Below are positions 1-64,000 of a stretch of DNA of 64,000 bases, one piece after another. The position numbers and the translations under genes were made by a program. This DNA is from Geoalkalibacter ferrihydriticus DSM 17813 (GTDB lineage: Bacteria > Desulfobacterota > Desulfuromonadia > Desulfuromonadales > Geoalkalibacteraceae): assembly GCF_000820505.1 (NCBI RefSeq), contig NZ_JWJD01000003.1:1-64000 (forward strand). The letters run 5' to 3'. Below the pieces are notes generated by a model. It had not been told where the DNA came from. It saw nothing but the letters and a program-made list of their open reading frames with translations, and searched no databases. The first letter of the stretch is position 1. The number at the start of each line of letters is the position of its first letter.

Positions 1-1
1 G

Positions 2-136
2 GCGACCCTGATTTTGCCGGCGCTCACGGCCCCGAACTTTATCAACGGATTGAGCCATGCCCTCAAGCAGTTGGAAGAGCAGATCAAGGCCAAGCAGGAG
101 GAGGTAACGATCCAGCCTGCCGACCAAAAAAAATAA
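2..136 (+). CDS. C-terminal end of an unidentified protein (partial)
   Basis: An open frame enters from the left edge and stops at TAA 134-136. The visible 44 residues begin with a hydrophobic and proline-containing stretch and end in a charged, probably helical tail rich in Lys, Glu and Gln. A strong Rho-independent terminator follows 16 bases later, which supports this being the real end of a gene or operon. The fragment is too short to name a family. Confidence 0.6.
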   Translation, partial: ATLILPALTAPNFINGLSHALKQLEEQIKAKQEEVTIQPADQKK

Positions 137-152
137 GGGATATTATGATTTT

Positions 153-197
153 GCCCCCTCCCCGGAAGCAGACTGCTGACCGGGGAGGGGGCTTTTT
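153..197 (+). terminator. Rho-independent terminator of the upstream gene
   Basis: A perfect 13-bp GC-rich stem (153-165 with 180-192) closes a 14-nt loop and is followed directly by five T residues at 193-197. It ends the partial gene whose stop codon is at 134-136. Confidence 0.9.
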
Positions 198-222
198 ACT
201 GGCGTAAGCTCCTCAGCTCTGA

Positions 223-450
223 GGCTGCGCTGCTCTAAAAGCAGAATTGGCGCGACTGAGAAAAGAGAATCGTCGTTTGCAGCAGGCGAGAGAAAATTTG
301 AAAGAAAAACGGCGGCCTTCTTCGCCAAAGAGTCGGGGGAGCGGTGTCAACTGATTGATATCGAGAAGGAGGCCTATTCCTTGCCCGTGCTGTATGATGT
401 TCTGGATGTGTTATTATGCCTGGACGCAGCGCCGGCCATCAGCACGCCTT
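223..450 (+). pseudogene. Degenerate IS3-family transposase remnant (OrfA end / OrfB start)
   Basis: From 223 one frame reads AALKAELARLRKENRRLQQA, the coiled-coil end of IS3-type OrfA. At the A-run near 305 homology moves to another frame reading AAFFAKES, the typical IS3 OrfA/OrfB junction, and continues to about 400. It then shifts again to read YYAWTQRRPSAR, matching the OrfB start (YYAW..R.PSAR). The rest of OrfB and both IS ends are missing. Two frame changes and the truncation show a dead element. One change could echo the programmed -1 frameshift of IS3 elements, but the second cannot. The family is recognised from motif memory, not a database search. Confidence 0.7.
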
Positions 451-542
451 CAGGGGTATGAAAAACTGGTCTGGACCGGCCAGCCCTTGCCCCGAATTTT
501 GACCTGCCATTGATAGGGCCCGCGCTTGCTTATGGCTGCCAT
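450..542 (-). pseudogene. 5' fragment of a phage-type tyrosine integrase
   Basis: On the minus strand an ATG at 542 opens a 30-residue frame beginning MAAISKRGPYQWQVKIRGKG, which matches the N-terminal Arm DNA-binding domain of phage and island integrases (MA.I.KRG..QWQ..VR.KG). Recognisable sequence stops about where the IS3-type remnant starts, so the rest of the integrase, including the catalytic domain, is gone. It lies immediately downstream of the 3' end of tRNA-Sec and in the same direction, where an island integrase at a selC attachment site is expected. Confidence 0.65.
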
Positions 543-607
543 CGACTTCTTCAATCTTGAGCTCAGTGTCTCAAAATTGTTCCCAAAAGCCAGGTTGTCT
601 ACAACTT

Positions 608-659
608 CTAATAAAAACAAGGGGTTTGGCCTTTTGGCCAAACCCCTTGTTTTTATTAG
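608..659 (-). terminator. Perfect 24-bp hairpin downstream of tRNA-Sec
   Basis: Positions 608-631 and 636-659 are perfect reverse complements around a TTTT loop. The arms end in A/T-rich tracts, so transcripts from either side would make a GC core followed by U residues. The natural role is terminator of tRNA-Sec, whose 3' end is 2 bases away, with possible bidirectional use. Confidence 0.8.
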
Positions 660-660
660 T

Positions 661-756
661 TGGCGGGAGCAGATGGGAATCGAACCCACCAGGGACGGGA
701 TACGCCCCTCATCGGTTTTGAAGACCGAGCGCGTCACCAGACTACGAACTACTCCC
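661..756 (-). tRNA. selC: tRNA-Sec (anticodon TCA)
   Basis: The minus strand folds as a 96-nt selenocysteine tRNA. It has an 8-bp acceptor stem (GGGAGTAG with CTGCTCCC, one G-U pair), discriminator G, encoded CCA, a long variable arm, and an anticodon loop reading CTTCAAA with anticodon TCA. The extra length and 8-bp acceptor stem are diagnostic of bacterial tRNA-Sec. The organism therefore probably decodes UGA as selenocysteine. The selenium-associated yedF is 1.2 kb away, and selA, selB and selD are not in the window. The 3' end abuts integrase debris, so selC has served as an integration site. Confidence 0.95.
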
Positions 757-924
757 GAAGTGCGCCGACATTGCGAGACATGTTAATCCTGTTTCCAAGT
801 CGAATCAAGGAGAAAGACCCGTTCGCCGTTTTACTTCTGGCAATAATTTTAAAAATAATTTAACATTAAGCGCTGAGTCCAGCTTCTATCGTCTTATCCC
901 CTTTGCTTGAGGAGAATTTTACCG

Positions 925-1890
925 ATGTATTCGATTCGCCTGAAATCCAGGCTCCTGGGTGCGTTTTGTCTGATGCTGTTTTGCTTTGGTGCCGTGGGTG
1001 TGGCAGCGGATGAGGGGCTTCTTGCCCGGGTGGGTGAGGTGTCGGTGTCTGAATTTGATCTGGCTCTGACGGTGCAGCGCCGGCTGCCCATGCAGGTCGG
1101 CTTTCACGGCAAGATTTCTCCTGAAAAGATCGAGGAGATCCGCCAGGAGGCGCTGTCCGAGTTGATCGATCAGGCCTATCAAGTCAACTGGGCGCGTGAG
1201 CAGAAGATCTCCGTGACGGAGGTTGAGCTGGCGGCGGCCATGCAGCCCCTGATGGGGCGCTATGCCACGGCGGAGGCCATGCGCGAGGACCTGGGCGCAC
1301 AGGTTTATGAGCAGATCCGCGCGCTGATGTTTCGCGGACTTCTGGCCGAAAAGGCGCGCTTGGCGGCCGTGGACGCCAAAATCACGGTGAGCGAGGATAA
1401 GGTGCGAGCCCATTACGAGGCCAACCAGGAGCGTTTCTTTCGGCCGCGTCAGTTTCGTGCCAGCCACATCCTGATCCGGGTTGATCCCTCCTCTGCGACA
1501 GAAGAACGCGAGGAGCGACGGCAGCACGCCGCGGAACTGCTGGCACAGGCGCGCGCGGGCGAGAATTTCTACAACCTCGCTTATTATAATTCCGATGACC
1601 GCACCCGCTATGTGGGCGGCGATCTCGGCTATTTTCACGAAGGACAGGTGGTTCCCGAGTTCGAGGAAGCACTATTGGCTCTTGAACCGGGTCAAGTTTC
1701 GGATCTGGTGCGCACGCGTTTCGGTTTTCACATCATTCAGTTGGTCGAGATCAACGAGCCCCGCCAGATGCACCTGGATGAAATGCGCGAGCGCATCCGG
1801 GCGCAATTAGAGAAAGAGCAGGGCGAAGAGCTGACTCAGGCCTGGATGGATGGTTTGCGCAAGCGCTATCCGCTGGAACTTTTGGATTGA
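925..1890 (+). CDS. Exported parvulin-type peptidyl-prolyl isomerase (SurA/PpiC-like)
   Basis: A 321-aa protein with a signal peptide (hydrophobic core about residues 10-26, cleavage near VAA|DEG). A SurA-type helical N-terminal chaperone region follows, then one parvulin rotamase domain at about residues 170-270, including ASHILIRV near its start and GDLGYF and FGFHIIQ in the core. Parvulins isomerise Xaa-Pro bonds and help fold envelope proteins. E. coli SurA has two parvulin domains and this has one, so it is closer to PpiC/PrsA-like periplasmic foldases. ATG 925 was chosen because GAGGAG lies at 909-914; an in-frame TTG at 907 would overlap that ribosome site. Confidence 0.9.
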   Translation: MYSIRLKSRLLGAFCLMLFCFGAVGVAADEGLLARVGEVSVSEFDLALTVQRRLPMQVGFHGKISPEKIEEIRQEALSELIDQAYQVNWAREQKISVTEVELAAAMQPLMGRYATAEAMREDLGAQVYEQIRALMFRGLLAEKARLAAVDAKITVSEDKVRAHYEANQERFFRPRQFRASHILIRVDPSSATEEREERRQHAAELLAQARAGENFYNLAYYNSDDRTRYVGGDLGYFHEGQVVPEFEEALLALEPGQVSDLVRTRFGFHIIQLVEINEPRQMHLDEMRERIRAQLEKEQGEELTQAWMDGLRKRYPLELLD

Positions 1891-1914
1891 CTGGCATCCT
1901 GGAAGCGGGAACGC

Positions 1915-2499
1915 TCAGGGGCGTATAACGCGGCCCGCTTCGCTCAGGGACGTGACGATGTCGAGCATGTTGGTGACTCGGCCCACCGCGATCTGATCCT
2001 TTATGTGGAAATATTCCAGGCACAGCCCGCAGGCGGCAATGTCGGTGCCGGCGCAAGCGAGTTTTTCCAGCGTCTCGCGCACCTCGGAGTCGCTACAGAC
2101 CAGCTTGACGCCGGCGTTGACGAAGAAGATGCTGCTCGGCGGGGTTTCCAACTCAGCCAGGGTGAAGAAAAAATTCTTTAGCAACACGCGGCCCAGTTCA
2201 TCGCTGCCCGCGCCCATGGTTTCGGCGCTGATGTAGACCAGCGTCTGGCCCGCAGGAGCTTGCTGGGGCAGGGTTGGGGTTGCTTTTTCGCCGCGACTGA
2301 GATGCAAGGCGAACCCCCCCTCGATCGGGTTACCGCTGACTTGGTAACCCTGACTCTGAGCCATGCGGGTGACGTTTTCACGCGCGGTTTCATCCCCCAC
2401 CAGAACTTCCAAAGGTTCGCCGCGGCTTGCCAGGATCAACTTGCGGGTTTCAATGACGGGGTGGGGGCACTTTTGTTCGCGGCAGTCAAGGGTTTGCAT
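1915..2499 (-). CDS. yedF: Selenium-associated sulfurtransferase-like protein YedF
   Basis: A 194-aa two-domain protein. Residues 1-70 are TusA/SirA-like, with the signature cysteine in CPHP (Cys11). Residues about 85-194 are DsrE-like, with a CGLC motif near the end. This domain pair is the YedF family that co-occurs with selenium metabolism. The biochemical role is unsettled, but handling or delivery of sulfur or selenium is the usual proposal. Proximity to tRNA-Sec supports that context. It converges with the PPIase gene across a 24-base gap. Confidence 0.88.
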   Translation of the reverse strand: MQTLDCREQKCPHPVIETRKLILASRGEPLEVLVGDETARENVTRMAQSQGYQVSGNPIEGGFALHLSRGEKATPTLPQQAPAGQTLVYISAETMGAGSDELGRVLLKNFFFTLAELETPPSSIFFVNAGVKLVCSDSEVRETLEKLACAGTDIAACGLCLEYFHIKDQIAVGRVTNMLDIVTSLSEAGRVIRP

Positions 2500-2832
2500 G
2501 GTGGCTCATCCTGATCTGGGGGTTGATAGGGGTTGGCAATGCGGTATATTAGCTTTTCCGCTGCCGTATTGCAATCATTGCGCTGGTTTTCCGCAGGGTG
2601 GTTTTCACGGTTGTGGATGGGTGTTTTTTGTTCGATCCTGTTTCTGGAAACAACAAAGTTAGCCGTTCAGCATGCGCCGCAGACCGGGCGGCATTCAGCC
2701 ACCACGCCCTGCGGTGCGATTGGGCATTGCCGCTTAATTGTCGCCGGCAAAGAGGCTTGACCCTGTCGCCCGGCCATTATAGAACAGTCTGCGCAGAAAC
2801 GATCGGCGAACTCAAGGAAACGAAAGGGCGGC
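2500..2832. other. Intergenic region with a dispersed-repeat candidate and divergent promoters
   Basis: No convincing gene lies in these 333 bases between divergent yedF and the NtrC-type regulator. It holds a copy of a GTTCAG..TGCGCCGCAG sequence starting at 2665, also seen near 30005. TTGACC at 2757 with an A/T-rich TTATAGAA stretch about 15-17 bases downstream is a weak candidate promoter for the regulator-kinase pair. Confidence 0.4.
2665..2745 (+). repeat. Copy of a dispersed intergenic sequence (GTTCAG..TGCGCCGCAG)
   Basis: Positions 2665-2682 read GTTCAG, two variable bases, TGCGCCGCAG. The same 16 fixed bases in the same spacing occur at 30005-30022. The segment ends near GATTGGGCATTGC, matching GATTGGACATTGC at the end of the 30 kb copy. 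The middle parts align only loosely. A short non-autonomous repeat or structured RNA is possible. Confidence 0.4.
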
Positions 2833-4212
2833 ATGGGACGGCACATCTATATCTGTGACGATGAAGCCGGCATCTTGCGTTATTTACAAAAGATGCTGCT
2901 CAGCCAGGGTTATGAGGTGGAGGTTTTTTCCAGCCCCCTGCGCCTGCTGCGCCACCTCGAGGAGGGCGCCGCCGAGGAGCCGGCGGGGTTACTGCTCCTC
3001 GACATGAAAATGCCTGAACTCGACGGCATCGATACCCTGCGGCGGGTGCGCGAGCTGCGCCCGCAGCTTATGGTGGTAATGATGACGGGGCACGGCACCA
3101 TCGACTCTGCAGTCGAGGCGATGAAGCTTGGCGCTTATGATTATCTCTCCAAGCCCTTTCCCCAGGAAAAACTGTTCACCCTGGTGCGGCACTGCTTCGA
3201 GCGCGAACAATTGATTGAAGAAAATCGCCAACTGCGCAGCGAATTGAAGAATCAGGTCGATCCCGGTACCATCATCGCCGAGAGCCCGGCGTTTCGCAAG
3301 GTCATCGATCTGGCCGTGCGGGTCGCGGCTACCGACTCCAACGTGCTTATCCTGGGGGAGAGCGGCACCGGGAAAGAGGTGGTCGCGCGCGCCGTTCACC
3401 GCGCAAGTCACCGTAACGAGCAGCGTTTTCTCGCGGTCAACTGCGCCGCATTAGCCGAAACCCTGCTGGAGAGCCAGCTTTTTGGGCATGTGCGCGGCGC
3501 GTTCACCGGGGCTGGGCAGAATCAGAAAGGCATTCTCGAGGAAGCCCATGGCGGCACTCTTTTTCTCGACGAAATCGGCGATGTGAGTCCGGCCCTGCAG
3601 GCCAAACTATTGCGGGTGCTGCAGGAAGGAGAGTTTATTGCCGTGGGGGCAACCCGCCCCAAACGCGTGAATGTGCGCTTTATTGCCGCCACCAACAAGG
3701 ATCTGGAAAAAGAGGTGGCGGCGGGGCGTTTTCGCGAGGATCTTTTTTATCGCCTCAACGTCATTGGCCTGTCCCTGCCGCCTTTGCGCGAGCGTAGCGA
3801 GGACATCGAACCCCTGGCCCTTCATTTTCTCAGCAAGATGATCCCTAAGACGGGAAGTTCCGTGCGGCGTATCGATGCCGAAGCTCTTGCGGCTTTACGC
3901 GCCTATGCCTGGCCGGGCAATGTGCGTGAGCTGGAAAACGTCATCGAGCGCGGTACCATTCTTGCCGATGGCGAGGTCATGACTCCCGAGGCGCTGCCCC
4001 TGAAGCTGACCGGCTGTGCGCGCCCGCCGGTTGCCGAGGACGGGCCTTTGCCCCTGCGCGAAGCCGAGCGGCGTCAGATCGTTCTGGCTTTGCGCGAAAC
4101 CGTTTGGAACAAAAGCCAGGCAGCAATCTTGCTGGGCATTACTCGCAAAACTCTTGATCGCAAAATCAAGGAATTCGATCTGAGCCCCGCGGCGGCCGGC
4201 GATCTTTCATGA
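2833..4212 (+). CDS. NtrC-family sigma-54-dependent response regulator
   Basis: A 459-aa regulator in three parts. The receiver (about 1-120) has acidic residues D9-D10, phospho-acceptor D57 in LLLLDMKMP and K107. The AAA+ domain (about 145-380) has Walker A GESGTGKE at 175-182 and the sigma-54 contact loop GAFTGA at 222-227. A C-terminal Fis-type helix-turn-helix follows (SQAAILLGITRKTLDRKI). It activates sigma-54 promoters on phosphorylation. The next gene, a histidine kinase, overlaps its end by 4 bases, so the two are cotranscribed and are cognate partners. The target is unknown; the sigma-54-type promoter of the TRAP operon at 13.9 kb is one candidate. Confidence 0.93.
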   Translation: MGRHIYICDDEAGILRYLQKMLLSQGYEVEVFSSPLRLLRHLEEGAAEEPAGLLLLDMKMPELDGIDTLRRVRELRPQLMVVMMTGHGTIDSAVEAMKLGAYDYLSKPFPQEKLFTLVRHCFEREQLIEENRQLRSELKNQVDPGTIIAESPAFRKVIDLAVRVAATDSNVLILGESGTGKEVVARAVHRASHRNEQRFLAVNCAALAETLLESQLFGHVRGAFTGAGQNQKGILEEAHGGTLFLDEIGDVSPALQAKLLRVLQEGEFIAVGATRPKRVNVRFIAATNKDLEKEVAAGRFREDLFYRLNVIGLSLPPLRERSEDIEPLALHFLSKMIPKTGSSVRRIDAEALAALRAYAWPGNVRELENVIERGTILADGEVMTPEALPLKLTGCARPPVAEDGPLPLREAERRQIVLALRETVWNKSQAAILLGITRKTLDRKIKEFDLSPAAAGDLS

Positions 4213-6215
4213 TGTTTTTCGCCCCACGCTTTTTATCCATTCGCGCCAAACTGACGCTTGCCGCTCTGGCGCCTCTGGCGGTGGCCATGGTCGTCGTCAC
4301 CTTCCTGGGGTTCTATCTGATCAATGCCTGGATTGTCGGCGAGGCGCAGAAAAAAGTGCGCAGCGATCTTGAGGCGGCCCGTGCCGAATACAATCAGCAA
4401 AAAAGCGCTTTGTACGAGGCTCTGCAATTTGCGGTGCAAACCACCGGTCTAGGGGATTTATTGGCGCAGACTGAGGCGGATCAGGTTCAGCGCCGTTTGC
4501 AGGAAGTCATGGTGGGCAGCGGCATGGACGTTCTGACTTTGACCGATGCCTCCGGAGTCGCCTTGGTGCGTGCCGGCAACCCTGATGCACAGGGGGGTGC
4601 GGTTGTTTCTGCACCCTATGTGGAGACCGCCCTTGCGGGCGAGACGTTTGCCGGCACGATTATCATGTCTGCTGCGCAAATGGAGCAGGAAAACCCCCAT
4701 GCCGCACGGCACGCGCGCATCCGTTTGGCTGAGGCGGCGGTGGGACCGGGGCGCGATCGCTTCGAAAATCGCGGCATGTTTCTTTTGGCCGCCTATCCCG
4801 TTCTTGCCCGGGATGGGAGCGTTCTGGGTTGTCTCTATGGCGGGATTTTGTTGAATCGCAATCTGGATCTTGTCGATCGCATCAAAGAGCGGGTCTACGG
4901 TGATGAAGTCTATGGCGACAAGTCCTTGGGCAGCGCCACCATCTTTCTTGCCGACGTGCGGGTGGCGACTACCGTACGTTTGCGCAATGGCGAGCGCGCC
5001 TTGGGGACGCTGGTGTCCCGGGAAGTGGCGCACACCGTTCTGGCCGAGCGAAAAACCTGGCTTGATCGGGCGCTGGTCGTGCATGACTGGTATCTGACCG
5101 CCTATGAGCCGATTCTCGACAGCCACGGTAACGCCATCGGCTCTCTTTACGTGGGGCTTCTGGAGGCTCCGTACAAGGACTTGCAGACCCGCGCTGCCTG
5201 GGTCTTGATGCTGATTCTGGTTGTCAGTTCGGCGCTTGGTTACCTGCTGGCTCGCCAGGGTTCGAAAAGGCTCTCGCGTCCCATTCTCGATCTGGAGCAG
5301 ATGACTCAAAAGGTGGCGCGCGGCGAGCGTAACTTAGACCTGCCCGTGCATGAGGCCGATGAAATCGGACGGCTGACCCAGGCGTTCAATCACATGACGC
5401 GGGCCTTACGCGAACGTGAAGAGCAGTTGCAAATGTTTGCCCGCGAGTTGGAAACCAAGGTTGTTGAACGCACCCGCCTGTTGGAGGACAAGAATCAAGA
5501 ACTCATTCAGGCCCAGGAGGAGCTGGTGCGCAATGAGAAACTGGCCGCCATCGGCGCGCTGGCGGCAGGCGTGGCGCACGAGATCAACAACCCTACGGCG
5601 ATTATTCGCGGCAACACCGAATTGCTGCTGATGGAGTTGAACGCTGAAGCGCCCGGGCGCGAGGAGGCCGAGGAGGTGATGAAGCAGACCGAGCGCATCG
5701 CGCGCATCACCGGCAACCTGCTGGCCTTTGCCCGTCGTCAGGCGATGCATGAAGATCGCGTTGATATCAACGCCTTGCTGGAGGAAATTCTCTCCCAATT
5801 GCCTCACCAGGTGGGCATGACCGAGATCACCCTCAAGAGAAACCTTTACCCCGATTTGCCGATGCTGAGCGCCGATAGTGGGCAGTTGCGCCAGGTTTTC
5901 ACCAATTTACTTGTCAATGCCGTTGAGGCTATGGCCGGGGAGGGGCTTTTACTGTTGCGCACCGAGGTGGGCAATGCCGAACTTGTCATCACTATCACCG
6001 ATACCGGACCGGGCATAGCCCCGGCGGTGCGGGCCAAGTTGTTCAACCCTTTCTTTACCACCAAGCGCGGCGGCAGCGGGCTGGGCCTGTCTGTGTCCTA
6101 CGGCATTGTTGAGCGTCACGGTGGGACCATCGAGGTGGACAGTGAGCTCGGGCAGGGCGCGACCTTCAGGGTTCATCTGCCTTTGGGCGACGCGGTGGCG
6201 GGAAGCGCGGGTTAA
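4209..6215 (+). CDS. Membrane sensor histidine kinase (Cache-HAMP-HisKA-HATPase)
   Basis: A 668-aa kinase. The first membrane helix is at about residues 17-40 and a large extracytoplasmic Cache-like sensor spans about 45-325. A second helix lies near 327-347, followed by HAMP, a coiled coil and the HisKA box AAGVAHEINNP with phospho-accepting His457. The HATPase domain has an N box, a DTGPGIAP motif and GGSGLGLSVSYGI. Cache domains usually bind small organic ligands such as carboxylates or amino acids. The start overlaps the regulator stop (ATGATG at 4209), which fixes the pair as one transcriptional unit. No PAS domain is evident. Confidence 0.92.
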   Translation: MMFFAPRFLSIRAKLTLAALAPLAVAMVVVTFLGFYLINAWIVGEAQKKVRSDLEAARAEYNQQKSALYEALQFAVQTTGLGDLLAQTEADQVQRRLQEVMVGSGMDVLTLTDASGVALVRAGNPDAQGGAVVSAPYVETALAGETFAGTIIMSAAQMEQENPHAARHARIRLAEAAVGPGRDRFENRGMFLLAAYPVLARDGSVLGCLYGGILLNRNLDLVDRIKERVYGDEVYGDKSLGSATIFLADVRVATTVRLRNGERALGTLVSREVAHTVLAERKTWLDRALVVHDWYLTAYEPILDSHGNAIGSLYVGLLEAPYKDLQTRAAWVLMLILVVSSALGYLLARQGSKRLSRPILDLEQMTQKVARGERNLDLPVHEADEIGRLTQAFNHMTRALREREEQLQMFARELETKVVERTRLLEDKNQELIQAQEELVRNEKLAAIGALAAGVAHEINNPTAIIRGNTELLLMELNAEAPGREEAEEVMKQTERIARITGNLLAFARRQAMHEDRVDINALLEEILSQLPHQVGMTEITLKRNLYPDLPMLSADSGQLRQVFTNLLVNAVEAMAGEGLLLLRTEVGNAELVITITDTGPGIAPAVRAKLFNPFFTTKRGGSGLGLSVSYGIVERHGGTIEVDSELGQGATFRVHLPLGDAVAGSAG

Positions 6216-6255
6216 ATGCTGTCAAAGGTCGTTTATGGAAAAAACAGGGAGGGAA

Positions 6256-6477
6256 ATGATGAAACGATGGATTGTCCTGGCTTTTTTCGTTCTGTTTCTT
6301 ACGGCGTGTAGTGATCGCGCTGGAGAGATGTATGAAACAGCTCAATTTGAAGAATTGCAGCGTAACATTCCTCGTGCGCTAACCATTTATCAGGATATCG
6401 TTGACCAACACCCTGATTCTCCCCACGCCGAGAAGGCCCGGGAGCGCATCGCCGCACTTGAGGGCGAGGCACCCTAG
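6256..6477 (+). CDS. Small lipoprotein with a TPR-like helical repeat
   Basis: A 73-aa protein starting at ATG 6256 behind AGGGAGGG. The N-terminus is a lipoprotein signal with lipobox LTAC (Cys18), so the mature protein is about 56 residues. The rest reads as one TPR-like hairpin (ARALTIYQDIVDQHPDS style, ending in EKARERIAALEG), similar to one repeat of YbgF- or BamD-type envelope proteins. It sits 40 bases after the histidine kinase and may be cotranscribed. Its partner is not identifiable. Confidence 0.72.
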   Translation: MMKRWIVLAFFVLFLTACSDRAGEMYETAQFEELQRNIPRALTIYQDIVDQHPDSPHAEKARERIAALEGEAP

Positions 6478-6485
6478 GGTGGGTC

Positions 6486-7871
6486 TCAGCCAGCTTCTTT
6501 CGGCACCAGCCGTGCTATCGATTCGACGTGGGGCGTCTGAGGGAACATGTCCACGGGCTGAATTTCCGCGGTGACCAGTCCCATTGTGGCCAAAAGGTCG
6601 AGATCGCGCGCCAGGGTGACGGGGTTGCAACTCACGTAGATCAGCATGCGCGGCGCCAGAGCCGCGAGACGTTTGAGCACTTCGGCCTCACAACCCTTGC
6701 GTGGGGGGTTGACCACCGCCACTGCTCCCGGGGCGAGTTCCATTTCCAGGTCTTCAAGCAGTTCCGCCGCATCCCCGGCGCGAAAGCGGCAATTGTCGAG
6801 GTGATTGAGCCGGGCGTTGTCAGCGGCATTGCGCACGGCTTCCTCCACGGCCTCGATACCGAGCACCGCTCCGGCATCCCGCGCAAGATTCATGGCGATG
6901 CCGCCGATGCCGCAGTACAGGTCCAGAGCCAGTTCGTCCCGGCGGCAGGCCGCCCATTGGCGCACCCGTTCGTAGATGCGTTCGGCCTGGGGATGGTTGA
7001 CCTGAAAAAATGACGCAGGTGATATGCGCAGCCGCAAATCGCCGACCTGGTCGAGCAAGGCGGGATGACCGAGCATCTTAAGTGTCTGGGCGCCGAGGAT
7101 GACGTTGCCTGCCGAAGAATTGACATTCTGCTGCACCGATACCACCTGCGGTACTTTCTTGACCAGCCACTTGGCTAGGTGGGTGACTTCGCGATAATTG
7201 CGCTCGGTGGTGACGAATGTCACCATGGCCTCGTTTCGTGAGGGGCTAACCCGCACCGCCAGGTAGCGCAGCAGGCCGCTGCCGCGCGCCGGATTGTAAA
7301 CCCAGACGCCCTGACGTTCGATTTCTTCACGCACCGCCATAGCGATCTCATTGATCAGCGGATGGTGCAGGGGACATTGGCCGATGTCGACCACCTGATG
7401 GCTGTGGCGGCGGTAGAGACCGATGCTCACGCGCCCGCGTTCCTTGCCGATGACCAGTTTGGCGCTGCAGCGATAACCGAGTGGTTGCGGAGCCTCCCAA
7501 ATGGGAAGAATCTCTGCTCGGGCGAGGCTTGGATACGTGCCCAGAGCGTCGCTCACTTTTTGTTGCTTGAAGCGCAGCTGCGCCGCGTAATCCATGCTGA
7601 TGAGGCCGCAGCCGAGGCACTCCTCGGCATGGGGGCAGCCCCAGCGCCGGCTGCGTTCGGGAGCACTGGTGAGACGCTTCAGGACGCGGGCTCCGATCTG
7701 GTGCCGGCCTTCATGGTCGACCACCACCTTGACCTGCTCGCCGGGCAAGGCGTTGGGCACCAACACCTTTTTGCTCTCCCATATGGCGATGCCTACGCCC
7801 TCATCGTCAAGTCGCTCGATGGTCAATTCGATTTGCTGTTGTGTTTTTTTCTGTCTGCTCGGTTTTGCCAT
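6486..7871 (-). CDS. rlmD: 23S rRNA (uracil-5-)-methyltransferase, RlmD/RumA type
   Basis: A 461-aa protein: TRAM RNA-binding domain (about 1-65), a 4Fe-4S site with Cys79, Cys85 and Cys88 plus a later Cys in IGQCPLHH, and a Rossmann SAM domain with LDLYCGIGGIAMNLA. The catalytic cysteine is in YVSCNPVTLARDL. The family makes m5U in 23S rRNA, at U1939 for RlmD. RlmC- or TrmA-type specificity cannot be excluded from sequence alone. GAGGAG precedes ATG 7871. It converges with the lipoprotein gene only 8 bases away. Confidence 0.9.
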   Translation of the reverse strand: MAKPSRQKKTQQQIELTIERLDDEGVGIAIWESKKVLVPNALPGEQVKVVVDHEGRHQIGARVLKRLTSAPERSRRWGCPHAEECLGCGLISMDYAAQLRFKQQKVSDALGTYPSLARAEILPIWEAPQPLGYRCSAKLVIGKERGRVSIGLYRRHSHQVVDIGQCPLHHPLINEIAMAVREEIERQGVWVYNPARGSGLLRYLAVRVSPSRNEAMVTFVTTERNYREVTHLAKWLVKKVPQVVSVQQNVNSSAGNVILGAQTLKMLGHPALLDQVGDLRLRISPASFFQVNHPQAERIYERVRQWAACRRDELALDLYCGIGGIAMNLARDAGAVLGIEAVEEAVRNAADNARLNHLDNCRFRAGDAAELLEDLEMELAPGAVAVVNPPRKGCEAEVLKRLAALAPRMLIYVSCNPVTLARDLDLLATMGLVTAEIQPVDMFPQTPHVESIARLVPKEAG

Positions 7872-7957
7872 CTGATTTTATCTCCTCGCCGCGCTTTGCC
7901 GGCACGGCAAGGTACGCTTTCGCACACTGAGTTGTCAATGGGGCATGCCGCGGAGAA

Positions 7958-8161
7958 CTATTGTCCTTTTTTGCGACGCAGGGTGACGCTCTCCCCGCCG
8001 ATGCCCCAGTTGTCGGTATCCACCTCGTCGATGACGACTACGGTGGTCGCGGGATTTTTGCCCAGGGTGTCGCGCAGCAGGTTGGTGACGCCTTCGATGA
8101 GTTGAGCTTTTTGCTCGGTGGTGGCGCCTTCACGTGTAATCTTGATGTTGACGTAGGGCAT
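7958..8161 (-). CDS. 4-oxalocrotonate tautomerase family protein
   Basis: A 67-aa protein beginning MPYVNIKITREG. Removal of Met exposes the catalytic Pro1 of the tautomerase superfamily. The hydrophobic core and the C-terminal NWGIGGESV segment fit the small 4-OT family, usually 60-75 aa hexamers. A good AAGGAG site lies upstream of ATG 8161. No aromatic meta-cleavage genes are nearby, so the physiological substrate is unknown. Confidence 0.88.
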   Translation of the reverse strand: MPYVNIKITREGATTEQKAQLIEGVTNLLRDTLGKNPATTVVVIDEVDTDNWGIGGESVTLRRKKGQ

Positions 8162-8488
8162 GAAAACTCTCCTTGGCTGAGATAGATGAATGAGAAGCTT
8201 GCGGGTATTTTTACGGAAATCCATCTCCCGGCAAAGTTTTTTCTCCATGAAAAGCGGATTTTCGCGCCGAATTTTTAATCGCAACCTGCTTTCCAAGGCT
8301 CTTCTGACCCGACATGAAGCTCGTTAAGTGCCCGAAATTATTTCGACATAGGCCGACATCGGGTGGCAGAAGGCGCGATGTCGACTGCAATTGGGTGTTT
8401 TTTTTTCTATAGTAAGCCTCAGTAGCTTTGGGCACAGGGCTCGAAGTGGAATAAGTTGACCAGATAAGGGAAGAAGGAGGATTTACAG
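8162..8488. other. Intergenic region upstream of the cytochrome c7 gene
   Basis: No gene is seen in 327 bases between the divergent tautomerase and cytochrome genes. It contains an 8-bp inverted repeat (CGACATCG 8354-8361 and CGATGTCG 8376-8383, centres 22 bases apart) followed by a long T-run near 8398-8406 and TATAGT at about 8408-8413. The spacing suits a regulator site near a promoter, but no clear -35 box is present. Confidence 0.35.
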
Positions 8489-8770
8489 ATGAAACGTTTG
8501 ATCGCCGGGTTTGCCGCAGTCGCCGTTATTGCCGCCGCTGCCTACGCCTTTGCCGCTGCCGCCGATGTTTACACCTATGAAGCGCGCAACGGAAATGTGA
8601 CTTTTGAGCATCAGGCTCACGTCGATTATGTCGGCGGCGACTGCGCCAAATGCCACACCGATGGTATTGGCCCTATCGATGTGACCAAGGACTGGGCTCA
8701 TGAGACCTGCACCGGCTGTCACAAGGAAATGGGTGCCCCCGCACGCTGCAACGACTGCCACAAAAAGTAA
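8489..8770 (+). CDS. Periplasmic triheme cytochrome c7 (PpcA family)
   Basis: A 93-aa precursor with a signal peptide (about 1-25) and three CXXCH heme sites: CAKCH 52-56, CTGCH 74-78 and CNDCH 87-91. Distal histidines are available at H41, H44 and H71. The order FEHQAH...CXXCH...H..CXXCH...CXXCH is that of PpcA-type cytochrome c7. These shuttle electrons through the periplasm between inner-membrane quinol oxidoreductases and outer-membrane cytochromes during metal or electrode reduction. AGAAGGAGG lies before ATG 8489. A terminator follows, so it is monocistronic. Confidence 0.93.
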   Translation: MKRLIAGFAAVAVIAAAAYAFAAAADVYTYEARNGNVTFEHQAHVDYVGGDCAKCHTDGIGPIDVTKDWAHETCTGCHKEMGAPARCNDCHKK

Positions 8771-8802
8771 GCAATTAAACGACCAAGATCGCGTTCAAAA
8801 CG

Positions 8803-8833
8803 AAAAAGGCGCCCTCCTCGAGGGCGCCTTTTT
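8803..8833. terminator. Bidirectional terminator between cytochrome c7 and the TRAP operon
   Basis: A 14-bp perfect stem (8803-8816 with 8820-8833) has AAAAA at one base and TTTTT at the other, so it can terminate both the cytochrome gene and the convergent TAXI operon. Confidence 0.92.
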
Positions 8834-8867
8834 CGCGTTATTTACGACTTTCCTCATCGCGGAGGAC

Positions 8868-9791
8868 TCAAGGTGCGGGATGATTCTCCCAGAAAGTCGC
8901 GGCTCCCGGGTGCAGGGGCGTGATGATGCCTTCGCGGCCGTCAACCAGTGCTTCATCCCTGGATGCCGCCGCCAGGGCCTGCTCAACGGTTGCGGCGGAG
9001 ATCTGGTCGCCAGCTACCCAAACGGCCAGATCCTGGAAGGTCGCGACCTCATAATCGACGTGCGGATAGGTATGGGCCGGGATCACCGTGGGGGTAAAGA
9101 ACGGGTATTGCCTGAAAAAACCGGACTGCTCCGCTGCCTCGGAAAGATTCAGGAGGCGCACGGGAAAACTTTTCGCGGCCTGAGTGACGGCGGCGGTAGG
9201 GACGCCGGAAAACACCCAGATGGCATCGACATAGCCGTGCCCAAGGGCTGAAATGGCGTCCTGGTAGCCGGAAAAATCCGGTTTGATGCGGTCCCAGAGG
9301 CCGATGCCGGTAAAAAAGCGCTGAGCGGTCGCCGCGGCGCCCGAACCGATTCCGCCGACGGCAACACGCCTGCCGGCCAAGTCTTCAACCCGGGTGATGT
9401 TGCTGTTGGCGCGCACCACAAGTTGCGCCGGGGCAGCGTACAGGGTTGCCACAGCCAGGACCTGGTCATAGATGCGGTTGTCGTAGGGAAGCAGGCCGAT
9501 GCCGGCCAGGAGCAGGTCGCCCGCATAGACGATGGCGAAATCAGCTTCGCCGCTATTGACGCGGCGCAGGTTCTCAACGGAGCCACCGGAAATCGCCAGA
9601 CTGACCTCGACGCCTGGGCGTTGCTCGTTGATACGCAGGGTCAGGGCGCGGGCGGTGGTTTCGAAGGTGCCGCCGGGCGGTCCGCTGGAAAAACGCAGGC
9701 GGGTCTTTTCGGCGGCCGTCGCGCTTGCAGCAGGATAGCCCGCGAACAGCGTCAGAAGAAATATCAGTAGAACGTGTAAGGATTTCTTCAT
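8868..9791 (-). CDS. TAXI-family TRAP transporter substrate-binding protein (second copy)
   Basis: A 307-aa exported protein with signal peptide about 1-27. The TAXI-type binding domain is recognisable from SGPPGGTFETTARAL, SGGSVENLRRVNSGEADFAI and a GIGSGAAATAQRF segment. TAXI proteins deliver substrates to fused TRAP permeases. It is the last gene of the minus-strand operon after the universal stress gene and is a paralogue of the protein at 12827-13825, sharing the ENLRRVNSG and AVG..GSGAAA blocks. Two binding proteins for one permease could widen substrate range. The substrate is unknown. Confidence 0.9.
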   Translation of the reverse strand: MKKSLHVLLIFLLTLFAGYPAASATAAEKTRLRFSSGPPGGTFETTARALTLRINEQRPGVEVSLAISGGSVENLRRVNSGEADFAIVYAGDLLLAGIGLLPYDNRIYDQVLAVATLYAAPAQLVVRANSNITRVEDLAGRRVAVGGIGSGAAATAQRFFTGIGLWDRIKPDFSGYQDAISALGHGYVDAIWVFSGVPTAAVTQAAKSFPVRLLNLSEAAEQSGFFRQYPFFTPTVIPAHTYPHVDYEVATFQDLAVWVAGDQISAATVEQALAAASRDEALVDGREGIITPLHPGAATFWENHPAP

Positions 9792-9820
9792 GGTACTGGC
9801 TCTCCTTGGGCGGACAGAGG

Positions 9821-10267
9821 TCAGGGGGTCGCGCGTACCGTGAGGACCGGAATGGATGAACGGCGCACGACCCGCTCGGCGGTGCTGCCCACCAGTACGT
9901 GTTCAAGGCCGGTCCGTCCATGAGTGCCCATCACGATCAGGTCAGCCTTTTGCTGCTGCGCCGCTGCTAATATCGTTTGGCAGGGGTTGCCGATGATGGT
10001 CTCGGAGGTGTAGGTCACCGTATCCCCGAGATGCCGCCGGCAGAACTCTTCCATCTCCTTGACCACATAGAGCTCGATTTCTTTTTCAAAGATTTCAAAG
10101 GCTTCGGGAGGAATGCGGCTGCGGCGACTGTCCGCCAGTTCGCCGATGACATGCAGCACGTGAATCTGTGCGTCCGCCAGTTGCGCGATGGTCTGGGCAT
10201 AGGCGCATGCCGGTGCCGAACTCTCTGAAAAGTCCGTGGCATAAAGGATTTTGCGAATAGGTACCAT
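9821..10267 (-). CDS. Universal stress protein (UspA family) within the TRAP operon
   Basis: A 148-aa single Usp domain beginning MVPIRKILYATDFSE. The ATP-binding signature near the C-terminus is GTHGRTG with nine residues then GST, i.e. G-x2-G-x9-G-(S/T). Usp genes often accompany TRAP transporters; TeaD of the ectoine TRAP system binds ATP and modulates transport. It lies 23 bases after the permease and 29 bases before the second binding protein, so it is cotranscribed. A regulatory role is inferred from that precedent. Confidence 0.92.
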   Translation of the reverse strand: MVPIRKILYATDFSESSAPACAYAQTIAQLADAQIHVLHVIGELADSRRSRIPPEAFEIFEKEIELYVVKEMEEFCRRHLGDTVTYTSETIIGNPCQTILAAAQQQKADLIVMGTHGRTGLEHVLVGSTAERVVRRSSIPVLTVRATP

Positions 10268-10290
10268 AATCTGCCTCTTCTCCCGTGGTG

Positions 10291-12720
10291 TCAGGCCGCC
10301 GCCGTGTTTTGCTCGCGCTTGTTTTTCGTTTTCTGCATAAACCAGACGAGCGCAACGATGGCTACTCCGATGCCGTCAGTCAGAAAGCTCGGCCAATAGA
10401 GCAAGAAGGTCGCCGGCGCCAGTAGGGCCCACTCTACGATGGACGTGCGCCTGATCCAGTAACCCATCATCAGACTCGAAAAGGCGATGGTTCCCAGAAA
10501 CGCCGAAAAGAATGAGGAAAAAATGCGGAAAACCGTCGGCTTGATTTCGCCGCGAACCAGCGTGTCACCTGCGCTGATCATGGCGCCGGGCCGCGCGGGT
10601 ATGAGAATCGCAGATGCGTCGCGCACAGCTTTGATTTCCTTGATTTCGCCGCCGGACTGAACCGTGGCCAGGACATCACCTTTAAGGAAATCCTGTCCCT
10701 CACTCACGTTGACCTGGAGCACCGTGGCAAAAGGCGCGACTAGTTCCGGCATTTTCGTCTCGACAATTTTTCCCTGAAAGAGAATAGACGGAGTGAAGGC
10801 GAAGAGCAAGGGCATGACGTAGAGCATTTTGGCGAACTTGAAAGCGGTCCAGCCGGTTTTCCACGGATCGGAACCGGCAATCGCAGCGCCGGCATAGGCA
10901 GCCACACACACCGGCGGCGTAATATTGGAGTCCTGGCTGAGCCAGTAGACGATCTGGTGGGCGACGATGGCGGCGATGCCGAATTCACCCAGGGCCGGAA
11001 CGGCAAGCACCGCGACGATCAGGTAGGAAGCCGTGACCGGAACCCCCATACCGAGCACCAGGGATGCCAGGGCGATGAGAATAATTGCCAGCAGCAGGCT
11101 GTTGCCGGCCAGGGCGATGATCAGATCGGAAAACTTCAGGCCCATGCCGGTGAGCGAAATAACGCCCACGATCACCCCGATGACCCCGACGGTGGCGCCG
11201 ATGATCAGGGTGTTGCGAGCACCGGTCTGGACAGCTGCCCAGATTTCCTTGGGGCCCATGCGGGTTTCTTTTTTCACCCAGCTGACTGCGATGCACGAAA
11301 GAGTCGCCCAGAAGGCGGCGTTGCCGGGAGAGCGGCCCATGAGCATGAGGATAGTGATGATGACCAGCGGCAGCGCATAGTACCAGCCGTCCTTGAGAAC
11401 CGCCTGCCAGTGCGGGAATTCCTCATCTTTGATGCCGACGATATTGAGCTTTTTCGCCTCGAAATGAATCATGCAGAAAACGGCAAAGAAGTAGAGCAGC
11501 GCCGGGCCCACGGAAATCATCATGATGTAGGAATAGGGCAGGCCGGTCAGCTCAGCCATGAGAAAGCCGCCGGCACCCATGATCGGCGGCAGAAACATGC
11601 CGCCGATGGAGGCCGCCGGTTCGATGGCGCCGGCCACATGCGGGCGAAATCCGGCGCGCTTCATGAGAGGGATGGTGAAGGCGCCGGTAGATACGGTGTT
11701 GGCGATGGCGCTGCCCGATACCGAGCCGAACAAGGCCGACGCCATAACCGCAACCTTTGCCGGCCCGCCGGTGCTACGCCCGGCCAGGGCCAGGGGCAGG
11801 TCGATGAAGAAACGTCCAGCCCCGGATTTGTGCAGAAAAGCGCCAAAGAAAATGAACAGGATGACATAGGTCGCCAGTACGTTGGCCATGACCCCGAATA
11901 CCCCGTTGGTGGTGAGAAACAGGGCGTTGCAGATACGCTCAAAGCTGAAGCCCCGGTGGGCGAGAAGATTCGGCAGGTAGGGGCCAAAGTAGGCAAATGC
12001 CACCATGGAGGCGCCGATGATGGTCATGGACCAGCCCAGAACCCGTCGGCAGACTTCGAAAGAGATCAGGATGCCGATGATGCTAATCAGCGAATCCAGT
12101 TCGTTTTCAGCGCCGGCTCGCCAGTTAAGGGCTTCAAACTGGTTGAGCCAGTAATAGATCACCCCCGCGGCGGCAAGGGCAAACAACGCGTCAGAGGGTG
12201 TTGGCGCCTGCTTCCAGCGTTGCTCACAGAAGGCGTCCGCTACCTGGAGGACAGCGGCCAGGATGACGATCACCAGGGCCAGGGGCCACAAGGTAGCGCC
12301 CTGGGCAAGGCCGGCCAAGAGTCCCTCATTCTTGAACGTGTCGGTCAGGCCCATAAGTCGTTCGTAGTAGACGACATGGTCTTTGAAGACGAAAAGAATG
12401 GCCAGAGCGCTGGTCAGGATCGTTGACAGCAACAGGTTCAAAAGAACACGAATCCAGGTTTTTCCTGCCGGATAAAGCAGGAAAACCAGAATGTAGGTGA
12501 TGAATACGTAGATGCCGAGATGGTATTGGGTGCCCACGGATGCGATGCCGGCGGCGTAGAAATAGAAAAAAACCAGGGCCGCGCTTAGCGCCGCGACGAT
12601 GATGTTCCAAAGCCCGGTTGGGCTGCGGAAGGACTTGGAGTCCTTTTCCATCAATTTTTTCAGTTTCTTTTTTTCTTCCGGATCGAGATCGGCAAGGTCT
12701 TTGTCGAGTGTTTCAGACAT
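10291..12720 (-). CDS. Fused TRAP transporter permease (4TM-12TM) with a biotinyl/lipoyl-like insert
   Basis: An 809-aa membrane protein that fuses the small (DctQ-like) and large (DctM-like) TRAP subunits, as usual for TAXI systems. The N-terminus is cytoplasmic and charged. Many helices follow, including the conserved GSVSGSAIANTVSTGAFTIP and GMGVPVTASYLIVAVL-type segments. Residues about 655-722, between the last helices, form a soluble stretch with the pattern of a biotinyl/lipoyl fold (VSEGQDFLKGDVLATVQS and GAMISAGDTLVRGEI), but it lacks a modifiable MKM lysine. It drives secondary import, coupled in known TRAPs to Na+ or H+. Confidence 0.92.
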   Translation of the reverse strand: MSETLDKDLADLDPEEKKKLKKLMEKDSKSFRSPTGLWNIIVAALSAALVFFYFYAAGIASVGTQYHLGIYVFITYILVFLLYPAGKTWIRVLLNLLLSTILTSALAILFVFKDHVVYYERLMGLTDTFKNEGLLAGLAQGATLWPLALVIVILAAVLQVADAFCEQRWKQAPTPSDALFALAAAGVIYYWLNQFEALNWRAGAENELDSLISIIGILISFEVCRRVLGWSMTIIGASMVAFAYFGPYLPNLLAHRGFSFERICNALFLTTNGVFGVMANVLATYVILFIFFGAFLHKSGAGRFFIDLPLALAGRSTGGPAKVAVMASALFGSVSGSAIANTVSTGAFTIPLMKRAGFRPHVAGAIEPAASIGGMFLPPIMGAGGFLMAELTGLPYSYIMMISVGPALLYFFAVFCMIHFEAKKLNIVGIKDEEFPHWQAVLKDGWYYALPLVIITILMLMGRSPGNAAFWATLSCIAVSWVKKETRMGPKEIWAAVQTGARNTLIIGATVGVIGVIVGVISLTGMGLKFSDLIIALAGNSLLLAIILIALASLVLGMGVPVTASYLIVAVLAVPALGEFGIAAIVAHQIVYWLSQDSNITPPVCVAAYAGAAIAGSDPWKTGWTAFKFAKMLYVMPLLFAFTPSILFQGKIVETKMPELVAPFATVLQVNVSEGQDFLKGDVLATVQSGGEIKEIKAVRDASAILIPARPGAMISAGDTLVRGEIKPTVFRIFSSFFSAFLGTIAFSSLMMGYWIRRTSIVEWALLAPATFLLYWPSFLTDGIGVAIVALVWFMQKTKNKREQNTAAA

Positions 12721-12776
12721 GGATGTCTCCGTGGGGAGGTGATTCGCGAATAGGGCCGGATCCTACTGCTTGACAG

Positions 12777-12805
12777 ACGAAGCGGGGCATTGCGCCCCGC
12801 TTCGT
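12777..12805 (-). other. Intercistronic hairpin between binding protein and permease genes
   Basis: A perfect 12-bp stem (12777-12788 with 12794-12805) and a 5-base loop lie just after the first binding-protein gene. No T-run follows on the minus strand, so it is probably not a full terminator. Such hairpins often protect an upstream binding-protein mRNA or attenuate read-through, giving more binding protein than permease. Confidence 0.6.
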
Positions 12806-12826
12806 ACAGGTATTATGGAAGAGAAG

Positions 12827-13825
12827 TTACTTGAGTTTTTGCGCCTCGGTGAGGGACAGGTCTTTCTCGGTCCAGAACTTCTCGGCACCCTTGTGCACCG
12901 GGGTGACGATGCCGCGCAGGCCGTCGGAGATCTTCATGGAGCGGGCGGTGGTGGTTACGCTCACCATAAAGGCAAGCCCTTCATCGGAGAAGATGTTGTC
13001 CAGGGCACGGTAGACATGATCGTCCTTGATATGCTTGCCCGCGACCCAGATGGTGGAGTCCTGAAAGGTAGCGGTGTCCTTGTCGACCCCCTGATAGGTT
13101 CCGGCAGGGATGGCGACTTCGGTGTAATAAGGGTTGTCCGCGAAGAACCCGGCTTCCTGGCCGGCGTCCACCAGATCCAGAATCTTGATGCGATTGCTGG
13201 CGGCGGCCTGAATGACCGAAGAGTTGGGGAACCCGGCAAATACCCACATGGCGTCGATGAGGCGGTCGCCGAGAGCCGAAGCACCCTGGCTATAGCCGAT
13301 GAACTCAGGGGTGAACTTATCCCACAAGCCGACGGCTGTGAAGTAGCGTTGCGCCGAGGCAGCGGCGCCGGACCCGGCGGGACCGACGGCAACGCGCTTG
13401 CCCGCCAGGTCCTGAACGCTGTTGATTCCTCTTCCGTCCAGAACAATCAGATGAGCAGGGGCGCCATAAAGGTAGGCCATGGAATAGACGTTTTTGTATT
13501 CGCGAGGATCGTTGGTGAGTTGGCCGTTGAGGCCCAGATACAGGTCGCCTGCGTAAACAACGCCGAAGTCGGCATCGCCGGAATTGACGCGGCGCAGGTT
13601 TTCTACCGACCCGGCGGATGCCATGTTGGAGACGTCCATGTCGGGCTGAGTGCGGGACAGGCGCGAGGAGATGGCGTTGGAGAAGTACTGAAAAGTGCCG
13701 CCGTCAGGCCCCCCCGAGAAAGCCAGGCGGGCTTTGGCCGCTTCGGCGATGTCTCCGGAAACGAACAGGGCGGCAAGAAACAGTGCGGCGGTGAGACTGG
13801 TGAACATCTTCCTTTTGACAGACAT
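12827..13825 (-). CDS. TAXI-family TRAP transporter substrate-binding protein (first copy)
   Basis: A 332-aa exported protein with signal peptide about 1-29. TAXI motifs include GGPDGGTFQYFSNAI, SAGSVENLRRVNSGDADFGV and VGPAGSGAAASAQRYF. It is first in a minus-strand operon with the fused permease, a universal stress protein and a second TAXI protein. GGAGG precedes the ATG and a sigma-54-type promoter lies about 60 bases upstream. It captures the substrate in the periplasm; TAXI family substrates include glutamate, 2-oxoglutarate and other organic acids, and the specificity here is unknown. Confidence 0.92.
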   Translation of the reverse strand: MSVKRKMFTSLTAALFLAALFVSGDIAEAAKARLAFSGGPDGGTFQYFSNAISSRLSRTQPDMDVSNMASAGSVENLRRVNSGDADFGVVYAGDLYLGLNGQLTNDPREYKNVYSMAYLYGAPAHLIVLDGRGINSVQDLAGKRVAVGPAGSGAAASAQRYFTAVGLWDKFTPEFIGYSQGASALGDRLIDAMWVFAGFPNSSVIQAAASNRIKILDLVDAGQEAGFFADNPYYTEVAIPAGTYQGVDKDTATFQDSTIWVAGKHIKDDHVYRALDNIFSDEGLAFMVSVTTTARSMKISDGLRGIVTPVHKGAEKFWTEKDLSLTEAQKLK

Positions 13826-13886
13826 GGCTCCTCCTTTTGTGGTGCTGTTTTAGAACGCGGTTTTGTTTTGTGCGTTCCATCTTTTA

Positions 13887-13902
13887 GCAATCCCGGTGCC
13901 AA
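13887..13902 (-). promoter_or_regulatory. Sigma-54 (-24/-12) promoter of the TAXI-TRAP operon
   Basis: The minus strand reads TTGGCACCGGGATTGC, matching the RpoN consensus TTGGCAC-N5-TTGC in the -24 GG, the -12 GC and their spacing. It is about 60 bases upstream of the first TRAP gene start. Expression should therefore need RpoN and an NtrC-type activator; two are encoded in this window. Confidence 0.8.
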
Positions 13903-14198
13903 CCTGTATGGAGCCGGGGGAAATGCTTGTACTTTAGCCTGTTTATCGTTTTATTGCAATTCTATTTCTGTGTAGCGGAGCCTGTTCTTTTTTAAAAAAT
14001 AGGCGAGGTATCGCCAGGTGTGGCGGATCTTGGCCGCCCCGTATTGTGCTGTGGGGATTCTGTAGAACTGCTTTTGTTTTTTTTGGGCCTGTGTTTGTGT
14101 GTTCGATTGCGGCAAGGCTTGACGGTCTGTGTCTGTCTGGTTTAAAAACGGCGTGTTTTTTATCTGTCCGGCTTTGAAATACGAAGGGAGGGTTTGCA
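13903..14198. other. Upstream region between the divergent TRAP operon and ispE
   Basis: No gene is supported here. The stretch is A/T-richer than its flanks, with T-runs and repeated TGTTTGTGTG-like sequence near 14090. It should hold enhancer sites for the NtrC-type activator of the TRAP promoter and the promoter for ispE, but I could not pick out a convincing palindrome. Confidence 0.35.
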
Positions 14199-15053
14199 AT
14201 GGTCCGGGAGTTTGCGGCGCCGGCTAAGATCAACTTGTGTCTGCATGTGCTTGGTCGGCGTGCGGATGGCTATCATGATCTGCACATGTTGATGCAGCGG
14301 GTGTCTTTGGCGGACCGGGTAGTGATCGCCTTGCGCGATGAGCCGGGGGTGGAGGTGGAGTGCCCGGGGGTTGACCTTGCAAGCGGCGAGCAGAATATCG
14401 CTGCTCGAGCGGCGCGCGTCGTGCTCGCTGCCGCGGGTCGTGGGTTGGGAGCGCGGATTTGTATCGACAAGCGGATTCCCGTGGCGGCCGGACTGGGTGG
14501 CGGATCCTCGGATGCCGCAACAGTTATGGTCGGTCTCAATCGGATGTTGGGCGCTCCTTTGGCTCGCGAGGCGTTGCTGCGGGAGGGTGCGCGTTTGGGT
14601 GCCGATGTGCCGTTCTTTGTGTTCGGGCGCCCGGCTTGGGCGACGGGCGTCGGTGACCGCTTGCGGCGGGTGGCGGCGCTGCCGCCTGTCTGGTATGTTC
14701 TGGTCAATCCGGGGTTCGCGGTTTCGACTGCTTGGGTTTACGGAAATTTGAGGTTGACATCACCACTCGATGTCGCTAAACTTCCGGAGTTTTTCAGCTC
14801 TCCGGACGATTTGGTGCGTCTGCTGCACAATGATCTTGAGCAGGTAACCATCGCGCGCTATCCGCAGATTGCAGATATTAAGGAGCGTTTGGTCGCCGCC
14901 GGTGCGTTGGGGGCGCTCATGTCGGGAAGCGGTCCGACGGTTTTTGGTCTGTTTGATGATGAGGCCCTGGCTGGCGCGGCACAGGCGCAACTGTCCCGCA
15001 ATCCGGAGTGGCGAGTGTTTAAGGTGTCTCCCGTGGTCGACACTGAGGTTTAG
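14199..15053 (+). CDS. ispE: 4-diphosphocytidyl-2-C-methyl-D-erythritol kinase
   Basis: A 284-aa GHMP kinase of the MEP isoprenoid pathway that phosphorylates CDP-ME with ATP. PAKINLCLHVLGRRADGYHD lies near the N-terminus with catalytic Lys10. The glycine-rich ATP loop GLGGGSSDAA is at 98-107, catalytic Asp136 in LGADVPFF, and GALMSGSGPTVFG near the end. Length is normal. GAAGGGAGG precedes ATG 14199. tRNA-Gln and prs follow, a gene order seen in related genomes. Confidence 0.95.
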   Translation: MVREFAAPAKINLCLHVLGRRADGYHDLHMLMQRVSLADRVVIALRDEPGVEVECPGVDLASGEQNIAARAARVVLAAAGRGLGARICIDKRIPVAAGLGGGSSDAATVMVGLNRMLGAPLAREALLREGARLGADVPFFVFGRPAWATGVGDRLRRVAALPPVWYVLVNPGFAVSTAWVYGNLRLTSPLDVAKLPEFFSSPDDLVRLLHNDLEQVTIARYPQIADIKERLVAAGALGALMSGSGPTVFGLFDDEALAGAAQAQLSRNPEWRVFKVSPVVDTEV

Positions 15054-15103
15054 ATCCGGGTTTCGCAGTCTGTTTGTTCCTTTTTGGTTTTTCTTCTTTA
15101 TGT

Positions 15104-15178
15104 TGGGGCGTCGCCAAGCGGTAAGGCATCGGATTTTGATTCCGACATACCCAGGTTCGAATCCTGGCGCCCCAGCCA
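15104..15178 (+). tRNA. tRNA-Gln (anticodon TTG)
   Basis: 75 nt with a 7-bp acceptor stem (TGGGGCG with CGCCCCA), discriminator G and encoded CCA. The anticodon loop reads TTTTGAT (anticodon TTG) and the T arm CCAGGTTCGAATCCTGG. It sits between ispE and prs. Confidence 0.96.
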
Positions 15179-15340
15179 CTTTATTTCTCCCGGTTCGGAA
15201 TGGCAGCGCTTGCGCTGCCATTCCGTTCTGGAGTTTTAGAGGATTGTCGTTTTTTTAAGCGGAGTGCATTTCGTGGCCGACCTGTCTCGGGTGGGTGCTA
15301 GGGATGAAGTGCTTTTTCCGTGCCTGGCAAGGGGGCGTCG

Positions 15341-16282
15341 TTGGACAAAATCAAGCTTTTCACCGGAAACTCCAATATTCCTCTTGCCCGGGAGATCTGT
15401 GGTTATCTCTCCGTTCCGCTGGCAAGTGCCAGTGTGCGCACGTTTTCCGACGGCGAGATTATGGTCGAAATTGGTGAGAACGTGCGCGGTCGCGACGTCT
15501 ATGTGGTGCAGCCGACCTGTGCGCCTTCTAACCATAATATTATGGAACTGCTGATCATGATCGACGCCCTCAAGCGGGCCTCGGCTGCGCGTGTCACCGC
15601 CGTTATCCCCTACTTCGGCTATGCGCGGCAGGATCGCAAGGTGGCGCCGCGCACGCCCATTACCAGCAAGCTGGTGGCGGATCTGATCCACACCGCCGGC
15701 GCGAGCCGCGTGCTGACCATGGATCTGCATGCCGGCCAGATTCAGGGTTTTTTCAATATTCCCGTCGATAATCTTTATGCCGCCCCGGTGATTCTGGAGG
15801 ATTTTAAAGATCGTTTCTCCGCCCGGCGTTTGGTGGTGGTCAGTCCCGATGCCGGCGGTACCGAGCGTGCCCGGGCCTTCGCCAAGCGCCTCGATGCCGG
15901 TCTGGCGATCATTGACAAGCGGCGCAGCGGTCCCAATGTGTCCGAAGTGATGCACGTCATCGGTGATGTGGAGGGCGAGGTGTGCATGATTGTCGACGAT
16001 ATGATCGACACTGCCGGCACCCTTTGTCAGGCTGCCCAGGCCCTTAAAGCCAAGGGGGCGGATAAGGTGTATGCCTGTGCGACCCATCCTGTATTGTCGG
16101 GACCCGCGCTTGAGCGCATTACGCAAAGTTGTCTCGAGGAAGTGGTGATCACCAACACTATTCCTGTGGGGGACAAGGTGGGGCTCTGCCCCAAATTGCG
16201 CACTCTTTCGGTGGCGCCTTTGCTAGCCGAGGCTATTCGCCGCATTCATGATGACGAATCGGTCAGCTCACTGTTTGTCTGA
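15341..16282 (+). CDS. prs: Ribose-phosphate pyrophosphokinase (PRPP synthase)
   Basis: A class I PRPP synthase of 313 aa if started at TTG 15341, which has AAGGGGG at 15329-15335 and gives the usual N-terminus [15 protein letters not shown] 15320 in frame is an alternative. Visible are the catalytic flexible loop [13 protein letters not shown], the metal/ribose-5-phosphate histidine segment [13 protein letters not shown], and the PRPP loop [11 protein letters not shown]. It makes PRPP for nucleotide, histidine, tryptophan and NAD synthesis; nadC in this window uses PRPP. The prs-rplY-pth order is common in bacteria. Confidence 0.95.
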
Positions 16283-16338
16283 CCATGCGAGTTTTAAGCT
16301 GATACATTTTTCAACGCTTTTCTGGAGGAATAAATAAG

Positions 16339-16953
16339 ATGGCACAGTCCCAACTGGAAGTCAGTTTGCGTGAAAATACCGGCAAGGGCGCTGCGCGCTC
16401 TCTGCGTCGCCAGGGACTTGTTCCTGGAGTTGTTTATGGGAAAAATATCGCTCCCTGTCCGGTAGTGGTTGAACCCAAGGCGCTTGCTCAGGCCATCTCC
16501 GGTGAGGGTGGATCGAACACCCTCATTACCCTGCAGGGCAATGGGCCTTTTGCCGGCCAGATCGTCATTGTTAAGGACATGGTCGTTCATACGATTCTGC
16601 GCACGCCCCGTCATGTCGATTTTCATGCCTTTGACATGTCAAAGAAAGTGCATGTCATGGTGCCTGTTCATGCTCTCGGCAAGGCTGCCGGTGAGAAGAT
16701 CGGCGGATCCCTGGAAGTGATTCGCCACGAACTTGAGGTTTACTGCCTCCCCGATCGCATTCCCTCCTCCATTGACATCGATGTCACAGAGTTGGGGATC
16801 GGCGACGTCGTTCATATCGAAGATGTCAGTCTTCCTGAGGGAGTTGAAGTTCCTCACGATGTCAACTTCACTGTCGTCACCTGCACCGGACGCAAAGACG
16901 AAGATGAAGAGGAAGAACAGGTCGAAGAAGGTACTGAAGTCGAACCTGTCTAG
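16339..16953 (+). CDS. rplY: 50S ribosomal protein L25 (Ctc form)
   Basis: A 204-aa protein of the long L25/CTC class. The N-terminal 5S rRNA-binding domain (about 1-95, with GKGAARSLRRQGLVPGVVYG) is followed by a beta-rich CTC domain. A very acidic C-terminal tail (EDEEEEEQVEEGTEVEP) ends it. It binds 5S rRNA in the large subunit. AGGAGG-like sequence precedes ATG 16339. It is 17 bases from pth and probably cotranscribed with it. Confidence 0.95.
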   Translation: MAQSQLEVSLRENTGKGAARSLRRQGLVPGVVYGKNIAPCPVVVEPKALAQAISGEGGSNTLITLQGNGPFAGQIVIVKDMVVHTILRTPRHVDFHAFDMSKKVHVMVPVHALGKAAGEKIGGSLEVIRHELEVYCLPDRIPSSIDIDVTELGIGDVVHIEDVSLPEGVEVPHDVNFTVVTCTGRKDEDEEEEQVEEGTEVEPV

Positions 16954-16970
16954 GTGTCTGGGAGAGTGGG

Positions 16971-17546
16971 GTGAAGCTAATCGTCGGCCTCGGCAATCCG
17001 GGGGAAACCTACGCCAATACCCGTCATAATGTCGGCTTCATGGCTGTGCGCCGCATTGCCGACAGGACCGGGATCGCTCTGAAAAAAAAAGGTTATCAGG
17101 GTCTTTACGGTGTCGGACGGCTGGCGGGCGAGGAAGTCACCCTGCTGCAACCCCATACTTACATGAATCTCAGCGGCGCCAGCGTCGGATCTGCCTGTAA
17201 ATCCCTCGGGGTCTCCCCGGGGGATTTGCTCGTTCTGCATGATGATGTCGATCTGCCCTTCGGAACCCTGCGCATTAAGCTCAGCGGCGGTCACGGCGGG
17301 CAGAAGGGTGTGCGCCATATCAAGGAAGTCCTTGGTTCTGAGGATTTTTTGCGGCTGCGCATCGGCGTCGGGCGCCCTGTCGCCGGCCAGGAGGTGGCCG
17401 ATTATGTTTTGCGCGCTTTTGCGCGTGAGGAAATGGAGGTTTTGGACAGTCTGCTGGATCGGGCGGCGCAAGCCGTCGAAGCCATTCTGCGCGATGGCGT
17501 GCAAAAAGCCATGAATACCTATCACAGCCGGGAAGTCACTGCTTAA
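16971..17546 (+). CDS. pth: Peptidyl-tRNA hydrolase
   Basis: A 191-aa Pth enzyme that recycles peptidyl-tRNA by cleaving the ester bond. Signature [17 protein letters not shown] gives Asn9 and catalytic His19. HDDVDLPFG supplies the catalytic aspartate region, and [12 protein letters not shown] is the second family signature. The start is GTG 16971 behind GGGAGAGTGGG. Length matches the family. Confidence 0.95.
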
Positions 17547-17577
17547 ATCCTATCAGCGAAGAGAGGGTAAGGGTCAC

Positions 17578-19617
17578 ATGGAACTGCAGATGTTTGCACC
17601 GATTCTAGGGGTCATTGGATTTGTCATTGCCGTTTTCTATTACCGGTTGGTCAAGGCTCAGCCGGTCGGTAACGACAAGATGAGGGAAATTTCCGAGATG
17701 ATTCACGCCGGAGCCATGGCTTTTCTGCGGCGCGAATACCAGGTTCTGGCGATCTTCATTGTCGCCGTTTTTTTCTTGATTCTTTTTGGGATGAATTACC
17801 AGACCGCCCTGGCTTTTCTTGGCGGCGCTATTTGCTCGATGACCTGCGGGTTTATCGGTATGAAGGCGGCAACGCGCGCTAATGTGCGTACCGCGGAGGC
17901 GGCGCGCGCCCAAGGGCAGGGTGCCGCTTTGCTGGTCTCTTTCAATGGCGGCGCGGTCATGGGGTTGGCGGTTGCTTCCCTGGGCCTCGTTGGTGTGGGT
18001 ATTGCCTTCATCGCTTTTGGCAGTCCTGAGACCGCTCAGTATATCACCGGCTTTGCCATGGGCGCCTCGTCCATTGCACTTTTCGCGCGTGTCGGCGGCG
18101 GGATTTATACCAAGGCGGCCGATGTCGGCTCCGACCTGGTCGGCAAGGTGGAGGCTGGAATTCCCGAGGATGACCCCCGCAATCCGGGCGTTATTGCCGA
18201 CAACGTCGGTGACTGTGTGGGTGACACCGCAGGGATGGGTGCCGACATTTTTGAGTCCTACGTCGGTTCCATCATCGCCACGATTGCCATCGCCGCCGCG
18301 GCCGGCGTCGGTCTGGTCAGCACTTTGGCAGGCACCCCTGTTGAAGTCGGATCCGAACTCTATCACCAGACCCGCGCCAATGCCATGTTGCTACCCCTGG
18401 TTTTGGCCATGGTCGGTTTGGTGTTCTCCGTCATCGGCATTTTCTCCATGAAGTTCTTCAAAACCATCGACCCGGCGAAGGCCTTGCATTACACGACCTT
18501 TGTCAGCGCAGCCGGATTTCTGATCGCAGCCTTTTTCGTGATCAATTTTCTGCATATTGCCAACGGAGTGTTCTGGGCGATCCTGGCCGGTACCCTGGCC
18601 GGTATCGCTATCGGGCAGATTACCGAGTACTATACTGCTGCCGCTCCGGTTTCCCGCATCGCCGAAGCCAGCAAGACCGGTCCCGCCACCAACATTATTC
18701 ATGGCCTGGCCGTCGGTCTTGAAAGTACGGTCGCTCCGGTTCTCATCATCTGCGTGAGCATTTTCGTCGCCAACTATTTTGCCGGCCTTTATGGCATCGG
18801 TATCGCGGCGGTGGGCATGCTTGCCACGGTTGGCGTGACCATGACGGTCGATGCCTATGGTCCCATCGCCGACAACGCCGGCGGGATTTCCGAAATGGCC
18901 GGGCTGGGACCCGATGTACGCAAAATTACGGATGGTCTCGATGCCATCGGCAATACCACGGCCGCCATCGGCAAGGGTTTTGCTATCGGCTCCGCGGCCC
19001 TGACTGCTCTGGCGCTGTTCTCCGCCTACGCGACGACGGTTCAGTTGGAGGCGATCAATCTGATCAATCCAGGCACGGTCATCGGAATGCTAATCGGCGG
19101 CTCTCTGCCGTTTTTCATCGGTGCCTTGACCATGACCAGCGTGGGCCGGGCCGCCGGCAAGATGGTCGATGAAATCCGTCGCCAGTTCCGTGAAATCCCC
19201 GGTTTGCTTGAAGGGGATCCCAACGCCAAGCCTGAGCCTGAGAAGTGTGTCGACATTTCGACGCGCGCCGCTCTGCGCGAGATGGTGCTTCCCGGTCTGG
19301 TGGCGGTTTTCGCCCCGGTTCTGGTTGGCTTCATTTTGGGGGCCGAAGCTTTGGGCGGCATGCTTGCCGGAGCGACGGTGACCGGGGTGCTGTTGGCGCT
19401 GATGATGGCCAACGCAGGGGGCGCCTGGGATAATGCCAAGAAGTATATCGAAAAGGGCGAACTGGCCGGCGAGGGCAAGGGCGGCGAGGCCCACAAGGCC
19501 GCTGTGGTCGGCGATACTGTTGGCGATCCCTGTAAGGATACTTCGGGACCCTCGATGAACATTCTCATCAAGTTGATGAGTGTCGTTGCTCTGGTTATTG
19601 CTCCGTTGTTGATCTGA
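17578..19617 (+). CDS. hppA: Membrane-bound ion-pumping pyrophosphatase (K+-dependent type)
   Basis: A 679-aa integral membrane pyrophosphatase with about 16 helices. The active-site block [20 protein letters not shown]...[31 protein letters not shown] and the C-terminal DNAKKYIE and [17 protein letters not shown] blocks are intact. The motif [10 protein letters not shown] has Ala where K+-independent enzymes have Lys, which marks the K+-dependent class. It couples PPi hydrolysis to H+ or Na+ export; which ion cannot be settled by eye. A strong terminator follows. Confidence 0.95.
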
Positions 19618-19645
19618 GTTTATTTTCGCATATCCGTTTAACCGC

Positions 19646-19685
19646 ACGATAGCCGGAACCCGGGTTCCGGCTATCGTCTTTTTTG
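19646..19685 (+). terminator. Rho-independent terminator after hppA
   Basis: A 32-base perfect palindrome at 19646-19677 (GC-rich centre CCCGGG) is followed by C and a run of T residues at 19679-19684. It separates hppA from ychF. Confidence 0.9.
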
Positions 19686-19701
19686 CCAGGCGACAGCTAC
19701 T

Positions 19702-20796
19702 ATGGGATTTAAATGTGGTATCGTCGGTTTGCCTAATGTCGGCAAGTCGACCATCTTTAACGCTCTGACCTCAGCCGGTGCCGAATCGGCCAATTACCCT
19801 TTCTGTACTATCGAGCCTAATGTCGGTATCGTCTCTGTTCCCGACCCCCGGCTCGATGCGCTTGCGGAGATCGTCAACCCCCAAAAAGTCTTGCCGACCA
19901 CCCTCGAATTCGTCGATATCGCCGGATTGGTCAAGGGCGCGAGCAAGGGGGAGGGGTTGGGAAATCAGTTCCTCGGTCATATCCGCAAGGTCGATGCCAT
20001 AGCTCATATCGTGCGCTGCTTTGAGGATGACAACGTTGTTCATGTTGACGGCAGCGTTGATCCCATCCGCGATGTCGAAGTTATTCAAACCGAGCTCAAT
20101 CTGGCTGATCTTGACTCCGTCGAGCGCCGCATTCAGCGTAGCGAAAAGCAGGCGCGCAGCGGCGATAAAAAGTTGCAGGCAGAGATCGCCGTGCTGCAGA
20201 AAGTGCGCACCGCCCTGGATCTTGGCCTTCCCGCGCGCAAAGCCGAACTTGACGATGAAGAGCGCCTATTGTTGAACGAGTTGCAGTTGATCACGGCCCG
20301 TCCGGTTCTATATGTCGCTAACGTCGGCGAGGGCGACCTTGAAGGCCGACACCCCTTCGTCGCGCGGTTGAAGGAGCAGGCGGCTGCCGAGGGCGCCGAA
20401 TTGATCGTTATTTGCGGGCGTATCGAGGCCGAAGTTGCAGAGCTGGGTGGAGAAGATAAGGCTGAATTTCTCCAGGAACTCGGTTTGGCTGAATCAGGTC
20501 TCGATCGCATGATTCGCGCCGGCTATGATCTGCTTGGTCTGATCACCTATTTCACCGCGGGCGTCAAGGAGGTTCGAGCCTGGACTATTAGCCGCGGCAC
20601 GCGCGCTCCTGGTGCGGCCGGTGTGATTCACACCGATTTTGAAAAAGGATTTATCCGTGCCGAGGTTATCGCATTCGCCGACTTCGTGCGCTCACGCGGT
20701 GAGCAGGGAGCACGGGAGAAGGGCTTGATGCGACTGGAAGGCAAGGATTATGTAGTGCAGGACGGCGATGTGATGCACTTTCGTTTTAATGTTTAG
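19702..20796 (+). CDS. ychF: Ribosome-binding ATPase YchF (OLA1 family)
   Basis: A 364-aa Obg-related P-loop NTPase. Walker [10 protein letters not shown] sits at the N-terminus and a G3-type [17 protein letters not shown] follows. The G4 position reads NVGE rather than NKxD, the change that gives this family ATP over GTP preference. A coiled-coil insert and C-terminal TGS domain ([12 protein letters not shown]...) follow. It binds ribosomes and takes part in stress responses. It starts 17 bases after the preceding T-run. Confidence 0.95.
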
Positions 20797-20884
20797 CGCC
20801 GCTGGCGAATTATTTTTCTTGTATGGCGGGAAGGTCGTTGAAAAGCTTGTTTGTTTGTGGTAGAAAGCAAAGTTCACATAAGTG

Positions 20885-20950
20885 TGGGGCACTGTCTGCC
20901 CCCTCCTTGCTTCGGGGTCGCCCGGGGCTATTAAACCGAGAGGAGCTAAA
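20885..20950 (+). promoter_or_regulatory. Candidate S6:S18-binding leader of rpsF
   Basis: A GGGGCA/TGCCCC hairpin (20885-20901) is followed by a second fold in which CTCCT at 20903-20907 can pair with the rpsF ribosome site AGGAG at 20941-20945. This encloses a CGGG/CCCG hairpin and an unpaired CCG at 20936-20938. A CCG next to a stem near the rpsF start is the hallmark of the known S6:S18 autoregulatory RNA. Covariation was not tested. Confidence 0.45.
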
Positions 20951-20956
20951 TCAAAG

Positions 20957-21325
20957 ATGAGAAGTTATGAAACCATGTTCATCGTCCACCCCGAGGTGGT
21001 CGGTGACGAGCTCAAGGCTCTGGTCGAAAAGTTCAAGGGTGTAATCGCCGACCGGGGTGGGGATGTCGTTAAAGTTGAAGAATGGGGTAGCCGCACTCTG
21101 GCGTATCCGATTCAGAAACTGACCCGCGGCGCCTATTTCATTTTTTATTTTCAGGCTGGTCCCGGTGATGTCGCTGAATTCGAGCGGCGCCTGCGTCTCG
21201 ACGAAAAGATTCTGCGTTTCAATTCTCTGCGCCTTGAGCAGGGCCTGCCGCAGTCGGTTGTCGCAGCCCAGGAGGCAGCCGAAGGCGCCGAAGCCGAGAC
21301 CGCACAGGAAGAAGCCGGAGAGTAA
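20957..21325 (+). CDS. rpsF: 30S ribosomal protein S6
   Basis: A 122-aa S6 protein starting MRSYETMFIVHPE at ATG 20957, with AGGAG at 20941-20945. The conserved RRLAYPI-type strand (SRTLAYPIQKLTRGAYF) is present. The acidic/alanine-rich C-terminal tail is an extension common in S6. S6 pairs with S18 on 16S rRNA, and the S18 gene is next. Confidence 0.96.
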   Translation: MRSYETMFIVHPEVVGDELKALVEKFKGVIADRGGDVVKVEEWGSRTLAYPIQKLTRGAYFIFYFQAGPGDVAEFERRLRLDEKILRFNSLRLEQGLPQSVVAAQEAAEGAEAETAQEEAGE

Positions 21326-21358
21326 CTCAAACCAACTGAATATGGAGGATAAATAGAT

Positions 21359-21604
21359 ATGGCTGCACCCAGAAGACGATTTGGCCGGCGCAAAGTCTGC
21401 CGGTTTTGTGCCGACAAGGGCCTCAGCATCGGTTATAAGCAGGTCGATACCTTGCGCGGATTTGTTTCGGAGCGCGGCAAGATCGTGCCGCGCCGCATCA
21501 CAGGTACCTGCGCCCCCCATCAACGCGTACTTACCGAGGCGATTAAGCGGGCGCGCATGATGGCGCTGCTGCCTTATTCCTCGTCTCACTCCCTGGTGGG
21601 CTAG
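21359..21604 (+). CDS. rpsR: 30S ribosomal protein S18
   Basis: An 81-aa S18 protein with [31 protein letters not shown] and the [10 protein letters not shown] end. It keeps a CRFC pair (VCRFCADK) plus a Cys in GTCAPHQ, so it is a cysteine-bearing (zinc-capable, C+) form. GGAGG lies just upstream. It is cotranscribed with rpsF. Confidence 0.96.
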
Positions 21605-21641
21605 GATCCGGCGGACGGAAACGGAAAACGACGCGACGCTC

Positions 21642-22571
21642 ATGGATCAACGAACACTGGCTATTTTCGGTGCGGCGGTGGTCACCTCCGCATTATTTAT
21701 GGGGGGGCAGGTCATTGCCCCGCTGGCTCTGCTCCTCAACCTGATTGGGCCCGTCCCGGCCGCCTATGTGCATATGCGCTTCGGCGCCGCTGCCGGTGCC
21801 GCCGTCATCGCTCTGAGTTGCGCGGCGTTGATGGTGTTGCTGCCACCGATCCTTTCCGTGGGCTTTCTGTTGCAATACGGGATAGCTGCCTTCTGCGTGC
21901 CCTTGCTGTTGCGGCGCGGTCTGGCCTGGGACCGGGCGGTTGCGGGCACTGTGGGCATCGGTTTGGCGATCGCTCTGCCGCTCTTGATGATCGCGGCGCA
22001 GGGACAGGGACTGGGCGCCTCGGAGCTTGTTCGGCAGGAGGCCGGTCACGCCATTTCCCAGGCTCTGCAGTATTCCGACGAGGGTGGAATGGCTGCCCAG
22101 GATCGGGAGGCGCTTGAACAGACCCTGGTCGCTATGGCTGAGGCATTTGTCCTGATTTACCCGGCGGTGGCCGTTGTCATTCTTGGCATCCTTGCCGCGG
22201 TGGTTATTCTTCTGTTGCAAGCCTTGGGCAAGGGTCGCTACGAGATCTCCGGTCCACCCTTCGCGCAGTGGAAAGCGCCGGAATTTCTGGTGTGGGGCGT
22301 TATCGTCGCAGGCTTTGCTCTTCTGGTCAACAGTCCGGGGCTCAGGGTTGTCGCGGCCAATGTGCTGGTTGTGCTGTTGCCCCTCTATTTTGTCCAGGGT
22401 CTGGCGGTGGTCACGCATTTTTTGCGGCGCAAGGCCGTTCCGCCCATGTTTCGTTCGCTGGCCTACTTTTTCATTTTCATTCTCAACCCCCTGCCGCTGC
22501 TGGTCACGGTCATGGGCGTATTCGATATCTGGATCGATTTTCGTAAACCAAAGATAAATAAAACGTCGTAA
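21642..22571 (+). CDS. DUF2232 (YybS-like) integral membrane protein
   Basis: A 309-aa hydrophobic protein with about eight predicted membrane helices. Two early helices (about 5-30 and 33-50) are followed by a pair around 55-100, a polar loop near 115-160 and further helices ending with a basic/polar tail. It matches the DUF2232 pattern found between rpsR and rplI in many Deltaproteobacteria and Firmicutes. Function is unknown; some DUF2232 members resemble ECF-transporter S components. It lies 37 bases after rpsR and 15 bases before rplI, so it is part of the ribosomal operon. Confidence 0.75.
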   Translation: MDQRTLAIFGAAVVTSALFMGGQVIAPLALLLNLIGPVPAAYVHMRFGAAAGAAVIALSCAALMVLLPPILSVGFLLQYGIAAFCVPLLLRRGLAWDRAVAGTVGIGLAIALPLLMIAAQGQGLGASELVRQEAGHAISQALQYSDEGGMAAQDREALEQTLVAMAEAFVLIYPAVAVVILGILAAVVILLLQALGKGRYEISGPPFAQWKAPEFLVWGVIVAGFALLVNSPGLRVVAANVLVVLLPLYFVQGLAVVTHFLRRKAVPPMFRSLAYFFIFILNPLPLLVTVMGVFDIWIDFRKPKINKTS

Positions 22572-22586
22572 GACGGGAGGAGACCC

Positions 22587-23036
22587 ATGGAGGTTATACT
22601 CAAGGAAGCTGTTGAGGGACTGGGAAATATTGGCGACATCGTCAAGGTAAAGCCGGGATATGCCCGCAACTACCTGGTGCCCCAAGGCCTGGCCAGCGAA
22701 GCTAATTCACGCAATGTGCGCGAACTTGAACATCAGAAGCGCATGCTCGAGCGCAAGCTGCAGAAAGTGTCGCAGGATTCCCAGGCATTCAAGGCGCGCA
22801 TCGAAGCGGTGACCTGCACTTTCGAACAACGCGCGGGAGATGACGGAAAGCTGTTTGGATCCGTAACCGGCATCGACATTGAGAAGAAGCTGGCCGAAGC
22901 CGGAATCGAAATCGATCGCAAGAAACTCCAACTTGCCGATCCGATTAAAAATCTCGGTGAGTTCGAGGTGCCTCTGCGTCTCAACGCCGGAGTCGTTGCG
23001 CAGGTTAAGGTTCAGGTGAGCGCCGCCGCCGAGTAA
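22587..23036 (+). CDS. rplI: 50S ribosomal protein L9
   Basis: A 149-aa L9: N-terminal rRNA-binding domain with GNIGDIVKVKPGYARNYLVPQGLA, a long central helix (about 40-75), and a C-terminal domain with DGKLFGSVTGIDI. Length and order are typical. GGGAGGAG precedes ATG 22587. It ends the ribosomal part of the operon and a terminator follows before dnaB. Confidence 0.96.
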   Translation: MEVILKEAVEGLGNIGDIVKVKPGYARNYLVPQGLASEANSRNVRELEHQKRMLERKLQKVSQDSQAFKARIEAVTCTFEQRAGDDGKLFGSVTGIDIEKKLAEAGIEIDRKKLQLADPIKNLGEFEVPLRLNAGVVAQVKVQVSAAAE

Positions 23037-23055
23037 GTAATTTTTTGCTGGTACC

Positions 23056-23085
23056 GGGACGGCCCTGCGTGGCCGTCCCTTTTTT
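23056..23085 (+). terminator. Rho-independent terminator after rplI
   Basis: Stem GGGACGGCC (23056-23064) pairs with GGCCGTCCC (23071-23079) around CTGCGT, then six T residues. It may partly separate rplI from dnaB. Confidence 0.88.
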
Positions 23086-23109
23086 CTGCTTTTTCTCCTC
23101 TAGGTGTCC

Positions 23110-24477
23110 ATGGAAGAACCCAGCGTTCACCGTCTCCCGCCCCAGAGCCTTGAGGCGGAAATGTCCGTTCTCGGCGGTATTCTGCTCGATGAGCAGGCTC
23201 TCGATAAGGTCCTCGAACTCCTGCGTCCGGAAGACTTCTACCGCGAAAGTCACCGCAAAATTTTCGAAAGTCTCATTGCCCTTTCGGAAAAAAACGAACC
23301 TGCCGACCTGGTGACTTTGGCTGCGCATCTGCAGAGTCGTCAAGCCCTCGAGGCTATCGGCGGACACGCCTATCTGGCCACTCTGGTCGACTACGTGCCG
23401 ACGGCTGCCAACATCATCTACTACTGTCGTCTGGTTAAGGAGCGCGCACTGGCCCGCCACCTGATTTCAGTGGCCACTGAAATTGCGACCTCCGGATATG
23501 CCGGCGGCAATATTGAGCAAATTCTGGACCAGGCCGAGAAGTCGATTTTTGAAATCGCCGAGAATCGCAACCGCCCCAGCTATTTTTCCGTTCGCGACAT
23601 TCTTAAAGATACCTTCAAGAACATTGAAAAACTCTACGAGCGCAAAGAGCTGGTCACCGGCGTGCCGACCGGCTATGCCGATCTGGACAAGATGACCGCC
23701 GGCCTGCAGCCTGGAGATCTGGTCATCATGGCGGGCCGTCCATCCATGGGTAAGACTGCTTTTTGTCTCAACGTCGCTGAGTATGCCGCCGTTAAAAGCG
23801 AACGCCGCGCGCCGAGTTTGATTTTTTCTCTGGAGATGGGCAAGGAGCAGTTGGTGCAGCGTCTGCTCTGTTCCGTGGCGCGTGTCGATGCCAGTCGCAT
23901 GCGTACCGGCCATCTCGGCGATTCCGACTGGCCCAAGCTGACCCAGGCCGCCAGCGAGTTGAGCAGCGCCAAAATCTTTATCGACGACACGCCGGCGATC
24001 AGCGCGTTGGAGGTCCGCTCCAAGGCTCGGCGCCTCAAGTCTCAAGAAGACATTGGTTTGATTATCGTCGATTATCTACAGCTGATGCGAGGCAATAATC
24101 CCGAAAGCCGCCAGCAGGAGATCTCCGAAATCTCTCGTTCACTCAAGGCCCTGGCCAAGGAACTGAGCGTGCCGGTGGTGGCTCTTTCCCAGCTCAATCG
24201 CTCTTTGGAGAACCGCACCGACAAGCGCCCGATCATGGCCGATTTGCGCGAATCCGGTGCTATTGAGCAGGACGCCGATGTCATCATGTTCGTTTATCGC
24301 GATGAAGTTTATTGCCCGCATTGCAAAAAAGGCGAAGAGTGCAACGAAAACCATCGCGGTGCCGCCGAAATTATTGTCGGAAAGCAGCGTAATGGTCCGA
24401 TCGGTACGGTCAATCTGGCCTTTCGCGGAGAATTCACGCGGTTTGAAAATCTCGCCCGTCGCGAGGACGGATACTGA
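23110..24477 (+). CDS. dnaB: Replicative DNA helicase DnaB
   Basis: A 455-aa hexameric helicase. The N-terminal primase/loader domain (LEAEMSVLGGILLD...) is followed by the RecA-type core with Walker A AGRPSMGKTAF, Walker B LIIVDYLQLM, and DLRESGAIEQDADVIMF. C-terminal VGKQRNGPIGTVNLAF is typical. The segment CPHCKKGEECNENH within the core is an extra cysteine-rich loop seen in some delta-class DnaB proteins. ATG 23110 has AGGTG upstream; GTG 23104 in frame is possible. No intein is present. Confidence 0.95.
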   Translation: MEEPSVHRLPPQSLEAEMSVLGGILLDEQALDKVLELLRPEDFYRESHRKIFESLIALSEKNEPADLVTLAAHLQSRQALEAIGGHAYLATLVDYVPTAANIIYYCRLVKERALARHLISVATEIATSGYAGGNIEQILDQAEKSIFEIAENRNRPSYFSVRDILKDTFKNIEKLYERKELVTGVPTGYADLDKMTAGLQPGDLVIMAGRPSMGKTAFCLNVAEYAAVKSERRAPSLIFSLEMGKEQLVQRLLCSVARVDASRMRTGHLGDSDWPKLTQAASELSSAKIFIDDTPAISALEVRSKARRLKSQEDIGLIIVDYLQLMRGNNPESRQQEISEISRSLKALAKELSVPVVALSQLNRSLENRTDKRPIMADLRESGAIEQDADVIMFVYRDEVYCPHCKKGEECNENHRGAAEIIVGKQRNGPIGTVNLAFRGEFTRFENLARREDGY

Positions 24478-24482
24478 TTCCG

Positions 24483-24518
24483 TAAAAAAATCCCCGGAAA
24501 TAGAGTATCCCGGGGATT
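24483..24518. terminator. Terminator between convergent dnaB and ntrC
   Basis: Stem 24489-24497 pairs with 24510-24518 around a 12-base loop. On the minus strand it is followed by a seven-T run, so it mainly terminates the ntrC operon. Confidence 0.82.
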
Positions 24519-24554
24519 GAGGCATGTCTGCAAATCATTTCTCTCCTGCTTTTT

Positions 24555-25988
24555 TCAGCCCTCTTTGTTGATTTCAATTCCCAGTGTCTGGATTTTTTTG
24601 CGTAAGGTATTTCGGTTGATGCCGAGAATCTCAGCCGTCCTCACTTGATTGCCGCGGGTTTTCTCCAGCACGATGCGAATCAGTGGGCGTTCCATCTGGT
24701 GCAGAACCATTTCGTAGAGATTGTTGAGCTCCTGCACTTCCATTTTTCCGATGGCGTTGCGTAGTTTATTCGTGATGAGGGCTTCGAGGGAGCAATCGGC
24801 GGTCTCACCATCCCCTTCGCTCAAAACGGGAAAATCATCCGGCGTCAACAGGGGATTGGGCGCCAGTAGGGCCGCCCGCTGGATGGTATTTTCCAGCTCT
24901 CGCACATTGCCGGGCCAATTGAAGCTTGCCAGCAGGCGATGGGCCTCCGCTGTGCAGCCCAGGGCCGTAGTGCCGACCTTTTCGCGGGCGCTTTGGATGA
25001 AATAGTCGACCAGTAGGGGGATGTCGTCACGACGCTCACGTAGGGGCGGCAGGGCGATGGGCACGACATTGAGGCGATAGAAAAGGTCTTCTCGAAATTC
25101 GCGGTTTCGTACTTTGTCCTTGAGGTTTTGATTGGTCGCGGCGACGATGCGCACGTCAACCGGGATTGTGGTGCTGCCGCCAGTGCGGGTGATTTCCTTT
25201 TCTTGCAGTACGCGCAGCAGCTTTGCTTGGAGATCCAGGGGCATGTCGCCTATTTCGTCGAGAAACAGGGTGCCGCCGTTGGCCTGTTCGAATTTGCCGG
25301 TCTTGCGCTCGGTTGCGCCGGTAAAGGCGCCCTTTTCAAAGCCGAATAGCTCGCTCTCGAGCAATTCGCGGGGGATGGCGGCGCAATTGAGGGCGAGAAA
25401 CGGCTTGCCCAGTCGCGGGCTGTTGAAGTGAACGGCGCGTGCCACAAGTTCCTTGCCGGTACCGCTTTCCCCGGTAATCAGGATGGTTACATCGGAGGGC
25501 GCAACCTTGCCGAGGACTTTATAAACTTCCTGCATCGGTTTGCTCTGGCCGATGAGGGTGCGCTCGAGATGATACTGGTCCTTAAGCTCATCCTTGAGGC
25601 GGCTGACTTCAGTGCTGATCTCCGCAGCCTTGCCTGCCTTGACCAGAATGGCGTCGATGGCATCAAGGTCAAAAGGTTTGGTGATGTAGTCATAGGCCCC
25701 GCGCTTCATTGCCTCGACCGCGTTTTTCATGGAGGACTCGGCGGTCATGATGACAATCAGGGTGTGCGGCGTCTGCTCTTGAAACCGGGTGAGCAGGTCC
25801 AGGCCGCTGATCCCAGGCATCTTGATGTCGAGGATGGCCAGGTCGTAGGTGTTTTTCCGAAAAAATTCCAAGGCTTCGTTGCCGTCGCCGGCCAAGTCAA
25901 CTTTGAAGCCCTTTTTGCTGAGGGCCTTGGATAGGACCCAGCGGATGCTTTCTTCGTCATCGGCGATCAGAATCCGTTCGATAGCCAT
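24555..25988 (-). CDS. ntrC: Nitrogen regulator NtrC-type sigma-54 activator
   Basis: A 477-aa response regulator. The receiver has D10-D11, phospho-acceptor D54 in AILDIKMP, and K104 in ITKPF. The AAA+ domain has GESGTGKE 173-180 and GAFTGA 220-225. A C-terminal Fis HTH reads RTAEILGINRNTLRKKIQTLG. The preceding gene is an NtrB-like kinase and the one before is dusB, reproducing the nifR3-ntrB-ntrC operon. It probably activates nitrogen-assimilation promoters, though in this lineage NtrC paralogues can have other targets. Confidence 0.92.
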   Translation of the reverse strand: MAIERILIADDEESIRWVLSKALSKKGFKVDLAGDGNEALEFFRKNTYDLAILDIKMPGISGLDLLTRFQEQTPHTLIVIMTAESSMKNAVEAMKRGAYDYITKPFDLDAIDAILVKAGKAAEISTEVSRLKDELKDQYHLERTLIGQSKPMQEVYKVLGKVAPSDVTILITGESGTGKELVARAVHFNSPRLGKPFLALNCAAIPRELLESELFGFEKGAFTGATERKTGKFEQANGGTLFLDEIGDMPLDLQAKLLRVLQEKEITRTGGSTTIPVDVRIVAATNQNLKDKVRNREFREDLFYRLNVVPIALPPLRERRDDIPLLVDYFIQSAREKVGTTALGCTAEAHRLLASFNWPGNVRELENTIQRAALLAPNPLLTPDDFPVLSEGDGETADCSLEALITNKLRNAIGKMEVQELNNLYEMVLHQMERPLIRIVLEKTRGNQVRTAEILGINRNTLRKKIQTLGIEINKEG

Positions 25989-26042
25989 GAACTGGAACTC
26001 TCTTTCTGGTGCGAGGTAAAAAAATGTCTATGCCGTTAGCGC

Positions 26043-27152
26043 TCAGCGGCAAAAGGGCAGCGAAACGGTGAAGATCGAGCCTTTTCCCGGATGGCTGTCG
26101 ACTTTGAGAAAACCACGGTGTTCGCTGACGATTTTCTGGCAAATGGCTAGGCCCAGGCCGCTACCCTTGGTTTTGGTTGTGAAAAAGGGTGTGAAAATCT
26201 GCTCCATTTGGGATGGAGAAATTCCTTTGCCGGTGTCGCGCACTTCAACCACAATAAAAGGAACCGGGCGATGACCTGGCTGGTTGACGTGATATTCTGA
26301 GGCGACCCGGCTGAGAATCTCGATTGTTCCGCGATGCGTAATGGCTTCGCCGGCATTCTTGATGAGATTGAGAAACAGTCGGGTGAGCAGATGTTCATCG
26401 CCGCGGATGGGGGGAATGCTGGGGTCGAGGCGCAGGCTGAAATCGACTTCCTTGTGGCGCAACGCCTCTTTCTGAAAGAGCACGATGTCGCCCAGCATCT
26501 TGCCCAGATGAACCTCTCCCATTTCCGGTTGACGCGGACTGGCCAGGTCCATGAGCTCTTCGATGATGCTGTTGACTCTCTCGACTTCGCGGATCATGAC
26601 CCGGGTGTATTCTTTGAGGTGGCTTTGCTCGGCGGTGTCACGGTCAAGCAGTTGCGCAGCACCTTTTATGCCGCCCAGGGGATTTTTGATTTCATGGGCC
26701 AGGCCGGCGGCCATGGTGCCCACCATGGACAGCCGATCGGCACGCCGCACTGCCTCTTCAAGTTCGCGCACCCGCGAAAGATCGCGTAAAATCATTACCA
26801 CCCCGTCCTGGTCGCCGGCATTGGTCAAAAGGGGCGAAACCGAAACGCTCACTGGTACGGGTGCCGCCGTCGGCCGGTGCAGGAGGATGTCTTCGTAGTT
26901 GAAAATTGAGCGCCCTTCGGAAAGGGCGGCCCGGATCAGGGAGCAAAGTGCCTCCTGCCCCTGAAACAAGTCCTCGAAGGTACGGCCCAACGCCAGGCGT
27001 CTGGAAATGCCGGTGCAGGCTTCGGCGGCAGGGTTGATCAGCGTGAAGCGGCCGACAGGGTCCAGCGCGACCACAGCGTCTTCAACATTTTCGAGAACAC
27101 GCACATAGAGTTGCAGATTCTGCGGATCTGGATGGGCGGCGGGATGAGTCAT
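26043..27152 (-). CDS. ntrB: NtrB-type histidine kinase
   Basis: A 369-aa soluble kinase with a PAS domain (about 15-120), HisKA box GLAHEIKNPLGGIKGAA, and HATPase with NLIKNAGEAI, DTGKGI and GSGLGLAICQKIV. No membrane helix is present, as expected for NtrB, which senses PII state in known systems. Start ATG 27152 has TTTTGGAG about 10 bases upstream; an in-frame TTG at 27161 is too close to that site. It begins 5 bases after dusB ends, so the two are cotranscribed. Confidence 0.9.
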   Translation of the reverse strand: MTHPAAHPDPQNLQLYVRVLENVEDAVVALDPVGRFTLINPAAEACTGISRRLALGRTFEDLFQGQEALCSLIRAALSEGRSIFNYEDILLHRPTAAPVPVSVSVSPLLTNAGDQDGVVMILRDLSRVRELEEAVRRADRLSMVGTMAAGLAHEIKNPLGGIKGAAQLLDRDTAEQSHLKEYTRVMIREVERVNSIIEELMDLASPRQPEMGEVHLGKMLGDIVLFQKEALRHKEVDFSLRLDPSIPPIRGDEHLLTRLFLNLIKNAGEAITHRGTIEILSRVASEYHVNQPGHRPVPFIVVEVRDTGKGISPSQMEQIFTPFFTTKTKGSGLGLAICQKIVSEHRGFLKVDSHPGKGSIFTVSLPFCR

Positions 27153-27157
27153 CGGGA

Positions 27158-28120
27158 TCAAGGCTCCAAAAGAAAAAAAGCACGGGTCGCCTTCCGCAGT
27201 TCGTCGACACCTCGGCTGCTGTTAACTTGTGCACGAAAGCTGGATGCCCCGCAAAGCCCGCGAGAATACCAACATAGATGTTTGCGCATTTCACCCAGAG
27301 TGCGTACCGGGCCAAACTGTTCAAGGTGCAGGTCGAAATGGCGCAGGACAACCCTGAGGCGGTCCTCGCGTGATGGAGCAGAAGGCCGTGCGTTCGCTTT
27401 TTCCAACTCCAGGATGTCGCGCAGCAGCCAGGGGTTACCATAACCGCCACGCCCGATCATTACGGCGTCGCAACCGCTGCCGGCGCGCATGGACAGGGCA
27501 TCCTCGGCATCGAATATGTCACCGCTGCCGATGACCGGAATCCGTAGCCTTTGTTTCAGCGCGTGGATATGTTCCCACGCGGATTTGCCGCTGAATCCCT
27601 GGGCGCGGGTGCGAGGGTGCAGCGTCACGGCGTCGGCCCCTTCCTCTTGGGCGATGTGGCCGATTTCCAGGTAGTTCTCCGAAGAATGGTCCCATCCCGA
27701 GCGAATTTTGATTGTCAAGGGCCGGCTGGTGGCGCGGCGCACGCTGCGAATAATGCGCGCCACGCGCTTCGGTTCGCGAAGCAGAGCGCTGCCGGCACCA
27801 CTGCGCACTACCTTTTTTACGGGGCAGCCCATATTGATGTCCAGCAAATCACCGTCATTTTCAACCAAGACAGCGGCTTGGGCGAGAATGTCGGGGTCCG
27901 AACCGAAAATCTGCACACCAAGGGGACCCTCGGTCGCATTGGAGCGCAACAGTTCGCGGGTCCGGCGACCCTCATAGACCAAACCATTGGCGCTCACCAT
28001 TTCGGTAAATACCAAACCGGCGCCGAAGGCTTTCATAATCTGCCGATAGGGCAGATCGCTGATCCCGGCCATCGGTGCGAGAAACAGACTGTTTTTTAGG
28101 ATGAGTGAGCCGATGCGCAT
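27158..28120 (-). CDS. dusB: tRNA-dihydrouridine synthase (DusB/NifR3 family)
   Basis: A 320-aa FMN enzyme reducing uridine to dihydrouridine in tRNA. The flavin barrel starts with LAPMAGISDLPYR. Catalytic Cys99 is in DINMGCPVKKVVRSGAGSAL, followed by IKIRSGWD, TLHPRTRAQGFSG and IGSGDIFDAED. First gene of a minus-strand operon with ntrB and ntrC, the arrangement named nifR3-ntrBC in alphaproteobacteria. Confidence 0.94.
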   Translation of the reverse strand: MRIGSLILKNSLFLAPMAGISDLPYRQIMKAFGAGLVFTEMVSANGLVYEGRRTRELLRSNATEGPLGVQIFGSDPDILAQAAVLVENDGDLLDINMGCPVKKVVRSGAGSALLREPKRVARIIRSVRRATSRPLTIKIRSGWDHSSENYLEIGHIAQEEGADAVTLHPRTRAQGFSGKSAWEHIHALKQRLRIPVIGSGDIFDAEDALSMRAGSGCDAVMIGRGGYGNPWLLRDILELEKANARPSAPSREDRLRVVLRHFDLHLEQFGPVRTLGEMRKHLCWYSRGLCGASSFRAQVNSSRGVDELRKATRAFFLLEP

Positions 28121-28278
28121 GGACCAGACAAGCCGCTAGACAAGGTGTTTTGCACAAATTTTGCGCATGTTAGCACGCCCCTTGGGGAAGACCAAGGGAA
28201 AACAAATAGCCTTGGAGAAAAAGCCCAGGAAAAAACTTTCTTGCGGTCTGCCTTTGAATACTGTATACATTATTTACC
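28121..28278. other. Upstream region of the dusB-ntrBC operon
   Basis: No gene is seen. The segment must contain the minus-strand promoter for dusB-ntrB-ntrC. TTTGCACAAATTTTGC near 28150 resembles a sigma-54 box on the plus strand but lacks the -24 GG and faces the wrong gene. Confidence 0.3.
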
Positions 28279-28325
28279 TTGACAATGCGGGGTGCCGTTG
28301 CTAGAAAAATATCGAAACGATATTT
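28279..28325 (+). promoter_or_regulatory. Candidate promoter with overlapping operator for citrate synthase
   Basis: TTGACA (28279-28284), a 17-base spacer and TAGAAA (28302-28307) form a sigma-70-type promoter. The inverted repeat AAATATCG (28307-28314)/CGATATTT (28318-28325) starts on the -10 box and covers the expected start site, a typical repressor position. The remaining 215-base leader to 28539 holds no gene. In Geobacter sulfurreducens gltA is repressed by HgtR; whether this is such a site is untested. Confidence 0.55.
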
Positions 28326-28539
28326 GGAAAATATGTTGATGAAAGGTATTCTGCAAGGACTTCATCGACAGGTTGGTTGGGCGTTGTAAGACGGATTCAA
28401 TTCTTGTCTAAAGCAACGAGGTTCGGTTCAGGCCGTTTGTCCTTTGCTTTTACAAAAGTTCTCTTTCCCGCGTTTCCTGCTGGAAGGGGAGACTGGTCGA
28501 TGGGGCCCTTCCCATCGTAATTTAAATGGAAAAGGAGAG

Positions 28540-29868
28540 ATGAGTATGGCGACACTGAAGGAAACGCTGTTCAAAAAGATCCAGGAGCACCGTCCCCGCA
28601 CCACTCGGTTGGTCAAGGAATTCGGCGATGTCAAAATCGGCGAAGTGAACATTTCTCAGGCCATCGGTGGCGCCCGTGGGGTTAAGTGTCTGGTAACCGA
28701 CATCTCTTACCTCGATCCGATGGAAGGCATCCGCTTCCGCGGCAAAACCATTCCTGAAACCTTTGATGCTCTGCCCAAAGTTCCCGGCAGCGAGTATCCC
28801 TACGTGGAAGGCTTCTGGTACATGCTCATGACCGGCGACGTCCCGACCATGGAGCAAACCCAGGAAGTCGTTGAAGACTGGAAGCAGCGTGCACGTGTAC
28901 CCCAGTACGTATTCGACCTGCTGCGCGCCCTGCCGCGCGATTCTCATCCCATGACCATGTTCTCCGCCGCCATCGTCAGCATGCAGCGCGAATCCATTTT
29001 TGCGCAGAAATATGCCGAGGGCATGAGTAAAATGGATTACTGGGATCCGATGTTCGAGGATTGCAGCAACCTCATGGCCCGCCTGCCTGAGATCGCAGCC
29101 TATATCTATCGCATGAAGTACAAGGGAGATGCTCCCATCGCGCCCGACCCGAACCTCGACATGGGCGGCAATTTCGCTCACATGATGGGCGTGGCCAAGC
29201 CTTATGACGATGTCGCGCGCATGTATTTCATTCTGCACTCCGATCATGAGTCGGGCAATGTCTCCGCGCATGCGACGCACCTGGTGGCTTCGGCCCTCTC
29301 CGATGCCTACTACAGCTTGTCGGCCGGCATCAACGGCCTGGCCGGTCCGCTGCACGGTTTGGCCAACCAGGAAGTTCTCGGCTGGACTCAGGATTTCATG
29401 GCGAAACTCGGCGGCAAAGTGCCGACCGAAGACGAACTCAAAAAGGCTCTCTGGGATACCCTCAACAGCGGTCAGGTCATTCCCGGCTACGGTCACGCCG
29501 TTCTGCGCAAGACCGACCCCCGCTACACCTCGCAAATGGAATTCTGCGAGAAGCACCTGCCCGACTACCCGCTGTTCAAGCTGGTCAACATGATCTACAA
29601 AGTCGCCCCTGATGTGCTCATGGAGCACGGCAAGGCCAAGAACCCCTGGCCGAACGTTGATGCTCAGTCGGGCGTCATCCAGTGGTACTACGGGGTCACC
29701 GAGTACGATTTCTACACCGTGCTCTTCGGTGTCGGCCGCGCCCTGGGCGTGCTTGCCAACATCACCTGGGACCGTGCTCTCGGTTATGCCATTGAGCGTC
29801 CCAAGTCGGTGACCACTGCCATGCTCGAAGAAGCTGCCGGCATCAAAGAGAAGGCTGCCAGCAACTAA
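28540..29868 (+). CDS. gltA: Citrate synthase, eukaryote-like type
   Basis: A 442-aa citrate synthase condensing oxaloacetate and acetyl-CoA at entry to the TCA cycle. Residues LAGPLHGLANQEV and GYGHAVLRKTDPRY carry the two active-site histidines and VTEYDFYTVLFGVGRA the catalytic Asp. The N-terminus (LKETLFKKIQEHRPR) and overall sequence follow the mitochondrial-like form reported for Geobacteraceae rather than the common bacterial hexamer. AAAGGAGAG precedes ATG 28540. Two terminators follow. It stands alone and has a long leader. Confidence 0.94.
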   Translation: MSMATLKETLFKKIQEHRPRTTRLVKEFGDVKIGEVNISQAIGGARGVKCLVTDISYLDPMEGIRFRGKTIPETFDALPKVPGSEYPYVEGFWYMLMTGDVPTMEQTQEVVEDWKQRARVPQYVFDLLRALPRDSHPMTMFSAAIVSMQRESIFAQKYAEGMSKMDYWDPMFEDCSNLMARLPEIAAYIYRMKYKGDAPIAPDPNLDMGGNFAHMMGVAKPYDDVARMYFILHSDHESGNVSAHATHLVASALSDAYYSLSAGINGLAGPLHGLANQEVLGWTQDFMAKLGGKVPTEDELKKALWDTLNSGQVIPGYGHAVLRKTDPRYTSQMEFCEKHLPDYPLFKLVNMIYKVAPDVLMEHGKAKNPWPNVDAQSGVIQWYYGVTEYDFYTVLFGVGRALGVLANITWDRALGYAIERPKSVTTAMLEEAAGIKEKAASN

Positions 29869-29907
29869 GATCTGCTTTTTCAGAATGAAATTTGTGTACG
29901 GTTTTTT

Positions 29908-29936
29908 GGGGCGCCCTTTGGGTGCCCCTTCTTTTT
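29908..29936 (+). terminator. First terminator after citrate synthase
   Basis: Stem GGGGCGCCC (29908-29916) pairs with GGGTGCCCC (29920-29928), one G-T pair, followed by TTCTTTTT. Confidence 0.85.
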
Positions 29937-29943
29937 CAGCACG

Positions 29944-29976
29944 AAAAAAAAGCCCCGACGCTACGGGGCTTTTTTT
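29944..29976. terminator. Second, bidirectional terminator after citrate synthase
   Basis: Twelve-bp stem (29946-29957 with 29964-29975): A-run plus GCCCCG, loop ACGCTA, CGGGGC plus T-run. It works in both directions and insulates citrate synthase from the convergent methyltransferase. Confidence 0.88.
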
Positions 29977-30004
29977 GTGGGGGCTAGTTTGAAACTATGT
30001 ACCT

Positions 30005-30126
30005 GTTCAGAGTGCGCCGCAGGTCGCGGCGACGGCGCTTGTGGTGCCAGCTCGTCTGGGGGCAAGAATTCACCGTGGTGCCCCGTCGCCCTGGCCTATG
30101 GCGTGATTGGACATTGCATCTGAATG
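30005..30126 (+). repeat. Copy of a dispersed intergenic sequence with TTCAG-type ends
   Basis: Begins GTTCAGAGTGCGCCGCAG (30005-30022) and ends near CATTGCATCTGAA (30112-30124), whose reverse complement TTCAGATGCAATG starts with the same TTCAG. The start matches the 2665 copy at 16 of 18 positions. The inside can fold (CGCCGC with GCGGCG) and repeats GTGGTGCC twice. Looks like a small non-coding mobile or REP-like unit. Confidence 0.4.
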
Positions 30127-30135
30127 GTAGCGAAA

Positions 30136-30924
30136 CTATTTTTTTTCCGGGCGGGTGGCGTAAATCAGGAGCTTCTTGTCTGTATAGCTTTCCACTTCTC
30201 CGGCAAAGGTCTCAACTTGAAAATAGTCATGGAATTTCTGCGGCGCATCGACGAAAAACTTGTTAAGTTTCTGTACCCCCTGGCGATCAAGGCCAGAGCG
30301 CTTGGCCCAGGTTACGAAATCATGGGTTTTGGGGAACTTCTTGGTTTTAATGTTGGTGAAGCCGGCATCTTCGACCATTTCGAGCCATCTCTTCTCAGAA
30401 AAAGTCTGAATATGCGTCGGGTCGCGCATCTGCTCCATTTCCTGATAAAGAGCCGCAACCTCGGGGTCTTCAGGGAGTAGGGTGTCTATGATTGCCATGC
30501 GCCCGCCGCGGCGCAGGACACGAAAGAATTCTTTAAGTGCCTGGGGGACATCCGGGAAATGGTGGGGTGCGATACGACAGGTCAGCAGGGTGAAGGAGCC
30601 GGCCGGGAAGGGCAGGTCTTCGGCGTCGGCCTCGCGAAAGGTGACGTTTTCAATGCCACCCTCCTCGCTGATAAACTCCTGCGCCTTTTTCAGGATCTGC
30701 ATGGTCAAATCAGAGGCGACCACGCTGCGCACCAAGGGGGCGAAAAATAAAGCAGTGTGACCGCCGCCTGTCGCGACATCAAGCATCAGGTCGTCGTGTG
30801 TGGGTTTGAGGAGTAAGGCGGCTTCCTGGAGATCTTCGCCGCGAGCAAAGCCTTCATCGTATACGTAGCGTTCGGCCGTTTTGGAGAACTGTTCTTTAAC
30901 TCTTTCTTTAAACCCTTTGTCCAT
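30136..30924 (-). CDS. Class I SAM-dependent methyltransferase (UbiE/type 11-like)
   Basis: A 262-aa Rossmann methyltransferase. Motif I reads LMLDVATGGGHTALFFAP, motif II SVVASDLT and motif III FREADAEDLPFPAGSFTLLTCRIAPHHF; a later block is RRGGRMAIIDTL. The closest pattern is UbiE/MenG-like small-molecule methyltransferases, but the C-terminal half differs, so the substrate is unknown. ATG 30924 follows CAGGAGAAACCC. It stands alone on the minus strand. Confidence 0.85.
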   Translation of the reverse strand: MDKGFKERVKEQFSKTAERYVYDEGFARGEDLQEAALLLKPTHDDLMLDVATGGGHTALFFAPLVRSVVASDLTMQILKKAQEFISEEGGIENVTFREADAEDLPFPAGSFTLLTCRIAPHHFPDVPQALKEFFRVLRRGGRMAIIDTLLPEDPEVAALYQEMEQMRDPTHIQTFSEKRWLEMVEDAGFTNIKTKKFPKTHDFVTWAKRSGLDRQGVQKLNKFFVDAPQKFHDYFQVETFAGEVESYTDKKLLIYATRPEKK

Positions 30925-31068
30925 GGGTTTCTCCTGAGTATCTATGGTGAGCGCCGGTCTGGAACCTCCGGGCAAAAACGGAAAAGCGGAGCTTAGCATG
31001 AAAAGGTGGTCTTGGGAAGAATCCGATGATTTTCGGGGCCGGTAATAGGTGAAGAGCTTGGTGGCCTC

Positions 31069-31518
31069 TCAGAGTTCGCTGAGCCACTTGTCTGCCGAAA
31101 AATTTCCGGCTCCGGAGATCAGCAGGGTCAGGCTCATTGCGAACAGGGCCAAGTTGAACTCATAACCGTGCCCGATTCCTTCGCTGCACGCCCAATTGAG
31201 GAAAAAGCCGTGCTGAAGGTGGACCTTGGCAACCGCGACGACCATGACAATAGCCAGGCCCAGCGCGGCGACGCGGGTCAATAGCCCGAGCGCCACGCCG
31301 ATTCCGCCGAAAAATTCGGTCACCATGGCAAGAACGGTAAGGGGCATGGGAATCGCCAGGGTTTGATCGAAATAGGCGATGGTGGCTTCAAAGCCGGCGC
31401 CGCCAAACCAGCCGAAAAGTTTCTGGGCTCCATGGGCAATGAACACGGCCCCCAGGCCAAGACGCAAAAAAATCAGCCCTCTTGATTCGATGGTGTTGAA
31501 GATTTTTCCCAGCAGCAT
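31069..31518 (-). CDS. DoxX family membrane protein
   Basis: A 149-aa protein with four membrane helices and the DoxX signature LRLGLGAVFIAHGAQKLFGWFGG near the N-terminus, then FFGGIGVALGLLTRVAALGLAIVM. DoxX proteins are small inner-membrane proteins related to quinol oxidase subunits or oxidative-stress complexes; the precise role is unknown. Start ATG 31518 has GGAGGATAG upstream. Confidence 0.9.
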   Translation of the reverse strand: MLLGKIFNTIESRGLIFLRLGLGAVFIAHGAQKLFGWFGGAGFEATIAYFDQTLAIPMPLTVLAMVTEFFGGIGVALGLLTRVAALGLAIVMVVAVAKVHLQHGFFLNWACSEGIGHGYEFNLALFAMSLTLLISGAGNFSADKWLSEL

Positions 31519-31893
31519 GGTCTCTATCCTCCGTACAATTTTACCTATTGTAGCCGATAATGCGTTGGCTGCATGAAATCGGCTGCGTTTTTGAGGCCTC
31601 CTGGTGGTGACCGTGGAATAAATCTTGCTGCTATGTGCAAGGATTTTTCGTCTCAAGATGAGTCGTTGGAAGTGGCCAAGGAAGAGGCGTGCGGCGGCGA
31701 AAAACTGTCTAGGTGGGGCTCTCTGGTTGACGGATACTTATCCCACCTGGTGTCTGTGCATGCCTGTGCGCCCGGTGTTGATCGTCGTCCTTGCGTTTTT
31801 TTGTCGCCCGTGTTTTTCTCTTCTGCTGTTTTGCTGACTTTAGGGGGATGTGCCCTGTGAAAATCAATCAATCGTAATCGGGAGATTTCACTG
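31519..31893. other. Intergenic region of 375 bases with a doubtful small open frame
   Basis: Between divergent doxX and permease genes. A plus-strand frame (31573-31860, 95 aa, or 76 aa from ATG 31633) ends in a hydrophobic stretch, but it has no ribosome site, an unusual composition and no recognisable family. It is listed as probably non-coding. Confidence 0.3.
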
Positions 31894-32877
31894 ATGGATG
31901 GTTTTGCGAAGGTGGTCAGTGATCTGGCCGCCCTGTTCTGGCGTGAATTGCTTTATATCCTGCCTTATTTAGCCGTCGGCGTGGTGATGGAAGCGGTCAT
32001 CCGTACCTTCAAGTGGCACGTCAAAATCCGTAAGGCTTTGACCCGCTACGGATCCATGTCGATTGTTTTCGCCGCCCTGTTGGGCGCTTTCAACCCTCTA
32101 TGTGCCTGCGCCGTGCTGCCTCTGGTGATTTCTCTGATGGTCGCCGGCCTGCCCTTGGCTCCGGCTATGGCGTTGCTGGTCACTTCGCCGCTGATGAGTC
32201 CCGCAACCTATGCCATGCTCTCGGCGATGCTGGGTTTCGGTTGGGCGAACCTGGTTCTGTTCTGCGCAATTTTTCTGGGGATCGCCGTGGGAGTGATCGT
32301 TCATCTGCTGCGGCGCCACGGATTTTCCGCAGAGGACGTGTTTCGTGAAAAACTTCCCCAAGGCGATTTCCACGATCCCAATTATCCGGTGGAGAAATTG
32401 CGGTGCGAATGTGGTAAGCAACTTTCCCATCGGGTTGATCGCTGCACTCATCACAAAGGGCTGGTTTTTTTGGCGCGCTTGTGGGAGGGAACCTTCAAGA
32501 TCGGCAAGTTCGTATTGATCGGTCTTCTCATCAACGTGGTGGTGACCTCCCTGGTGCCGAACCATTGGATTGTTTCCCTTTTGTCCGGCGAGGGTATCTG
32601 GCCGATCTTTGCCATCACTTTCGCCACCATTCCCCTGCATCTGCCGCAGGTCACCGCGGCGTCCATGATTTTCGGCTTCTACCTGCCCGAACCCGGCGAA
32701 ATCGTGCCCCTGGCCACCGGCCCGGGGATCGCCATGCTTGTCGGCGGACCCGTGACCGCACTTCCCGTCATGGGTGTGTTTCTGGCCATGTTTCACAAAC
32801 GGGTGGTCTTACTTTACCTGGGGTTGTGTGTCACCGGCACTTTGTTGTTGGCTTCGACCCTGCGGTTGTTTTTCTAG
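31894..32877 (+). CDS. DUF318/ArsP-like permease (SO_0444-type metal efflux candidate)
   Basis: A 327-aa membrane protein with about eight helices in two halves joined by a cytoplasmic loop. The first half carries NPLCACAVLPL, the cysteine-proline motif of this permease family. The central loop (about 165-190) is Cys/His-rich: RCECGKQLSHRVDRCTHHKG. Family members export copper/zinc or organoarsenicals. The metal-binding-looking loop suggests thiol-coordinated metal, but the substrate is inferred. A terminator follows. Confidence 0.82.
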   Translation: MDGFAKVVSDLAALFWRELLYILPYLAVGVVMEAVIRTFKWHVKIRKALTRYGSMSIVFAALLGAFNPLCACAVLPLVISLMVAGLPLAPAMALLVTSPLMSPATYAMLSAMLGFGWANLVLFCAIFLGIAVGVIVHLLRRHGFSAEDVFREKLPQGDFHDPNYPVEKLRCECGKQLSHRVDRCTHHKGLVFLARLWEGTFKIGKFVLIGLLINVVVTSLVPNHWIVSLLSGEGIWPIFAITFATIPLHLPQVTAASMIFGFYLPEPGEIVPLATGPGIAMLVGGPVTALPVMGVFLAMFHKRVVLLYLGLCVTGTLLLASTLRLFF

Positions 32878-32901
32878 GCGGTTTTTTCCGTCCGATTCTT
32901 C

Positions 32902-32939
32902 AGCGCCCGGGGGGTATCAGCCCTCGGGCGTTGCTTTTT
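32902..32939 (+). terminator. Terminator of the permease gene
   Basis: A 12-bp imperfect stem (32902-32913 with 32921-32932, two G-T pairs) is followed by GCTTTTTG. It overlaps the end of the convergent gene on the minus strand. Confidence 0.7.
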
Positions 32940-33570
32940 GCAGATTTTCCAAGCTCTTCTCAAGCCATGCGATCAGCTCCGGTAGCTGCGATGCCTTTTC
33001 TTCAGGATCCTCCTGTAAGGAGCGCAGGGCGATTTCGAGGCGTCGGGCGGCCTGCAGGCAGGCGCGATAATGAAGCGCCGGATCCTCGGGGGCGGGGTCG
33101 TTGGCCGCAGCGGTCTCCTTAAAACGCTTGAGCACGGTGGGATGGCTGCGCTCTTCCTCGACAACGGCCTTGCGTAGCTCGCCGTAGTCTTCTTCGGAAA
33201 AGTTTTTTTCCTCCCGCGCCTGACGCAGCAAATCGACGGAACGGAAATCGGGGAGGGGTTGGAGGTCCTGCTTGCGTGCGAGGAGTTGAGGCTCGTTTTT
33301 CTCCATGAAGTGATAGGCCAGCAACAACTTGTCGGCGGTGGCCTTGCGCAGGCGGACCTCTTTGGAGCAGTAATCGTCAAAATCTTTGTAGCCCCATTCG
33401 CGATAGAGTCCGCGGTTGCGTACCCCGGCCAGGCGTTCACCCAACTCGACCCAGGAGGACTTGAAGCGCTTGGCGGAATCCAGGGCTGCATAACGCTCCG
33501 ACCCGGGTTCGACCTGACGCATGATTTCCTCGATATGGCTTTCGGCTTTTGATTTAGGTTGTGAATCCAT
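32917..33570 (-). CDS. Conserved-looking protein of unknown function (217 aa)
   Basis: A soluble, highly charged, all-helical 217-aa protein. The N-terminal half contains RNRGLYREWGYKDFDDYCSK, the kind of helical block seen in phage and plasmid proteins that recognise DNA or act as ParB-like helpers. The C-terminal half is a probable coiled coil (LEIALRSLQEDPEEKASQ). No enzyme motif, signal peptide or membrane segment is visible. It is monocistronic on the minus strand with its own start at ATG 33570. I do not recognise a family. Confidence 0.75.
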   Translation of the reverse strand: MDSQPKSKAESHIEEIMRQVEPGSERYAALDSAKRFKSSWVELGERLAGVRNRGLYREWGYKDFDDYCSKEVRLRKATADKLLLAYHFMEKNEPQLLARKQDLQPLPDFRSVDLLRQAREEKNFSEEDYGELRKAVVEEERSHPTVLKRFKETAAANDPAPEDPALHYRACLQAARRLEIALRSLQEDPEEKASQLPELIAWLEKSLENLQKATPEG

Positions 33571-33710
33571 GTGCGTATCTCCTGATGGCTGATGGGCGGA
33601 GGCGAGGATAGCACAGCGGGCGCCGGGTGCAAAGAGAGTGCTTGGCGTTGCCGAGTAAAGATGTTAATTTGCCGGAATTTGGTTGGATTTTCAGGAGAAA
33701 GGATTTTTGC

Positions 33711-34934
33711 ATGGCACGCTCCTTCGTGGTTGGTCCCGAAACCGTGCGGATGCTTGAACTCGGTCACCCCTGGGTGATCGCTGATCGTTACACCCGGCGC
33801 TGGCCGCAGGCCCGGGCCGGAGAGGTTGCCGCGCTGACGGATGAAGGCGGTCGGTTCCTTGCCACGGCGCTGCTTGACCCCGGTGATCGCGTGGCGGCGC
33901 GGGTTCTGGCATTCTCACCCATACGACTGGATGGCGACTGGTTGCGCACCCAATTGACCCAGGCGGTGGCCCGCCGCCGGCAGGCCGACCTGTCCGCGAC
34001 CAATGCCTTGCGTCTGGTGAACGGCGAAGGCGATGGTTTGCCGGGACTGGTGGTGGAGCGCTTTGCGGATTTTCTGCTGGTGCAACTCTATGCCCGCAGC
34101 TGGGAGGCTCACCTTGATCTGTTGACCGCTGTTCTGGCCGAGACGGTTCGTCCGGCCGGCATCTATCTCAAAACGCGGCCGCGCCAGACCCGTGAATTGG
34201 CGGCTAAAGGACAAACCGGAAAACTCGGGCGCCTGGTCTGGGGTCAAAAAGCGTCTTTTCCGCTACCCGTGATAGAGAACAGCCTGACGTTTCTGGTCGA
34301 TCTGCAGGAGGGGCTGCACACCGGTCTGTTTCTTGACCAGCGGCGCAACCGTCAGGACTTCATGGCGCGTGTCGGTGGACGGCGGGTTCTCAACCTGTTT
34401 GCTTTTACCGGTGCGTTCTCAGTGGCGGCGGTTGCCGCCGGTGCCCGTCAGGTGACCAGTGTGGATGCCGCGGGCGCCTATCTGGATCGCGCCGCGGAGA
34501 ATTTTCGCGCCAATGATATTGACCCCAGGAAACACGAGTTTCTCACCGGTGACTGCTTTCGCGTTCTCGAAGAACTGGTCAGGGCTAAGCGCCGCTTTGA
34601 CGTAGTGCTGATGGATCCGCCGTCATTTTCCACCACGCGACAAAGCCGCTTTACCACGCGCGGCGGCACCAGCGAGCTGGTCGCCCAGGCGCTGCGCTTG
34701 CTGCCCAATGGGGGGTTGCTGATCTGCTCTTCCAACCATCAGAAAGTTGATCTGGCGGATTTCCTCAAGGAGATCCGGCGTGGCGCCCTTCAGGCCAAGC
34801 GCGAGTTGCGGGTGCTGGCAACCTTTGCCCAGCCGGAGGATTTTCCCTTTTCCGTTACCTTTCCCGAAGGACGCTACCTCAAGTATTTGGTAATGGAAGC
34901 AGGTGGGGTGCCGGCAGATGGTCCCGGCGGATAA
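33711..34934 (+). CDS. RlmI/RlmK-like 23S rRNA cytosine-5 methyltransferase
   Basis: A 407-aa COG1092 protein: N-terminal PUA domain (about 1-75, VVGPETVRMLELGHPWVIADR), a linker domain, then a Rossmann methyltransferase with LNLFAFTGAFSVAAVAAGA (motif I) and VLMDPPSFS (motif IV). The family makes m5C in 23S rRNA (RlmI). AGGAGAAAGG lies before ATG 33711. Other COG1092 specificities are possible. Confidence 0.88.
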   Translation: MARSFVVGPETVRMLELGHPWVIADRYTRRWPQARAGEVAALTDEGGRFLATALLDPGDRVAARVLAFSPIRLDGDWLRTQLTQAVARRRQADLSATNALRLVNGEGDGLPGLVVERFADFLLVQLYARSWEAHLDLLTAVLAETVRPAGIYLKTRPRQTRELAAKGQTGKLGRLVWGQKASFPLPVIENSLTFLVDLQEGLHTGLFLDQRRNRQDFMARVGGRRVLNLFAFTGAFSVAAVAAGARQVTSVDAAGAYLDRAAENFRANDIDPRKHEFLTGDCFRVLEELVRAKRRFDVVLMDPPSFSTTRQSRFTTRGGTSELVAQALRLLPNGGLLICSSNHQKVDLADFLKEIRRGALQAKRELRVLATFAQPEDFPFSVTFPEGRYLKYLVMEAGGVPADGPGG

Positions 34935-35014
34935 TCCCTTGCCATCTTTGCTCTCATTTGTTAAAAATGAGCATTACGCCTAAGGTACGAAACCCAAGGA
35001 GGAATTGCATCATC

Positions 35015-35785
35015 ATGTCACTTCTCGCAGGAAAACGCGGCATCATCTTCGGTGTCGCCAACGATAAAAGTATCGCCTGGGGCATTTCACAGGCACTGAG
35101 CGGCGCCGGGGCTGAGCTTGCCTTCACCTATCTCAACGGTTCCCTGGAAAAGCGGGTACGGCCCCTGGCGGAAAGCCTGGGTTCGACCCTGATTCTGTCC
35201 TGCGATGTACAGAACGACGAAGACATCGACCAGGTTTTCACCGACGTGGAAAAAGCCTGGGGTGGCTTGGATTTTGTGATTCACTCCGTTGCGTTCGCTG
35301 ATCGTGAAGATCTCAAAAAGCCCTTCAGTCAGACCTCGCGTGCGGGCTTTGCCCTGGCCATGGACGTAAGCGCCTATTCCCTGGTAGCGGTCAGCCGGCG
35401 CGCGGCGCCGCTGATGAAGGACGGCGGCAGTATCGTTACGCTCTCTTACCTGGGGGCACAGCGCGCGGTGCCCAATTACAACGTGATGGGTGTCGCCAAA
35501 GCCGCTCTGGAAGCTTCGGTGCGTTATCTTGCCGCGGAGCTAGGCCCGGAGGGCATTCGCGTCAACGCTATTTCCGCTGGTCCCATCAGGACTCTTGCAG
35601 CCTCCGGCATCGGCCAGTTCAAGGAAAAGATCAAACTGATGGATGACTATGCCCCACTGCGGCGTACCGTGACCCAGGAGGAAGTGGGCAAATCGGCCCT
35701 GTACTTTGTCTCCGATCTGGCAAGCGGCGTGACCGGCGAAGTTCATTTTGTCGATGCCGGCTTCAACGTCATCGTTGGTGCCTGA
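35015..35785 (+). CDS. fabI: Enoyl-[acyl-carrier-protein] reductase FabI
   Basis: A 256-aa short-chain reductase catalysing the last step of fatty-acid elongation. Cofactor motif GVANDKSIAWGIS near the N-terminus and catalytic Tyr145, Tyr155 and Lys162 (Y-x6-K) place it in the FabI class. AAGGAGG at 34996-35002 supports ATG 35015. It is the target of triclosan-type inhibitors in other bacteria. A terminator follows. Confidence 0.95.
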   Translation: MSLLAGKRGIIFGVANDKSIAWGISQALSGAGAELAFTYLNGSLEKRVRPLAESLGSTLILSCDVQNDEDIDQVFTDVEKAWGGLDFVIHSVAFADREDLKKPFSQTSRAGFALAMDVSAYSLVAVSRRAAPLMKDGGSIVTLSYLGAQRAVPNYNVMGVAKAALEASVRYLAAELGPEGIRVNAISAGPIRTLAASGIGQFKEKIKLMDDYAPLRRTVTQEEVGKSALYFVSDLASGVTGEVHFVDAGFNVIVGA

Positions 35786-35812
35786 CACCAGGTTTCTTCA
35801 TGACTTCAACTC

Positions 35813-35836
35813 AGGGGCCGCATGCGGCCCCTTTTT
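35813..35836 (+). terminator. Terminator after fabI
   Basis: GGGGCCG/CGGCCCC hairpin (35814-35831, loop CATG) followed by TTTTT. Confidence 0.85.
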
Positions 35837-35858
35837 GTGTCCAACGGAATAGCCAAAC

Positions 35859-37520
35859 GTGCTAGACGGCAATCTGACCGGCCTCAAACCAAGCCAGATC
35901 AAGGCCCTGGAGCGTATCGACCGGCGTCGCATTCCGCCGGACCAGGTCGTGACGGGGGATCTGGCGCGCTTTCTCACCGAACTCTCCCGGGACATCAGGC
36001 GCCAGCTCGGCATCATTGTCGATCGCCAAGGGCTGATTCTGCATGTGCTGGTCGGCGACGACCGCGAGATTCTCATCCCCGACCTGTCGCGCTTCGGCCT
36101 CGGGCGCAGCCGGCTGCGTGGTCTGCGCTGTATTCATACTCACCTCAAGGGTGAAGCCCTGTCCCACGACGACCTCACCGACCTCGCCTTGCTGCGCCTG
36201 GACCTGATGGTTGCCATTGCCGTTGGCGAGGAAGGTTTGCCCGGGCGAGTCGATTATGCTCACCTGCTTCCCGATAATCCCGAAGGCAAAACCGTCGAGG
36301 TTCTCTCCGCGTCGTCGGTTTACGATCTGCACCTGGATTTTTCGCAATTCATCGATTCACTCGAATCGGAGATGGAACGCAGGATGGGGGAAACCTTCGA
36401 CCTCTCCGACACCCGGGAGAAGGCGATCCTGATCTCCGCGGGGTGCGAAGCGCGCGTGGAGTTGGAGGATTCCCTCAACGAACTGGCCGAATTGGCTCGC
36501 ACTGCCGATGTGGTAGTGCTTGACCGGGTGGTGCAGCGCACCCAGAAGGTCAACCCCCGTTTTCTCATGGGGGAAGGCAAGATCCGCGAAGTGATTATCC
36601 GCGCCCTGCAGCAGGGCGCGACCCTGCTCATTTTCGATCAGGATCTCTCCCCGGGTCAGGTGCGCTCCATCTCGGAAATGACTGAGATGAAGGTCATCGA
36701 TCGCACCCAGTTGATCCTTGATATCTTTGCGCGCCGTGCCCACACCCTCGACGGCAAGGTGCAGGTCGAGGTGGCGCAGCTCAAATACCTCATGCCGCGC
36801 CTGCTCGGAAAAGGGACCGTCATGTCGCGTCTCATGGGGGGCATCGGTGGTCGCGGTCCCGGTGAAACCAAGCTTGAAATTGATCGACGCCGCATCCGCG
36901 AGCGCCTTTCGCGCCTGGAGAAACAGCTCGAATCCCTGTCTCGCGGCCGTCGCCAACGCCGTCAGCGCCGCATTCGTGCCGATGTGCCGATCATCTCCAT
37001 TGTCGGCTATACCAATGCCGGAAAATCAACTCTGCTCAATGCCTTAACCCAGAGCACGGTGTTTACTGAGGACCTGCTCTTTGCCACCCTTGACACCTCC
37101 ACACGCCGTCTGCGCTTTCCCCAGGAGCGCGAGGTCATCATTACCGATACCGTAGGGTTCATTCGCAAACTGCCGAAAAGCCTTCTCGGCGCTTTTAAGG
37201 CGACCCTTGAGGAGTTGGAGGACGCCGACCTGCTGCTGCATGTCGTGGATATCTCGGCACCGCGCTTCGAGGAACATATCGCCGCCGTGGAGCGGATATT
37301 GCAGGATCTTGATCTCGGTGATCTGCCCCGTCTGCTGGTCTTCAACAAGATCGACCGCGTACCCGCAGGTGAGGCCGCGGCTCTCTGCAGGCGTTTTGAA
37401 GCAATCGGAGTCAGTGCTTTGGACCGCAGCACTTTCGAGTCCTTGCTCGAAGAGTTGCAGCGCCGCTTCTGGCCCCAGGAGTCATTTGACGATGGGCCGG
37501 AGAAGGATAGTTTGCTGTAG
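35859..37520 (+). CDS. hflX: Ribosome-associated GTPase HflX
   Basis: A 553-aa GTPase with an extended N-terminal region before the HflX domain (FLMGEGKIREV... and GTVMSRLMGGIGGRGPGETKLE). The G domain has GYTNAGKST near residue 383, DTVGFIRKLP and FNKID. HflX splits stalled 70S ribosomes under stress. Start is GTG 35859 (MLDGNLTGLKPSQ). The N-terminal about 180 residues are longer than in E. coli HflX, as in many delta-class homologues. No hfq lies beside it. Confidence 0.93.
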   Translation: MLDGNLTGLKPSQIKALERIDRRRIPPDQVVTGDLARFLTELSRDIRRQLGIIVDRQGLILHVLVGDDREILIPDLSRFGLGRSRLRGLRCIHTHLKGEALSHDDLTDLALLRLDLMVAIAVGEEGLPGRVDYAHLLPDNPEGKTVEVLSASSVYDLHLDFSQFIDSLESEMERRMGETFDLSDTREKAILISAGCEARVELEDSLNELAELARTADVVVLDRVVQRTQKVNPRFLMGEGKIREVIIRALQQGATLLIFDQDLSPGQVRSISEMTEMKVIDRTQLILDIFARRAHTLDGKVQVEVAQLKYLMPRLLGKGTVMSRLMGGIGGRGPGETKLEIDRRRIRERLSRLEKQLESLSRGRRQRRQRRIRADVPIISIVGYTNAGKSTLLNALTQSTVFTEDLLFATLDTSTRRLRFPQEREVIITDTVGFIRKLPKSLLGAFKATLEELEDADLLLHVVDISAPRFEEHIAAVERILQDLDLGDLPRLLVFNKIDRVPAGEAAALCRRFEAIGVSALDRSTFESLLEELQRRFWPQESFDDGPEKDSLL

Positions 37521-37552
37521 TTTTGTTTTTGGTCTTCAGGAGGTTGTTGTCG

Positions 37553-39262
37553 ATGGTCAAGTTCTTCTTGGTGTTTGCTGTGGTTCTGGTTGCGAGCGGC
37601 TGTCGTCCGGGGATCCCGAACCACAGTGTGCAGGATTCTCCGGCGGTCCCCATTGCCGCCGTGGATCGGCAGGCACAATCCTCTGCGCGGGCGCCGGGCT
37701 TGTCGCTTGCCGATAAAGATCCGTCGGTCCAACAGTGGCCTACCGTCGAGGCGACTCCCAGCGACCTGCGGGATGTCGAGAGGGTGCAAGTGGCTTTGGA
37801 CTCTGTCGCCGACGCTGAAACCGCTGACGATCTGTACTTGCTTCATGTCAATCCCGTGTTTCTCGAAAGCGAAGGCGAGACCCTGGCCCATCGCGAGCCG
37901 GTTTTTGATTTTCCCCTCGTCGAGAACGATCGCGTCCGCTATTTTATCGACCTTTACAGTGGCCCGGCGCGTGGCACCTTTGCTCGCTGGCTGGAACGAT
38001 CGGGGCGGTATATCCCGATGATGCGAGAGATTTTCGCCGAATACGATCTCCCGGAAGACCTGGCTTATCTGGCCATGATCGAATCGGGATTCAACAGCCG
38101 CGCCTACAGTTGGGCACATGCCGTCGGTCCCTGGCAGTTCATCGAAAGTACCGGGCGCATGTATAATCTGCAAGGCGATTGGTGGTTCGATGAACGGCGT
38201 GACCCGGAAAAAGCGACCCACGCCGCCGCGCGCTATCTGCGTGACCTGCATGGTCAGTTCGATGGCGACTGGTATCTGGCGGTGGCTGCATACAATGCCG
38301 GCCCCGGTCGCATCCGCGGCGCGATCAGAGCCTTCGGCGTCAGTGACTTCTGGGAGATATCCCGTGGTCAGCACTTGCAGCTTGAAACCCGCCAGTATGT
38401 GCCCAAGTTACTTGCCGCTTTGACCATTATCAGGGATCTTGAGGCGTACGGGTTTGCCGACCTCGCATTCCATGAGCCGCTGGCCTATGACGTGGTGAAG
38501 GTACCCAGTGCCACCGACCTTGAATTGGTGGCCGAACTCTGCGGGGTCGATTATGAGGAAATCAAGGCGCTGAACCCCGAGCTCAAGCGCTGGAGCACGC
38601 CCCCCGGACGTAAAAATCATGCGTTGCGCATTCCCCAGGGGGGCAAGGACGCTTTTTCTCTGGCCTATGCCCAGGTGCCCGCGGCTGAGCGTGTCCGCTA
38701 CCATCGACACCGGGTACAGGCGGGCGATACCCTGCTCAAACTGGCCGGACAATATCAGGTCCGCGTCGCGGATATCGTTTCGCTCAACAGCATCCGCGAC
38801 CCGCGCGCGCTGCGCATCGGCACCGACCTGATCCTGCCTCTCAAGGAAGGTTACAGCCGGCGGCCTCTGGAGGAGCTGGCCGACGATCACGCCCGGACAC
38901 GCCGTCGTACCTATACCGTCCGCCAGGGTGACAGCCTCTGGTCCATCGGGCGGCGGTTTGACGTGAGCGAGCGCCAATTGCGCGTATGGAACAATCTGGG
39001 CTGGAGCAATCATCTGCGCCCCGGACAGGTGCTGGCCGTATCTGCTCCCGGCCGCGCGACCGGCTCGGCGGGCACCGCCAGCCAGGCTCCCCTCAGGCAG
39101 GTGACCTACACGGTCAAGCCGGGTGACACCCTCTGGGATATTGGTCGTCGCTACCAGGTCGGAACCCGCGAGATCATGAACTGGAACAACCTTAACGAGG
39201 GGCATGTGTTGCGGCCCGGCGATCAGCTCACCCTGATGGTCCGTCAGGCGCAACGTAGCTGA
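37553..39262 (+). CDS. mltD: MltD-like lytic transglycosylase lipoprotein with LysM repeats
   Basis: A 569-aa lipoprotein: lipobox VASGC, a linker, then an SLT domain with catalytic Glu177 in AMIESGFNSRAYSWAHAVGPW and AAYNAGPGRI. Three LysM domains follow in the C-terminal half (YHRHRVQAGDTLLKLAG, YTVRQGDSLWSIGR, YTVKPGDTLWDIGR). It cleaves peptidoglycan glycan strands at the outer-membrane face. ATG 37553 has AGGAGG at 37539-37544. It ends one base before the next gene, so they are cotranscribed. Confidence 0.93.
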   Translation: MVKFFLVFAVVLVASGCRPGIPNHSVQDSPAVPIAAVDRQAQSSARAPGLSLADKDPSVQQWPTVEATPSDLRDVERVQVALDSVADAETADDLYLLHVNPVFLESEGETLAHREPVFDFPLVENDRVRYFIDLYSGPARGTFARWLERSGRYIPMMREIFAEYDLPEDLAYLAMIESGFNSRAYSWAHAVGPWQFIESTGRMYNLQGDWWFDERRDPEKATHAAARYLRDLHGQFDGDWYLAVAAYNAGPGRIRGAIRAFGVSDFWEISRGQHLQLETRQYVPKLLAALTIIRDLEAYGFADLAFHEPLAYDVVKVPSATDLELVAELCGVDYEEIKALNPELKRWSTPPGRKNHALRIPQGGKDAFSLAYAQVPAAERVRYHRHRVQAGDTLLKLAGQYQVRVADIVSLNSIRDPRALRIGTDLILPLKEGYSRRPLEELADDHARTRRRTYTVRQGDSLWSIGRRFDVSERQLRVWNNLGWSNHLRPGQVLAVSAPGRATGSAGTASQAPLRQVTYTVKPGDTLWDIGRRYQVGTREIMNWNNLNEGHVLRPGDQLTLMVRQAQRS

Positions 39263-39263
39263 C

Positions 39264-40016
39264 ATGCAGCACGCGATCTTTCTCGCGCGACCCGAAGACA
39301 GGTTTCCGGCAGGCTATGAGCGCATCTATTTCGGGAGTGAATTCTGCCCCTGGAATTTTCCATCCCTGTCCGAGATTGAGGGTGCGATCGACGCGGCACG
39401 CCGCGCCGGGCTCCACTTCACATTGGCCACCCCGGTGCTTGCCGAGGATTTTCTGCCGCGCCTGAAACAGGTTCTGGCGGGTATCAGCCCGCGCCTGGAA
39501 GCGGGAGATGAAATCCTGATCTCTGACTGGGGTGCCCTGGCGTTGGCCCGTGCAGCCTGTCCCGACGTTTCCCTGGTTCTGGGGCGGGTGCTGTCGGGAC
39601 AAAAGCGCGGTCCTCAGATTGTGGATCTGGATCTCACCCCGGCGGCACGCGCCTATTTCCAGGGCGGCGCCTGGTACGGCAGTGACGCGCGCGAGGTGCT
39701 GGACGAGCTGTTGATTGCCCGCATCGAAATCGATAATCTCCTGCAAGGAGTGGCGCCCCTTGCGGGAGGCGGCGCCTCGCTCCACTTTCCGTATTTGTTT
39801 GTGACCTCAACGCGCAGTTGCCCCTGGCGTGAACCGGGCGACGGCGGTCCCTGCCGCGCTGCCTGCGGCGAGGTTTTTCGCCTGACCTCGCCGCGCGAGA
39901 CCGTGCCGCTGCTGCAATGTGGCAACACGCAATTCATCAGGAACGACCAGTTGCCTGCCGCGCCTGAAACCCTCGGCATCGATCGGCTGGTTTTTCATCC
40001 CTGTCTGCCGCGCTGA
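39264..40016 (+). CDS. U32/UbiV-like protein with a probable 4Fe-4S site
   Basis: A 250-aa soluble protein, not matched with certainty. The N-terminus YERIYFGSEFCPW, the middle ISDWGALALARAACP and LVLGRVLSGQKRGP, and LLQCGNTQFI fit the U32-peptidase-like fold. Cysteines fall at 28, 186, 197 and 201, close in spacing to the four Fe-S cysteines of UbiV (one near the start, then C-x12-C-x3-C). A U32-like Fe-S protein acting on RNA or quinone hydroxylation is plausible. It is cotranscribed with the lytic transglycosylase. Function is unproven. Confidence 0.6.
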   Translation: MQHAIFLARPEDRFPAGYERIYFGSEFCPWNFPSLSEIEGAIDAARRAGLHFTLATPVLAEDFLPRLKQVLAGISPRLEAGDEILISDWGALALARAACPDVSLVLGRVLSGQKRGPQIVDLDLTPAARAYFQGGAWYGSDAREVLDELLIARIEIDNLLQGVAPLAGGGASLHFPYLFVTSTRSCPWREPGDGGPCRAACGEVFRLTSPRETVPLLQCGNTQFIRNDQLPAAPETLGIDRLVFHPCLPR

Positions 40017-40066
40017 ATCCTGCGCTGCTTCCTTTTTTTCGCTTGGGTCCCACGCCTCGTTAGTTT

Positions 40067-40095
40067 TTGACATTTTTCGGGCGGATTGCTACACT
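40067..40095 (+). promoter_or_regulatory. Sigma-70-type promoter of the TPR membrane protein gene
   Basis: TTGACA at 40067-40072, a 17-base spacer and TACACT at 40090-40095. It lies 45 bases before ATG 40140. Confidence 0.65.
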
Positions 40096-40139
40096 CACTC
40101 GCCGCCTGACATTCCCTCGGAAAAGGAATCCCCTGTCTT

Positions 40140-40865
40140 ATGTACAATATCGCCATTTCTCTTGCTCTCTGTGTTCTGACGACGATTGTCCTGCGTGCTC
40201 TTGTCGGACTCAACCTGTGGCTCTCCACGATTCTTTCGCTGGTGGTGTTTACCGTCTGCTACCTGATTCTGACCCGTATGGTCATGAAGAAAGTGGCGGC
40301 TCTCATGGAGTCGGCCCAGCGCGACCTGCAGGCCGGGCGCGCGGAAAAAGCCATTAAAACTCTTGAGTCGGGGTATCGTTATGGGAATTGGCAATTTTAC
40401 GTCAAAGCACAGATCAATGCCCAGATCGGCACTTTGCTCTTTCTGCGCCGCGATTTTGCCAAAGCCTTTGATTATCTGCAAAAAGGCTTTGTTCGTCACT
40501 GGGTGGCCATGGCGATGCTCGGCATCTGCTACATGAAGCGCAATCAGACCACCAAGATGGTCGAGACCTTCGATAAGGCGGTGGCCGCCAACAAAAAGGA
40601 GCCGCTGCTGTGGAATCTTTATGCCTATTGCCTGGAAAGAGTCGGGGATAAGGAAAAAGCCATCCAGGTTATGGAAAAAGGCCTGAAAAAGGTTGGAGGC
40701 GACGAAAATCTCTCCGCGAACCTGCAGGCGCTTAAAGATGGGCGGCGCATGAAGATGCGCCTCTACGGCGATCTCTGGTATCAGTTCCATCTTGAAAAAC
40801 CTGGAGCGGTGGTCAAGGAGCAGACCAAGGCCGTTATGGGGCGCCGCAAGATCGTCCGCAGATAG
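40140..40865 (+). CDS. Membrane-anchored TPR protein of unknown function
   Basis: A 241-aa protein with two N-terminal membrane helices (about 5-25 and 28-50) and then TPR-like repeats (AEKAIKTLESGYRYG, FAKAFDYLQKGFVRH, LWNLYAYCLERVGDKEKAIQVMEKGL) on the cytoplasmic or periplasmic side. A protein-docking role is likely. It has its own promoter and is probably cotranscribed with the Smr gene 27 bases later. Confidence 0.8.
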   Translation: MYNIAISLALCVLTTIVLRALVGLNLWLSTILSLVVFTVCYLILTRMVMKKVAALMESAQRDLQAGRAEKAIKTLESGYRYGNWQFYVKAQINAQIGTLLFLRRDFAKAFDYLQKGFVRHWVAMAMLGICYMKRNQTTKMVETFDKAVAANKKEPLLWNLYAYCLERVGDKEKAIQVMEKGLKKVGGDENLSANLQALKDGRRMKMRLYGDLWYQFHLEKPGAVVKEQTKAVMGRRKIVRR

Positions 40866-40892
40866 GCGCCGGTGCATTGGCGAGGTGTTCTC

Positions 40893-41603
40893 ATGGCACG
40901 CAAAAAACGCAAGACAGCGACCACCTGCAGCAAAGAAAGTGACTTTACCCACACCCCCTTCAGGGATCTGAAGGGGGTGTCCGTTTGCCGGGCTGTGCAC
41001 AGGGAGTCGACACCCGCCGCGGAGCCTCCGCAGCTTAAGGGCGCGCAGGACAAGCCAGCCGATGAAGCACTGTTTTTGGAGGAGATGGCCTTGTTGCGGG
41101 TCAAGGCGAGCCGCGGGCAAGACGATGGAGGCGATGTTCCTGCCTGTGCCGCCCCGATGGATGAGGACGAACGCGGTCAGGACCCGCAAGGATCGGCGCA
41201 AGGGGAGGACCAGGCCTTGTTTCTAAGCGCCCTCGGCGACATGGAGCGCACCTTTGTCGATGAGATTCCCTCGGAACCTTCGCCGCCCCAGGCTTCACCC
41301 CGCCGCATGCGGGAGCTCAATCGCGGTCGGCGCCGTCCCGAAGCCGAGTTGGATCTGCACGGACTGGACCGCATACGGGCCCGCGAGCGTGTCCGGCATT
41401 TTCTCGACAACTGTCGCCATCAGGGTTTGAGTACGGTGCTGGTGATCACCGGTCGGGGGCTGCACTCGGGGGACGAGCCGGTGTTGCGCACCGATCTGGA
41501 GAGCTTTCTCGCGGAGGAGGGCCGCACCTGGGCGGTTGAATGGGGGCGGGCGCCGCGCCAATACGGTGGCGCGGGCGCCCTGGTGATCTTCCTCAAAAAG
41601 TAA
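40893..41603 (+). CDS. Smr-domain protein
   Basis: A 236-aa protein with a long charged, low-complexity N-terminal half and a C-terminal Smr domain (about 150-236) with LDLHG, the VLVITGRGLHSG loop and GGAGALVIFLK. Smr domains are nucleases related to the MutS2 C-terminus, acting on DNA junctions or RNA. ATG 40893 has GAGGTG upstream. A bidirectional terminator follows. Confidence 0.88.
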   Translation: MARKKRKTATTCSKESDFTHTPFRDLKGVSVCRAVHRESTPAAEPPQLKGAQDKPADEALFLEEMALLRVKASRGQDDGGDVPACAAPMDEDERGQDPQGSAQGEDQALFLSALGDMERTFVDEIPSEPSPPQASPRRMRELNRGRRRPEAELDLHGLDRIRARERVRHFLDNCRHQGLSTVLVITGRGLHSGDEPVLRTDLESFLAEEGRTWAVEWGRAPRQYGGAGALVIFLKK

Positions 41604-41610
41604 GGGATAA

Positions 41611-41649
41611 AAATAACGAAAGGCCGCTAAACGCGGCCTTTCGTTATTT
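41611..41649. terminator. Bidirectional terminator between the Smr gene and RNase E/G
   Basis: A 17-bp perfect stem (41611-41627 with 41633-41649) around TAAAC, with A/T tracts on both flanks. It overlaps the last codon of the convergent RNase E/G gene. Confidence 0.88.
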
Positions 41650-44123
41650 CAGGAGCCTTCCTCATCGGGCTGAGGCGGCGCATCGACCGGCTTTTTGGTT
41701 GGAGCTTTTTTCCGGGCGGGCGCCTTCTTGGCCGTGGTGGTGCGCTTGGCGCGTGGCTTGGCTGGAGGTTTCTCACTCGTTTCGGTCGTGTCCGGATTCT
41801 CACCCGCCGATTCGGCAAGCTCCCCGGAGGCGCTTGGTGCCTGGGTTGTGGTTGATTTTTTTGCTGCCGGTGTTCTGCGCTTGCGTGTCGGCTTGGCTTT
41901 TTCCGGTTGCGGCTGGGGTTCCGAGACTTGCGGAGTTGTTGATGTCGCCTGCGCCGGGGCCCCGGCGAGTTCCGGTGGCGACTCCGCAGCCTGCGGGGCG
42001 GGACTCTGATCCTGAGCGGCCGGCACAGCAGCAGCCGTTTCTTGGAGCGCAGCAGGTTTTTTGGCGCGCCCGCGGCGCGCACGTGTGGTCGCGGTCTTCT
42101 TTGGTGCTTCCGGCTCTGCCTGGGCAGGCTCTTGGGTCTCGGTTTGCTCAGAATTTTGGGGCACCTTCGAGGGTGCTTGATCGTTTTCGGAAAAGGCCTC
42201 AGCAGGCGCAGCCGTTGTGCCGGGCTCGGATTTCTTGCGCCGTCGTGGGCGAGGTTTGCGCTTGGTCTCAGCCTCGGGCTGCGGCGTGGTGGCATCCGTT
42301 TCCGAAGTCGCAGCGGCGGGCTGCGGAAGTTTTTCTTCAGTCGCCGTCGTTTCCGCAGGAGTTGCAGCCGGCTCAGCCGGTGCGGTGAGTGAGGCAGCCG
42401 CGGCTTCGGTCTGCAAGGGCGCCGATTCTTCCACGGGCGCGGTTTCGGCAGATTCCCCGGCACCTGATTTTTTGCGGCGGCGCCGGCGGCGTTTCTTTTT
42501 GCCGGGTTTCTCCTCCTCCTGGGCGGCGGTGACGGCGGTTTCCGGAGCAGCAATGTCGGACGTATCTTCCATGCCGGCCGGTGCCTCAGGCTCAGTGACC
42601 GGCTCTGCGGGCTCCAATTCGGATTTTGTCCGCGGTTCCTCTTCTTTTTCCCGCCGAACCAGCGTCAGGTCGGCCTGATGGGGGAGCAAACCGGCGCGAC
42701 CGTGGAGGATGATCTCCATGTTATGACGACTCTCCATGTCCGTCAGTTCTTCGCGATTATAATTGAGCAGATAGTCGGCGACATCCAGGGGCAGAAATCC
42801 TTCCACACGATGGACCTGGCCTTTGGCCACCGCAGTTTGAATGCGGCGCAAAAAAGCGACGCCCTGAGCCTCCACGCTTTTTATGCGGCCGCGTCCCTGG
42901 CAGTGGGGGCATTCCAGATAGGAGGCGGACGCGAGCATCGGCTTGAGGCGCTGGCGGCTCATTTCGAGCAGACCGAATTGGCTGATGCGGCCCACGGTGA
43001 CGCGTGATTTGTCGCGCTGCAGCGCATCGCGGAGGGTTTTCTCCACCGCCCGGATATTTTTGCGATCGCGCATGTCGATAAAATCGATGACGATCAGGCC
43101 GGCCAGGTCGCGCAGGCGCAATTGACGGGCGACTTCCACCGCAGCTTCCAGGTTGGTTCGGCTCGCGGTCGCTTCGATGCCCTGCTCACCAGCCATCTTT
43201 CCTGAGTTGACATCGATGGCCACCAAGGCTTCGGTTGCATCGAGAACGATGGAGCCACCAGAGGGCAGAGGTACCTTGTTGTGGGCGATAGTCTCGATCT
43301 GCTCCTCGATTTGGTAGCGCGAAAAAATGGGCCGGCGTTCCTGGTGGAGCTTGACCAGTCGCACCTTGTCGGGCATGAGCATACGAAAGAATTCGCGAGC
43401 CTCTTCGTAAACGGCGGGGTCATCGACCAGTACTTCTTCGGTGTCTTCGGTGAAATAGTCGCGGATACAGCGGATGATCAGATTGGATTCGCGGTACACC
43501 AGGCTTGGCGCCTTGGCCTGGCGGCTGCGTTCCTGTATGCCCTGGTAAACCTTGACCAGATTGTCGAAATCGCGGCGCAGTTCCTCGGAAGGTTTGCCGA
43601 TGCCGGCAGTGCGTACGATGTAGCCCATGTTTTCCGGAAGGTCGAGTTCGGCCATGGCTTTCTTGAGCTTCTTGCGCTCCGCCTCTTCCTCGATCTTGCG
43701 CGAAACGCCTTTTGTGGGACTTTCGGGCATCAGCACCATATAACGGCCCGGCAGGGACAGGAAGGTGGTCAGAGCCGCACCTTTGGTGCCGCGCTCTTCC
43801 TTGAGGACCTGTACCAGAATTTCCTGGCCGGAACGCAGGATATCGTTGATGCGTGGCCGGCTGCGGCCGTTCACCTCGCCTTCCGGGTAGAGGTTGGGGT
43901 GAATCTCGCCGATTTGCAGAAAGCCCAGGCGCTCTCCCCCGTAATCGACGAAAGCGGCCTGCAGTCCGCTTTCCACCCGGACTACCACCGCTTTATAAAT
44001 GTTGCCTTTGGCTTGTTCCTTGCCGGTGATTTCGATGTCGAGTTCGGTCAGAAAGCCGTCTTCGACGATGGCCACCCGGTGCTCTTCGTCATGGGTGGCG
44101 TTGATCAGCATTTTGCGGCTCAT
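41649..44123 (-). CDS. Ribonuclease E/G with a long basic/acidic tail
   Basis: An 824-aa endoribonuclease. Core (about 1-500): S1 domain around 38-120, 5' sensor region, catalytic aspartates in VAIDVNSGKM and LIVIDFIDMRDRKN, and zinc link CPHCQGRG. Residues about 510-824 are a disordered tail of acidic A/P/E/T stretches interrupted by basic clusters (KKKRRRRRRKKSG, RKPRPRRRKK, RARRGRAKK, KRTTTAKKAPARKK). The core makes it RNase E/G; the tail suggests RNase E-type scaffold or RNA-binding functions. Start ATG 44123 has AAAGGA upstream. Confidence 0.92.
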   Translation of the reverse strand: MSRKMLINATHDEEHRVAIVEDGFLTELDIEITGKEQAKGNIYKAVVVRVESGLQAAFVDYGGERLGFLQIGEIHPNLYPEGEVNGRSRPRINDILRSGQEILVQVLKEERGTKGAALTTFLSLPGRYMVLMPESPTKGVSRKIEEEAERKKLKKAMAELDLPENMGYIVRTAGIGKPSEELRRDFDNLVKVYQGIQERSRQAKAPSLVYRESNLIIRCIRDYFTEDTEEVLVDDPAVYEEAREFFRMLMPDKVRLVKLHQERRPIFSRYQIEEQIETIAHNKVPLPSGGSIVLDATEALVAIDVNSGKMAGEQGIEATASRTNLEAAVEVARQLRLRDLAGLIVIDFIDMRDRKNIRAVEKTLRDALQRDKSRVTVGRISQFGLLEMSRQRLKPMLASASYLECPHCQGRGRIKSVEAQGVAFLRRIQTAVAKGQVHRVEGFLPLDVADYLLNYNREELTDMESRHNMEIILHGRAGLLPHQADLTLVRREKEEEPRTKSELEPAEPVTEPEAPAGMEDTSDIAAPETAVTAAQEEEKPGKKKRRRRRRKKSGAGESAETAPVEESAPLQTEAAAASLTAPAEPAATPAETTATEEKLPQPAAATSETDATTPQPEAETKRKPRPRRRKKSEPGTTAAPAEAFSENDQAPSKVPQNSEQTETQEPAQAEPEAPKKTATTRARRGRAKKPAALQETAAAVPAAQDQSPAPQAAESPPELAGAPAQATSTTPQVSEPQPQPEKAKPTRKRRTPAAKKSTTTQAPSASGELAESAGENPDTTETSEKPPAKPRAKRTTTAKKAPARKKAPTKKPVDAPPQPDEEGS

Positions 44124-44470
44124 GCAGTTAGTCCTTTGCGGAGGGCGCTGTGTGCCTCTCCTGTAAATGGGGTAAGATCGTCTCGAGAAGAGGCGATGGT
44201 CCCACAAGGCTCGACGGACGACCCGGAGCCGGCACCTGCAAGGCGACGCGGCGTTTCTGGTCTGATTCCGGAGGCTCCGGCGGGAAAACGAAAAGTGCAC
44301 TAAAAAAACGGGCCAGCTGCCCGGATTTTTGTAAAAATTTGACCGGCTGAAGGTTGCGGTCTGCGCAGAATATAACAGACTCGACATTCTTTGAATAGTG
44401 CCAAAGGTTGAAAAAGAGTACTCATTTTAAATGTTTTAAGCCACTCGGGGGCTGTGTTATAAGAAAAGCC
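44124..44470. other. Divergent region: long RNase E/G leader and ABC-F promoter
   Basis: No gene is supported in 347 bases. On the minus strand TATATT at 44374-44369 is a candidate -10 box, which would give an RNase E/G leader of about 240 nt. E. coli rne also has a long autoregulatory leader. On the plus strand an A/T-rich stretch at 44400-44460 probably holds the ABC-F promoter. Confidence 0.4.
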
Positions 44471-46399
44471 ATGTTTCAGTTACAGGACGTAAAAAAATTC
44501 TTCGCCGACCGCGCCATCTTTGCAGGCATCAACTGGACGATCGGCACTCAGGATCGTATCGGCCTGTGCGGCGAGAACGGCGCCGGCAAGACGACTCTGC
44601 TGCGTTTGCTGGCCGGACAGATCGTTGCCGACGAGGGCCAGGTGCGCAGTGGGCGCGACGCCACTCTGGGCTATCTGCCCCAGGATGGACTGGACTATCG
44701 CGGCCGCACCCTGTTTGATGAAGTGCGTAGCGCCCTCGATGAGTTGCTGAGTCTGGAGCGCGAGCTCAAACGTCTTGAACAGTCCCTTGCGGCCAGCCAG
44801 GATGAGCGCGATCTTGAACGCTACGCTCTGGTGCAGGAAATGTTTCTTCAGCGCGGCGGCTATACCATGGAGGCGGAAATCGGCAAAGTGCTTCACGGAT
44901 TGGGCTTTGCCGAAAGTGATTGGGAGCGGCCCTGCGAACATTTTTCCGGTGGCTGGCAGATGCGTATCGGTCTGGCCAAGCTTCTATTGCGCCGTCCCAA
45001 CCTGCTGCTGCTTGACGAACCGACCAATCATCTTGACCTGCCCGCACGTGACTGGCTTGAAGATTATCTCACCCGCTACCCTTTCGCAGTGGTCATGGTG
45101 TCCCATGATCGCTTTTTTCTTGATCGGGTGGTGACACGCATCGTTGAAATCTGGAACGGCCGGCTGACGGAATATCCGGGAAACTACAGTCGCTATCTCG
45201 AGGCCCGCGAGGCGCGCATCAGCGCTCTGCGCGAGGCCCGTCGCCGCCAGGACGAGGAGATCGCGCGCATTGAGGCGTTCATCAACCGCTTCCGTTACCA
45301 GGCCAACAAGGCGGCATTGGTGCAAAGCCGCGTCAAGCAGTTGGAAAAGATTGAGCGCATCGAGGTGCCGCCGGGGCGAAAAAAAATCGCTTTTCGGTTT
45401 CCCGATCCGCCCAAGGGGGGCCGGTTGGCCTTGGAACTCAAGGGTGTATCCCATGGCTACGGTGAACTACAGGTGCTCAAAAACATCGATTTGCTGGTCG
45501 AGCGTGGCGAGCGCATGGCCCTGGTCGGCCCCAACGGCGCCGGAAAATCAACTCTGATGCGGATTCTCGCCGGCGTCGAAGCGCCGCTGGCGGGCAGTCG
45601 CGAAGAAGGGCACAATCTTAAATTCGGCTATTTTGCTCAGGATCAGGCGCGCGCCCTTGACGCCACGCGTACCGTTCTCGAAGAAATCACCGCGGCGGCG
45701 CCTTTTGATATGGTGCCGCGGGTGCGCGACGTGCTCGGTGCTTTTCTCTTTTCCGGTGACGATGTTCACAAACGGGTCTCTGTACTCTCCGGCGGTGAAC
45801 GCAACCGTTTGGCCCTGGCGATTCTGCTGCTGCATCCGGCTAACCTGTTGTTGCTCGATGAACCGACCAACCATCTTGATCTGCAATCCAAGGACGTGCT
45901 GCTCGACGCCCTGCGGCACTACAACGGCACCCTGGTATTTGTGTCTCACGATCGTTATTTTGTCGATGCGCTGGCGACGCGCGTGGTAGAGGTTGGTGGC
46001 GGGCGCCTGGCCAGCCATCCCGGCAACTATGAAGATTTTCTGCGTGCCCGCGAACAGACAGGTGATCTGAGCCACTCCCGTGAACGGGTTGAACAGCACC
46101 GGGAGCAGGACCAGGCACCGGTGCCCCTTGAGCGCGAATCACGCCAACAGTCGCAACACGAGCGCAAGGAAGCCAAGCGTCAGGAACGGCGGCGGCAGAA
46201 GGATCTCGACGAAGTGCAGGTTCTGATCGAAGCCTGCGAGATGCAACTGGCAGATCTGGAGGCACGCATGGCCGCACCGGACTTTTTCGTCGATGCCGAA
46301 CGCGCGCGCAGCGCCGGGGCCGAACATGAGCGTCTGCAGGCCGAGTTGGCCCGGCTTTATCTGCGCTGGGAAGAGCTCGAGTTCGAGGCGGCCGGCTAG
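44471..46399 (+). CDS. ABC-F family ATPase (tandem ABC, no membrane domain)
   Basis: A 642-aa protein with two ABC cassettes: GENGAGKTT at 34-42 and GPNGAGKST near 353. Each has an LLLDEPTNHLDL Walker B; the second has LSGGERNR, and the first a related SGGWQMRIG. An interdomain linker with basic helices (about 240-290) and a C-terminal coiled coil (about 550-642) match the Uup/EttA-like group. ABC-F proteins act on ribosomes in translation, stall rescue or antibiotic protection; the subtype here is not clear. A start at ATG 44471 is favoured. Confidence 0.9.
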   Translation: MFQLQDVKKFFADRAIFAGINWTIGTQDRIGLCGENGAGKTTLLRLLAGQIVADEGQVRSGRDATLGYLPQDGLDYRGRTLFDEVRSALDELLSLERELKRLEQSLAASQDERDLERYALVQEMFLQRGGYTMEAEIGKVLHGLGFAESDWERPCEHFSGGWQMRIGLAKLLLRRPNLLLLDEPTNHLDLPARDWLEDYLTRYPFAVVMVSHDRFFLDRVVTRIVEIWNGRLTEYPGNYSRYLEAREARISALREARRRQDEEIARIEAFINRFRYQANKAALVQSRVKQLEKIERIEVPPGRKKIAFRFPDPPKGGRLALELKGVSHGYGELQVLKNIDLLVERGERMALVGPNGAGKSTLMRILAGVEAPLAGSREEGHNLKFGYFAQDQARALDATRTVLEEITAAAPFDMVPRVRDVLGAFLFSGDDVHKRVSVLSGGERNRLALAILLLHPANLLLLDEPTNHLDLQSKDVLLDALRHYNGTLVFVSHDRYFVDALATRVVEVGGGRLASHPGNYEDFLRAREQTGDLSHSRERVEQHREQDQAPVPLERESRQQSQHERKEAKRQERRRQKDLDEVQVLIEACEMQLADLEARMAAPDFFVDAERARSAGAEHERLQAELARLYLRWEELEFEAAG

Positions 46400-46484
46400 G
46401 CCTGTGATGGCGACGTCTCGGCATCACCAAAAAATGTCTCAGAATTATGCGACCCGACTAACCACACGAAACACCAGGACAGCC

Positions 46485-47792
46485 ATGAGCAATGCTCCTT
46501 TCGTCGTGACAGTCGCCAGCGAGAAGGGCGGGGTCGGCAAAACTACCGTCGCCACCAATCTGGCTGTTTACCTGAAAGCTTTGCGCGAAGATCTGCCAGT
46601 AACTATCGCCTCCTTCGATAACCATTTCAGTATCGATGCCATGTTTGCCATCGGTGAGCATCGCGGAACTTCGGTGCGCGACCTGTTTGTGCAAAGTCGG
46701 GCTCCACAGGCGACCCTGGGTGAGTACGGGGTGCAATTTTTTGCCTCCGAGCGGCACCTTCCCGAACCTGGCGGCGGCACCGACAGTCTGCGGGCGGCGC
46801 TCGCGGCATCACAACTGGGCGGCATTCTGATTCTCGATACCCGTCCGATTCTGGATTATTTCACCCGCAGCGCTCTGGCTGCTGCCGATCTGGTTCTGGC
46901 CCCGGTCAAGGATCGCGCCTCGCTGGTCAATGTCGCGGCCCTGCAGCGGGCTTTGCACGACGAAAACGGCGATGCGAGCTGCCTGTGGCTGCTGCCGAGC
47001 CTCATCGACCGACGGTCGCGCTTGCGCGAAGGGGTGAGCCTAGAGGATTTTCTGGTGTTTGCGGCCCGTGAGCGCGGTTACCAGCTTGCGCCCACGGTCC
47101 TTGCCAAAAGTCCCAAGGTCGAAGGGCTGGCCACGGGTTTTTCGCGCCGCACCTATCCGGTGCTGACCCACGCGCGCGGCACCCTGGTGCATGCCCAGTT
47201 ACGCGTTCTGGCCAGTTTCGTGTTGGAGCGCTTTGCCGCCGCCGACCTGCCCTTATCGCTGCGCCGACAGGCGCAAGCCGCGTGTGCGGCGCGCCGTCCC
47301 CCGCGAAGGCTGGCCCCTGAATGCCCCCTGTGCGGCGAGGCTCCCGCTGCCTCCGGCGGTTGGTTCTGTGAAGATCCTGCGCGTCGCCGCCGTAGTTTCT
47401 TGCATGGCTCTTGCCTGGAGGGGGTGCTGGGGGAACTCGATCCCGCCGAGCTTTTCCCTTGTGGGGGAGCGCTGGTGGTGGATAAGCCCGAGCCGGGTTG
47501 GCGGGAGGAAAACGCTTTGTATCTGCATGGATTTAGCCAGGAGGGAGCCGTGTCCGTCCGGCAGGAGCTGCTGGGTGAGGCCAAGCAACCATTTTATGAT
47601 TTTCTACGTGCCGTCTGCGGGCGTCTGCCGGAAGAGCTGCCCGCGACTCGAATCCTGCTGACGGCCGGCGGCGAAGAGCCTCCATTTTATCCAACTCCGG
47701 CCGACTACCGTCGTTACGCGGTCCTGCGGCGACAGATTCTCAGACAGCTGCGAAGTTCTTTCAAGCCAGGAAGCCCGGCCGATGAAGCGTGA
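46485..47792 (+). CDS. ParA/MinD-like ATPase with a C-terminal cysteine-rich region
   Basis: A 435-aa protein. The N-terminal half has the deviant Walker A KGGVGKTT at 14-21 and resembles ParA/MinD P-loop ATPases. The second half (about 245-435) is Cys-rich, with CPLCGEAPAASGGWFC near 280 and HGSC shortly after, and an all-alpha or mixed end. No ParB partner is nearby. It starts 86 bases after the ABC-F gene. A chromosome-partition or protein-positioning role is possible, but the fused tail is unusual. Confidence 0.75.
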   Translation: MSNAPFVVTVASEKGGVGKTTVATNLAVYLKALREDLPVTIASFDNHFSIDAMFAIGEHRGTSVRDLFVQSRAPQATLGEYGVQFFASERHLPEPGGGTDSLRAALAASQLGGILILDTRPILDYFTRSALAAADLVLAPVKDRASLVNVAALQRALHDENGDASCLWLLPSLIDRRSRLREGVSLEDFLVFAARERGYQLAPTVLAKSPKVEGLATGFSRRTYPVLTHARGTLVHAQLRVLASFVLERFAAADLPLSLRRQAQAACAARRPPRRLAPECPLCGEAPAASGGWFCEDPARRRRSFLHGSCLEGVLGELDPAELFPCGGALVVDKPEPGWREENALYLHGFSQEGAVSVRQELLGEAKQPFYDFLRAVCGRLPEELPATRILLTAGGEEPPFYPTPADYRRYAVLRRQILRQLRSSFKPGSPADEA

Positions 47793-47917
47793 GAGAGAGC
47801 AGGCGGGTCCTCCACCTCGGCGGCCAGGTGCCGGCCCATGAAATTTTCCTCGACAAAGACCGCACCACGCCCCTGTGGCCTTCCCTAGATCCTTTTGGTG
47901 ATTTGCGGACTTTAATG

Positions 47918-47947
47918 TTGACAGTCTATTTTATTTGTTTGTAGGAT
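47918..47947 (+). promoter_or_regulatory. Promoter candidate for the DUF4388-like gene
   Basis: TTGACA at 47918-47923, 18-base spacer, TAGGAT at 47942-47947. A GCGGCGCG/CGCGCCGC-like palindrome at 47958-47973 lies just downstream and could be an operator or a leader hairpin. Confidence 0.5.
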
Positions 47948-47997
47948 CATTCAGTTTGCGGCGCGTGCGCCGCGCGACTCATGGAGAGAGAACCTGC

Positions 47998-48951
47998 ATG
48001 ATTTTACTGCCGCGCGGAAACCCTTTGAAGGAAAATCTCAACCCCGGCAGGGTTGACCTTCCCGGCGCCTTACGCAAGCTGCGCGCCGGTCATTTTACTG
48101 GCTACCTGCGTTTTGAAATGGCCGCAGGGACCGGTATCCTTATTTTCGAGCAAGGCAAACTGGTCAGCGCCTTGTTTGAAGGCGAAAACGAGCGCTTGGT
48201 CGCCCGCGATGCTATCGGTCGCATTTTTGAAGAGTCTTTGCTCGGCAACGCCCGCCTCGATATTTATCAGCTCTCACCCGAGTTGGCTCTGAGCATCCAC
48301 TCCCTGTTGCACGGCGAGGTGCTTTACCAGCGGCAGGAACTCAAGCTCATCGACATCAAGGCGCTGCTCGGACGCATTCGGGAAGAGCGCATGAACGGCT
48401 GCCTGCGCATCTATGCCGGCGATCGCATCGCTTTGATATTTTATGACCGGGGCAATGCCCTGGGGTTCTTTCATGACGGCGCGACGGATATCGAAACCAC
48501 CGCCGACACCTCTATGTCCATTGCCCGGCTGCCCGGCGCCAAAATTGATCTTCTCGCCACCTCGAGTCTGGAAGACCTGATGCTGACCGATCTGCAGGAT
48601 TCGGCTGATCTTGAGCCCCTGTGGCAGAAAGCGCGCAAGCTGATGCAGGAGCGCCGCCGGCGCCAGGAAGCCGAGGATGGACGAGCCCTGGAAGAGCTTG
48701 ACGCCCAGCGTCGACAGCGCCTGCTGGCTTTGCTGAGCGAGATTGGGGCCAAACATCTGGGCAAAGTCGGCGCGGCATTGACCGAGAAGGAATTTGAGCG
48801 AAGCGTCACTGCGGGCACTCTGATTACCGAAGCGAGTCTGGTCAACTTTTACGTCAACCTGACCCGCGCGGCCCGCATGGTGGCCGGCAACACCCGTGTC
48901 AACCACATGCTCGACGAAATGAAAAGCGGGGTTAAGGCTCTGTTTAAATAG
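47998..48951 (+). CDS. DUF4388-like protein
   Basis: A 317-aa soluble protein. The first about 110 residues have the DUF4388 pattern (LPGALRKLRAGHFTGYLRFE... ILIFEQGKLVSALFEGEN), found in Myxococcus, Geobacter and related gene-regulation or motility-associated proteins. A second similar beta-rich block follows (ALLGRIREERMNGCLRIYAG), then a basic coiled coil and a helical end. It may bind a partner in signalling. It starts at ATG 47998 with GGAGAGAG upstream and continues into the next gene after 23 bases. Confidence 0.7.
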   Translation: MILLPRGNPLKENLNPGRVDLPGALRKLRAGHFTGYLRFEMAAGTGILIFEQGKLVSALFEGENERLVARDAIGRIFEESLLGNARLDIYQLSPELALSIHSLLHGEVLYQRQELKLIDIKALLGRIREERMNGCLRIYAGDRIALIFYDRGNALGFFHDGATDIETTADTSMSIARLPGAKIDLLATSSLEDLMLTDLQDSADLEPLWQKARKLMQERRRRQEAEDGRALEELDAQRRQRLLALLSEIGAKHLGKVGAALTEKEFERSVTAGTLITEASLVNFYVNLTRAARMVAGNTRVNHMLDEMKSGVKALFK

Positions 48952-48974
48952 ACGAGACCGGAGGAATTGCCGTC

Positions 48975-49661
48975 ATGGATCTGGGCATTTTGCAGATAGG
49001 CCTCTGGCTGATTGCCGGAGGAGTTTCATTTTATTTCAGCCTCAACAACGCCCGGGTATGGACCAGTATCTGCCTGGGTTTTTTTCTGATCCTCATCGGT
49101 GAAATCATCCCCTCCGCAGTGCCCTTCCTGCCGGGGCTGGACATCCCCGAGATTCAGGCGCTGGGCGCCATCGTCAGCACCATCGCCATCATGGTCATGA
49201 CCCACGGCTTCATGGAATATTACGTTTTTTCGCGCACTCTGGAGCTCGAAGGAAATAAAGCCCATGTTTTTCTGGGGACGGGGCTGGTGATCGCCGGGTC
49301 GTTGATTTTCGTGCTCGTTAATCCCACGCCCTCGGCCCGCACCCTGGAAATCATTGGCGTCATCGAAAAAGCCAACTGGGTTTTTCTTTCCATCATCAAC
49401 ATCGACATGATTCGCAAGATTTATTTCAACGTCAAAGATACGCCCATCAGTCGCGGCTTTCTTGCCTTCGTGGCGATTTTTGTCTTTATCTTTCTCTGGA
49501 AAGGCTCGCAGCTCTATATCGAGGTTTACGATCTGCGGACGCTGGCCGTGGATTATCCCTTCCGCTACAATCTCTCCGCCGTCGTCGCAAATCTGGGCAA
49601 CCTGCTTGCCAGCGTCACCGTCGGCGGCACCTTCCTCTATCTGGCGCGCCTGTTGCGCTGA
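48975..49661 (+). CDS. Seven-helix integral membrane protein
   Basis: A 228-aa membrane protein with seven predicted helices and no soluble domain, like the stand-alone 7TM sensor part of some signalling proteins. A conserved-looking EIIPSAVPFLPGLDIPE loop lies between helices 2 and 3. Cotranscribed with the DUF4388-like gene, so the two may work together. Function unknown. Confidence 0.7.
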   Translation: MDLGILQIGLWLIAGGVSFYFSLNNARVWTSICLGFFLILIGEIIPSAVPFLPGLDIPEIQALGAIVSTIAIMVMTHGFMEYYVFSRTLELEGNKAHVFLGTGLVIAGSLIFVLVNPTPSARTLEIIGVIEKANWVFLSIINIDMIRKIYFNVKDTPISRGFLAFVAIFVFIFLWKGSQLYIEVYDLRTLAVDYPFRYNLSAVVANLGNLLASVTVGGTFLYLARLLR

Positions 49662-49672
49662 TTTTTTCTGGA

Positions 49673-49709
49673 CAAAGAGCCGCTTTTTCACAAAAAAAGC
49701 GGCTCTTTG
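49673..49709. terminator. Bidirectional terminator after the seven-helix gene
   Basis: A 16-bp stem (49673-49688 with 49694-49709) around CACAA, with CAAAGAGCCGC and T/A runs on its arms. Confidence 0.85.
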
Positions 49710-49837
49710 TCATGCGCCTGGGGCGCCGGATTCAACATCAGCTCTCGGGGGGAAGTGGGCGATCGGCTCACACCTTGGGCGGACACTCTCCTTCCGAAAA
49801 TACCAACAGGCTATCGGTCCCCTGCGCCTTGCGGGTT

Positions 49838-50053
49838 TCAGGCGCGGTTGCCCCGCGTGGTCAGTTCGTGGCCGCAGCGGCTGCAGAACATTTTTATCAA
49901 GGTTCCTTCGCGGTCGGGTTGCGATCGTTTTTTTTTGGCGCTGTTCGTCGGCTCGTCATCCTTTAGGGTGTCGCGTGAAGTGGCGGTCGCCAGCCCCTCG
50001 CGATGTTCGACGCCGAAGCAGTTAGGGCAGGTCACCTGATTGCGGGATTTCAT
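49838..50053 (-). CDS. Small two-CXXC zinc-ribbon-type protein
   Basis: A 71-aa protein starting MKSRNQVTCPNCFG at ATG 50053, behind GGAGG. It has CPNC near the start and CSRC near the end, so a zinc ribbon with a charged middle is likely. Family unknown. It runs opposite to the flanking genes, between the seven-helix gene and nadC. Confidence 0.75.
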   Translation of the reverse strand: MKSRNQVTCPNCFGVEHREGLATATSRDTLKDDEPTNSAKKKRSQPDREGTLIKMFCSRCGHELTTRGNRA

Positions 50054-50148
50054 AGGCCTCCTCTCGATGCAATACTTATTGTGGACTTTTAACAAGAGAG
50101 CCGAAAAAAGTAAAGGGAATCACGCATCTTGGGGCGGGGCATTTTTCG

Positions 50149-50177
50149 TTGCGAGGGACCCCTCCCTATGCTATAAA
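50149..50177 (+). promoter_or_regulatory. Sigma-70-type promoter of nadC-birA-coaX
   Basis: TTGCGA at 50149-50154, a 17-base spacer and TATAAA at 50172-50177, followed by the nadC start at 50211. Confidence 0.65.
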
Positions 50178-50210
50178 AAGCTGTTTTTATGAAACTTTCA
50201 GGGGGTTTTC

Positions 50211-51032
50211 ATGTTTGAAGTCGAGCGCATCATCCGCACCGCTCTCAATGAAGATATCGGCGCCGGTGATCTAACCACCGAAGCTACGGTTGCGGGCGGC
50301 ACTCAAGGTGAGGCGCGCCTTGTCGCCAAGGAAGACTTTGTTCTTGCCGGCATTGAAGTGGCACGGCAGGTTTTTCACTGCGTTGATGCCAATGTTGCCT
50401 TCGATGCGCACAAGCAAGATGCCCAACAGGTGCGCAAGGGCGAGGTGCTGGCAGTCATGCGGGGGAACGCGGCCTCTCTGCTGCAAGCCGAACGGGTGGC
50501 GCTCAACCTGGTGCAGCGCATGTGTGGTGTCGCCACCCTGACCGCCGCATTTGTCGATGCGGTGGCTGGCACCGGCGCCCAAATCGTGGATACTCGAAAA
50601 ACCACGCCGGGGCTGCGCATTCTTGAAAAATACGCCGTGCGTATGGGGGGGGGGCGCAATCATCGCTATGCCCTGTATGACGGGGTGCTGATCAAGGAAA
50701 ATCACATTGCCGCCGCCGGAGGCATTTCCGCGGCTGTTGAACGGGCCCGGCAGCGCCTGTCGCACATCCACAAAATTGAAATCGAAACACAGACCCTCGA
50801 CGAGGTGCGTGAAGCCCTGGTTGCCGGTGCCGACATCATCCTGCTGGACAATATGGATGTCGCCATGTTGCGTGAAGCCGTCGGGGTGGTTGCCGGTCGG
50901 GCCCTGACCGAAGCTTCGGGCGGGGTCAACCTCAAGAGCGTGCGCGGTATCGCCGAGACCGGCGTCGATCTCATTTCCGTGGGTGCTCTGACCCATTCCT
51001 ATCGTGCAGTGGATATCTCCATGCTCTTTTGA
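50211..51032 (+). CDS. nadC: Nicotinate-nucleotide pyrophosphorylase (quinolinate phosphoribosyltransferase)
   Basis: A 273-aa NadC: N-terminal barrel-cap region with EDIGAGDLTTEA, then GTGAQIVDTRKTTPGLR and HRYALYDGVLIKENHI, and ILLDNMD. It converts quinolinate and PRPP to nicotinate mononucleotide for NAD. It is the first of a cofactor cluster with birA and coaX; AGGGGGTTTTC precedes ATG 50211. Confidence 0.95.
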   Translation: MFEVERIIRTALNEDIGAGDLTTEATVAGGTQGEARLVAKEDFVLAGIEVARQVFHCVDANVAFDAHKQDAQQVRKGEVLAVMRGNAASLLQAERVALNLVQRMCGVATLTAAFVDAVAGTGAQIVDTRKTTPGLRILEKYAVRMGGGRNHRYALYDGVLIKENHIAAAGGISAAVERARQRLSHIHKIEIETQTLDEVREALVAGADIILLDNMDVAMLREAVGVVAGRALTEASGGVNLKSVRGIAETGVDLISVGALTHSYRAVDISMLF

Positions 51033-51100
51033 GGATTCGCATGGCCGTTTTCGGTGAATGGCTTCTCATCACTGTTCGTCACGGGTTTTTGTGAAATTTT

Positions 51101-52093
51101 ATGGTTTCAGTTCCCCACAGTTCTCAAAATGCCGTTCTTGCCCTCCTGCGCGAGCAGAATGGCGCCTGTGTTTCCGGCGCGGAGCTGAGTCGGCGGCTCG
51201 GAGTTTCGCGTACTGCCATCTGGAAACAGATCGGTGCCCTGCGCCTTCAGGGATACCGCATCGAAGCGGCGCCATCGCGCGGATATCGTCTTCTTGGCGG
51301 CCCCGATCTGGTGACTGCCGGAGAACTGCAGGCCGGTCTTAAAACCGCCCTGGTGGGCCGCAATCTGGTTTATTTCGCCGAGACTGATTCAACCAACATT
51401 CAGGCGCAACGTGCGGCGGAAGAGGGGGCGGCCGACGGCACCGTGGTCGTTGCCGACAGCCAGAGCGCCGGCAAGGGCCGTATGGGTCGGCGCTGGACAT
51501 CCCCGGCGGGAGTCAATCTCTACACCTCGGTGCTGCTGCGCCCCGCAGTGCCGCCTTTGCGCGCTCCCCAGCTTACTTTTGTCGCCGCGCTGGCTGTCGC
51601 CCGCACGATTCGCGAGCATTGTGGGTTGCCGGCCGAAGTGAAATGGCCCAACGATATTCTGCTCGACGGCTGCAAGGTCGCCGGACTGCTCAGCGAAATG
51701 AGTGCCGAGAGCGAGCGGATTCATTATGTGGTGCTGGGCATGGGTCTCAACGTCAATATGGATGCCGATCAGTTTCCCGCTGATTTGCGCTACCCAGCTA
51801 CCTCCCTGAAGCTGGCTGCCGGGCATGGGTGGGACCGCGCCCCCCTGGCTCGCCACCTGTATCGCCTCCTCGAAGAGATTTACCAGCAGTTTCTCGACCA
51901 GGGGTTCGCGCCCATTGCCCGTCAGTGGGAGGAACTGTGCCCCTGGAGCGGCCGCGCTATCGAGGTGGACCGCGGTGTGGATTGCCTCCGCGGCACCTTC
52001 GCCGGAATCGACGAAAACGGCGCTCTGCTGCTCGACATCGGGAGCGGCTCCCCCATCAAGATTTACGCCGGCGACGTGCGCCCCATCGATTAA
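51101..52093 (+). CDS. birA: Biotin-[acetyl-CoA-carboxylase] ligase/repressor BirA
   Basis: A 330-aa bifunctional protein. An N-terminal winged-HTH (about 5-65, VSGAELSRRLGVSRTAIWKQI) precedes the ligase domain with the biotin-ATP loop SAGKGRMGRRWTSPAG, KWPNDILLDG and a small C-terminal SH3-like domain. It attaches biotin to carboxylases and, with its HTH, may repress biotin genes. No biotin operon lies in the window. Confidence 0.94.
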   Translation: MVSVPHSSQNAVLALLREQNGACVSGAELSRRLGVSRTAIWKQIGALRLQGYRIEAAPSRGYRLLGGPDLVTAGELQAGLKTALVGRNLVYFAETDSTNIQAQRAAEEGAADGTVVVADSQSAGKGRMGRRWTSPAGVNLYTSVLLRPAVPPLRAPQLTFVAALAVARTIREHCGLPAEVKWPNDILLDGCKVAGLLSEMSAESERIHYVVLGMGLNVNMDADQFPADLRYPATSLKLAAGHGWDRAPLARHLYRLLEEIYQQFLDQGFAPIARQWEELCPWSGRAIEVDRGVDCLRGTFAGIDENGALLLDIGSGSPIKIYAGDVRPID

Positions 52094-52153
52094 GGACTGA
52101 AGGCGCCCTGATCTGCTATGATCACCGACAACTGACTACGGACAACTGACCCT

Positions 52154-52927
52154 ATGCTGCTCGCCATCGACATCGGTAACACCAATACCGTTCTGGGCCT
52201 TTACGAAGGTAGCCGCCTGACGCGCAGTTGGCGCATCAATACCGACAAGGCACGCACTGTCGACGAATATGCCATCGTCATCCACGACCTGTTCCGTCTT
52301 GGCGATATTCATTTTCGCGACATTCATGACGTCATCATCTCCTGCGTCGTGCCGCCCCTGCTCAACACCTTCGAGTTTCTGTGCCGTCAATATTTCAGCA
52401 AAAAACCTCAGGTTGTCGGGCCGGGTATTAAGACCGGCATGCCCATTCACTACGACAATCCCAAGGAAGTCGGCGCCGACCGCATCGTTAATGCGGTTGC
52501 CGCCTATGAACGCTATCGCCGCAGCCTGATCATCGTCGATTTCGGCACCGCCACCACTTTCGATTTCATCTCAGCGCGGGGCGAGTATCAGGGTGGGGCC
52601 ATCGCACCGGGCGTGGGGATTTCCGCCGAAGCGCTGTTTGAGAGGGCAAGCAAGCTGCCGCGGGTGGAAATCGCTCGCCCCCCCCAAGTGATCGCCAAAA
52701 CCACCGTGGGCAGCATGCAGGCCGGGATCTTTTTCGGCTATGTCGGCTTAGTGGACGGTATCGTCGAGCGCATGAAAAGCGAGGTGCGCGAAGAGCCGCT
52801 GGTCGTGGCCACGGGCGGGTTGGCGGCGTTGATTGCAGAAAGTTCGAAATGCATCGACGAAGTGGCCCCGGATCTGACACTGGAGGGTTTGCGTATCATT
52901 CACGCGCGCAATCGGGGCGGCTTTTGA
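52154..52927 (+). CDS. coaX: Type III pantothenate kinase
   Basis: A 257-aa CoaX kinase starting [19 protein letters not shown] (P-loop type DIGNTN at 6-11). It has [15 protein letters not shown] and [11 protein letters not shown], and makes phosphopantothenate in CoA synthesis. Type III enzymes need K+ or NH4+ and are not inhibited by CoA. Length is normal. The ribosome site before ATG 52154 is weak. Confidence 0.94.
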
Positions 52928-53105
52928 CAGGCTGACCGGCGGGTGGTAGACTTGTCCAGCACCAGAGAAATCTCAATCATTTCAGGGAGGTGTCAGCGAA
53001 GAGGGAGCGCATGAAATATTCACCAGGGCGGTAGCGCCCAAGAGTCTTTTCCACCAGGTTGTCATGCGACACAAGTCGCCACACAATGGAGTGAAAGGAG
53101 AAACC

Positions 53106-55184
53106 ATGGGAAAGTACGACACCTCAAAGATCCGAAATCTGGGGATTGTCGCTCACGGAGGGGCGGGTAAAACGTCCCTGGTTGAAGCGATTCTCTTCGA
53201 CACCGGCATGGTTGATCGCCTCGGGCGGGTTACCGACGGCACCTCAAACATGGATTTCGAGCCGGAAGAGATCAAACGCGGCATCACCCTGAGTTCCAGC
53301 CTTCACCATTGCGAGTGGCAAGACCACAGCCTGCACATCGTCGATACTCCCGGTTTTTCCAACTTTCTTCATGATACCCGCAACTGTCTGCGTATTCTCG
53401 GCGGCGCCGTGGTCATTGTTTCCGCCATTTCCGGCGTCAAGGCGCAAACGCAGAAAATCTGGGAATGGTGTGAGGATTTCGAGGTGCCGCGTATCGCTTT
53501 CGTCAACAAGATGGACCGCGAACGCGCCGATTTTCTCCGTGCCGTGGACGATATGTCCAAAACTCTCGGCAATCGCGCAGTGGTCGTGGTCATGCCCATC
53601 GGTGCGGAGGCCGAATTCCGCGGCATCATCGATTTGGTGCGGATGAAAGCGCGGCTTTTCCAGTTCGACGAAAAGGGTACTTATGAGGAGGGCGAGATTC
53701 CCGCGGAATATCTCGATGAAGCCAAGCGTCTGCGCACGGAGATGCTTGAGGCCGTGGCCGATGCCGACGACGAACTCATGGAAAAGTATCTGGAAAACGA
53801 GACCCTCAGTGAAGAAGAGATTCTGCGCGGACTGCGTGAAGGGACCTTGACCGGAACCTTTACGCCGGTGCTGTGCGGCAGCGCCACCGCCAATATCGGC
53901 ATTCGGCAGTTGCTTGATTACATTGTTTATTGTCTGCCCTCGCCCATCGACAAGGGCGAACAACACGGTAAGCACCCTTTGACCGGAGCCGAGGAAGTGC
54001 GTCAGCCCAGTGAAGAGGGCCCGTTTTCCGCCATGGTTTTCAAAACGATCAGCGATCCCTACACCGGCAAGCTGACGCTGATGCGGGTCTATTCCGGCAG
54101 CCTCAAATCCGATTCCAGCGTCTACAACCCCAATAAGGATGTGACGGAGCGGGTCGGGCAGATTTTCGAGATGGAGGGGAAAAAGCAGAAACCTATTCCC
54201 CTGGCGGTGGCCGGCGATATCATTGCCATTGCCAAACTCAAATCGACAGCCACGGGCGACACCCTGTGCGACGCAGCCCATCCCATCCTCTTCGAAAGTC
54301 CCATGCCCCTCAAACCGGTTATTTCTTTTGCCTTGCAGACCAAGGGCAAGGGGGATGAAGACAAGCTGAGCTTGGCGCTGCATAAGCTGATCGAGGAAGA
54401 TCCGACCCTGCAACTTGGCCGCGATGAAGACACCCGTGAGATGATCCTTTCGGGCATGGGGCAGGTACACCTCGAAGTGGCGGTGGAAAAACTCAAGCGC
54501 AAATTTGGCGTGGAAGTTGAATTGAAAGAGCCCAAGGTGCCTTACCGTGAAACAATTTCGGGCCGCACCAAGGTACAGGGAAAATATAAGAAGCAATCGG
54601 GCGGGCGCGGCCAGTTCGGCGATGTCTGGATTGAAATGGAGCCTCTGCCGCGCAGCGCAGGTTACGAGTTCGTGGATAAGGTTGTCGGCGGAGTCGTGCC
54701 GCGCCAATATATCCCCGCCGTTGACAAAGGGATTCAGGAGGCCTCTCTGCACGGCATCCTGGCCGGCTATCCGGTGGTGGATTTTCGTGTAACATTGGTG
54801 GACGGGTCGCACCATTCCGTCGATTCGTCGGAAATGGCTTTCAAAGTAGCCGGCTCAATGGCCTTCAAGAAGGCCCTTGAAGCCTGCAAGCCGGTTCTGC
54901 TCGAACCGCTGATGGTCATGGAAATCAGCGTTCCCGATGATTGCATGGGCGATGTTATCGGCGATATGAACTCGCGCCGCGGCAAGGTCCTCGGTGTTGA
55001 GCCCAAGGCCGGCAGCCAGTTGATAAGGGTACAGGTGCCCATGGCCGAGGTGTTGCGCTATGCACCGGAATTGCGCTCCATGACCTCGGATCGCGGGATG
55101 TTCACCATGGAATTCAGTCACTACGAAGAGGTGCCGCCGCATTTGACCTCAAGGCTTCTCACCGAGCTGAAAAAGGCGGAATAG
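53106..55184 (+). CDS. EF-G-like translation GTPase (EF-G2 type)
   Basis: A 692-aa elongation-factor-G paralogue. The P-loop region reads AHGGAGKTS (16-24) instead of the EF-G GHIDAGKTT form; switch II region DTPGFSNF, NKMD and the domain II-V layout are intact. This subtype accompanies canonical EF-G in many bacteria; it lacks a clear translocation role in several species and may act in recycling or stress. The gene is not next to str operon genes. ATG 53106 follows AAAGGAGAAACC. Confidence 0.9.
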   Translation: MGKYDTSKIRNLGIVAHGGAGKTSLVEAILFDTGMVDRLGRVTDGTSNMDFEPEEIKRGITLSSSLHHCEWQDHSLHIVDTPGFSNFLHDTRNCLRILGGAVVIVSAISGVKAQTQKIWEWCEDFEVPRIAFVNKMDRERADFLRAVDDMSKTLGNRAVVVVMPIGAEAEFRGIIDLVRMKARLFQFDEKGTYEEGEIPAEYLDEAKRLRTEMLEAVADADDELMEKYLENETLSEEEILRGLREGTLTGTFTPVLCGSATANIGIRQLLDYIVYCLPSPIDKGEQHGKHPLTGAEEVRQPSEEGPFSAMVFKTISDPYTGKLTLMRVYSGSLKSDSSVYNPNKDVTERVGQIFEMEGKKQKPIPLAVAGDIIAIAKLKSTATGDTLCDAAHPILFESPMPLKPVISFALQTKGKGDEDKLSLALHKLIEEDPTLQLGRDEDTREMILSGMGQVHLEVAVEKLKRKFGVEVELKEPKVPYRETISGRTKVQGKYKKQSGGRGQFGDVWIEMEPLPRSAGYEFVDKVVGGVVPRQYIPAVDKGIQEASLHGILAGYPVVDFRVTLVDGSHHSVDSSEMAFKVAGSMAFKKALEACKPVLLEPLMVMEISVPDDCMGDVIGDMNSRRGKVLGVEPKAGSQLIRVQVPMAEVLRYAPELRSMTSDRGMFTMEFSHYEEVPPHLTSRLLTELKKAE

Positions 55185-55242
55185 ACGGCCGTAAATTGTC
55201 ACATATTCACGGCAACGCATCAAGCACGGAGGACCGATCAGG

Positions 55243-56265
55243 ATGGCCGACAAAGACGATCTGAAGCTCGACATCGAAGAGGAGGAGCCCGCTTCCGACC
55301 AACCCATGGAACCCGGACCTCCCGCCGAGGAACATGCCGGGTCCGAGGTCGCCGGGAACGGGCCGCCGGTCGGCTCCGACGGGCGCGAAACCGCGCCGCG
55401 GCGCATGCTGGTGGTTCTGCTTTTGCTTCTCATTTTAGCAGTGGGGGGCGCGGCCTGGTTCTATTTCAGCCACCAGCCCGCGCAGGAGCCCCTGGCCCGT
55501 GGGGTGGTGCCGACCCAGACCAGGACTTTGCCGGTGCCGGCCCGCGAGCCGGCACCGACACCTGCTCCAGCGCCGAGTGAATCGCAACCGGTCGCCGCCC
55601 CCGGTGCCGAAGCCGAATCTTCGGGAGCAGAGCCGGGGGACGCCAAGGCTGATGCCGCCGAGGTCGAGGGGAGGGCCCTGGAGGAAGATTCCGGTACGCC
55701 GCCGGTTGTCCCCAGGGATTCTGGCGTCGCAGCGAACGGAGAACCTCGGGTTCCCGCCGAAACCGTGCAGGATCTGCCCGCGCCGATTCCGTTATCTCCC
55801 GCCCCGCCGGTCGGTGAGTTTACCGTTCAGGTTGGAGCCTATGCCGCCCAGCCCACCCTTGCCGAGGCTAAGAAAAAAGTGAGGGCCCTCGGATATGAGC
55901 CTCAGGTGCGCGAAGTCCAAACCACCAGAAGTTTGACCCGTCTGCGGGTCGGCACATTCTTTCCCAGCCAGGGGGAAGCAAAGTTGGCTGAAATCAGGCA
56001 GCTTGGGGATTCGGAGCCTTTCTTTCTGATGGATGGCGATCTGATGGTGGTTTACGCAGGCACTTTCCAGAGCAGGGAGCGAGCCCAGCGGTTCGCTGTC
56101 CAGTTGCAGAAACAAGGTGTTCACGTTGAAGAAGAAAATGTAAGAGCCGCCGTACCCCTGTCCATTGTGCGTTTCGGTGATTTTGCCACCCGCGCCGAAG
56201 CCGAGGCCGCTGCGGCCCGCGCCCGGGATATGGGTATGGAGACCTTGATCGTCAAGCGCCGCTGA
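55243..56265 (+). CDS. SPOR-domain cell-wall protein
   Basis: A 340-aa protein with an acidic cytoplasmic N-terminus, one membrane helix (about 53-72, LVVLLLLLILAVGGAAWFYF), and a long Pro/Ala/Glu-rich linker. Two SPOR-like domains lie at the C-terminus (about 185-260 and 262-340). SPOR domains bind denuded glycan at division septa. GGAGG-type site before ATG 55243. It is linked to EF-G2 and the next gene by short gaps. Confidence 0.85.
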   Translation: MADKDDLKLDIEEEEPASDQPMEPGPPAEEHAGSEVAGNGPPVGSDGRETAPRRMLVVLLLLLILAVGGAAWFYFSHQPAQEPLARGVVPTQTRTLPVPAREPAPTPAPAPSESQPVAAPGAEAESSGAEPGDAKADAAEVEGRALEEDSGTPPVVPRDSGVAANGEPRVPAETVQDLPAPIPLSPAPPVGEFTVQVGAYAAQPTLAEAKKKVRALGYEPQVREVQTTRSLTRLRVGTFFPSQGEAKLAEIRQLGDSEPFFLMDGDLMVVYAGTFQSRERAQRFAVQLQKQGVHVEEENVRAAVPLSIVRFGDFATRAEAEAAAARARDMGMETLIVKRR

Positions 56266-56281
56266 GCGCGGCAGGTTATTC

Positions 56282-57310
56282 ATGTCTTCGTCGGGTGAGA
56301 TTGCACGTTCCCGGGTGCCGGCGCGGGTCGCCAAAATTGTCGGGAGAAATGCCCCCCGCTCACTGCAGCTTGCCGCGGTTCGGGGAGAGTTGGCGCTCAC
56401 TGATATCGAGTTGCTGACCGTCCTTGTGTTTTTGTGTCAAGGCGCTGACGAGGATTTGCGCCGACAGGCTTTGGGGACCATGCGCTCCCTGCCGTCGGCC
56501 ACTTTGCAGGCGGCTGCCGCCGATTCTCACCTCCCCGCGCAGCTCCTGCACTTTATTGCGCGGGTGCATCCTGACAACCTGGGCGTGATGGAGACGCTCG
56601 TGTGCAACCCGGCAACGGCCGACGTCACCCTCATCGGTCTTGCCCGGCGGGCCGACGCGGCACTGCTTCAGCGAATCGCCGATCAACGGCAACGCCTGGC
56701 CGAGTGCCCGGATCTGATGGTTGCCCTGTGCTCCAGTTCCCACGCCGACGAAGAACTGCGGCGGCGGTTGGAATGCGGTGGGGGCAGCCAGCAAGGCGCA
56801 GCCCCGCACAATGGCGAGTCACCCTCCGCACAGGGCAGGGTTGAAGAGGATAAACAGACCACAGGCGAAGAGGGACCAGAAGAGGATCAGATCAATTTCT
56901 CCAAGTATCAGCTATCTCTCGACATGCCTGTCGCCGAAAAGATAAAAACGGCCCTGACCGGCGACAAAGAATGGCGCACCATCATGCTGCGTGACGCCAA
57001 CAAGCTGGTTTCCTCGGCCGTTCTCAAGAACCCCCGCATTACCGACGGCGAGGTGCTCTCCGTGGCGCGAAACCGCAGCTCCCACGACGAGTTGATCCGC
57101 CTGGTCCTACTTAACAACGAATGGGTCAAAAGCCCGGAGATTCGCAAAGCCCTGGTCGTCCATCCGCGGACCCCGTTGCCCAAGGCCTTACGCTTCATGA
57201 GCGCGCTTTTTGAAAAGGAATTGAAACAACTGGCCAAAAGCCGTAATGTGTCGCAGGTGATCGTCAACAACGCGCGGCGCATGCTGGCGGCGCGCGAGAA
57301 GAAAAAATAG
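56282..57310 (+). CDS. Helical-repeat protein of unknown function
   Basis: A 342-aa all-helical protein. Blocks such as VRGELALTDIELLTVLVF, AECPDLMVALCSSSHADEEL and NPRITDGEVLSVARNRSSHD and VVHPRTPLPKALRFM resemble leucine-rich-variant or HEAT-like repeats. A charged low-complexity linker (about 178-215) separates two such halves. It follows the SPOR gene by 16 bases. No catalytic motif is visible; the family is unnamed here. Confidence 0.7.
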   Translation: MSSSGEIARSRVPARVAKIVGRNAPRSLQLAAVRGELALTDIELLTVLVFLCQGADEDLRRQALGTMRSLPSATLQAAAADSHLPAQLLHFIARVHPDNLGVMETLVCNPATADVTLIGLARRADAALLQRIADQRQRLAECPDLMVALCSSSHADEELRRRLECGGGSQQGAAPHNGESPSAQGRVEEDKQTTGEEGPEEDQINFSKYQLSLDMPVAEKIKTALTGDKEWRTIMLRDANKLVSSAVLKNPRITDGEVLSVARNRSSHDELIRLVLLNNEWVKSPEIRKALVVHPRTPLPKALRFMSALFEKELKQLAKSRNVSQVIVNNARRMLAAREKKK

Positions 57311-57315
57311 TAACT

Positions 57316-57375
57316 ATTCAGCTGCGACATCCGATAGTGCCGCCGCACCCTGCGGTGCATGCTGTACAATTACAA
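57316..57375 (+). repeat. Divergent copy of the dispersed ATTCAG-type intergenic sequence
   Basis: Begins ATTCAGCTGCGACATC and contains CCGCCGC and a CACCCTGCGGTG hairpin, then TGCATGCTG. It shares only the ends and general shape with the 2665 and 30005 copies. It lies between the helical-repeat gene and the MOSC gene. Weak case. Confidence 0.25.
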
Positions 57376-57413
57376 AAAATAAACGGTTGGAATCTCAAGT
57401 GGGAGCCTATGTG

Positions 57414-57884
57414 ATGCAGCAGGGAGAAGTCGTCGCCGTCTGTACCAGTCCGGGGAAGGGCGAGCGAAAAAAAGATGTGGGGCAGGGTGTTCTGGTCGCC
57501 GGATTCGGGCTTGAGGGCGACGGCCATGGCGGCGACTGGCACCGCCAGGTAAGCTTGCTCGGTATGGAGAGTATTGGCAAAATGCGCGCGGCCGGCTTGG
57601 ACGTGGGGCCTGGCGATTTCGCTGAAAATCTCACCACTCGCGGTCTTGACCTCTGCCATCTGCCTTTGGGCACGGTATTGCAGGTGGGGCGCGAGGCACT
57701 GCTGGAGATCACTCAGATCGGGAAAATCTGCCATGACCGTTGCGCTATTTACTACCAGGCCGGCGACTGTGTCATGCCCAAGGAGGGGATATTTGCCGTC
57801 GTTCGCCAGGGTGGGCCGGTTGCCGGAGGGGATCCGGTTGTCGTGCTGAAGATGGGAACGGGAGTCAGCGAGGCGGCACCGTGA
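57414..57884 (+). CDS. MOSC-domain protein
   Basis: A 156-aa stand-alone MOSC (Moco sulfurase C-terminal) domain, starting at ATG 57414 with GTGGGAG upstream. GDGHGGDWHRQVSLLG, GDFAENLTTRG and a Cys in KICHDRCAIY are recognisable. MOSC domains bind molybdenum cofactor and related sulfur carriers. It overlaps mogA by 4 bases, so they act in molybdenum-cofactor handling together. Confidence 0.88.
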   Translation: MQQGEVVAVCTSPGKGERKKDVGQGVLVAGFGLEGDGHGGDWHRQVSLLGMESIGKMRAAGLDVGPGDFAENLTTRGLDLCHLPLGTVLQVGREALLEITQIGKICHDRCAIYYQAGDCVMPKEGIFAVVRQGGPVAGGDPVVVLKMGTGVSEAAP

Positions 57885-58378
57885 ACAAATTGCATTTTTC
57901 CATCGGCATTCTCACCCTTTCCGACAAGGGCGCCCGCGGGGAACGCGAGGACGAGAGCGGACGCATCATCGGTGAGATGGTGGCGTCACTGGGTGAGATT
58001 CGTCGCTATGAAGTCATCCCCGACGACGAGGAGCGCATCGTTGAAGTGCTGGTTGAGTGGAGTGATCGCGATTGTCTCGATTTGATTCTCACTACCGGTG
58101 GCACCGGACTTACCCAGCGCGACATCACTCCCCAGGCTACCGCACGGGTTCTCGATTACGAGGTGCCGGGAATGGCCGAAGCCATGCGAGCCGCGAGCCT
58201 CGCAAAAACGCCCCACGCCATGCTCTCGCGCGCCCTGGCCGGAGTTCGTCGCCAGACACTGATTGTCAATCTGCCCGGCAGCCCCAAGGGCGTCAGGGAA
58301 AATCTCGAGGTGGTGCTGCCGGCCTTGCCCCATGGCTTGGCCAAACTCAAGGGCGATCCATCGGATTGTGCGCGCTAA
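57881..58378 (+). CDS. mog: Molybdopterin adenylyltransferase (MogA/MoaB type)
   Basis: A 165-aa protein starting at GTG 57881, overlapping the MOSC stop. Motifs IGILTLSDKGARGEREDESG, LILTTGGTGLTQRDITP and NLPGSPKGVRENLE belong to the MogA/MoaB family that adenylylates molybdopterin for molybdenum insertion. Which of the two names applies is uncertain. Confidence 0.92.
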   Translation: MNKLHFSIGILTLSDKGARGEREDESGRIIGEMVASLGEIRRYEVIPDDEERIVEVLVEWSDRDCLDLILTTGGTGLTQRDITPQATARVLDYEVPGMAEAMRAASLAKTPHAMLSRALAGVRRQTLIVNLPGSPKGVRENLEVVLPALPHGLAKLKGDPSDCAR

Positions 58379-58406
58379 CGGATTTTTCTTAGGTTTAACG
58401 AACGCT

Positions 58407-59147
58407 ATGCCGAAAAAAATTCTACTTGCCAGCGCTGAAAAAGATTTTCTCGATCGGGTCGAGGGATTTTTCGGTCGCGAGGAGTTTGTTCTGTTGCGGG
58501 CGCACAACGCCCCAGAGGCGCTGCGCCTCATTGAAGATGAAGATCCCGCCCTGGCTTTTGTCGCCCAGCATCTCCCTCCGGATGGAGGCGACGCTTTCTG
58601 TCGTCGGATCAAGAAAGATTTCCTTCTGCGTCGGACGCGGGTGATTCTCCTGGTGCAGGGCGCCGATGAGGATTCGGAACGCTGCCGTGAGAGTGGCGCT
58701 GATGCGATCGTGGCCCTGCCCGCCGACTGGACGACCCTGCTCGACAGTTCACGTCGTCTGCTTGATCTGCCCGATCCGGGGCGCCTGGCGCCGCGCGCCG
58801 CTCTTCGGGTGCCCCTGCGTTATCGGCGTCTGCCCGCGGGTGAGTTCGAATGCGGCAGCACGGTCAATCTCAGCACCGGCGGCCTTTTTCTGGAAAGTGA
58901 AGTGCTCTATCCGCGCGATAGCCGGCTTGAACTGGTTCTTGACCTGAGTTCCTGCCAGGGTCCGCTGTTGTCGGTAACGGCGCGCGTGGCCTGGATCAAC
59001 CACCCCGAATGGATGCGCAAGGCGCAGCTGCCCTGGGGCATGGGCTTGGAATTGCTCGACCTGAGCCTGCAGGATCTGGCGCGCCTGGAATCCCTGGTTT
59101 CCCAATTCTTGTCATCTTCCCCCGATAAGCCCGCCGGCGCGTTTTAA
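58407..59147 (+). CDS. PilZ protein with a degenerate receiver domain
   Basis: A 246-aa protein. The N-terminal about 115 residues have the receiver shape (KKILLASAEKDFLDRVEGFF...) but the phospho-acceptor position reads VAQHLPPD with no Asp at the expected place. The C-terminal PilZ domain has the c-di-GMP motifs RAALRVPLR and NLSTGG. It probably senses c-di-GMP independent of phosphorylation. Confidence 0.85.
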   Translation: MPKKILLASAEKDFLDRVEGFFGREEFVLLRAHNAPEALRLIEDEDPALAFVAQHLPPDGGDAFCRRIKKDFLLRRTRVILLVQGADEDSERCRESGADAIVALPADWTTLLDSSRRLLDLPDPGRLAPRAALRVPLRYRRLPAGEFECGSTVNLSTGGLFLESEVLYPRDSRLELVLDLSSCQGPLLSVTARVAWINHPEWMRKAQLPWGMGLELLDLSLQDLARLESLVSQFLSSSPDKPAGAF

Positions 59148-59336
59148 TAGACCGATTCAGCCGTGGCCTTGCCTTGTGGCTGTCAACTCCTGGCTCCGGA
59201 CGATTTTAGCGCCGGTTGCAGAGACCCGAGCCGCCGCAAGCCTGACTTTTGTGTATAATGAAACTCTGGAAAAAAGGCTTGGATCGGCAACCATCAGTTT
59301 CTGTCCCTTTTCCTGAGCGCGAAAAGGAGCGCGCCT

Positions 59337-60005
59337 ATGACAGGCGATACCAACAACGAGTCGCACAAGGGCCATTGGGGGCGCCGCATCGGTCACCATC
59401 TCAAAACCAAGATGGGCGCCGGGCTACTGGTGGTGATCCCCGCCGGCGTCACCATTTTTATTCTGAGTTTTCTCTTCAACCTCGCTGACGGGGTATTGGC
59501 CCCCTATATCCGCAAGACCGCTGTTTTTCTCTTCGGCGAGGGCGGTCGCTATATTCCTGGCCTGGGCATGATCGCCGGAATTCTCGTCATCTATGTTTCC
59601 GGCCTGATTGCGTCCAACGTTTTCGGCAAACGCCTGATCCATGTCTGGGATCGCATTCTCTCGCGCATCCCTCTGGTGAAGTCGATTTACAGCTCGTCCA
59701 AGCAACTTATTACGGTTTTTTCCGCAAGTGGGCGTGAATCCTTCCGGCGAGCAGTCTATGTTGAGTTTCCCATGGAGGGATCCTTCTCCATCGCCTTTGT
59801 TACAAATTCCGTATCTACTCCTTCGGGGAAAAAATACTTTACGGTCTTTATTCCCACTTCCCCCAATCCGACCTCGGGCTATGTGTTGATTCTGGAAGAA
59901 GCGAGGGTGTATCCCACGGAATTTTCCGTTGAGGAAGCCATGAAAATTATCATGAGCGGCGGAATCGTGGTTCCGGAAGATTTTCTCGCCCAGAAGCTCC
60001 AGTGA
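59337..60005 (+). CDS. DUF502 family membrane protein
   Basis: A 222-aa protein with two membrane helices (about 27-50 and 75-98) and a soluble domain containing IPLVKSIYSSSKQ, FVTNSVSTPSG and FIPTSPNPTSGYV, typical of DUF502. Function unknown; in plants homologues are LIKE COV proteins. AAAAGGAG precedes ATG 59337. Confidence 0.9.
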   Translation: MTGDTNNESHKGHWGRRIGHHLKTKMGAGLLVVIPAGVTIFILSFLFNLADGVLAPYIRKTAVFLFGEGGRYIPGLGMIAGILVIYVSGLIASNVFGKRLIHVWDRILSRIPLVKSIYSSSKQLITVFSASGRESFRRAVYVEFPMEGSFSIAFVTNSVSTPSGKKYFTVFIPTSPNPTSGYVLILEEARVYPTEFSVEEAMKIIMSGGIVVPEDFLAQKLQ

Positions 60006-60285
60006 GGGGTTCAACCCCGGAAAGAGGGCGGGCGGTAGGTTCTTTTCACAGTCTCTGTGGATAGCGTTGTGAAAAATTGCCGTATTGCGGCGCGGATTGC
60101 CCTCGATACAGGGATTTTCAGCTCTTTGCTTAAAAATTAATCACCTGCCGAAGGCCAAGGTTTGCCCCAAATTTTCCCGGCTTATAAATTGACGGCAGAG
60201 GAAAATCCGTGTTATCAGAAATCTGGCTGAAAAACAGAACCCTTTGCAGGAAATCGTTTTTGCCTTTCGGGGCTTTGTTAAATTG

Positions 60286-60307
60286 ATTGCATCTGTTCAG
60301 ATGCAAT
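60286..60307 (+). promoter_or_regulatory. Operator-like palindrome upstream of the acyl-CoA synthetase
   Basis: ATTGCATCT (60286-60294), spacer GTTC, AGATGCAAT (60299-60307): a perfect 9-4-9 inverted repeat 58 bases before the ATG. A TetR- or FadR-type fatty-acid regulator could bind it, but the adjoining dispersed sequence complicates this. Confidence 0.45.
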
Positions 60308-60331
60308 GCTAAATCGCGCCGCAGACTGAAC
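60295..60331 (+). repeat. Short GTTCAG...CTGAAC copy of the dispersed sequence
   Basis: A 37-base unit bounded by GTTCAG (60295-60300) and its reverse complement CTGAAC (60326-60331) that contains GCGCCGCAG, the block found at 2674 and 30014. It may be a shortened copy of the same repeat. Confidence 0.35.
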
Positions 60332-60364
60332 CCTTACAATTGACCGATTTGGAGACTTCTCGCC

Positions 60365-62029
60365 ATGGCGCAGGCTCTTTCCTTTACCATCGGCGCATTG
60401 CTCAACGACACAGCGCGGCGCTTTCCCGATCATGACGCCCTGGTTTATCCCGATCGCAACCTGCGCCTGAGTTATGCCGCCTTGGATGCCCTGACTGATC
60501 GTATTGCCAAAGGCCTCCTCGGGTTGGGCCTGCGCAAGGGCGATCACGTCGCTATCTGGGCGACCAATGTCCCCGAATGGGTGGTGTTGCAGTTCGCCAC
60601 GGCCAAGATCGGAGCGGTGCTGGTTACGGTCAACACCAGCTACAAATCCTCCGAAGTTGAATACGTACTCAAGCAGTCCGACGCCACTACACTCTTCCTC
60701 GTAAAGGGCTTTAAAGATACCGATTACGTCTCAACTCTTAATGCCGTCGTACCTGAGCTCAAGACGGCCGTGCCCGGTGAGCTGCACAGCGCCGGACTGC
60801 CTTCGCTGAGAAATCTGATATTTCTCGGGGATGACGCGCCGTCGGGCATGTTTGCCTATGCCGAACTGGAGGCCCTGGGCGCGAAAGTGAGCGATGCTGC
60901 GTTGAATGCAGTCACCAGAGCGCTTTCCGATGATGAAGTGATCAACATGCAATATACCTCGGGAACCACCGGCTTTCCCAAGGGCGTCATGCTCACCCAT
61001 CACAATATCATCAACAACGGCTATAATATCGGGGTCTGCATGGGCTTCAGCGAAAAAGATCGCCTGTGCATTCCCGTCCCCTTTTTTCACTGCTTTGGCT
61101 GCGTGCTTGGTGTTTTGGCCTGTGTTACCCACGGCGCGGCCATGGTGCCGGTGGAAACCTTCAATCCCGAAGCGGTGCTGCGCACCATCGAGGCGGAAAA
61201 ATGCACCGCCGTGCACGGCGTGCCGACCATGTTCATCGCCGAACTGGAGCACCCCGAGTTCAAAAACTACGATCTCAGCTCCCTGCGCACCGGCATAATG
61301 GCCGGCTCACCCTGCCCCATCGAGGTCATGAAGCGTGTTATTCGTGACATGCACGCGAGCGAGATTACCATCGCCTACGGCCAGACCGAGTCCTCGCCGG
61401 TTATTACCCAGACCCGTACCGCCGATCCCCTCGAGTTACGCGTGGCGACCGTCGGCCGCGCCCTGCCCGATGTCGAGGTCAAGATCGTCGATATTGAAAC
61501 CGGTGCCGTGTTGCCGCCTGGTAAGCAGGGCGAGTTGTGCACGCGAGGCTACCTGGTGATGAAGGGCTACTACAAGATGCCCGAGGAAACCGCGCGTGCC
61601 ATTGACGCCGAGGGCTGGCTGCATACCGGCGATCTGGCGGTGATGGATGAAAACGGCTACTGCAAGATCACCGGGCGCATCAAAAACATGATTATTCGGG
61701 GTGGCGAGAACATCTATCCCCGCGAGATCGAGGAATTCCTCTATACACATCCCAAAATCAGCGATGTGCAGATTTACGGCGTGCCTGATCGCAAATACGG
61801 CGAGCAGGTCATGGCGGCGGTCAAACTCAAGGATGGGGTCAGGTGCAGCGAAGCAGAAATCAGAGATTTCTGCCGCGAGCGCATTGCCAATTACAAAATT
61901 CCCCATTACGTAAGGTTTGTCGATGAATACCCCATGACCGCCAGCGGCAAAATTCAGAAATTCAAGCTGCGCGATATGGCGATTCAGGAACTGCGGCTGG
62001 AGGAGGAAACCCGCGCGCAATCGACCTGA
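60365..62029 (+). CDS. AMP-forming fatty acyl-CoA synthetase
   Basis: A 554-aa adenylate-forming ligase activating a carboxylic acid with ATP and CoA. Core A3 [17 protein letters not shown]5 [14 protein letters not shown]7 [16 protein letters not shown]8 [20 protein letters not shown] and A10 Lys in TASGKIQK are intact. It resembles medium/long-chain acyl-CoA synthetases. Substrate length is not settled. GGAG before ATG 60365. The upstream palindrome may control it. Confidence 0.93.
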
Positions 62030-62075
62030 TCGCTGGTCGCGTTCATTTTCTCCACGGTTGGGGAGGGCAGGGCCG

Positions 62076-62795
62076 GTGCAAGACATCTGGCAGGAACTGA
62101 ACCGTCAAATTCTGGCGGGGCAGGATTTTTTTGACGACCAATGTCGCAGCCTGCTGGTGGCTCTGCGTGAGCAGAGTGTGACGATTTACTGCAAGGCGGG
62201 TTGCAGCAACTGCTGCACCCTGATGGTCAATGCGACCTTCCCCGAGGCGTTGCTGGTCGGAGCGGTGCTTGCGCCGGAACAGTTCGATGCGGTCGCCGCG
62301 CATGCCGAGGGACTGGCCCGGATCGCCTGCGATGCCCGCGACTTCAAGGACTACCTGCGGCGCCGCAGAAGAGATCTGGGGCCCTGCCCGCTGTTGAATG
62401 CGGATGGGCGCTGTGGGGTGTATGCCGTGCGCCCCATTGCGTGCCGCGCGCTCTTTGCGACACGCAACAGCGCGTGGTGTGCGGTTGATTTCGGCACCTT
62501 GCATTCCGCCGAAAAAGAGGCATTCATGAGCAGTCTGGACCCCTCTTTAGTTGCCTTTCCCACCCATTATCTTGCCGCGACTCAGGCATTGGGGCAACAG
62601 CTTGAAGCACGAGCCGCAGCCGCCATGGTTTCACGCTGGGGCTTTTCTCTGAACGGTAGTCTGGCTTTTTTGCTCTTTCTCGAACAGCGCTGTCGCTTAA
62701 GCGCACTCATTCCACAAGGGCTGGCGGCAACCCGGCAGGCCCTGGCCGCCGCAGGGTACGATCTGCCCTTCGTGGTGAACTATGATCCGATTTGA
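62076..62795 (+). CDS. YkgJ-type cysteine-cluster protein
   Basis: A 239-aa protein with the YkgJ metal-binding cluster: CKAGCSNCC near residue 35, then GPCPLLNADGRCGVYAVRPIACR and a further Cys. The family binds zinc or iron and is poorly characterised. GTG 62076 is chosen because GGGAGGG lies upstream; a TTG at 62058 would overlap it. Confidence 0.85.
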   Translation: MQDIWQELNRQILAGQDFFDDQCRSLLVALREQSVTIYCKAGCSNCCTLMVNATFPEALLVGAVLAPEQFDAVAAHAEGLARIACDARDFKDYLRRRRRDLGPCPLLNADGRCGVYAVRPIACRALFATRNSAWCAVDFGTLHSAEKEAFMSSLDPSLVAFPTHYLAATQALGQQLEARAAAAMVSRWGFSLNGSLAFLLFLEQRCRLSALIPQGLAATRQALAAAGYDLPFVVNYDPI

Positions 62796-62822
62796 TTCCC
62801 CCAACTTTCAAGGAGGCTTAAC

Positions 62823-63035
62823 ATGACCAACGAAGAATTGCGGGCTAGATGGCATCAATTGCGTGGCCTGGCCAGAGAGTTCTGGGGAGAATTGACGGGT
62901 GACGATGTTAATTTCATCGGCGGGCAGCGCGAGTTGCTTGTCGGCAAACTTGAAGAGAAGTACGGTATGAGCCGCGAAGAAGCGGAAAAGCAGGTTGAGG
63001 AGTTTTTCAACTCCGTTGCCGGGCCTGAGGCCTAA
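62823..63035 (+). CDS. CsbD-family stress protein
   Basis: A 70-aa CsbD-like protein (W..LRG.AREFWGELTGDD...G.RE.L.GKLEEKYG). These small, abundant proteins rise in general stress; biochemical role unknown. AAGGAGG before ATG 62823. Confidence 0.92.
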   Translation: MTNEELRARWHQLRGLAREFWGELTGDDVNFIGGQRELLVGKLEEKYGMSREEAEKQVEEFFNSVAGPEA

Positions 63036-63079
63036 GCGGTTATCGGGCCATCGTCACTCTGGGAGAAAGGATCATTTAC

Positions 63080-63436
63080 ATGGAGGAAACGCCTGAGCAG
63101 CAACCCGAGGAAGATTTGGCCGAATATGCCCCGGGGATGCAGGCCCTGCGTCGGCGGCGCTGGTTTCTCTGGGGGCTGATCCTGATTTACATTCCGCTTA
63201 TGTGGGTAACTTTGGAATTGTCCGGATCTGACCGGGTCGCCGGGGTGGTTTTCGCGGTGTGGATTCTGCTGGTGTGCGTCGCCGTGGTTTTTGCGGCCTT
63301 TGCCAAATGCCCCCGCTGCGGCAACTTTTTCCACATGCAGGGGTTCATGCCCCTTTATCTGCGCCGTTGCCTGCACTGCGAGCTGCATGTAACCGCGGAT
63401 AAACAGGCACTGAAGAAAAAGTCCGCGCACCGATGA
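63080..63436 (+). CDS. Small membrane protein with a zinc-ribbon end
   Basis: A 118-aa protein with two membrane helices (about 35-52 and 56-78) and a C-terminal CPRC...CLHC pair (residues about 81-106) suited to one zinc. Family unknown. GGGAGAAAGG precedes ATG 63080. The next gene starts 8 bases after its stop. Confidence 0.8.
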   Translation: MEETPEQQPEEDLAEYAPGMQALRRRRWFLWGLILIYIPLMWVTLELSGSDRVAGVVFAVWILLVCVAVVFAAFAKCPRCGNFFHMQGFMPLYLRRCLHCELHVTADKQALKKKSAHR

Positions 63437-63443
63437 CTGGATT

Positions 63444-64000
63444 ATGATTTCCTTGTTGCGTGCCGAGGGCTCATTCCGGCAGCGGGTTTTCGCGCTTCTC
63501 GGTGAAGCGCGTTGGTGCATCCTTGCCGCGCTGATCCTGTTTTTGCTCGGCGTGGTCTTTGGGCCGCTCTATCCCGCGCCTGGCCTGCACCTGGCCGAGG
63601 CGCTTTTTGAGATGGCCCAGGCTCTGCACGATAAGAGCCTGCTGCAGATCGCCGTGGCGATCTTTGTGCGCAACCTGTCGGCCGTGACCTTCGCACTGCT
63701 TCTCGGCGTCGGCCTGGGGCTTCTACCAGTGGCTGCCGCCCTGCTCAATGGTTGGCTGGCGGGGGTGGTGATAGCCGAACAGCCGGGCGCTTTGTGGATG
63801 ATTCTGCCCCATGGGGTTTTCGAGCTTCCGGCGGTCTTTATCGCATGGGGGTTGGGCATCTGGTGTGGTCTTTGGGTGACGGCCCCGGCGCCTTTCGTGG
63901 CCCTCAAGACGCGTTTGAAAAAAAGCCTCTGGCTACTGCTGAGGTTGATCGTGCCGCTGCTGGCGATTGCCGCATTCATCGAAGCCTCCCTGATTGCCTG
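63444..64000 (+). CDS. SpoIIM-family membrane protein (partial, runs off the right edge)
   Basis: An open frame from ATG 63444 to the edge (185 residues visible). It reads as a hydrophobic protein with helices at about 27-46 and 83-107 and further on, and the SpoIIM/DUF95 signatures IFVRNLSAV, LLNGWLAGVV and LPHGVFELPAVFIAWG. The family is found widely in non-sporulating bacteria, often next to transporter or peptidase genes. Function outside sporulation is unclear. The start overlaps nothing and is 8 bases after the previous stop. Confidence 0.82.
   Translation, partial: MISLLRAEGSFRQRVFALLGEARWCILAALILFLLGVVFGPLYPAPGLHLAEALFEMAQALHDKSLLQIAVAIFVRNLSAVTFALLLGVGLGLLPVAAALLNGWLAGVVIAEQPGALWMILPHGVFELPAVFIAWGLGIWCGLWVTAPAPFVALKTRLKKSLWLLLRLIVPLLAIAAFIEASLIA

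Follow-up and report, generated by a model that had tools for sequence, protein, structure and literature searches.

The window analysed here, a 64,000-nucleotide stretch of Geoalkalibacter ferrihydriticus DNA, carries at positions 39264..40016 (+ strand) a gene for a 250 amino acid protein, P0001, whose fold and ligands are UbiV-like although it is not UbiV itself. Its partner is an unlinked UbiU-like protein, P0002, and not the MltD-like lytic transglycosylase encoded immediately upstream. On the basis of sequence, we consider it probable that the two proteins constitute a UbiUV-type O2-independent hydroxylase pair acting on a substrate that is probably not an isoprenoid quinone. The analysis draws on sequence homology, predicted fold, conservation of the ligands and the joint occurrence of the two genes at unlinked sites, and UbiUV-type pairs are of a known kind.

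The P0001 gene, its fold and its cysteines

The P0001 ORF begins with an ATG at 39264, one base past the stop codon of the mltD-like gene, and ends at 40016. It is a real, conserved gene because close orthologs without internal stops occur in 39 of the 98 genomes of the order, its own genome counted, and because the differences from the G002 ortholog fall mainly at third codon positions (61/36/121 by codon position). The other orthologs are 46-71% identical to it. The search tally was 41 genomes at E<=0.001, a figure that includes two (G016 and G052) bearing only a distant, qhp-linked form. Counts of P0001 loci leave out nine of the 39 orthologs for which no locus was fetched, and the A1 set omits L036, which repeats L032, and L038, whose gene is partial. 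Six loci in a named genome collection, under record titles of Desulfuromonadales or Deltaproteobacteria, also carry the gene, and no match was obtained in eight listed genomes from other orders of the same class. Geobacter is a member of this class.

Several neighbours on the + strand show conserved synteny. The MltD-like lytic transglycosylase with SLT and LysM domains (37523..39262, start codon uncertain) is preceded by an HflX-type GTPase (35859..37520), and downstream of P0001 lie a TPR protein (40140..40865) and an Smr-domain protein (40872..41603). Further on, at 41649-44387, the strand opposite to this block encodes a member of the RNase E/G family whose long C-terminal tail is rich in Ala, Pro and Lys.

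Searches with the single sequence yielded little. P0001 showed no match at E<=1 to Pfam, PF01136 included, or to NCBIfam, including the UbiV models NF047965 and NF011991; as a control, E. coli UbiV scored 363 and 440 bits on the NCBIfam UbiV models. A phmmer search against PDB sequences gave nothing at E<=10 and a profile search produced chance-level matches only. Similarly, hhalign comparisons of the family with single sequences were uninformative (0.7% for E. coli UbiV, 1.0% for UbiU), alignments being needed on both sides. When ten UbiV sequences were used, the ortholog profile matched at 88.1%, and the orthologs combined with the qhp-linked and Roseburia V sequences described below matched at 93.4% over 240 columns (E 2.5e-7 for one comparison). 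This mixed profile gave 18.9% against UbiU, but 92.8% against the P0002 family, and the P0001 orthologs matched a profile of the qhp-linked and Roseburia V sequences at 99.9% (E 3e-33).

An AlphaFold2 model of P0001 (pLDDT 83.4, pTM 0.86) was compared with known structures. VIA-align placed the U32 structure 5d88 at rank 1 (Z 13.1, 191 of 250 residues, rmsd 3.5), and the runner-up, CutC at Z 12.5, ties with it by the rule of the tool (within 1), so that the ranking is not decisive. Foldseek returned no match below E 0.001, and 5d88 lay outside its top 50. The sequence-only reading, which had proposed a U32/UbiV-like protein and had named an unrelated fold as the result that would overturn the proposal, is upheld on this point by the rank of 5d88, first if by a narrow margin, by the 93.4% match to UbiV and by the alignment of the ligands.

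The four cysteines singled out in that reading for their resemblance to the Fe-S cysteines of UbiV also bear inspection. From alignment and computed codon positions, Cys28 (39345..39347), Cys186 (39819..39821), Cys197 (39852..39854) and Cys201 (39864..39866), all on the + strand, correspond to C39, C180, C193 and C197, respectively, of E. coli UbiV, and they do so in 66 of 66 V-type sequences, ten of these being UbiV. The UbiV residues were demonstrated by mutation to be ligands of a [4Fe-4S] cluster (PMC6747719). The four cysteines are invariant in 36/36 P0001-type sequences, a set that includes P0001 itself and a few sequences from the same genome, in which Cys99, Cys219 and Cys247 are not conserved. 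The coincidence with the UbiV ligands is far beyond chance. In the 66-sequence alignment, the V-type members other than UbiV also have R108, E155, D157 and F224 in common, and these are absent from UbiV.

P0001 thus resembles E. coli UbiV in its four cysteine ligands, its U32-type fold and its UbiU-like partner. It differs in being 250 rather than 292 amino acids long, in the common residues given above, and in the spacing between the second and third cysteines, which is X10 in P0001 and X12 in UbiV (CXnCX12CX3C), the third and fourth being X3 apart in P0001. That it is not UbiV follows from the failure of the UbiV models, the non-adjacent partner and the lack of an SCP2/UbiT-type match in its own genome.

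An unlinked UbiU-like partner

Three PF01136 proteins are encoded in the genome, in open frames of 446, 841 and 326 codons. The smallest is P0002 (325 amino acids), at G000:C2:64785-65759 on another contig, outside the window. It scores 113 bits on PF01136 (gathering cut-off 22.4), its family matches the UbiU profile at 99.8%, and the top Foldseek match is 5d88 (E 5.1e-9). Its C188-x6-C195 pair matches C169-x6-C176 of UbiU. Unlike UbiU, it reaches only 88.7 bits on NCBIfam model NF047963 against a cut-off of 440, its cysteines fail to align with the third and fourth of UbiU, and its gene adjoins tlyA-type and TP methylase genes rather than ubiV or ubiT.

Close orthologs of P0002 occur in the same 39 genomes as those of P0001 and in none of the 59 others, when G016 and G052, which carry distant qhp-linked forms only, are excluded; this co-occurrence covers one order and has no formal phylogenetic test behind it. 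By genus, 21 are all positive for the pair, 24 are all negative and three are mixed. With completeness ratings of 91-100% for the four pair-negative genomes in these mixed genera, the two genes were probably gained or lost in step more than once. They are far apart in closed or nearly closed genomes, by 0.98 Mb in G002, 0.27 Mb in G024 and 0.68 Mb in G051. Nine of the 39 P0002 orthologs are without a fetched locus and were left out of the locus counts, and the A2 set omits seven of 30 P0002 loci (three ORF misreads and four extended starts). The P0002 orthologs of three genomes, G064, G027 and G007, each contain a single in-frame stop codon (TAG or TAA) within the region of the match.

P0002 is adjoined by a tlyA-type methyltransferase gene (FtsJ and S4 domains) and by a gene for an orphan CobM-like TP methylase (L179:7777-8547, corresponding to G000:C2:65776-66546) that scores 102 bits against a cut-off of 259.65. 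Both lie near the U gene at 10/10 loci within the order and at 8/13 outside it, in one case about 2 kb ahead of U. The TP methylase was considered as a third component of the system and rejected. Strong matches to it occur in all 39 pair-positive genomes and also in 22 of the 59 pair-negative ones, and in 10 of 11 loci examined from the latter 22 genomes tlyA and the TP methylase remain in place at an empty U site, with the G013 locus stopping at a contig edge. The persistence of the TP methylase without U means that its presence is no proof of a common pathway, and, since tlyA persists with it, the neighbours of P0002 are no safe guide to the substrate. No gene neighbourhood of the pair names a substrate.

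V-type relatives and the qhp-linked branch

Of 395 genomes of the phylum that were searched with the mixed profile, 38 have V-type genes, and 32 of these 38 lie outside the order. In 15/15 outside-order genomes examined, drawn from these 32 V-positive genomes alone, the number of V genes equalled that of U matches above 100 bits, a threshold that was set after the scores had been seen; in G119, a 56-residue V fragment was treated as part of one gene split over contigs. V and U are adjacent in eight loci of the L117-L126 group, and the annotated neighbourhoods, from two of the genomes, indicated no substrate. In nine genomes of other families (L138, L146, L147, L149, L151, L153, L155, L157 and L158), V lies downstream of the molybdenum cofactor gene moeA and U is unlinked; mobB lies between moeA and V in three that were tested, and in G157 moeA directly abuts V. 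As a functional hint the moeA linkage is suggestive only. A plasmid of Roseburia sp. 831b encodes a 476 amino acid UbiV-like protein, the N-terminal part of which shows no Pfam match, followed by an adjacent U32 gene (L105:8311-10999). In contrast to ubiUV, in which ubiV is second (PMC11707229), the linked V-U relatives seen run V before U. The V-type members that were scanned matched no Pfam or NCBIfam model, and annotation is therefore likely to miss one of the two halves of every such pair.

A third recurring arrangement is seen in operons for quinohemoprotein amine dehydrogenase, where adjacent V and U genes lie within the order qhpA-D-C-B-V-U-F, with E further on. Such loci were found in four genomes of the order (L101-L104) and in five from three other families (L145, L148, L150, L152 and L156), and L160 shows the order D-V-U-F-E. 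The qhp subunits were assigned with Pfam and NCBIfam in L104 and elsewhere by similarity to L104. These pairs, like P0001 and P0002, consist of V-type and U-type halves, and the V-type families match each other at the 99.9% given above. They differ in the adjacency of V and U and in branching apart, as a clade of their own that has a bootstrap of 100 in the V and U trees alike. The P0001-type group forms one clade with weak bootstrap (62 for V, 12 for U), and together with the moeA-type group it makes up a single clade in the tree of U (94), though not in that of V; in the U tree, the in-frame TAG of the qhp-type U of G272 was set to X.

In aerobes, the flavoprotein QhpG, which depends on O2 and FAD, dihydroxylates Trp43 of the gamma subunit en route to cysteine tryptophylquinone (CTQ) (PMC7876137). 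Three of 50 plasmid records with QhpD, from Paracoccus, Pseudomonas and Leisingera, served as the aerobic comparison; their qhp loci have a flavoprotein gene, taken as qhpG from its place and annotation, and show no V or U match. Conversely, the 10 Desulfobacterota qhp loci, all of which carry V and U, showed no match to the three plasmid QhpG proteins at E 1e-3. Searching whole genomes with the Pseudomonas QhpG gave nothing in nine of the 10 qhp V-U genomes and a single 37-residue match in G174. The CWWPAQ motif of the gamma subunit is kept in 12 of 12 sequences compared. Moreover, among the 98 genomes of the order, the QhpC gamma family PF08992 scores above its cut-off only in G016, G042, G051 and G052, which are exactly the four with qhp-type V and U; G041 has a match below the cut-off, with stops, and no PF08992 match was found in the G. 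ferrihydriticus genome. Six of the qhp V-U loci have gene cluster c9 nearby; its L103 member is an aldehyde ferredoxin oxidoreductase, a neighbour fitting anaerobic amine use. The qhp-linked pair thus appears to replace QhpG in the same proposed role, hydroxylation of the CTQ tryptophan, which suggests that V-U pairs can act on a protein tryptophan.

Proposed function and alternative explanations

The sequence-only reading had placed P0001 in an operon with the MltD-like gene, and a cell-wall function tied to MltD could be read into the one-base gap and shared strand, or into the mltD-moeA-V order that occurs in a distant family (L147). This linkage is ruled out as a functional clue by the hflX-mltD-TPR order, which is intact without P0001 in 10 of the 12 pair-negative genomes searched, including G016, whose mltD is broken into two frames; the remaining two are uninformative on TPR, G006 showing hflX-mltD only and G038 being fragmented. 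The mltD gene is present in all 12, and V relatives of other families stand in different neighbourhoods. Since mltD is kept where P0001 is missing, the adjacency is incidental, and a cell-wall role is barely credible. The earlier suggestion of an O2-independent quinone hydroxylase, either UbiV proper or a modifier of menaquinone, has a starting point in that UbiV is the closest characterised relative of P0001, with matching cysteines, and in that a ubiquinone pathway with UbiUV has been reported for one other Desulfobacterota class, GWC2-55-46 (PMC13386864). Nevertheless, it finds no support in the genomes. The NCBIfam UbiV model is silent at E<=1, in 99.6% of cases genuine ubiU and ubiV are no more than 500 bp apart (PMC11707229) whereas P0001 and P0002 are unlinked, and a search for quinone-related genes of the SCP2 and MqnA/MqnD families yielded 0 SCP2/UbiT-type matches in the G. 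ferrihydriticus genome, the E. coli control being positive. The MqnA/MqnD (futalosine) families are represented in 39/39 pair-positive and 55/59 pair-negative genomes, with two matches in the G. ferrihydriticus genome. As these genes do not track the pair, menaquinone synthesis is rejected as its selective reason, and we regard a quinone hydroxylase as quite improbable.

Hydroxylation of an RNA base is also unlikely, if less so. It is brought to mind by the other characterised U32 oxidases, which target RNA (PMC11574389), and by the tlyA-type methyltransferase gene adjoining P0002. However, TrhP and RlhA, which perform such reactions, are single chains, and the U32 proteins of 446 and 841 codons in the genome, TrhP/RlhA-like by size alone, are encoded by separate genes; furthermore, the tlyA and TP methylase neighbours remain where U is missing. 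A non-catalytic pair engaged in Fe-S electron transfer or O2 sensing would account for four conserved cysteines and for neighbourhoods that point to no substrate, but we find it very unlikely given that the characterised relatives are hydroxylases (PMC6747719, PMC11574389) and that the qhp-linked branch occupies a place that calls for an oxygenase.

For the reading that we prefer, a hydroxylase pair with a substrate that is probably not an isoprenoid quinone, E. coli UbiU-UbiV and the U32 oxidases serve as the model of mechanism (PMC6747719; reviewed in PMC11574389). By analogy, P0001 would be the V-type half and P0002 the UbiU-like half of a two-subunit U32 enzyme, each half holding one [4Fe-4S] cluster, in P0001 on Cys28, Cys186, Cys197 and Cys201. 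The two proteins would bind each other to yield a heterodimer with two [4Fe-4S] clusters, which may then place a hydroxyl group on the substrate without O2, the oxygen donor probably being prephenate.

A wider proposal, for which we judge the chances to be about even, is that P0001 and P0002 are members of a wide, as yet unrecognised class of O2-independent hydroxylases built of two U32 subunits, with substrates that are neither quinones nor RNA, in which the qhp branch would dihydroxylate the gamma-subunit tryptophan on the way to cysteine tryptophylquinone, replacing QhpG, and the branch represented in the window would modify another protein or a cofactor. A 2024 review describes characterised U32 oxidases with quinone and RNA substrates only (PMC11574389). 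Our search of the open-access literature turned up no description of V-type proteins as a family, of unlinked partners in organisms without ubiquinone or of the qhp pairs, nor any work joining quinohemoprotein amine dehydrogenase with U32 proteins. If the proposal is true, the qhp-linked pair would constitute the first action of U32 enzymes on a protein and would explain the anaerobic making of a cofactor that requires O2 along its known biosynthetic route. V-U pairs touch on the open question of how carbon is hydroxylated without O2 in anaerobes, and the qhp branch offers a directly testable substrate, a 109 amino acid protein with a known tryptophan, that could open up the chemistry of the whole V-U family.

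Genes for DAHP synthase or prephenate dehydratase occur near some V or U genes, an observation that is suggestive only. One family, f57, has a second V copy (L142 and L144) close to rdgB and DAHP synthase genes, and also a second U at another, unlinked place. At L213, a UbiU-like gene, a chorismate mutase/prephenate dehydratase gene and a 414-codon U32-like gene fall within 6 kb, prephenate being the suspected oxygen donor.
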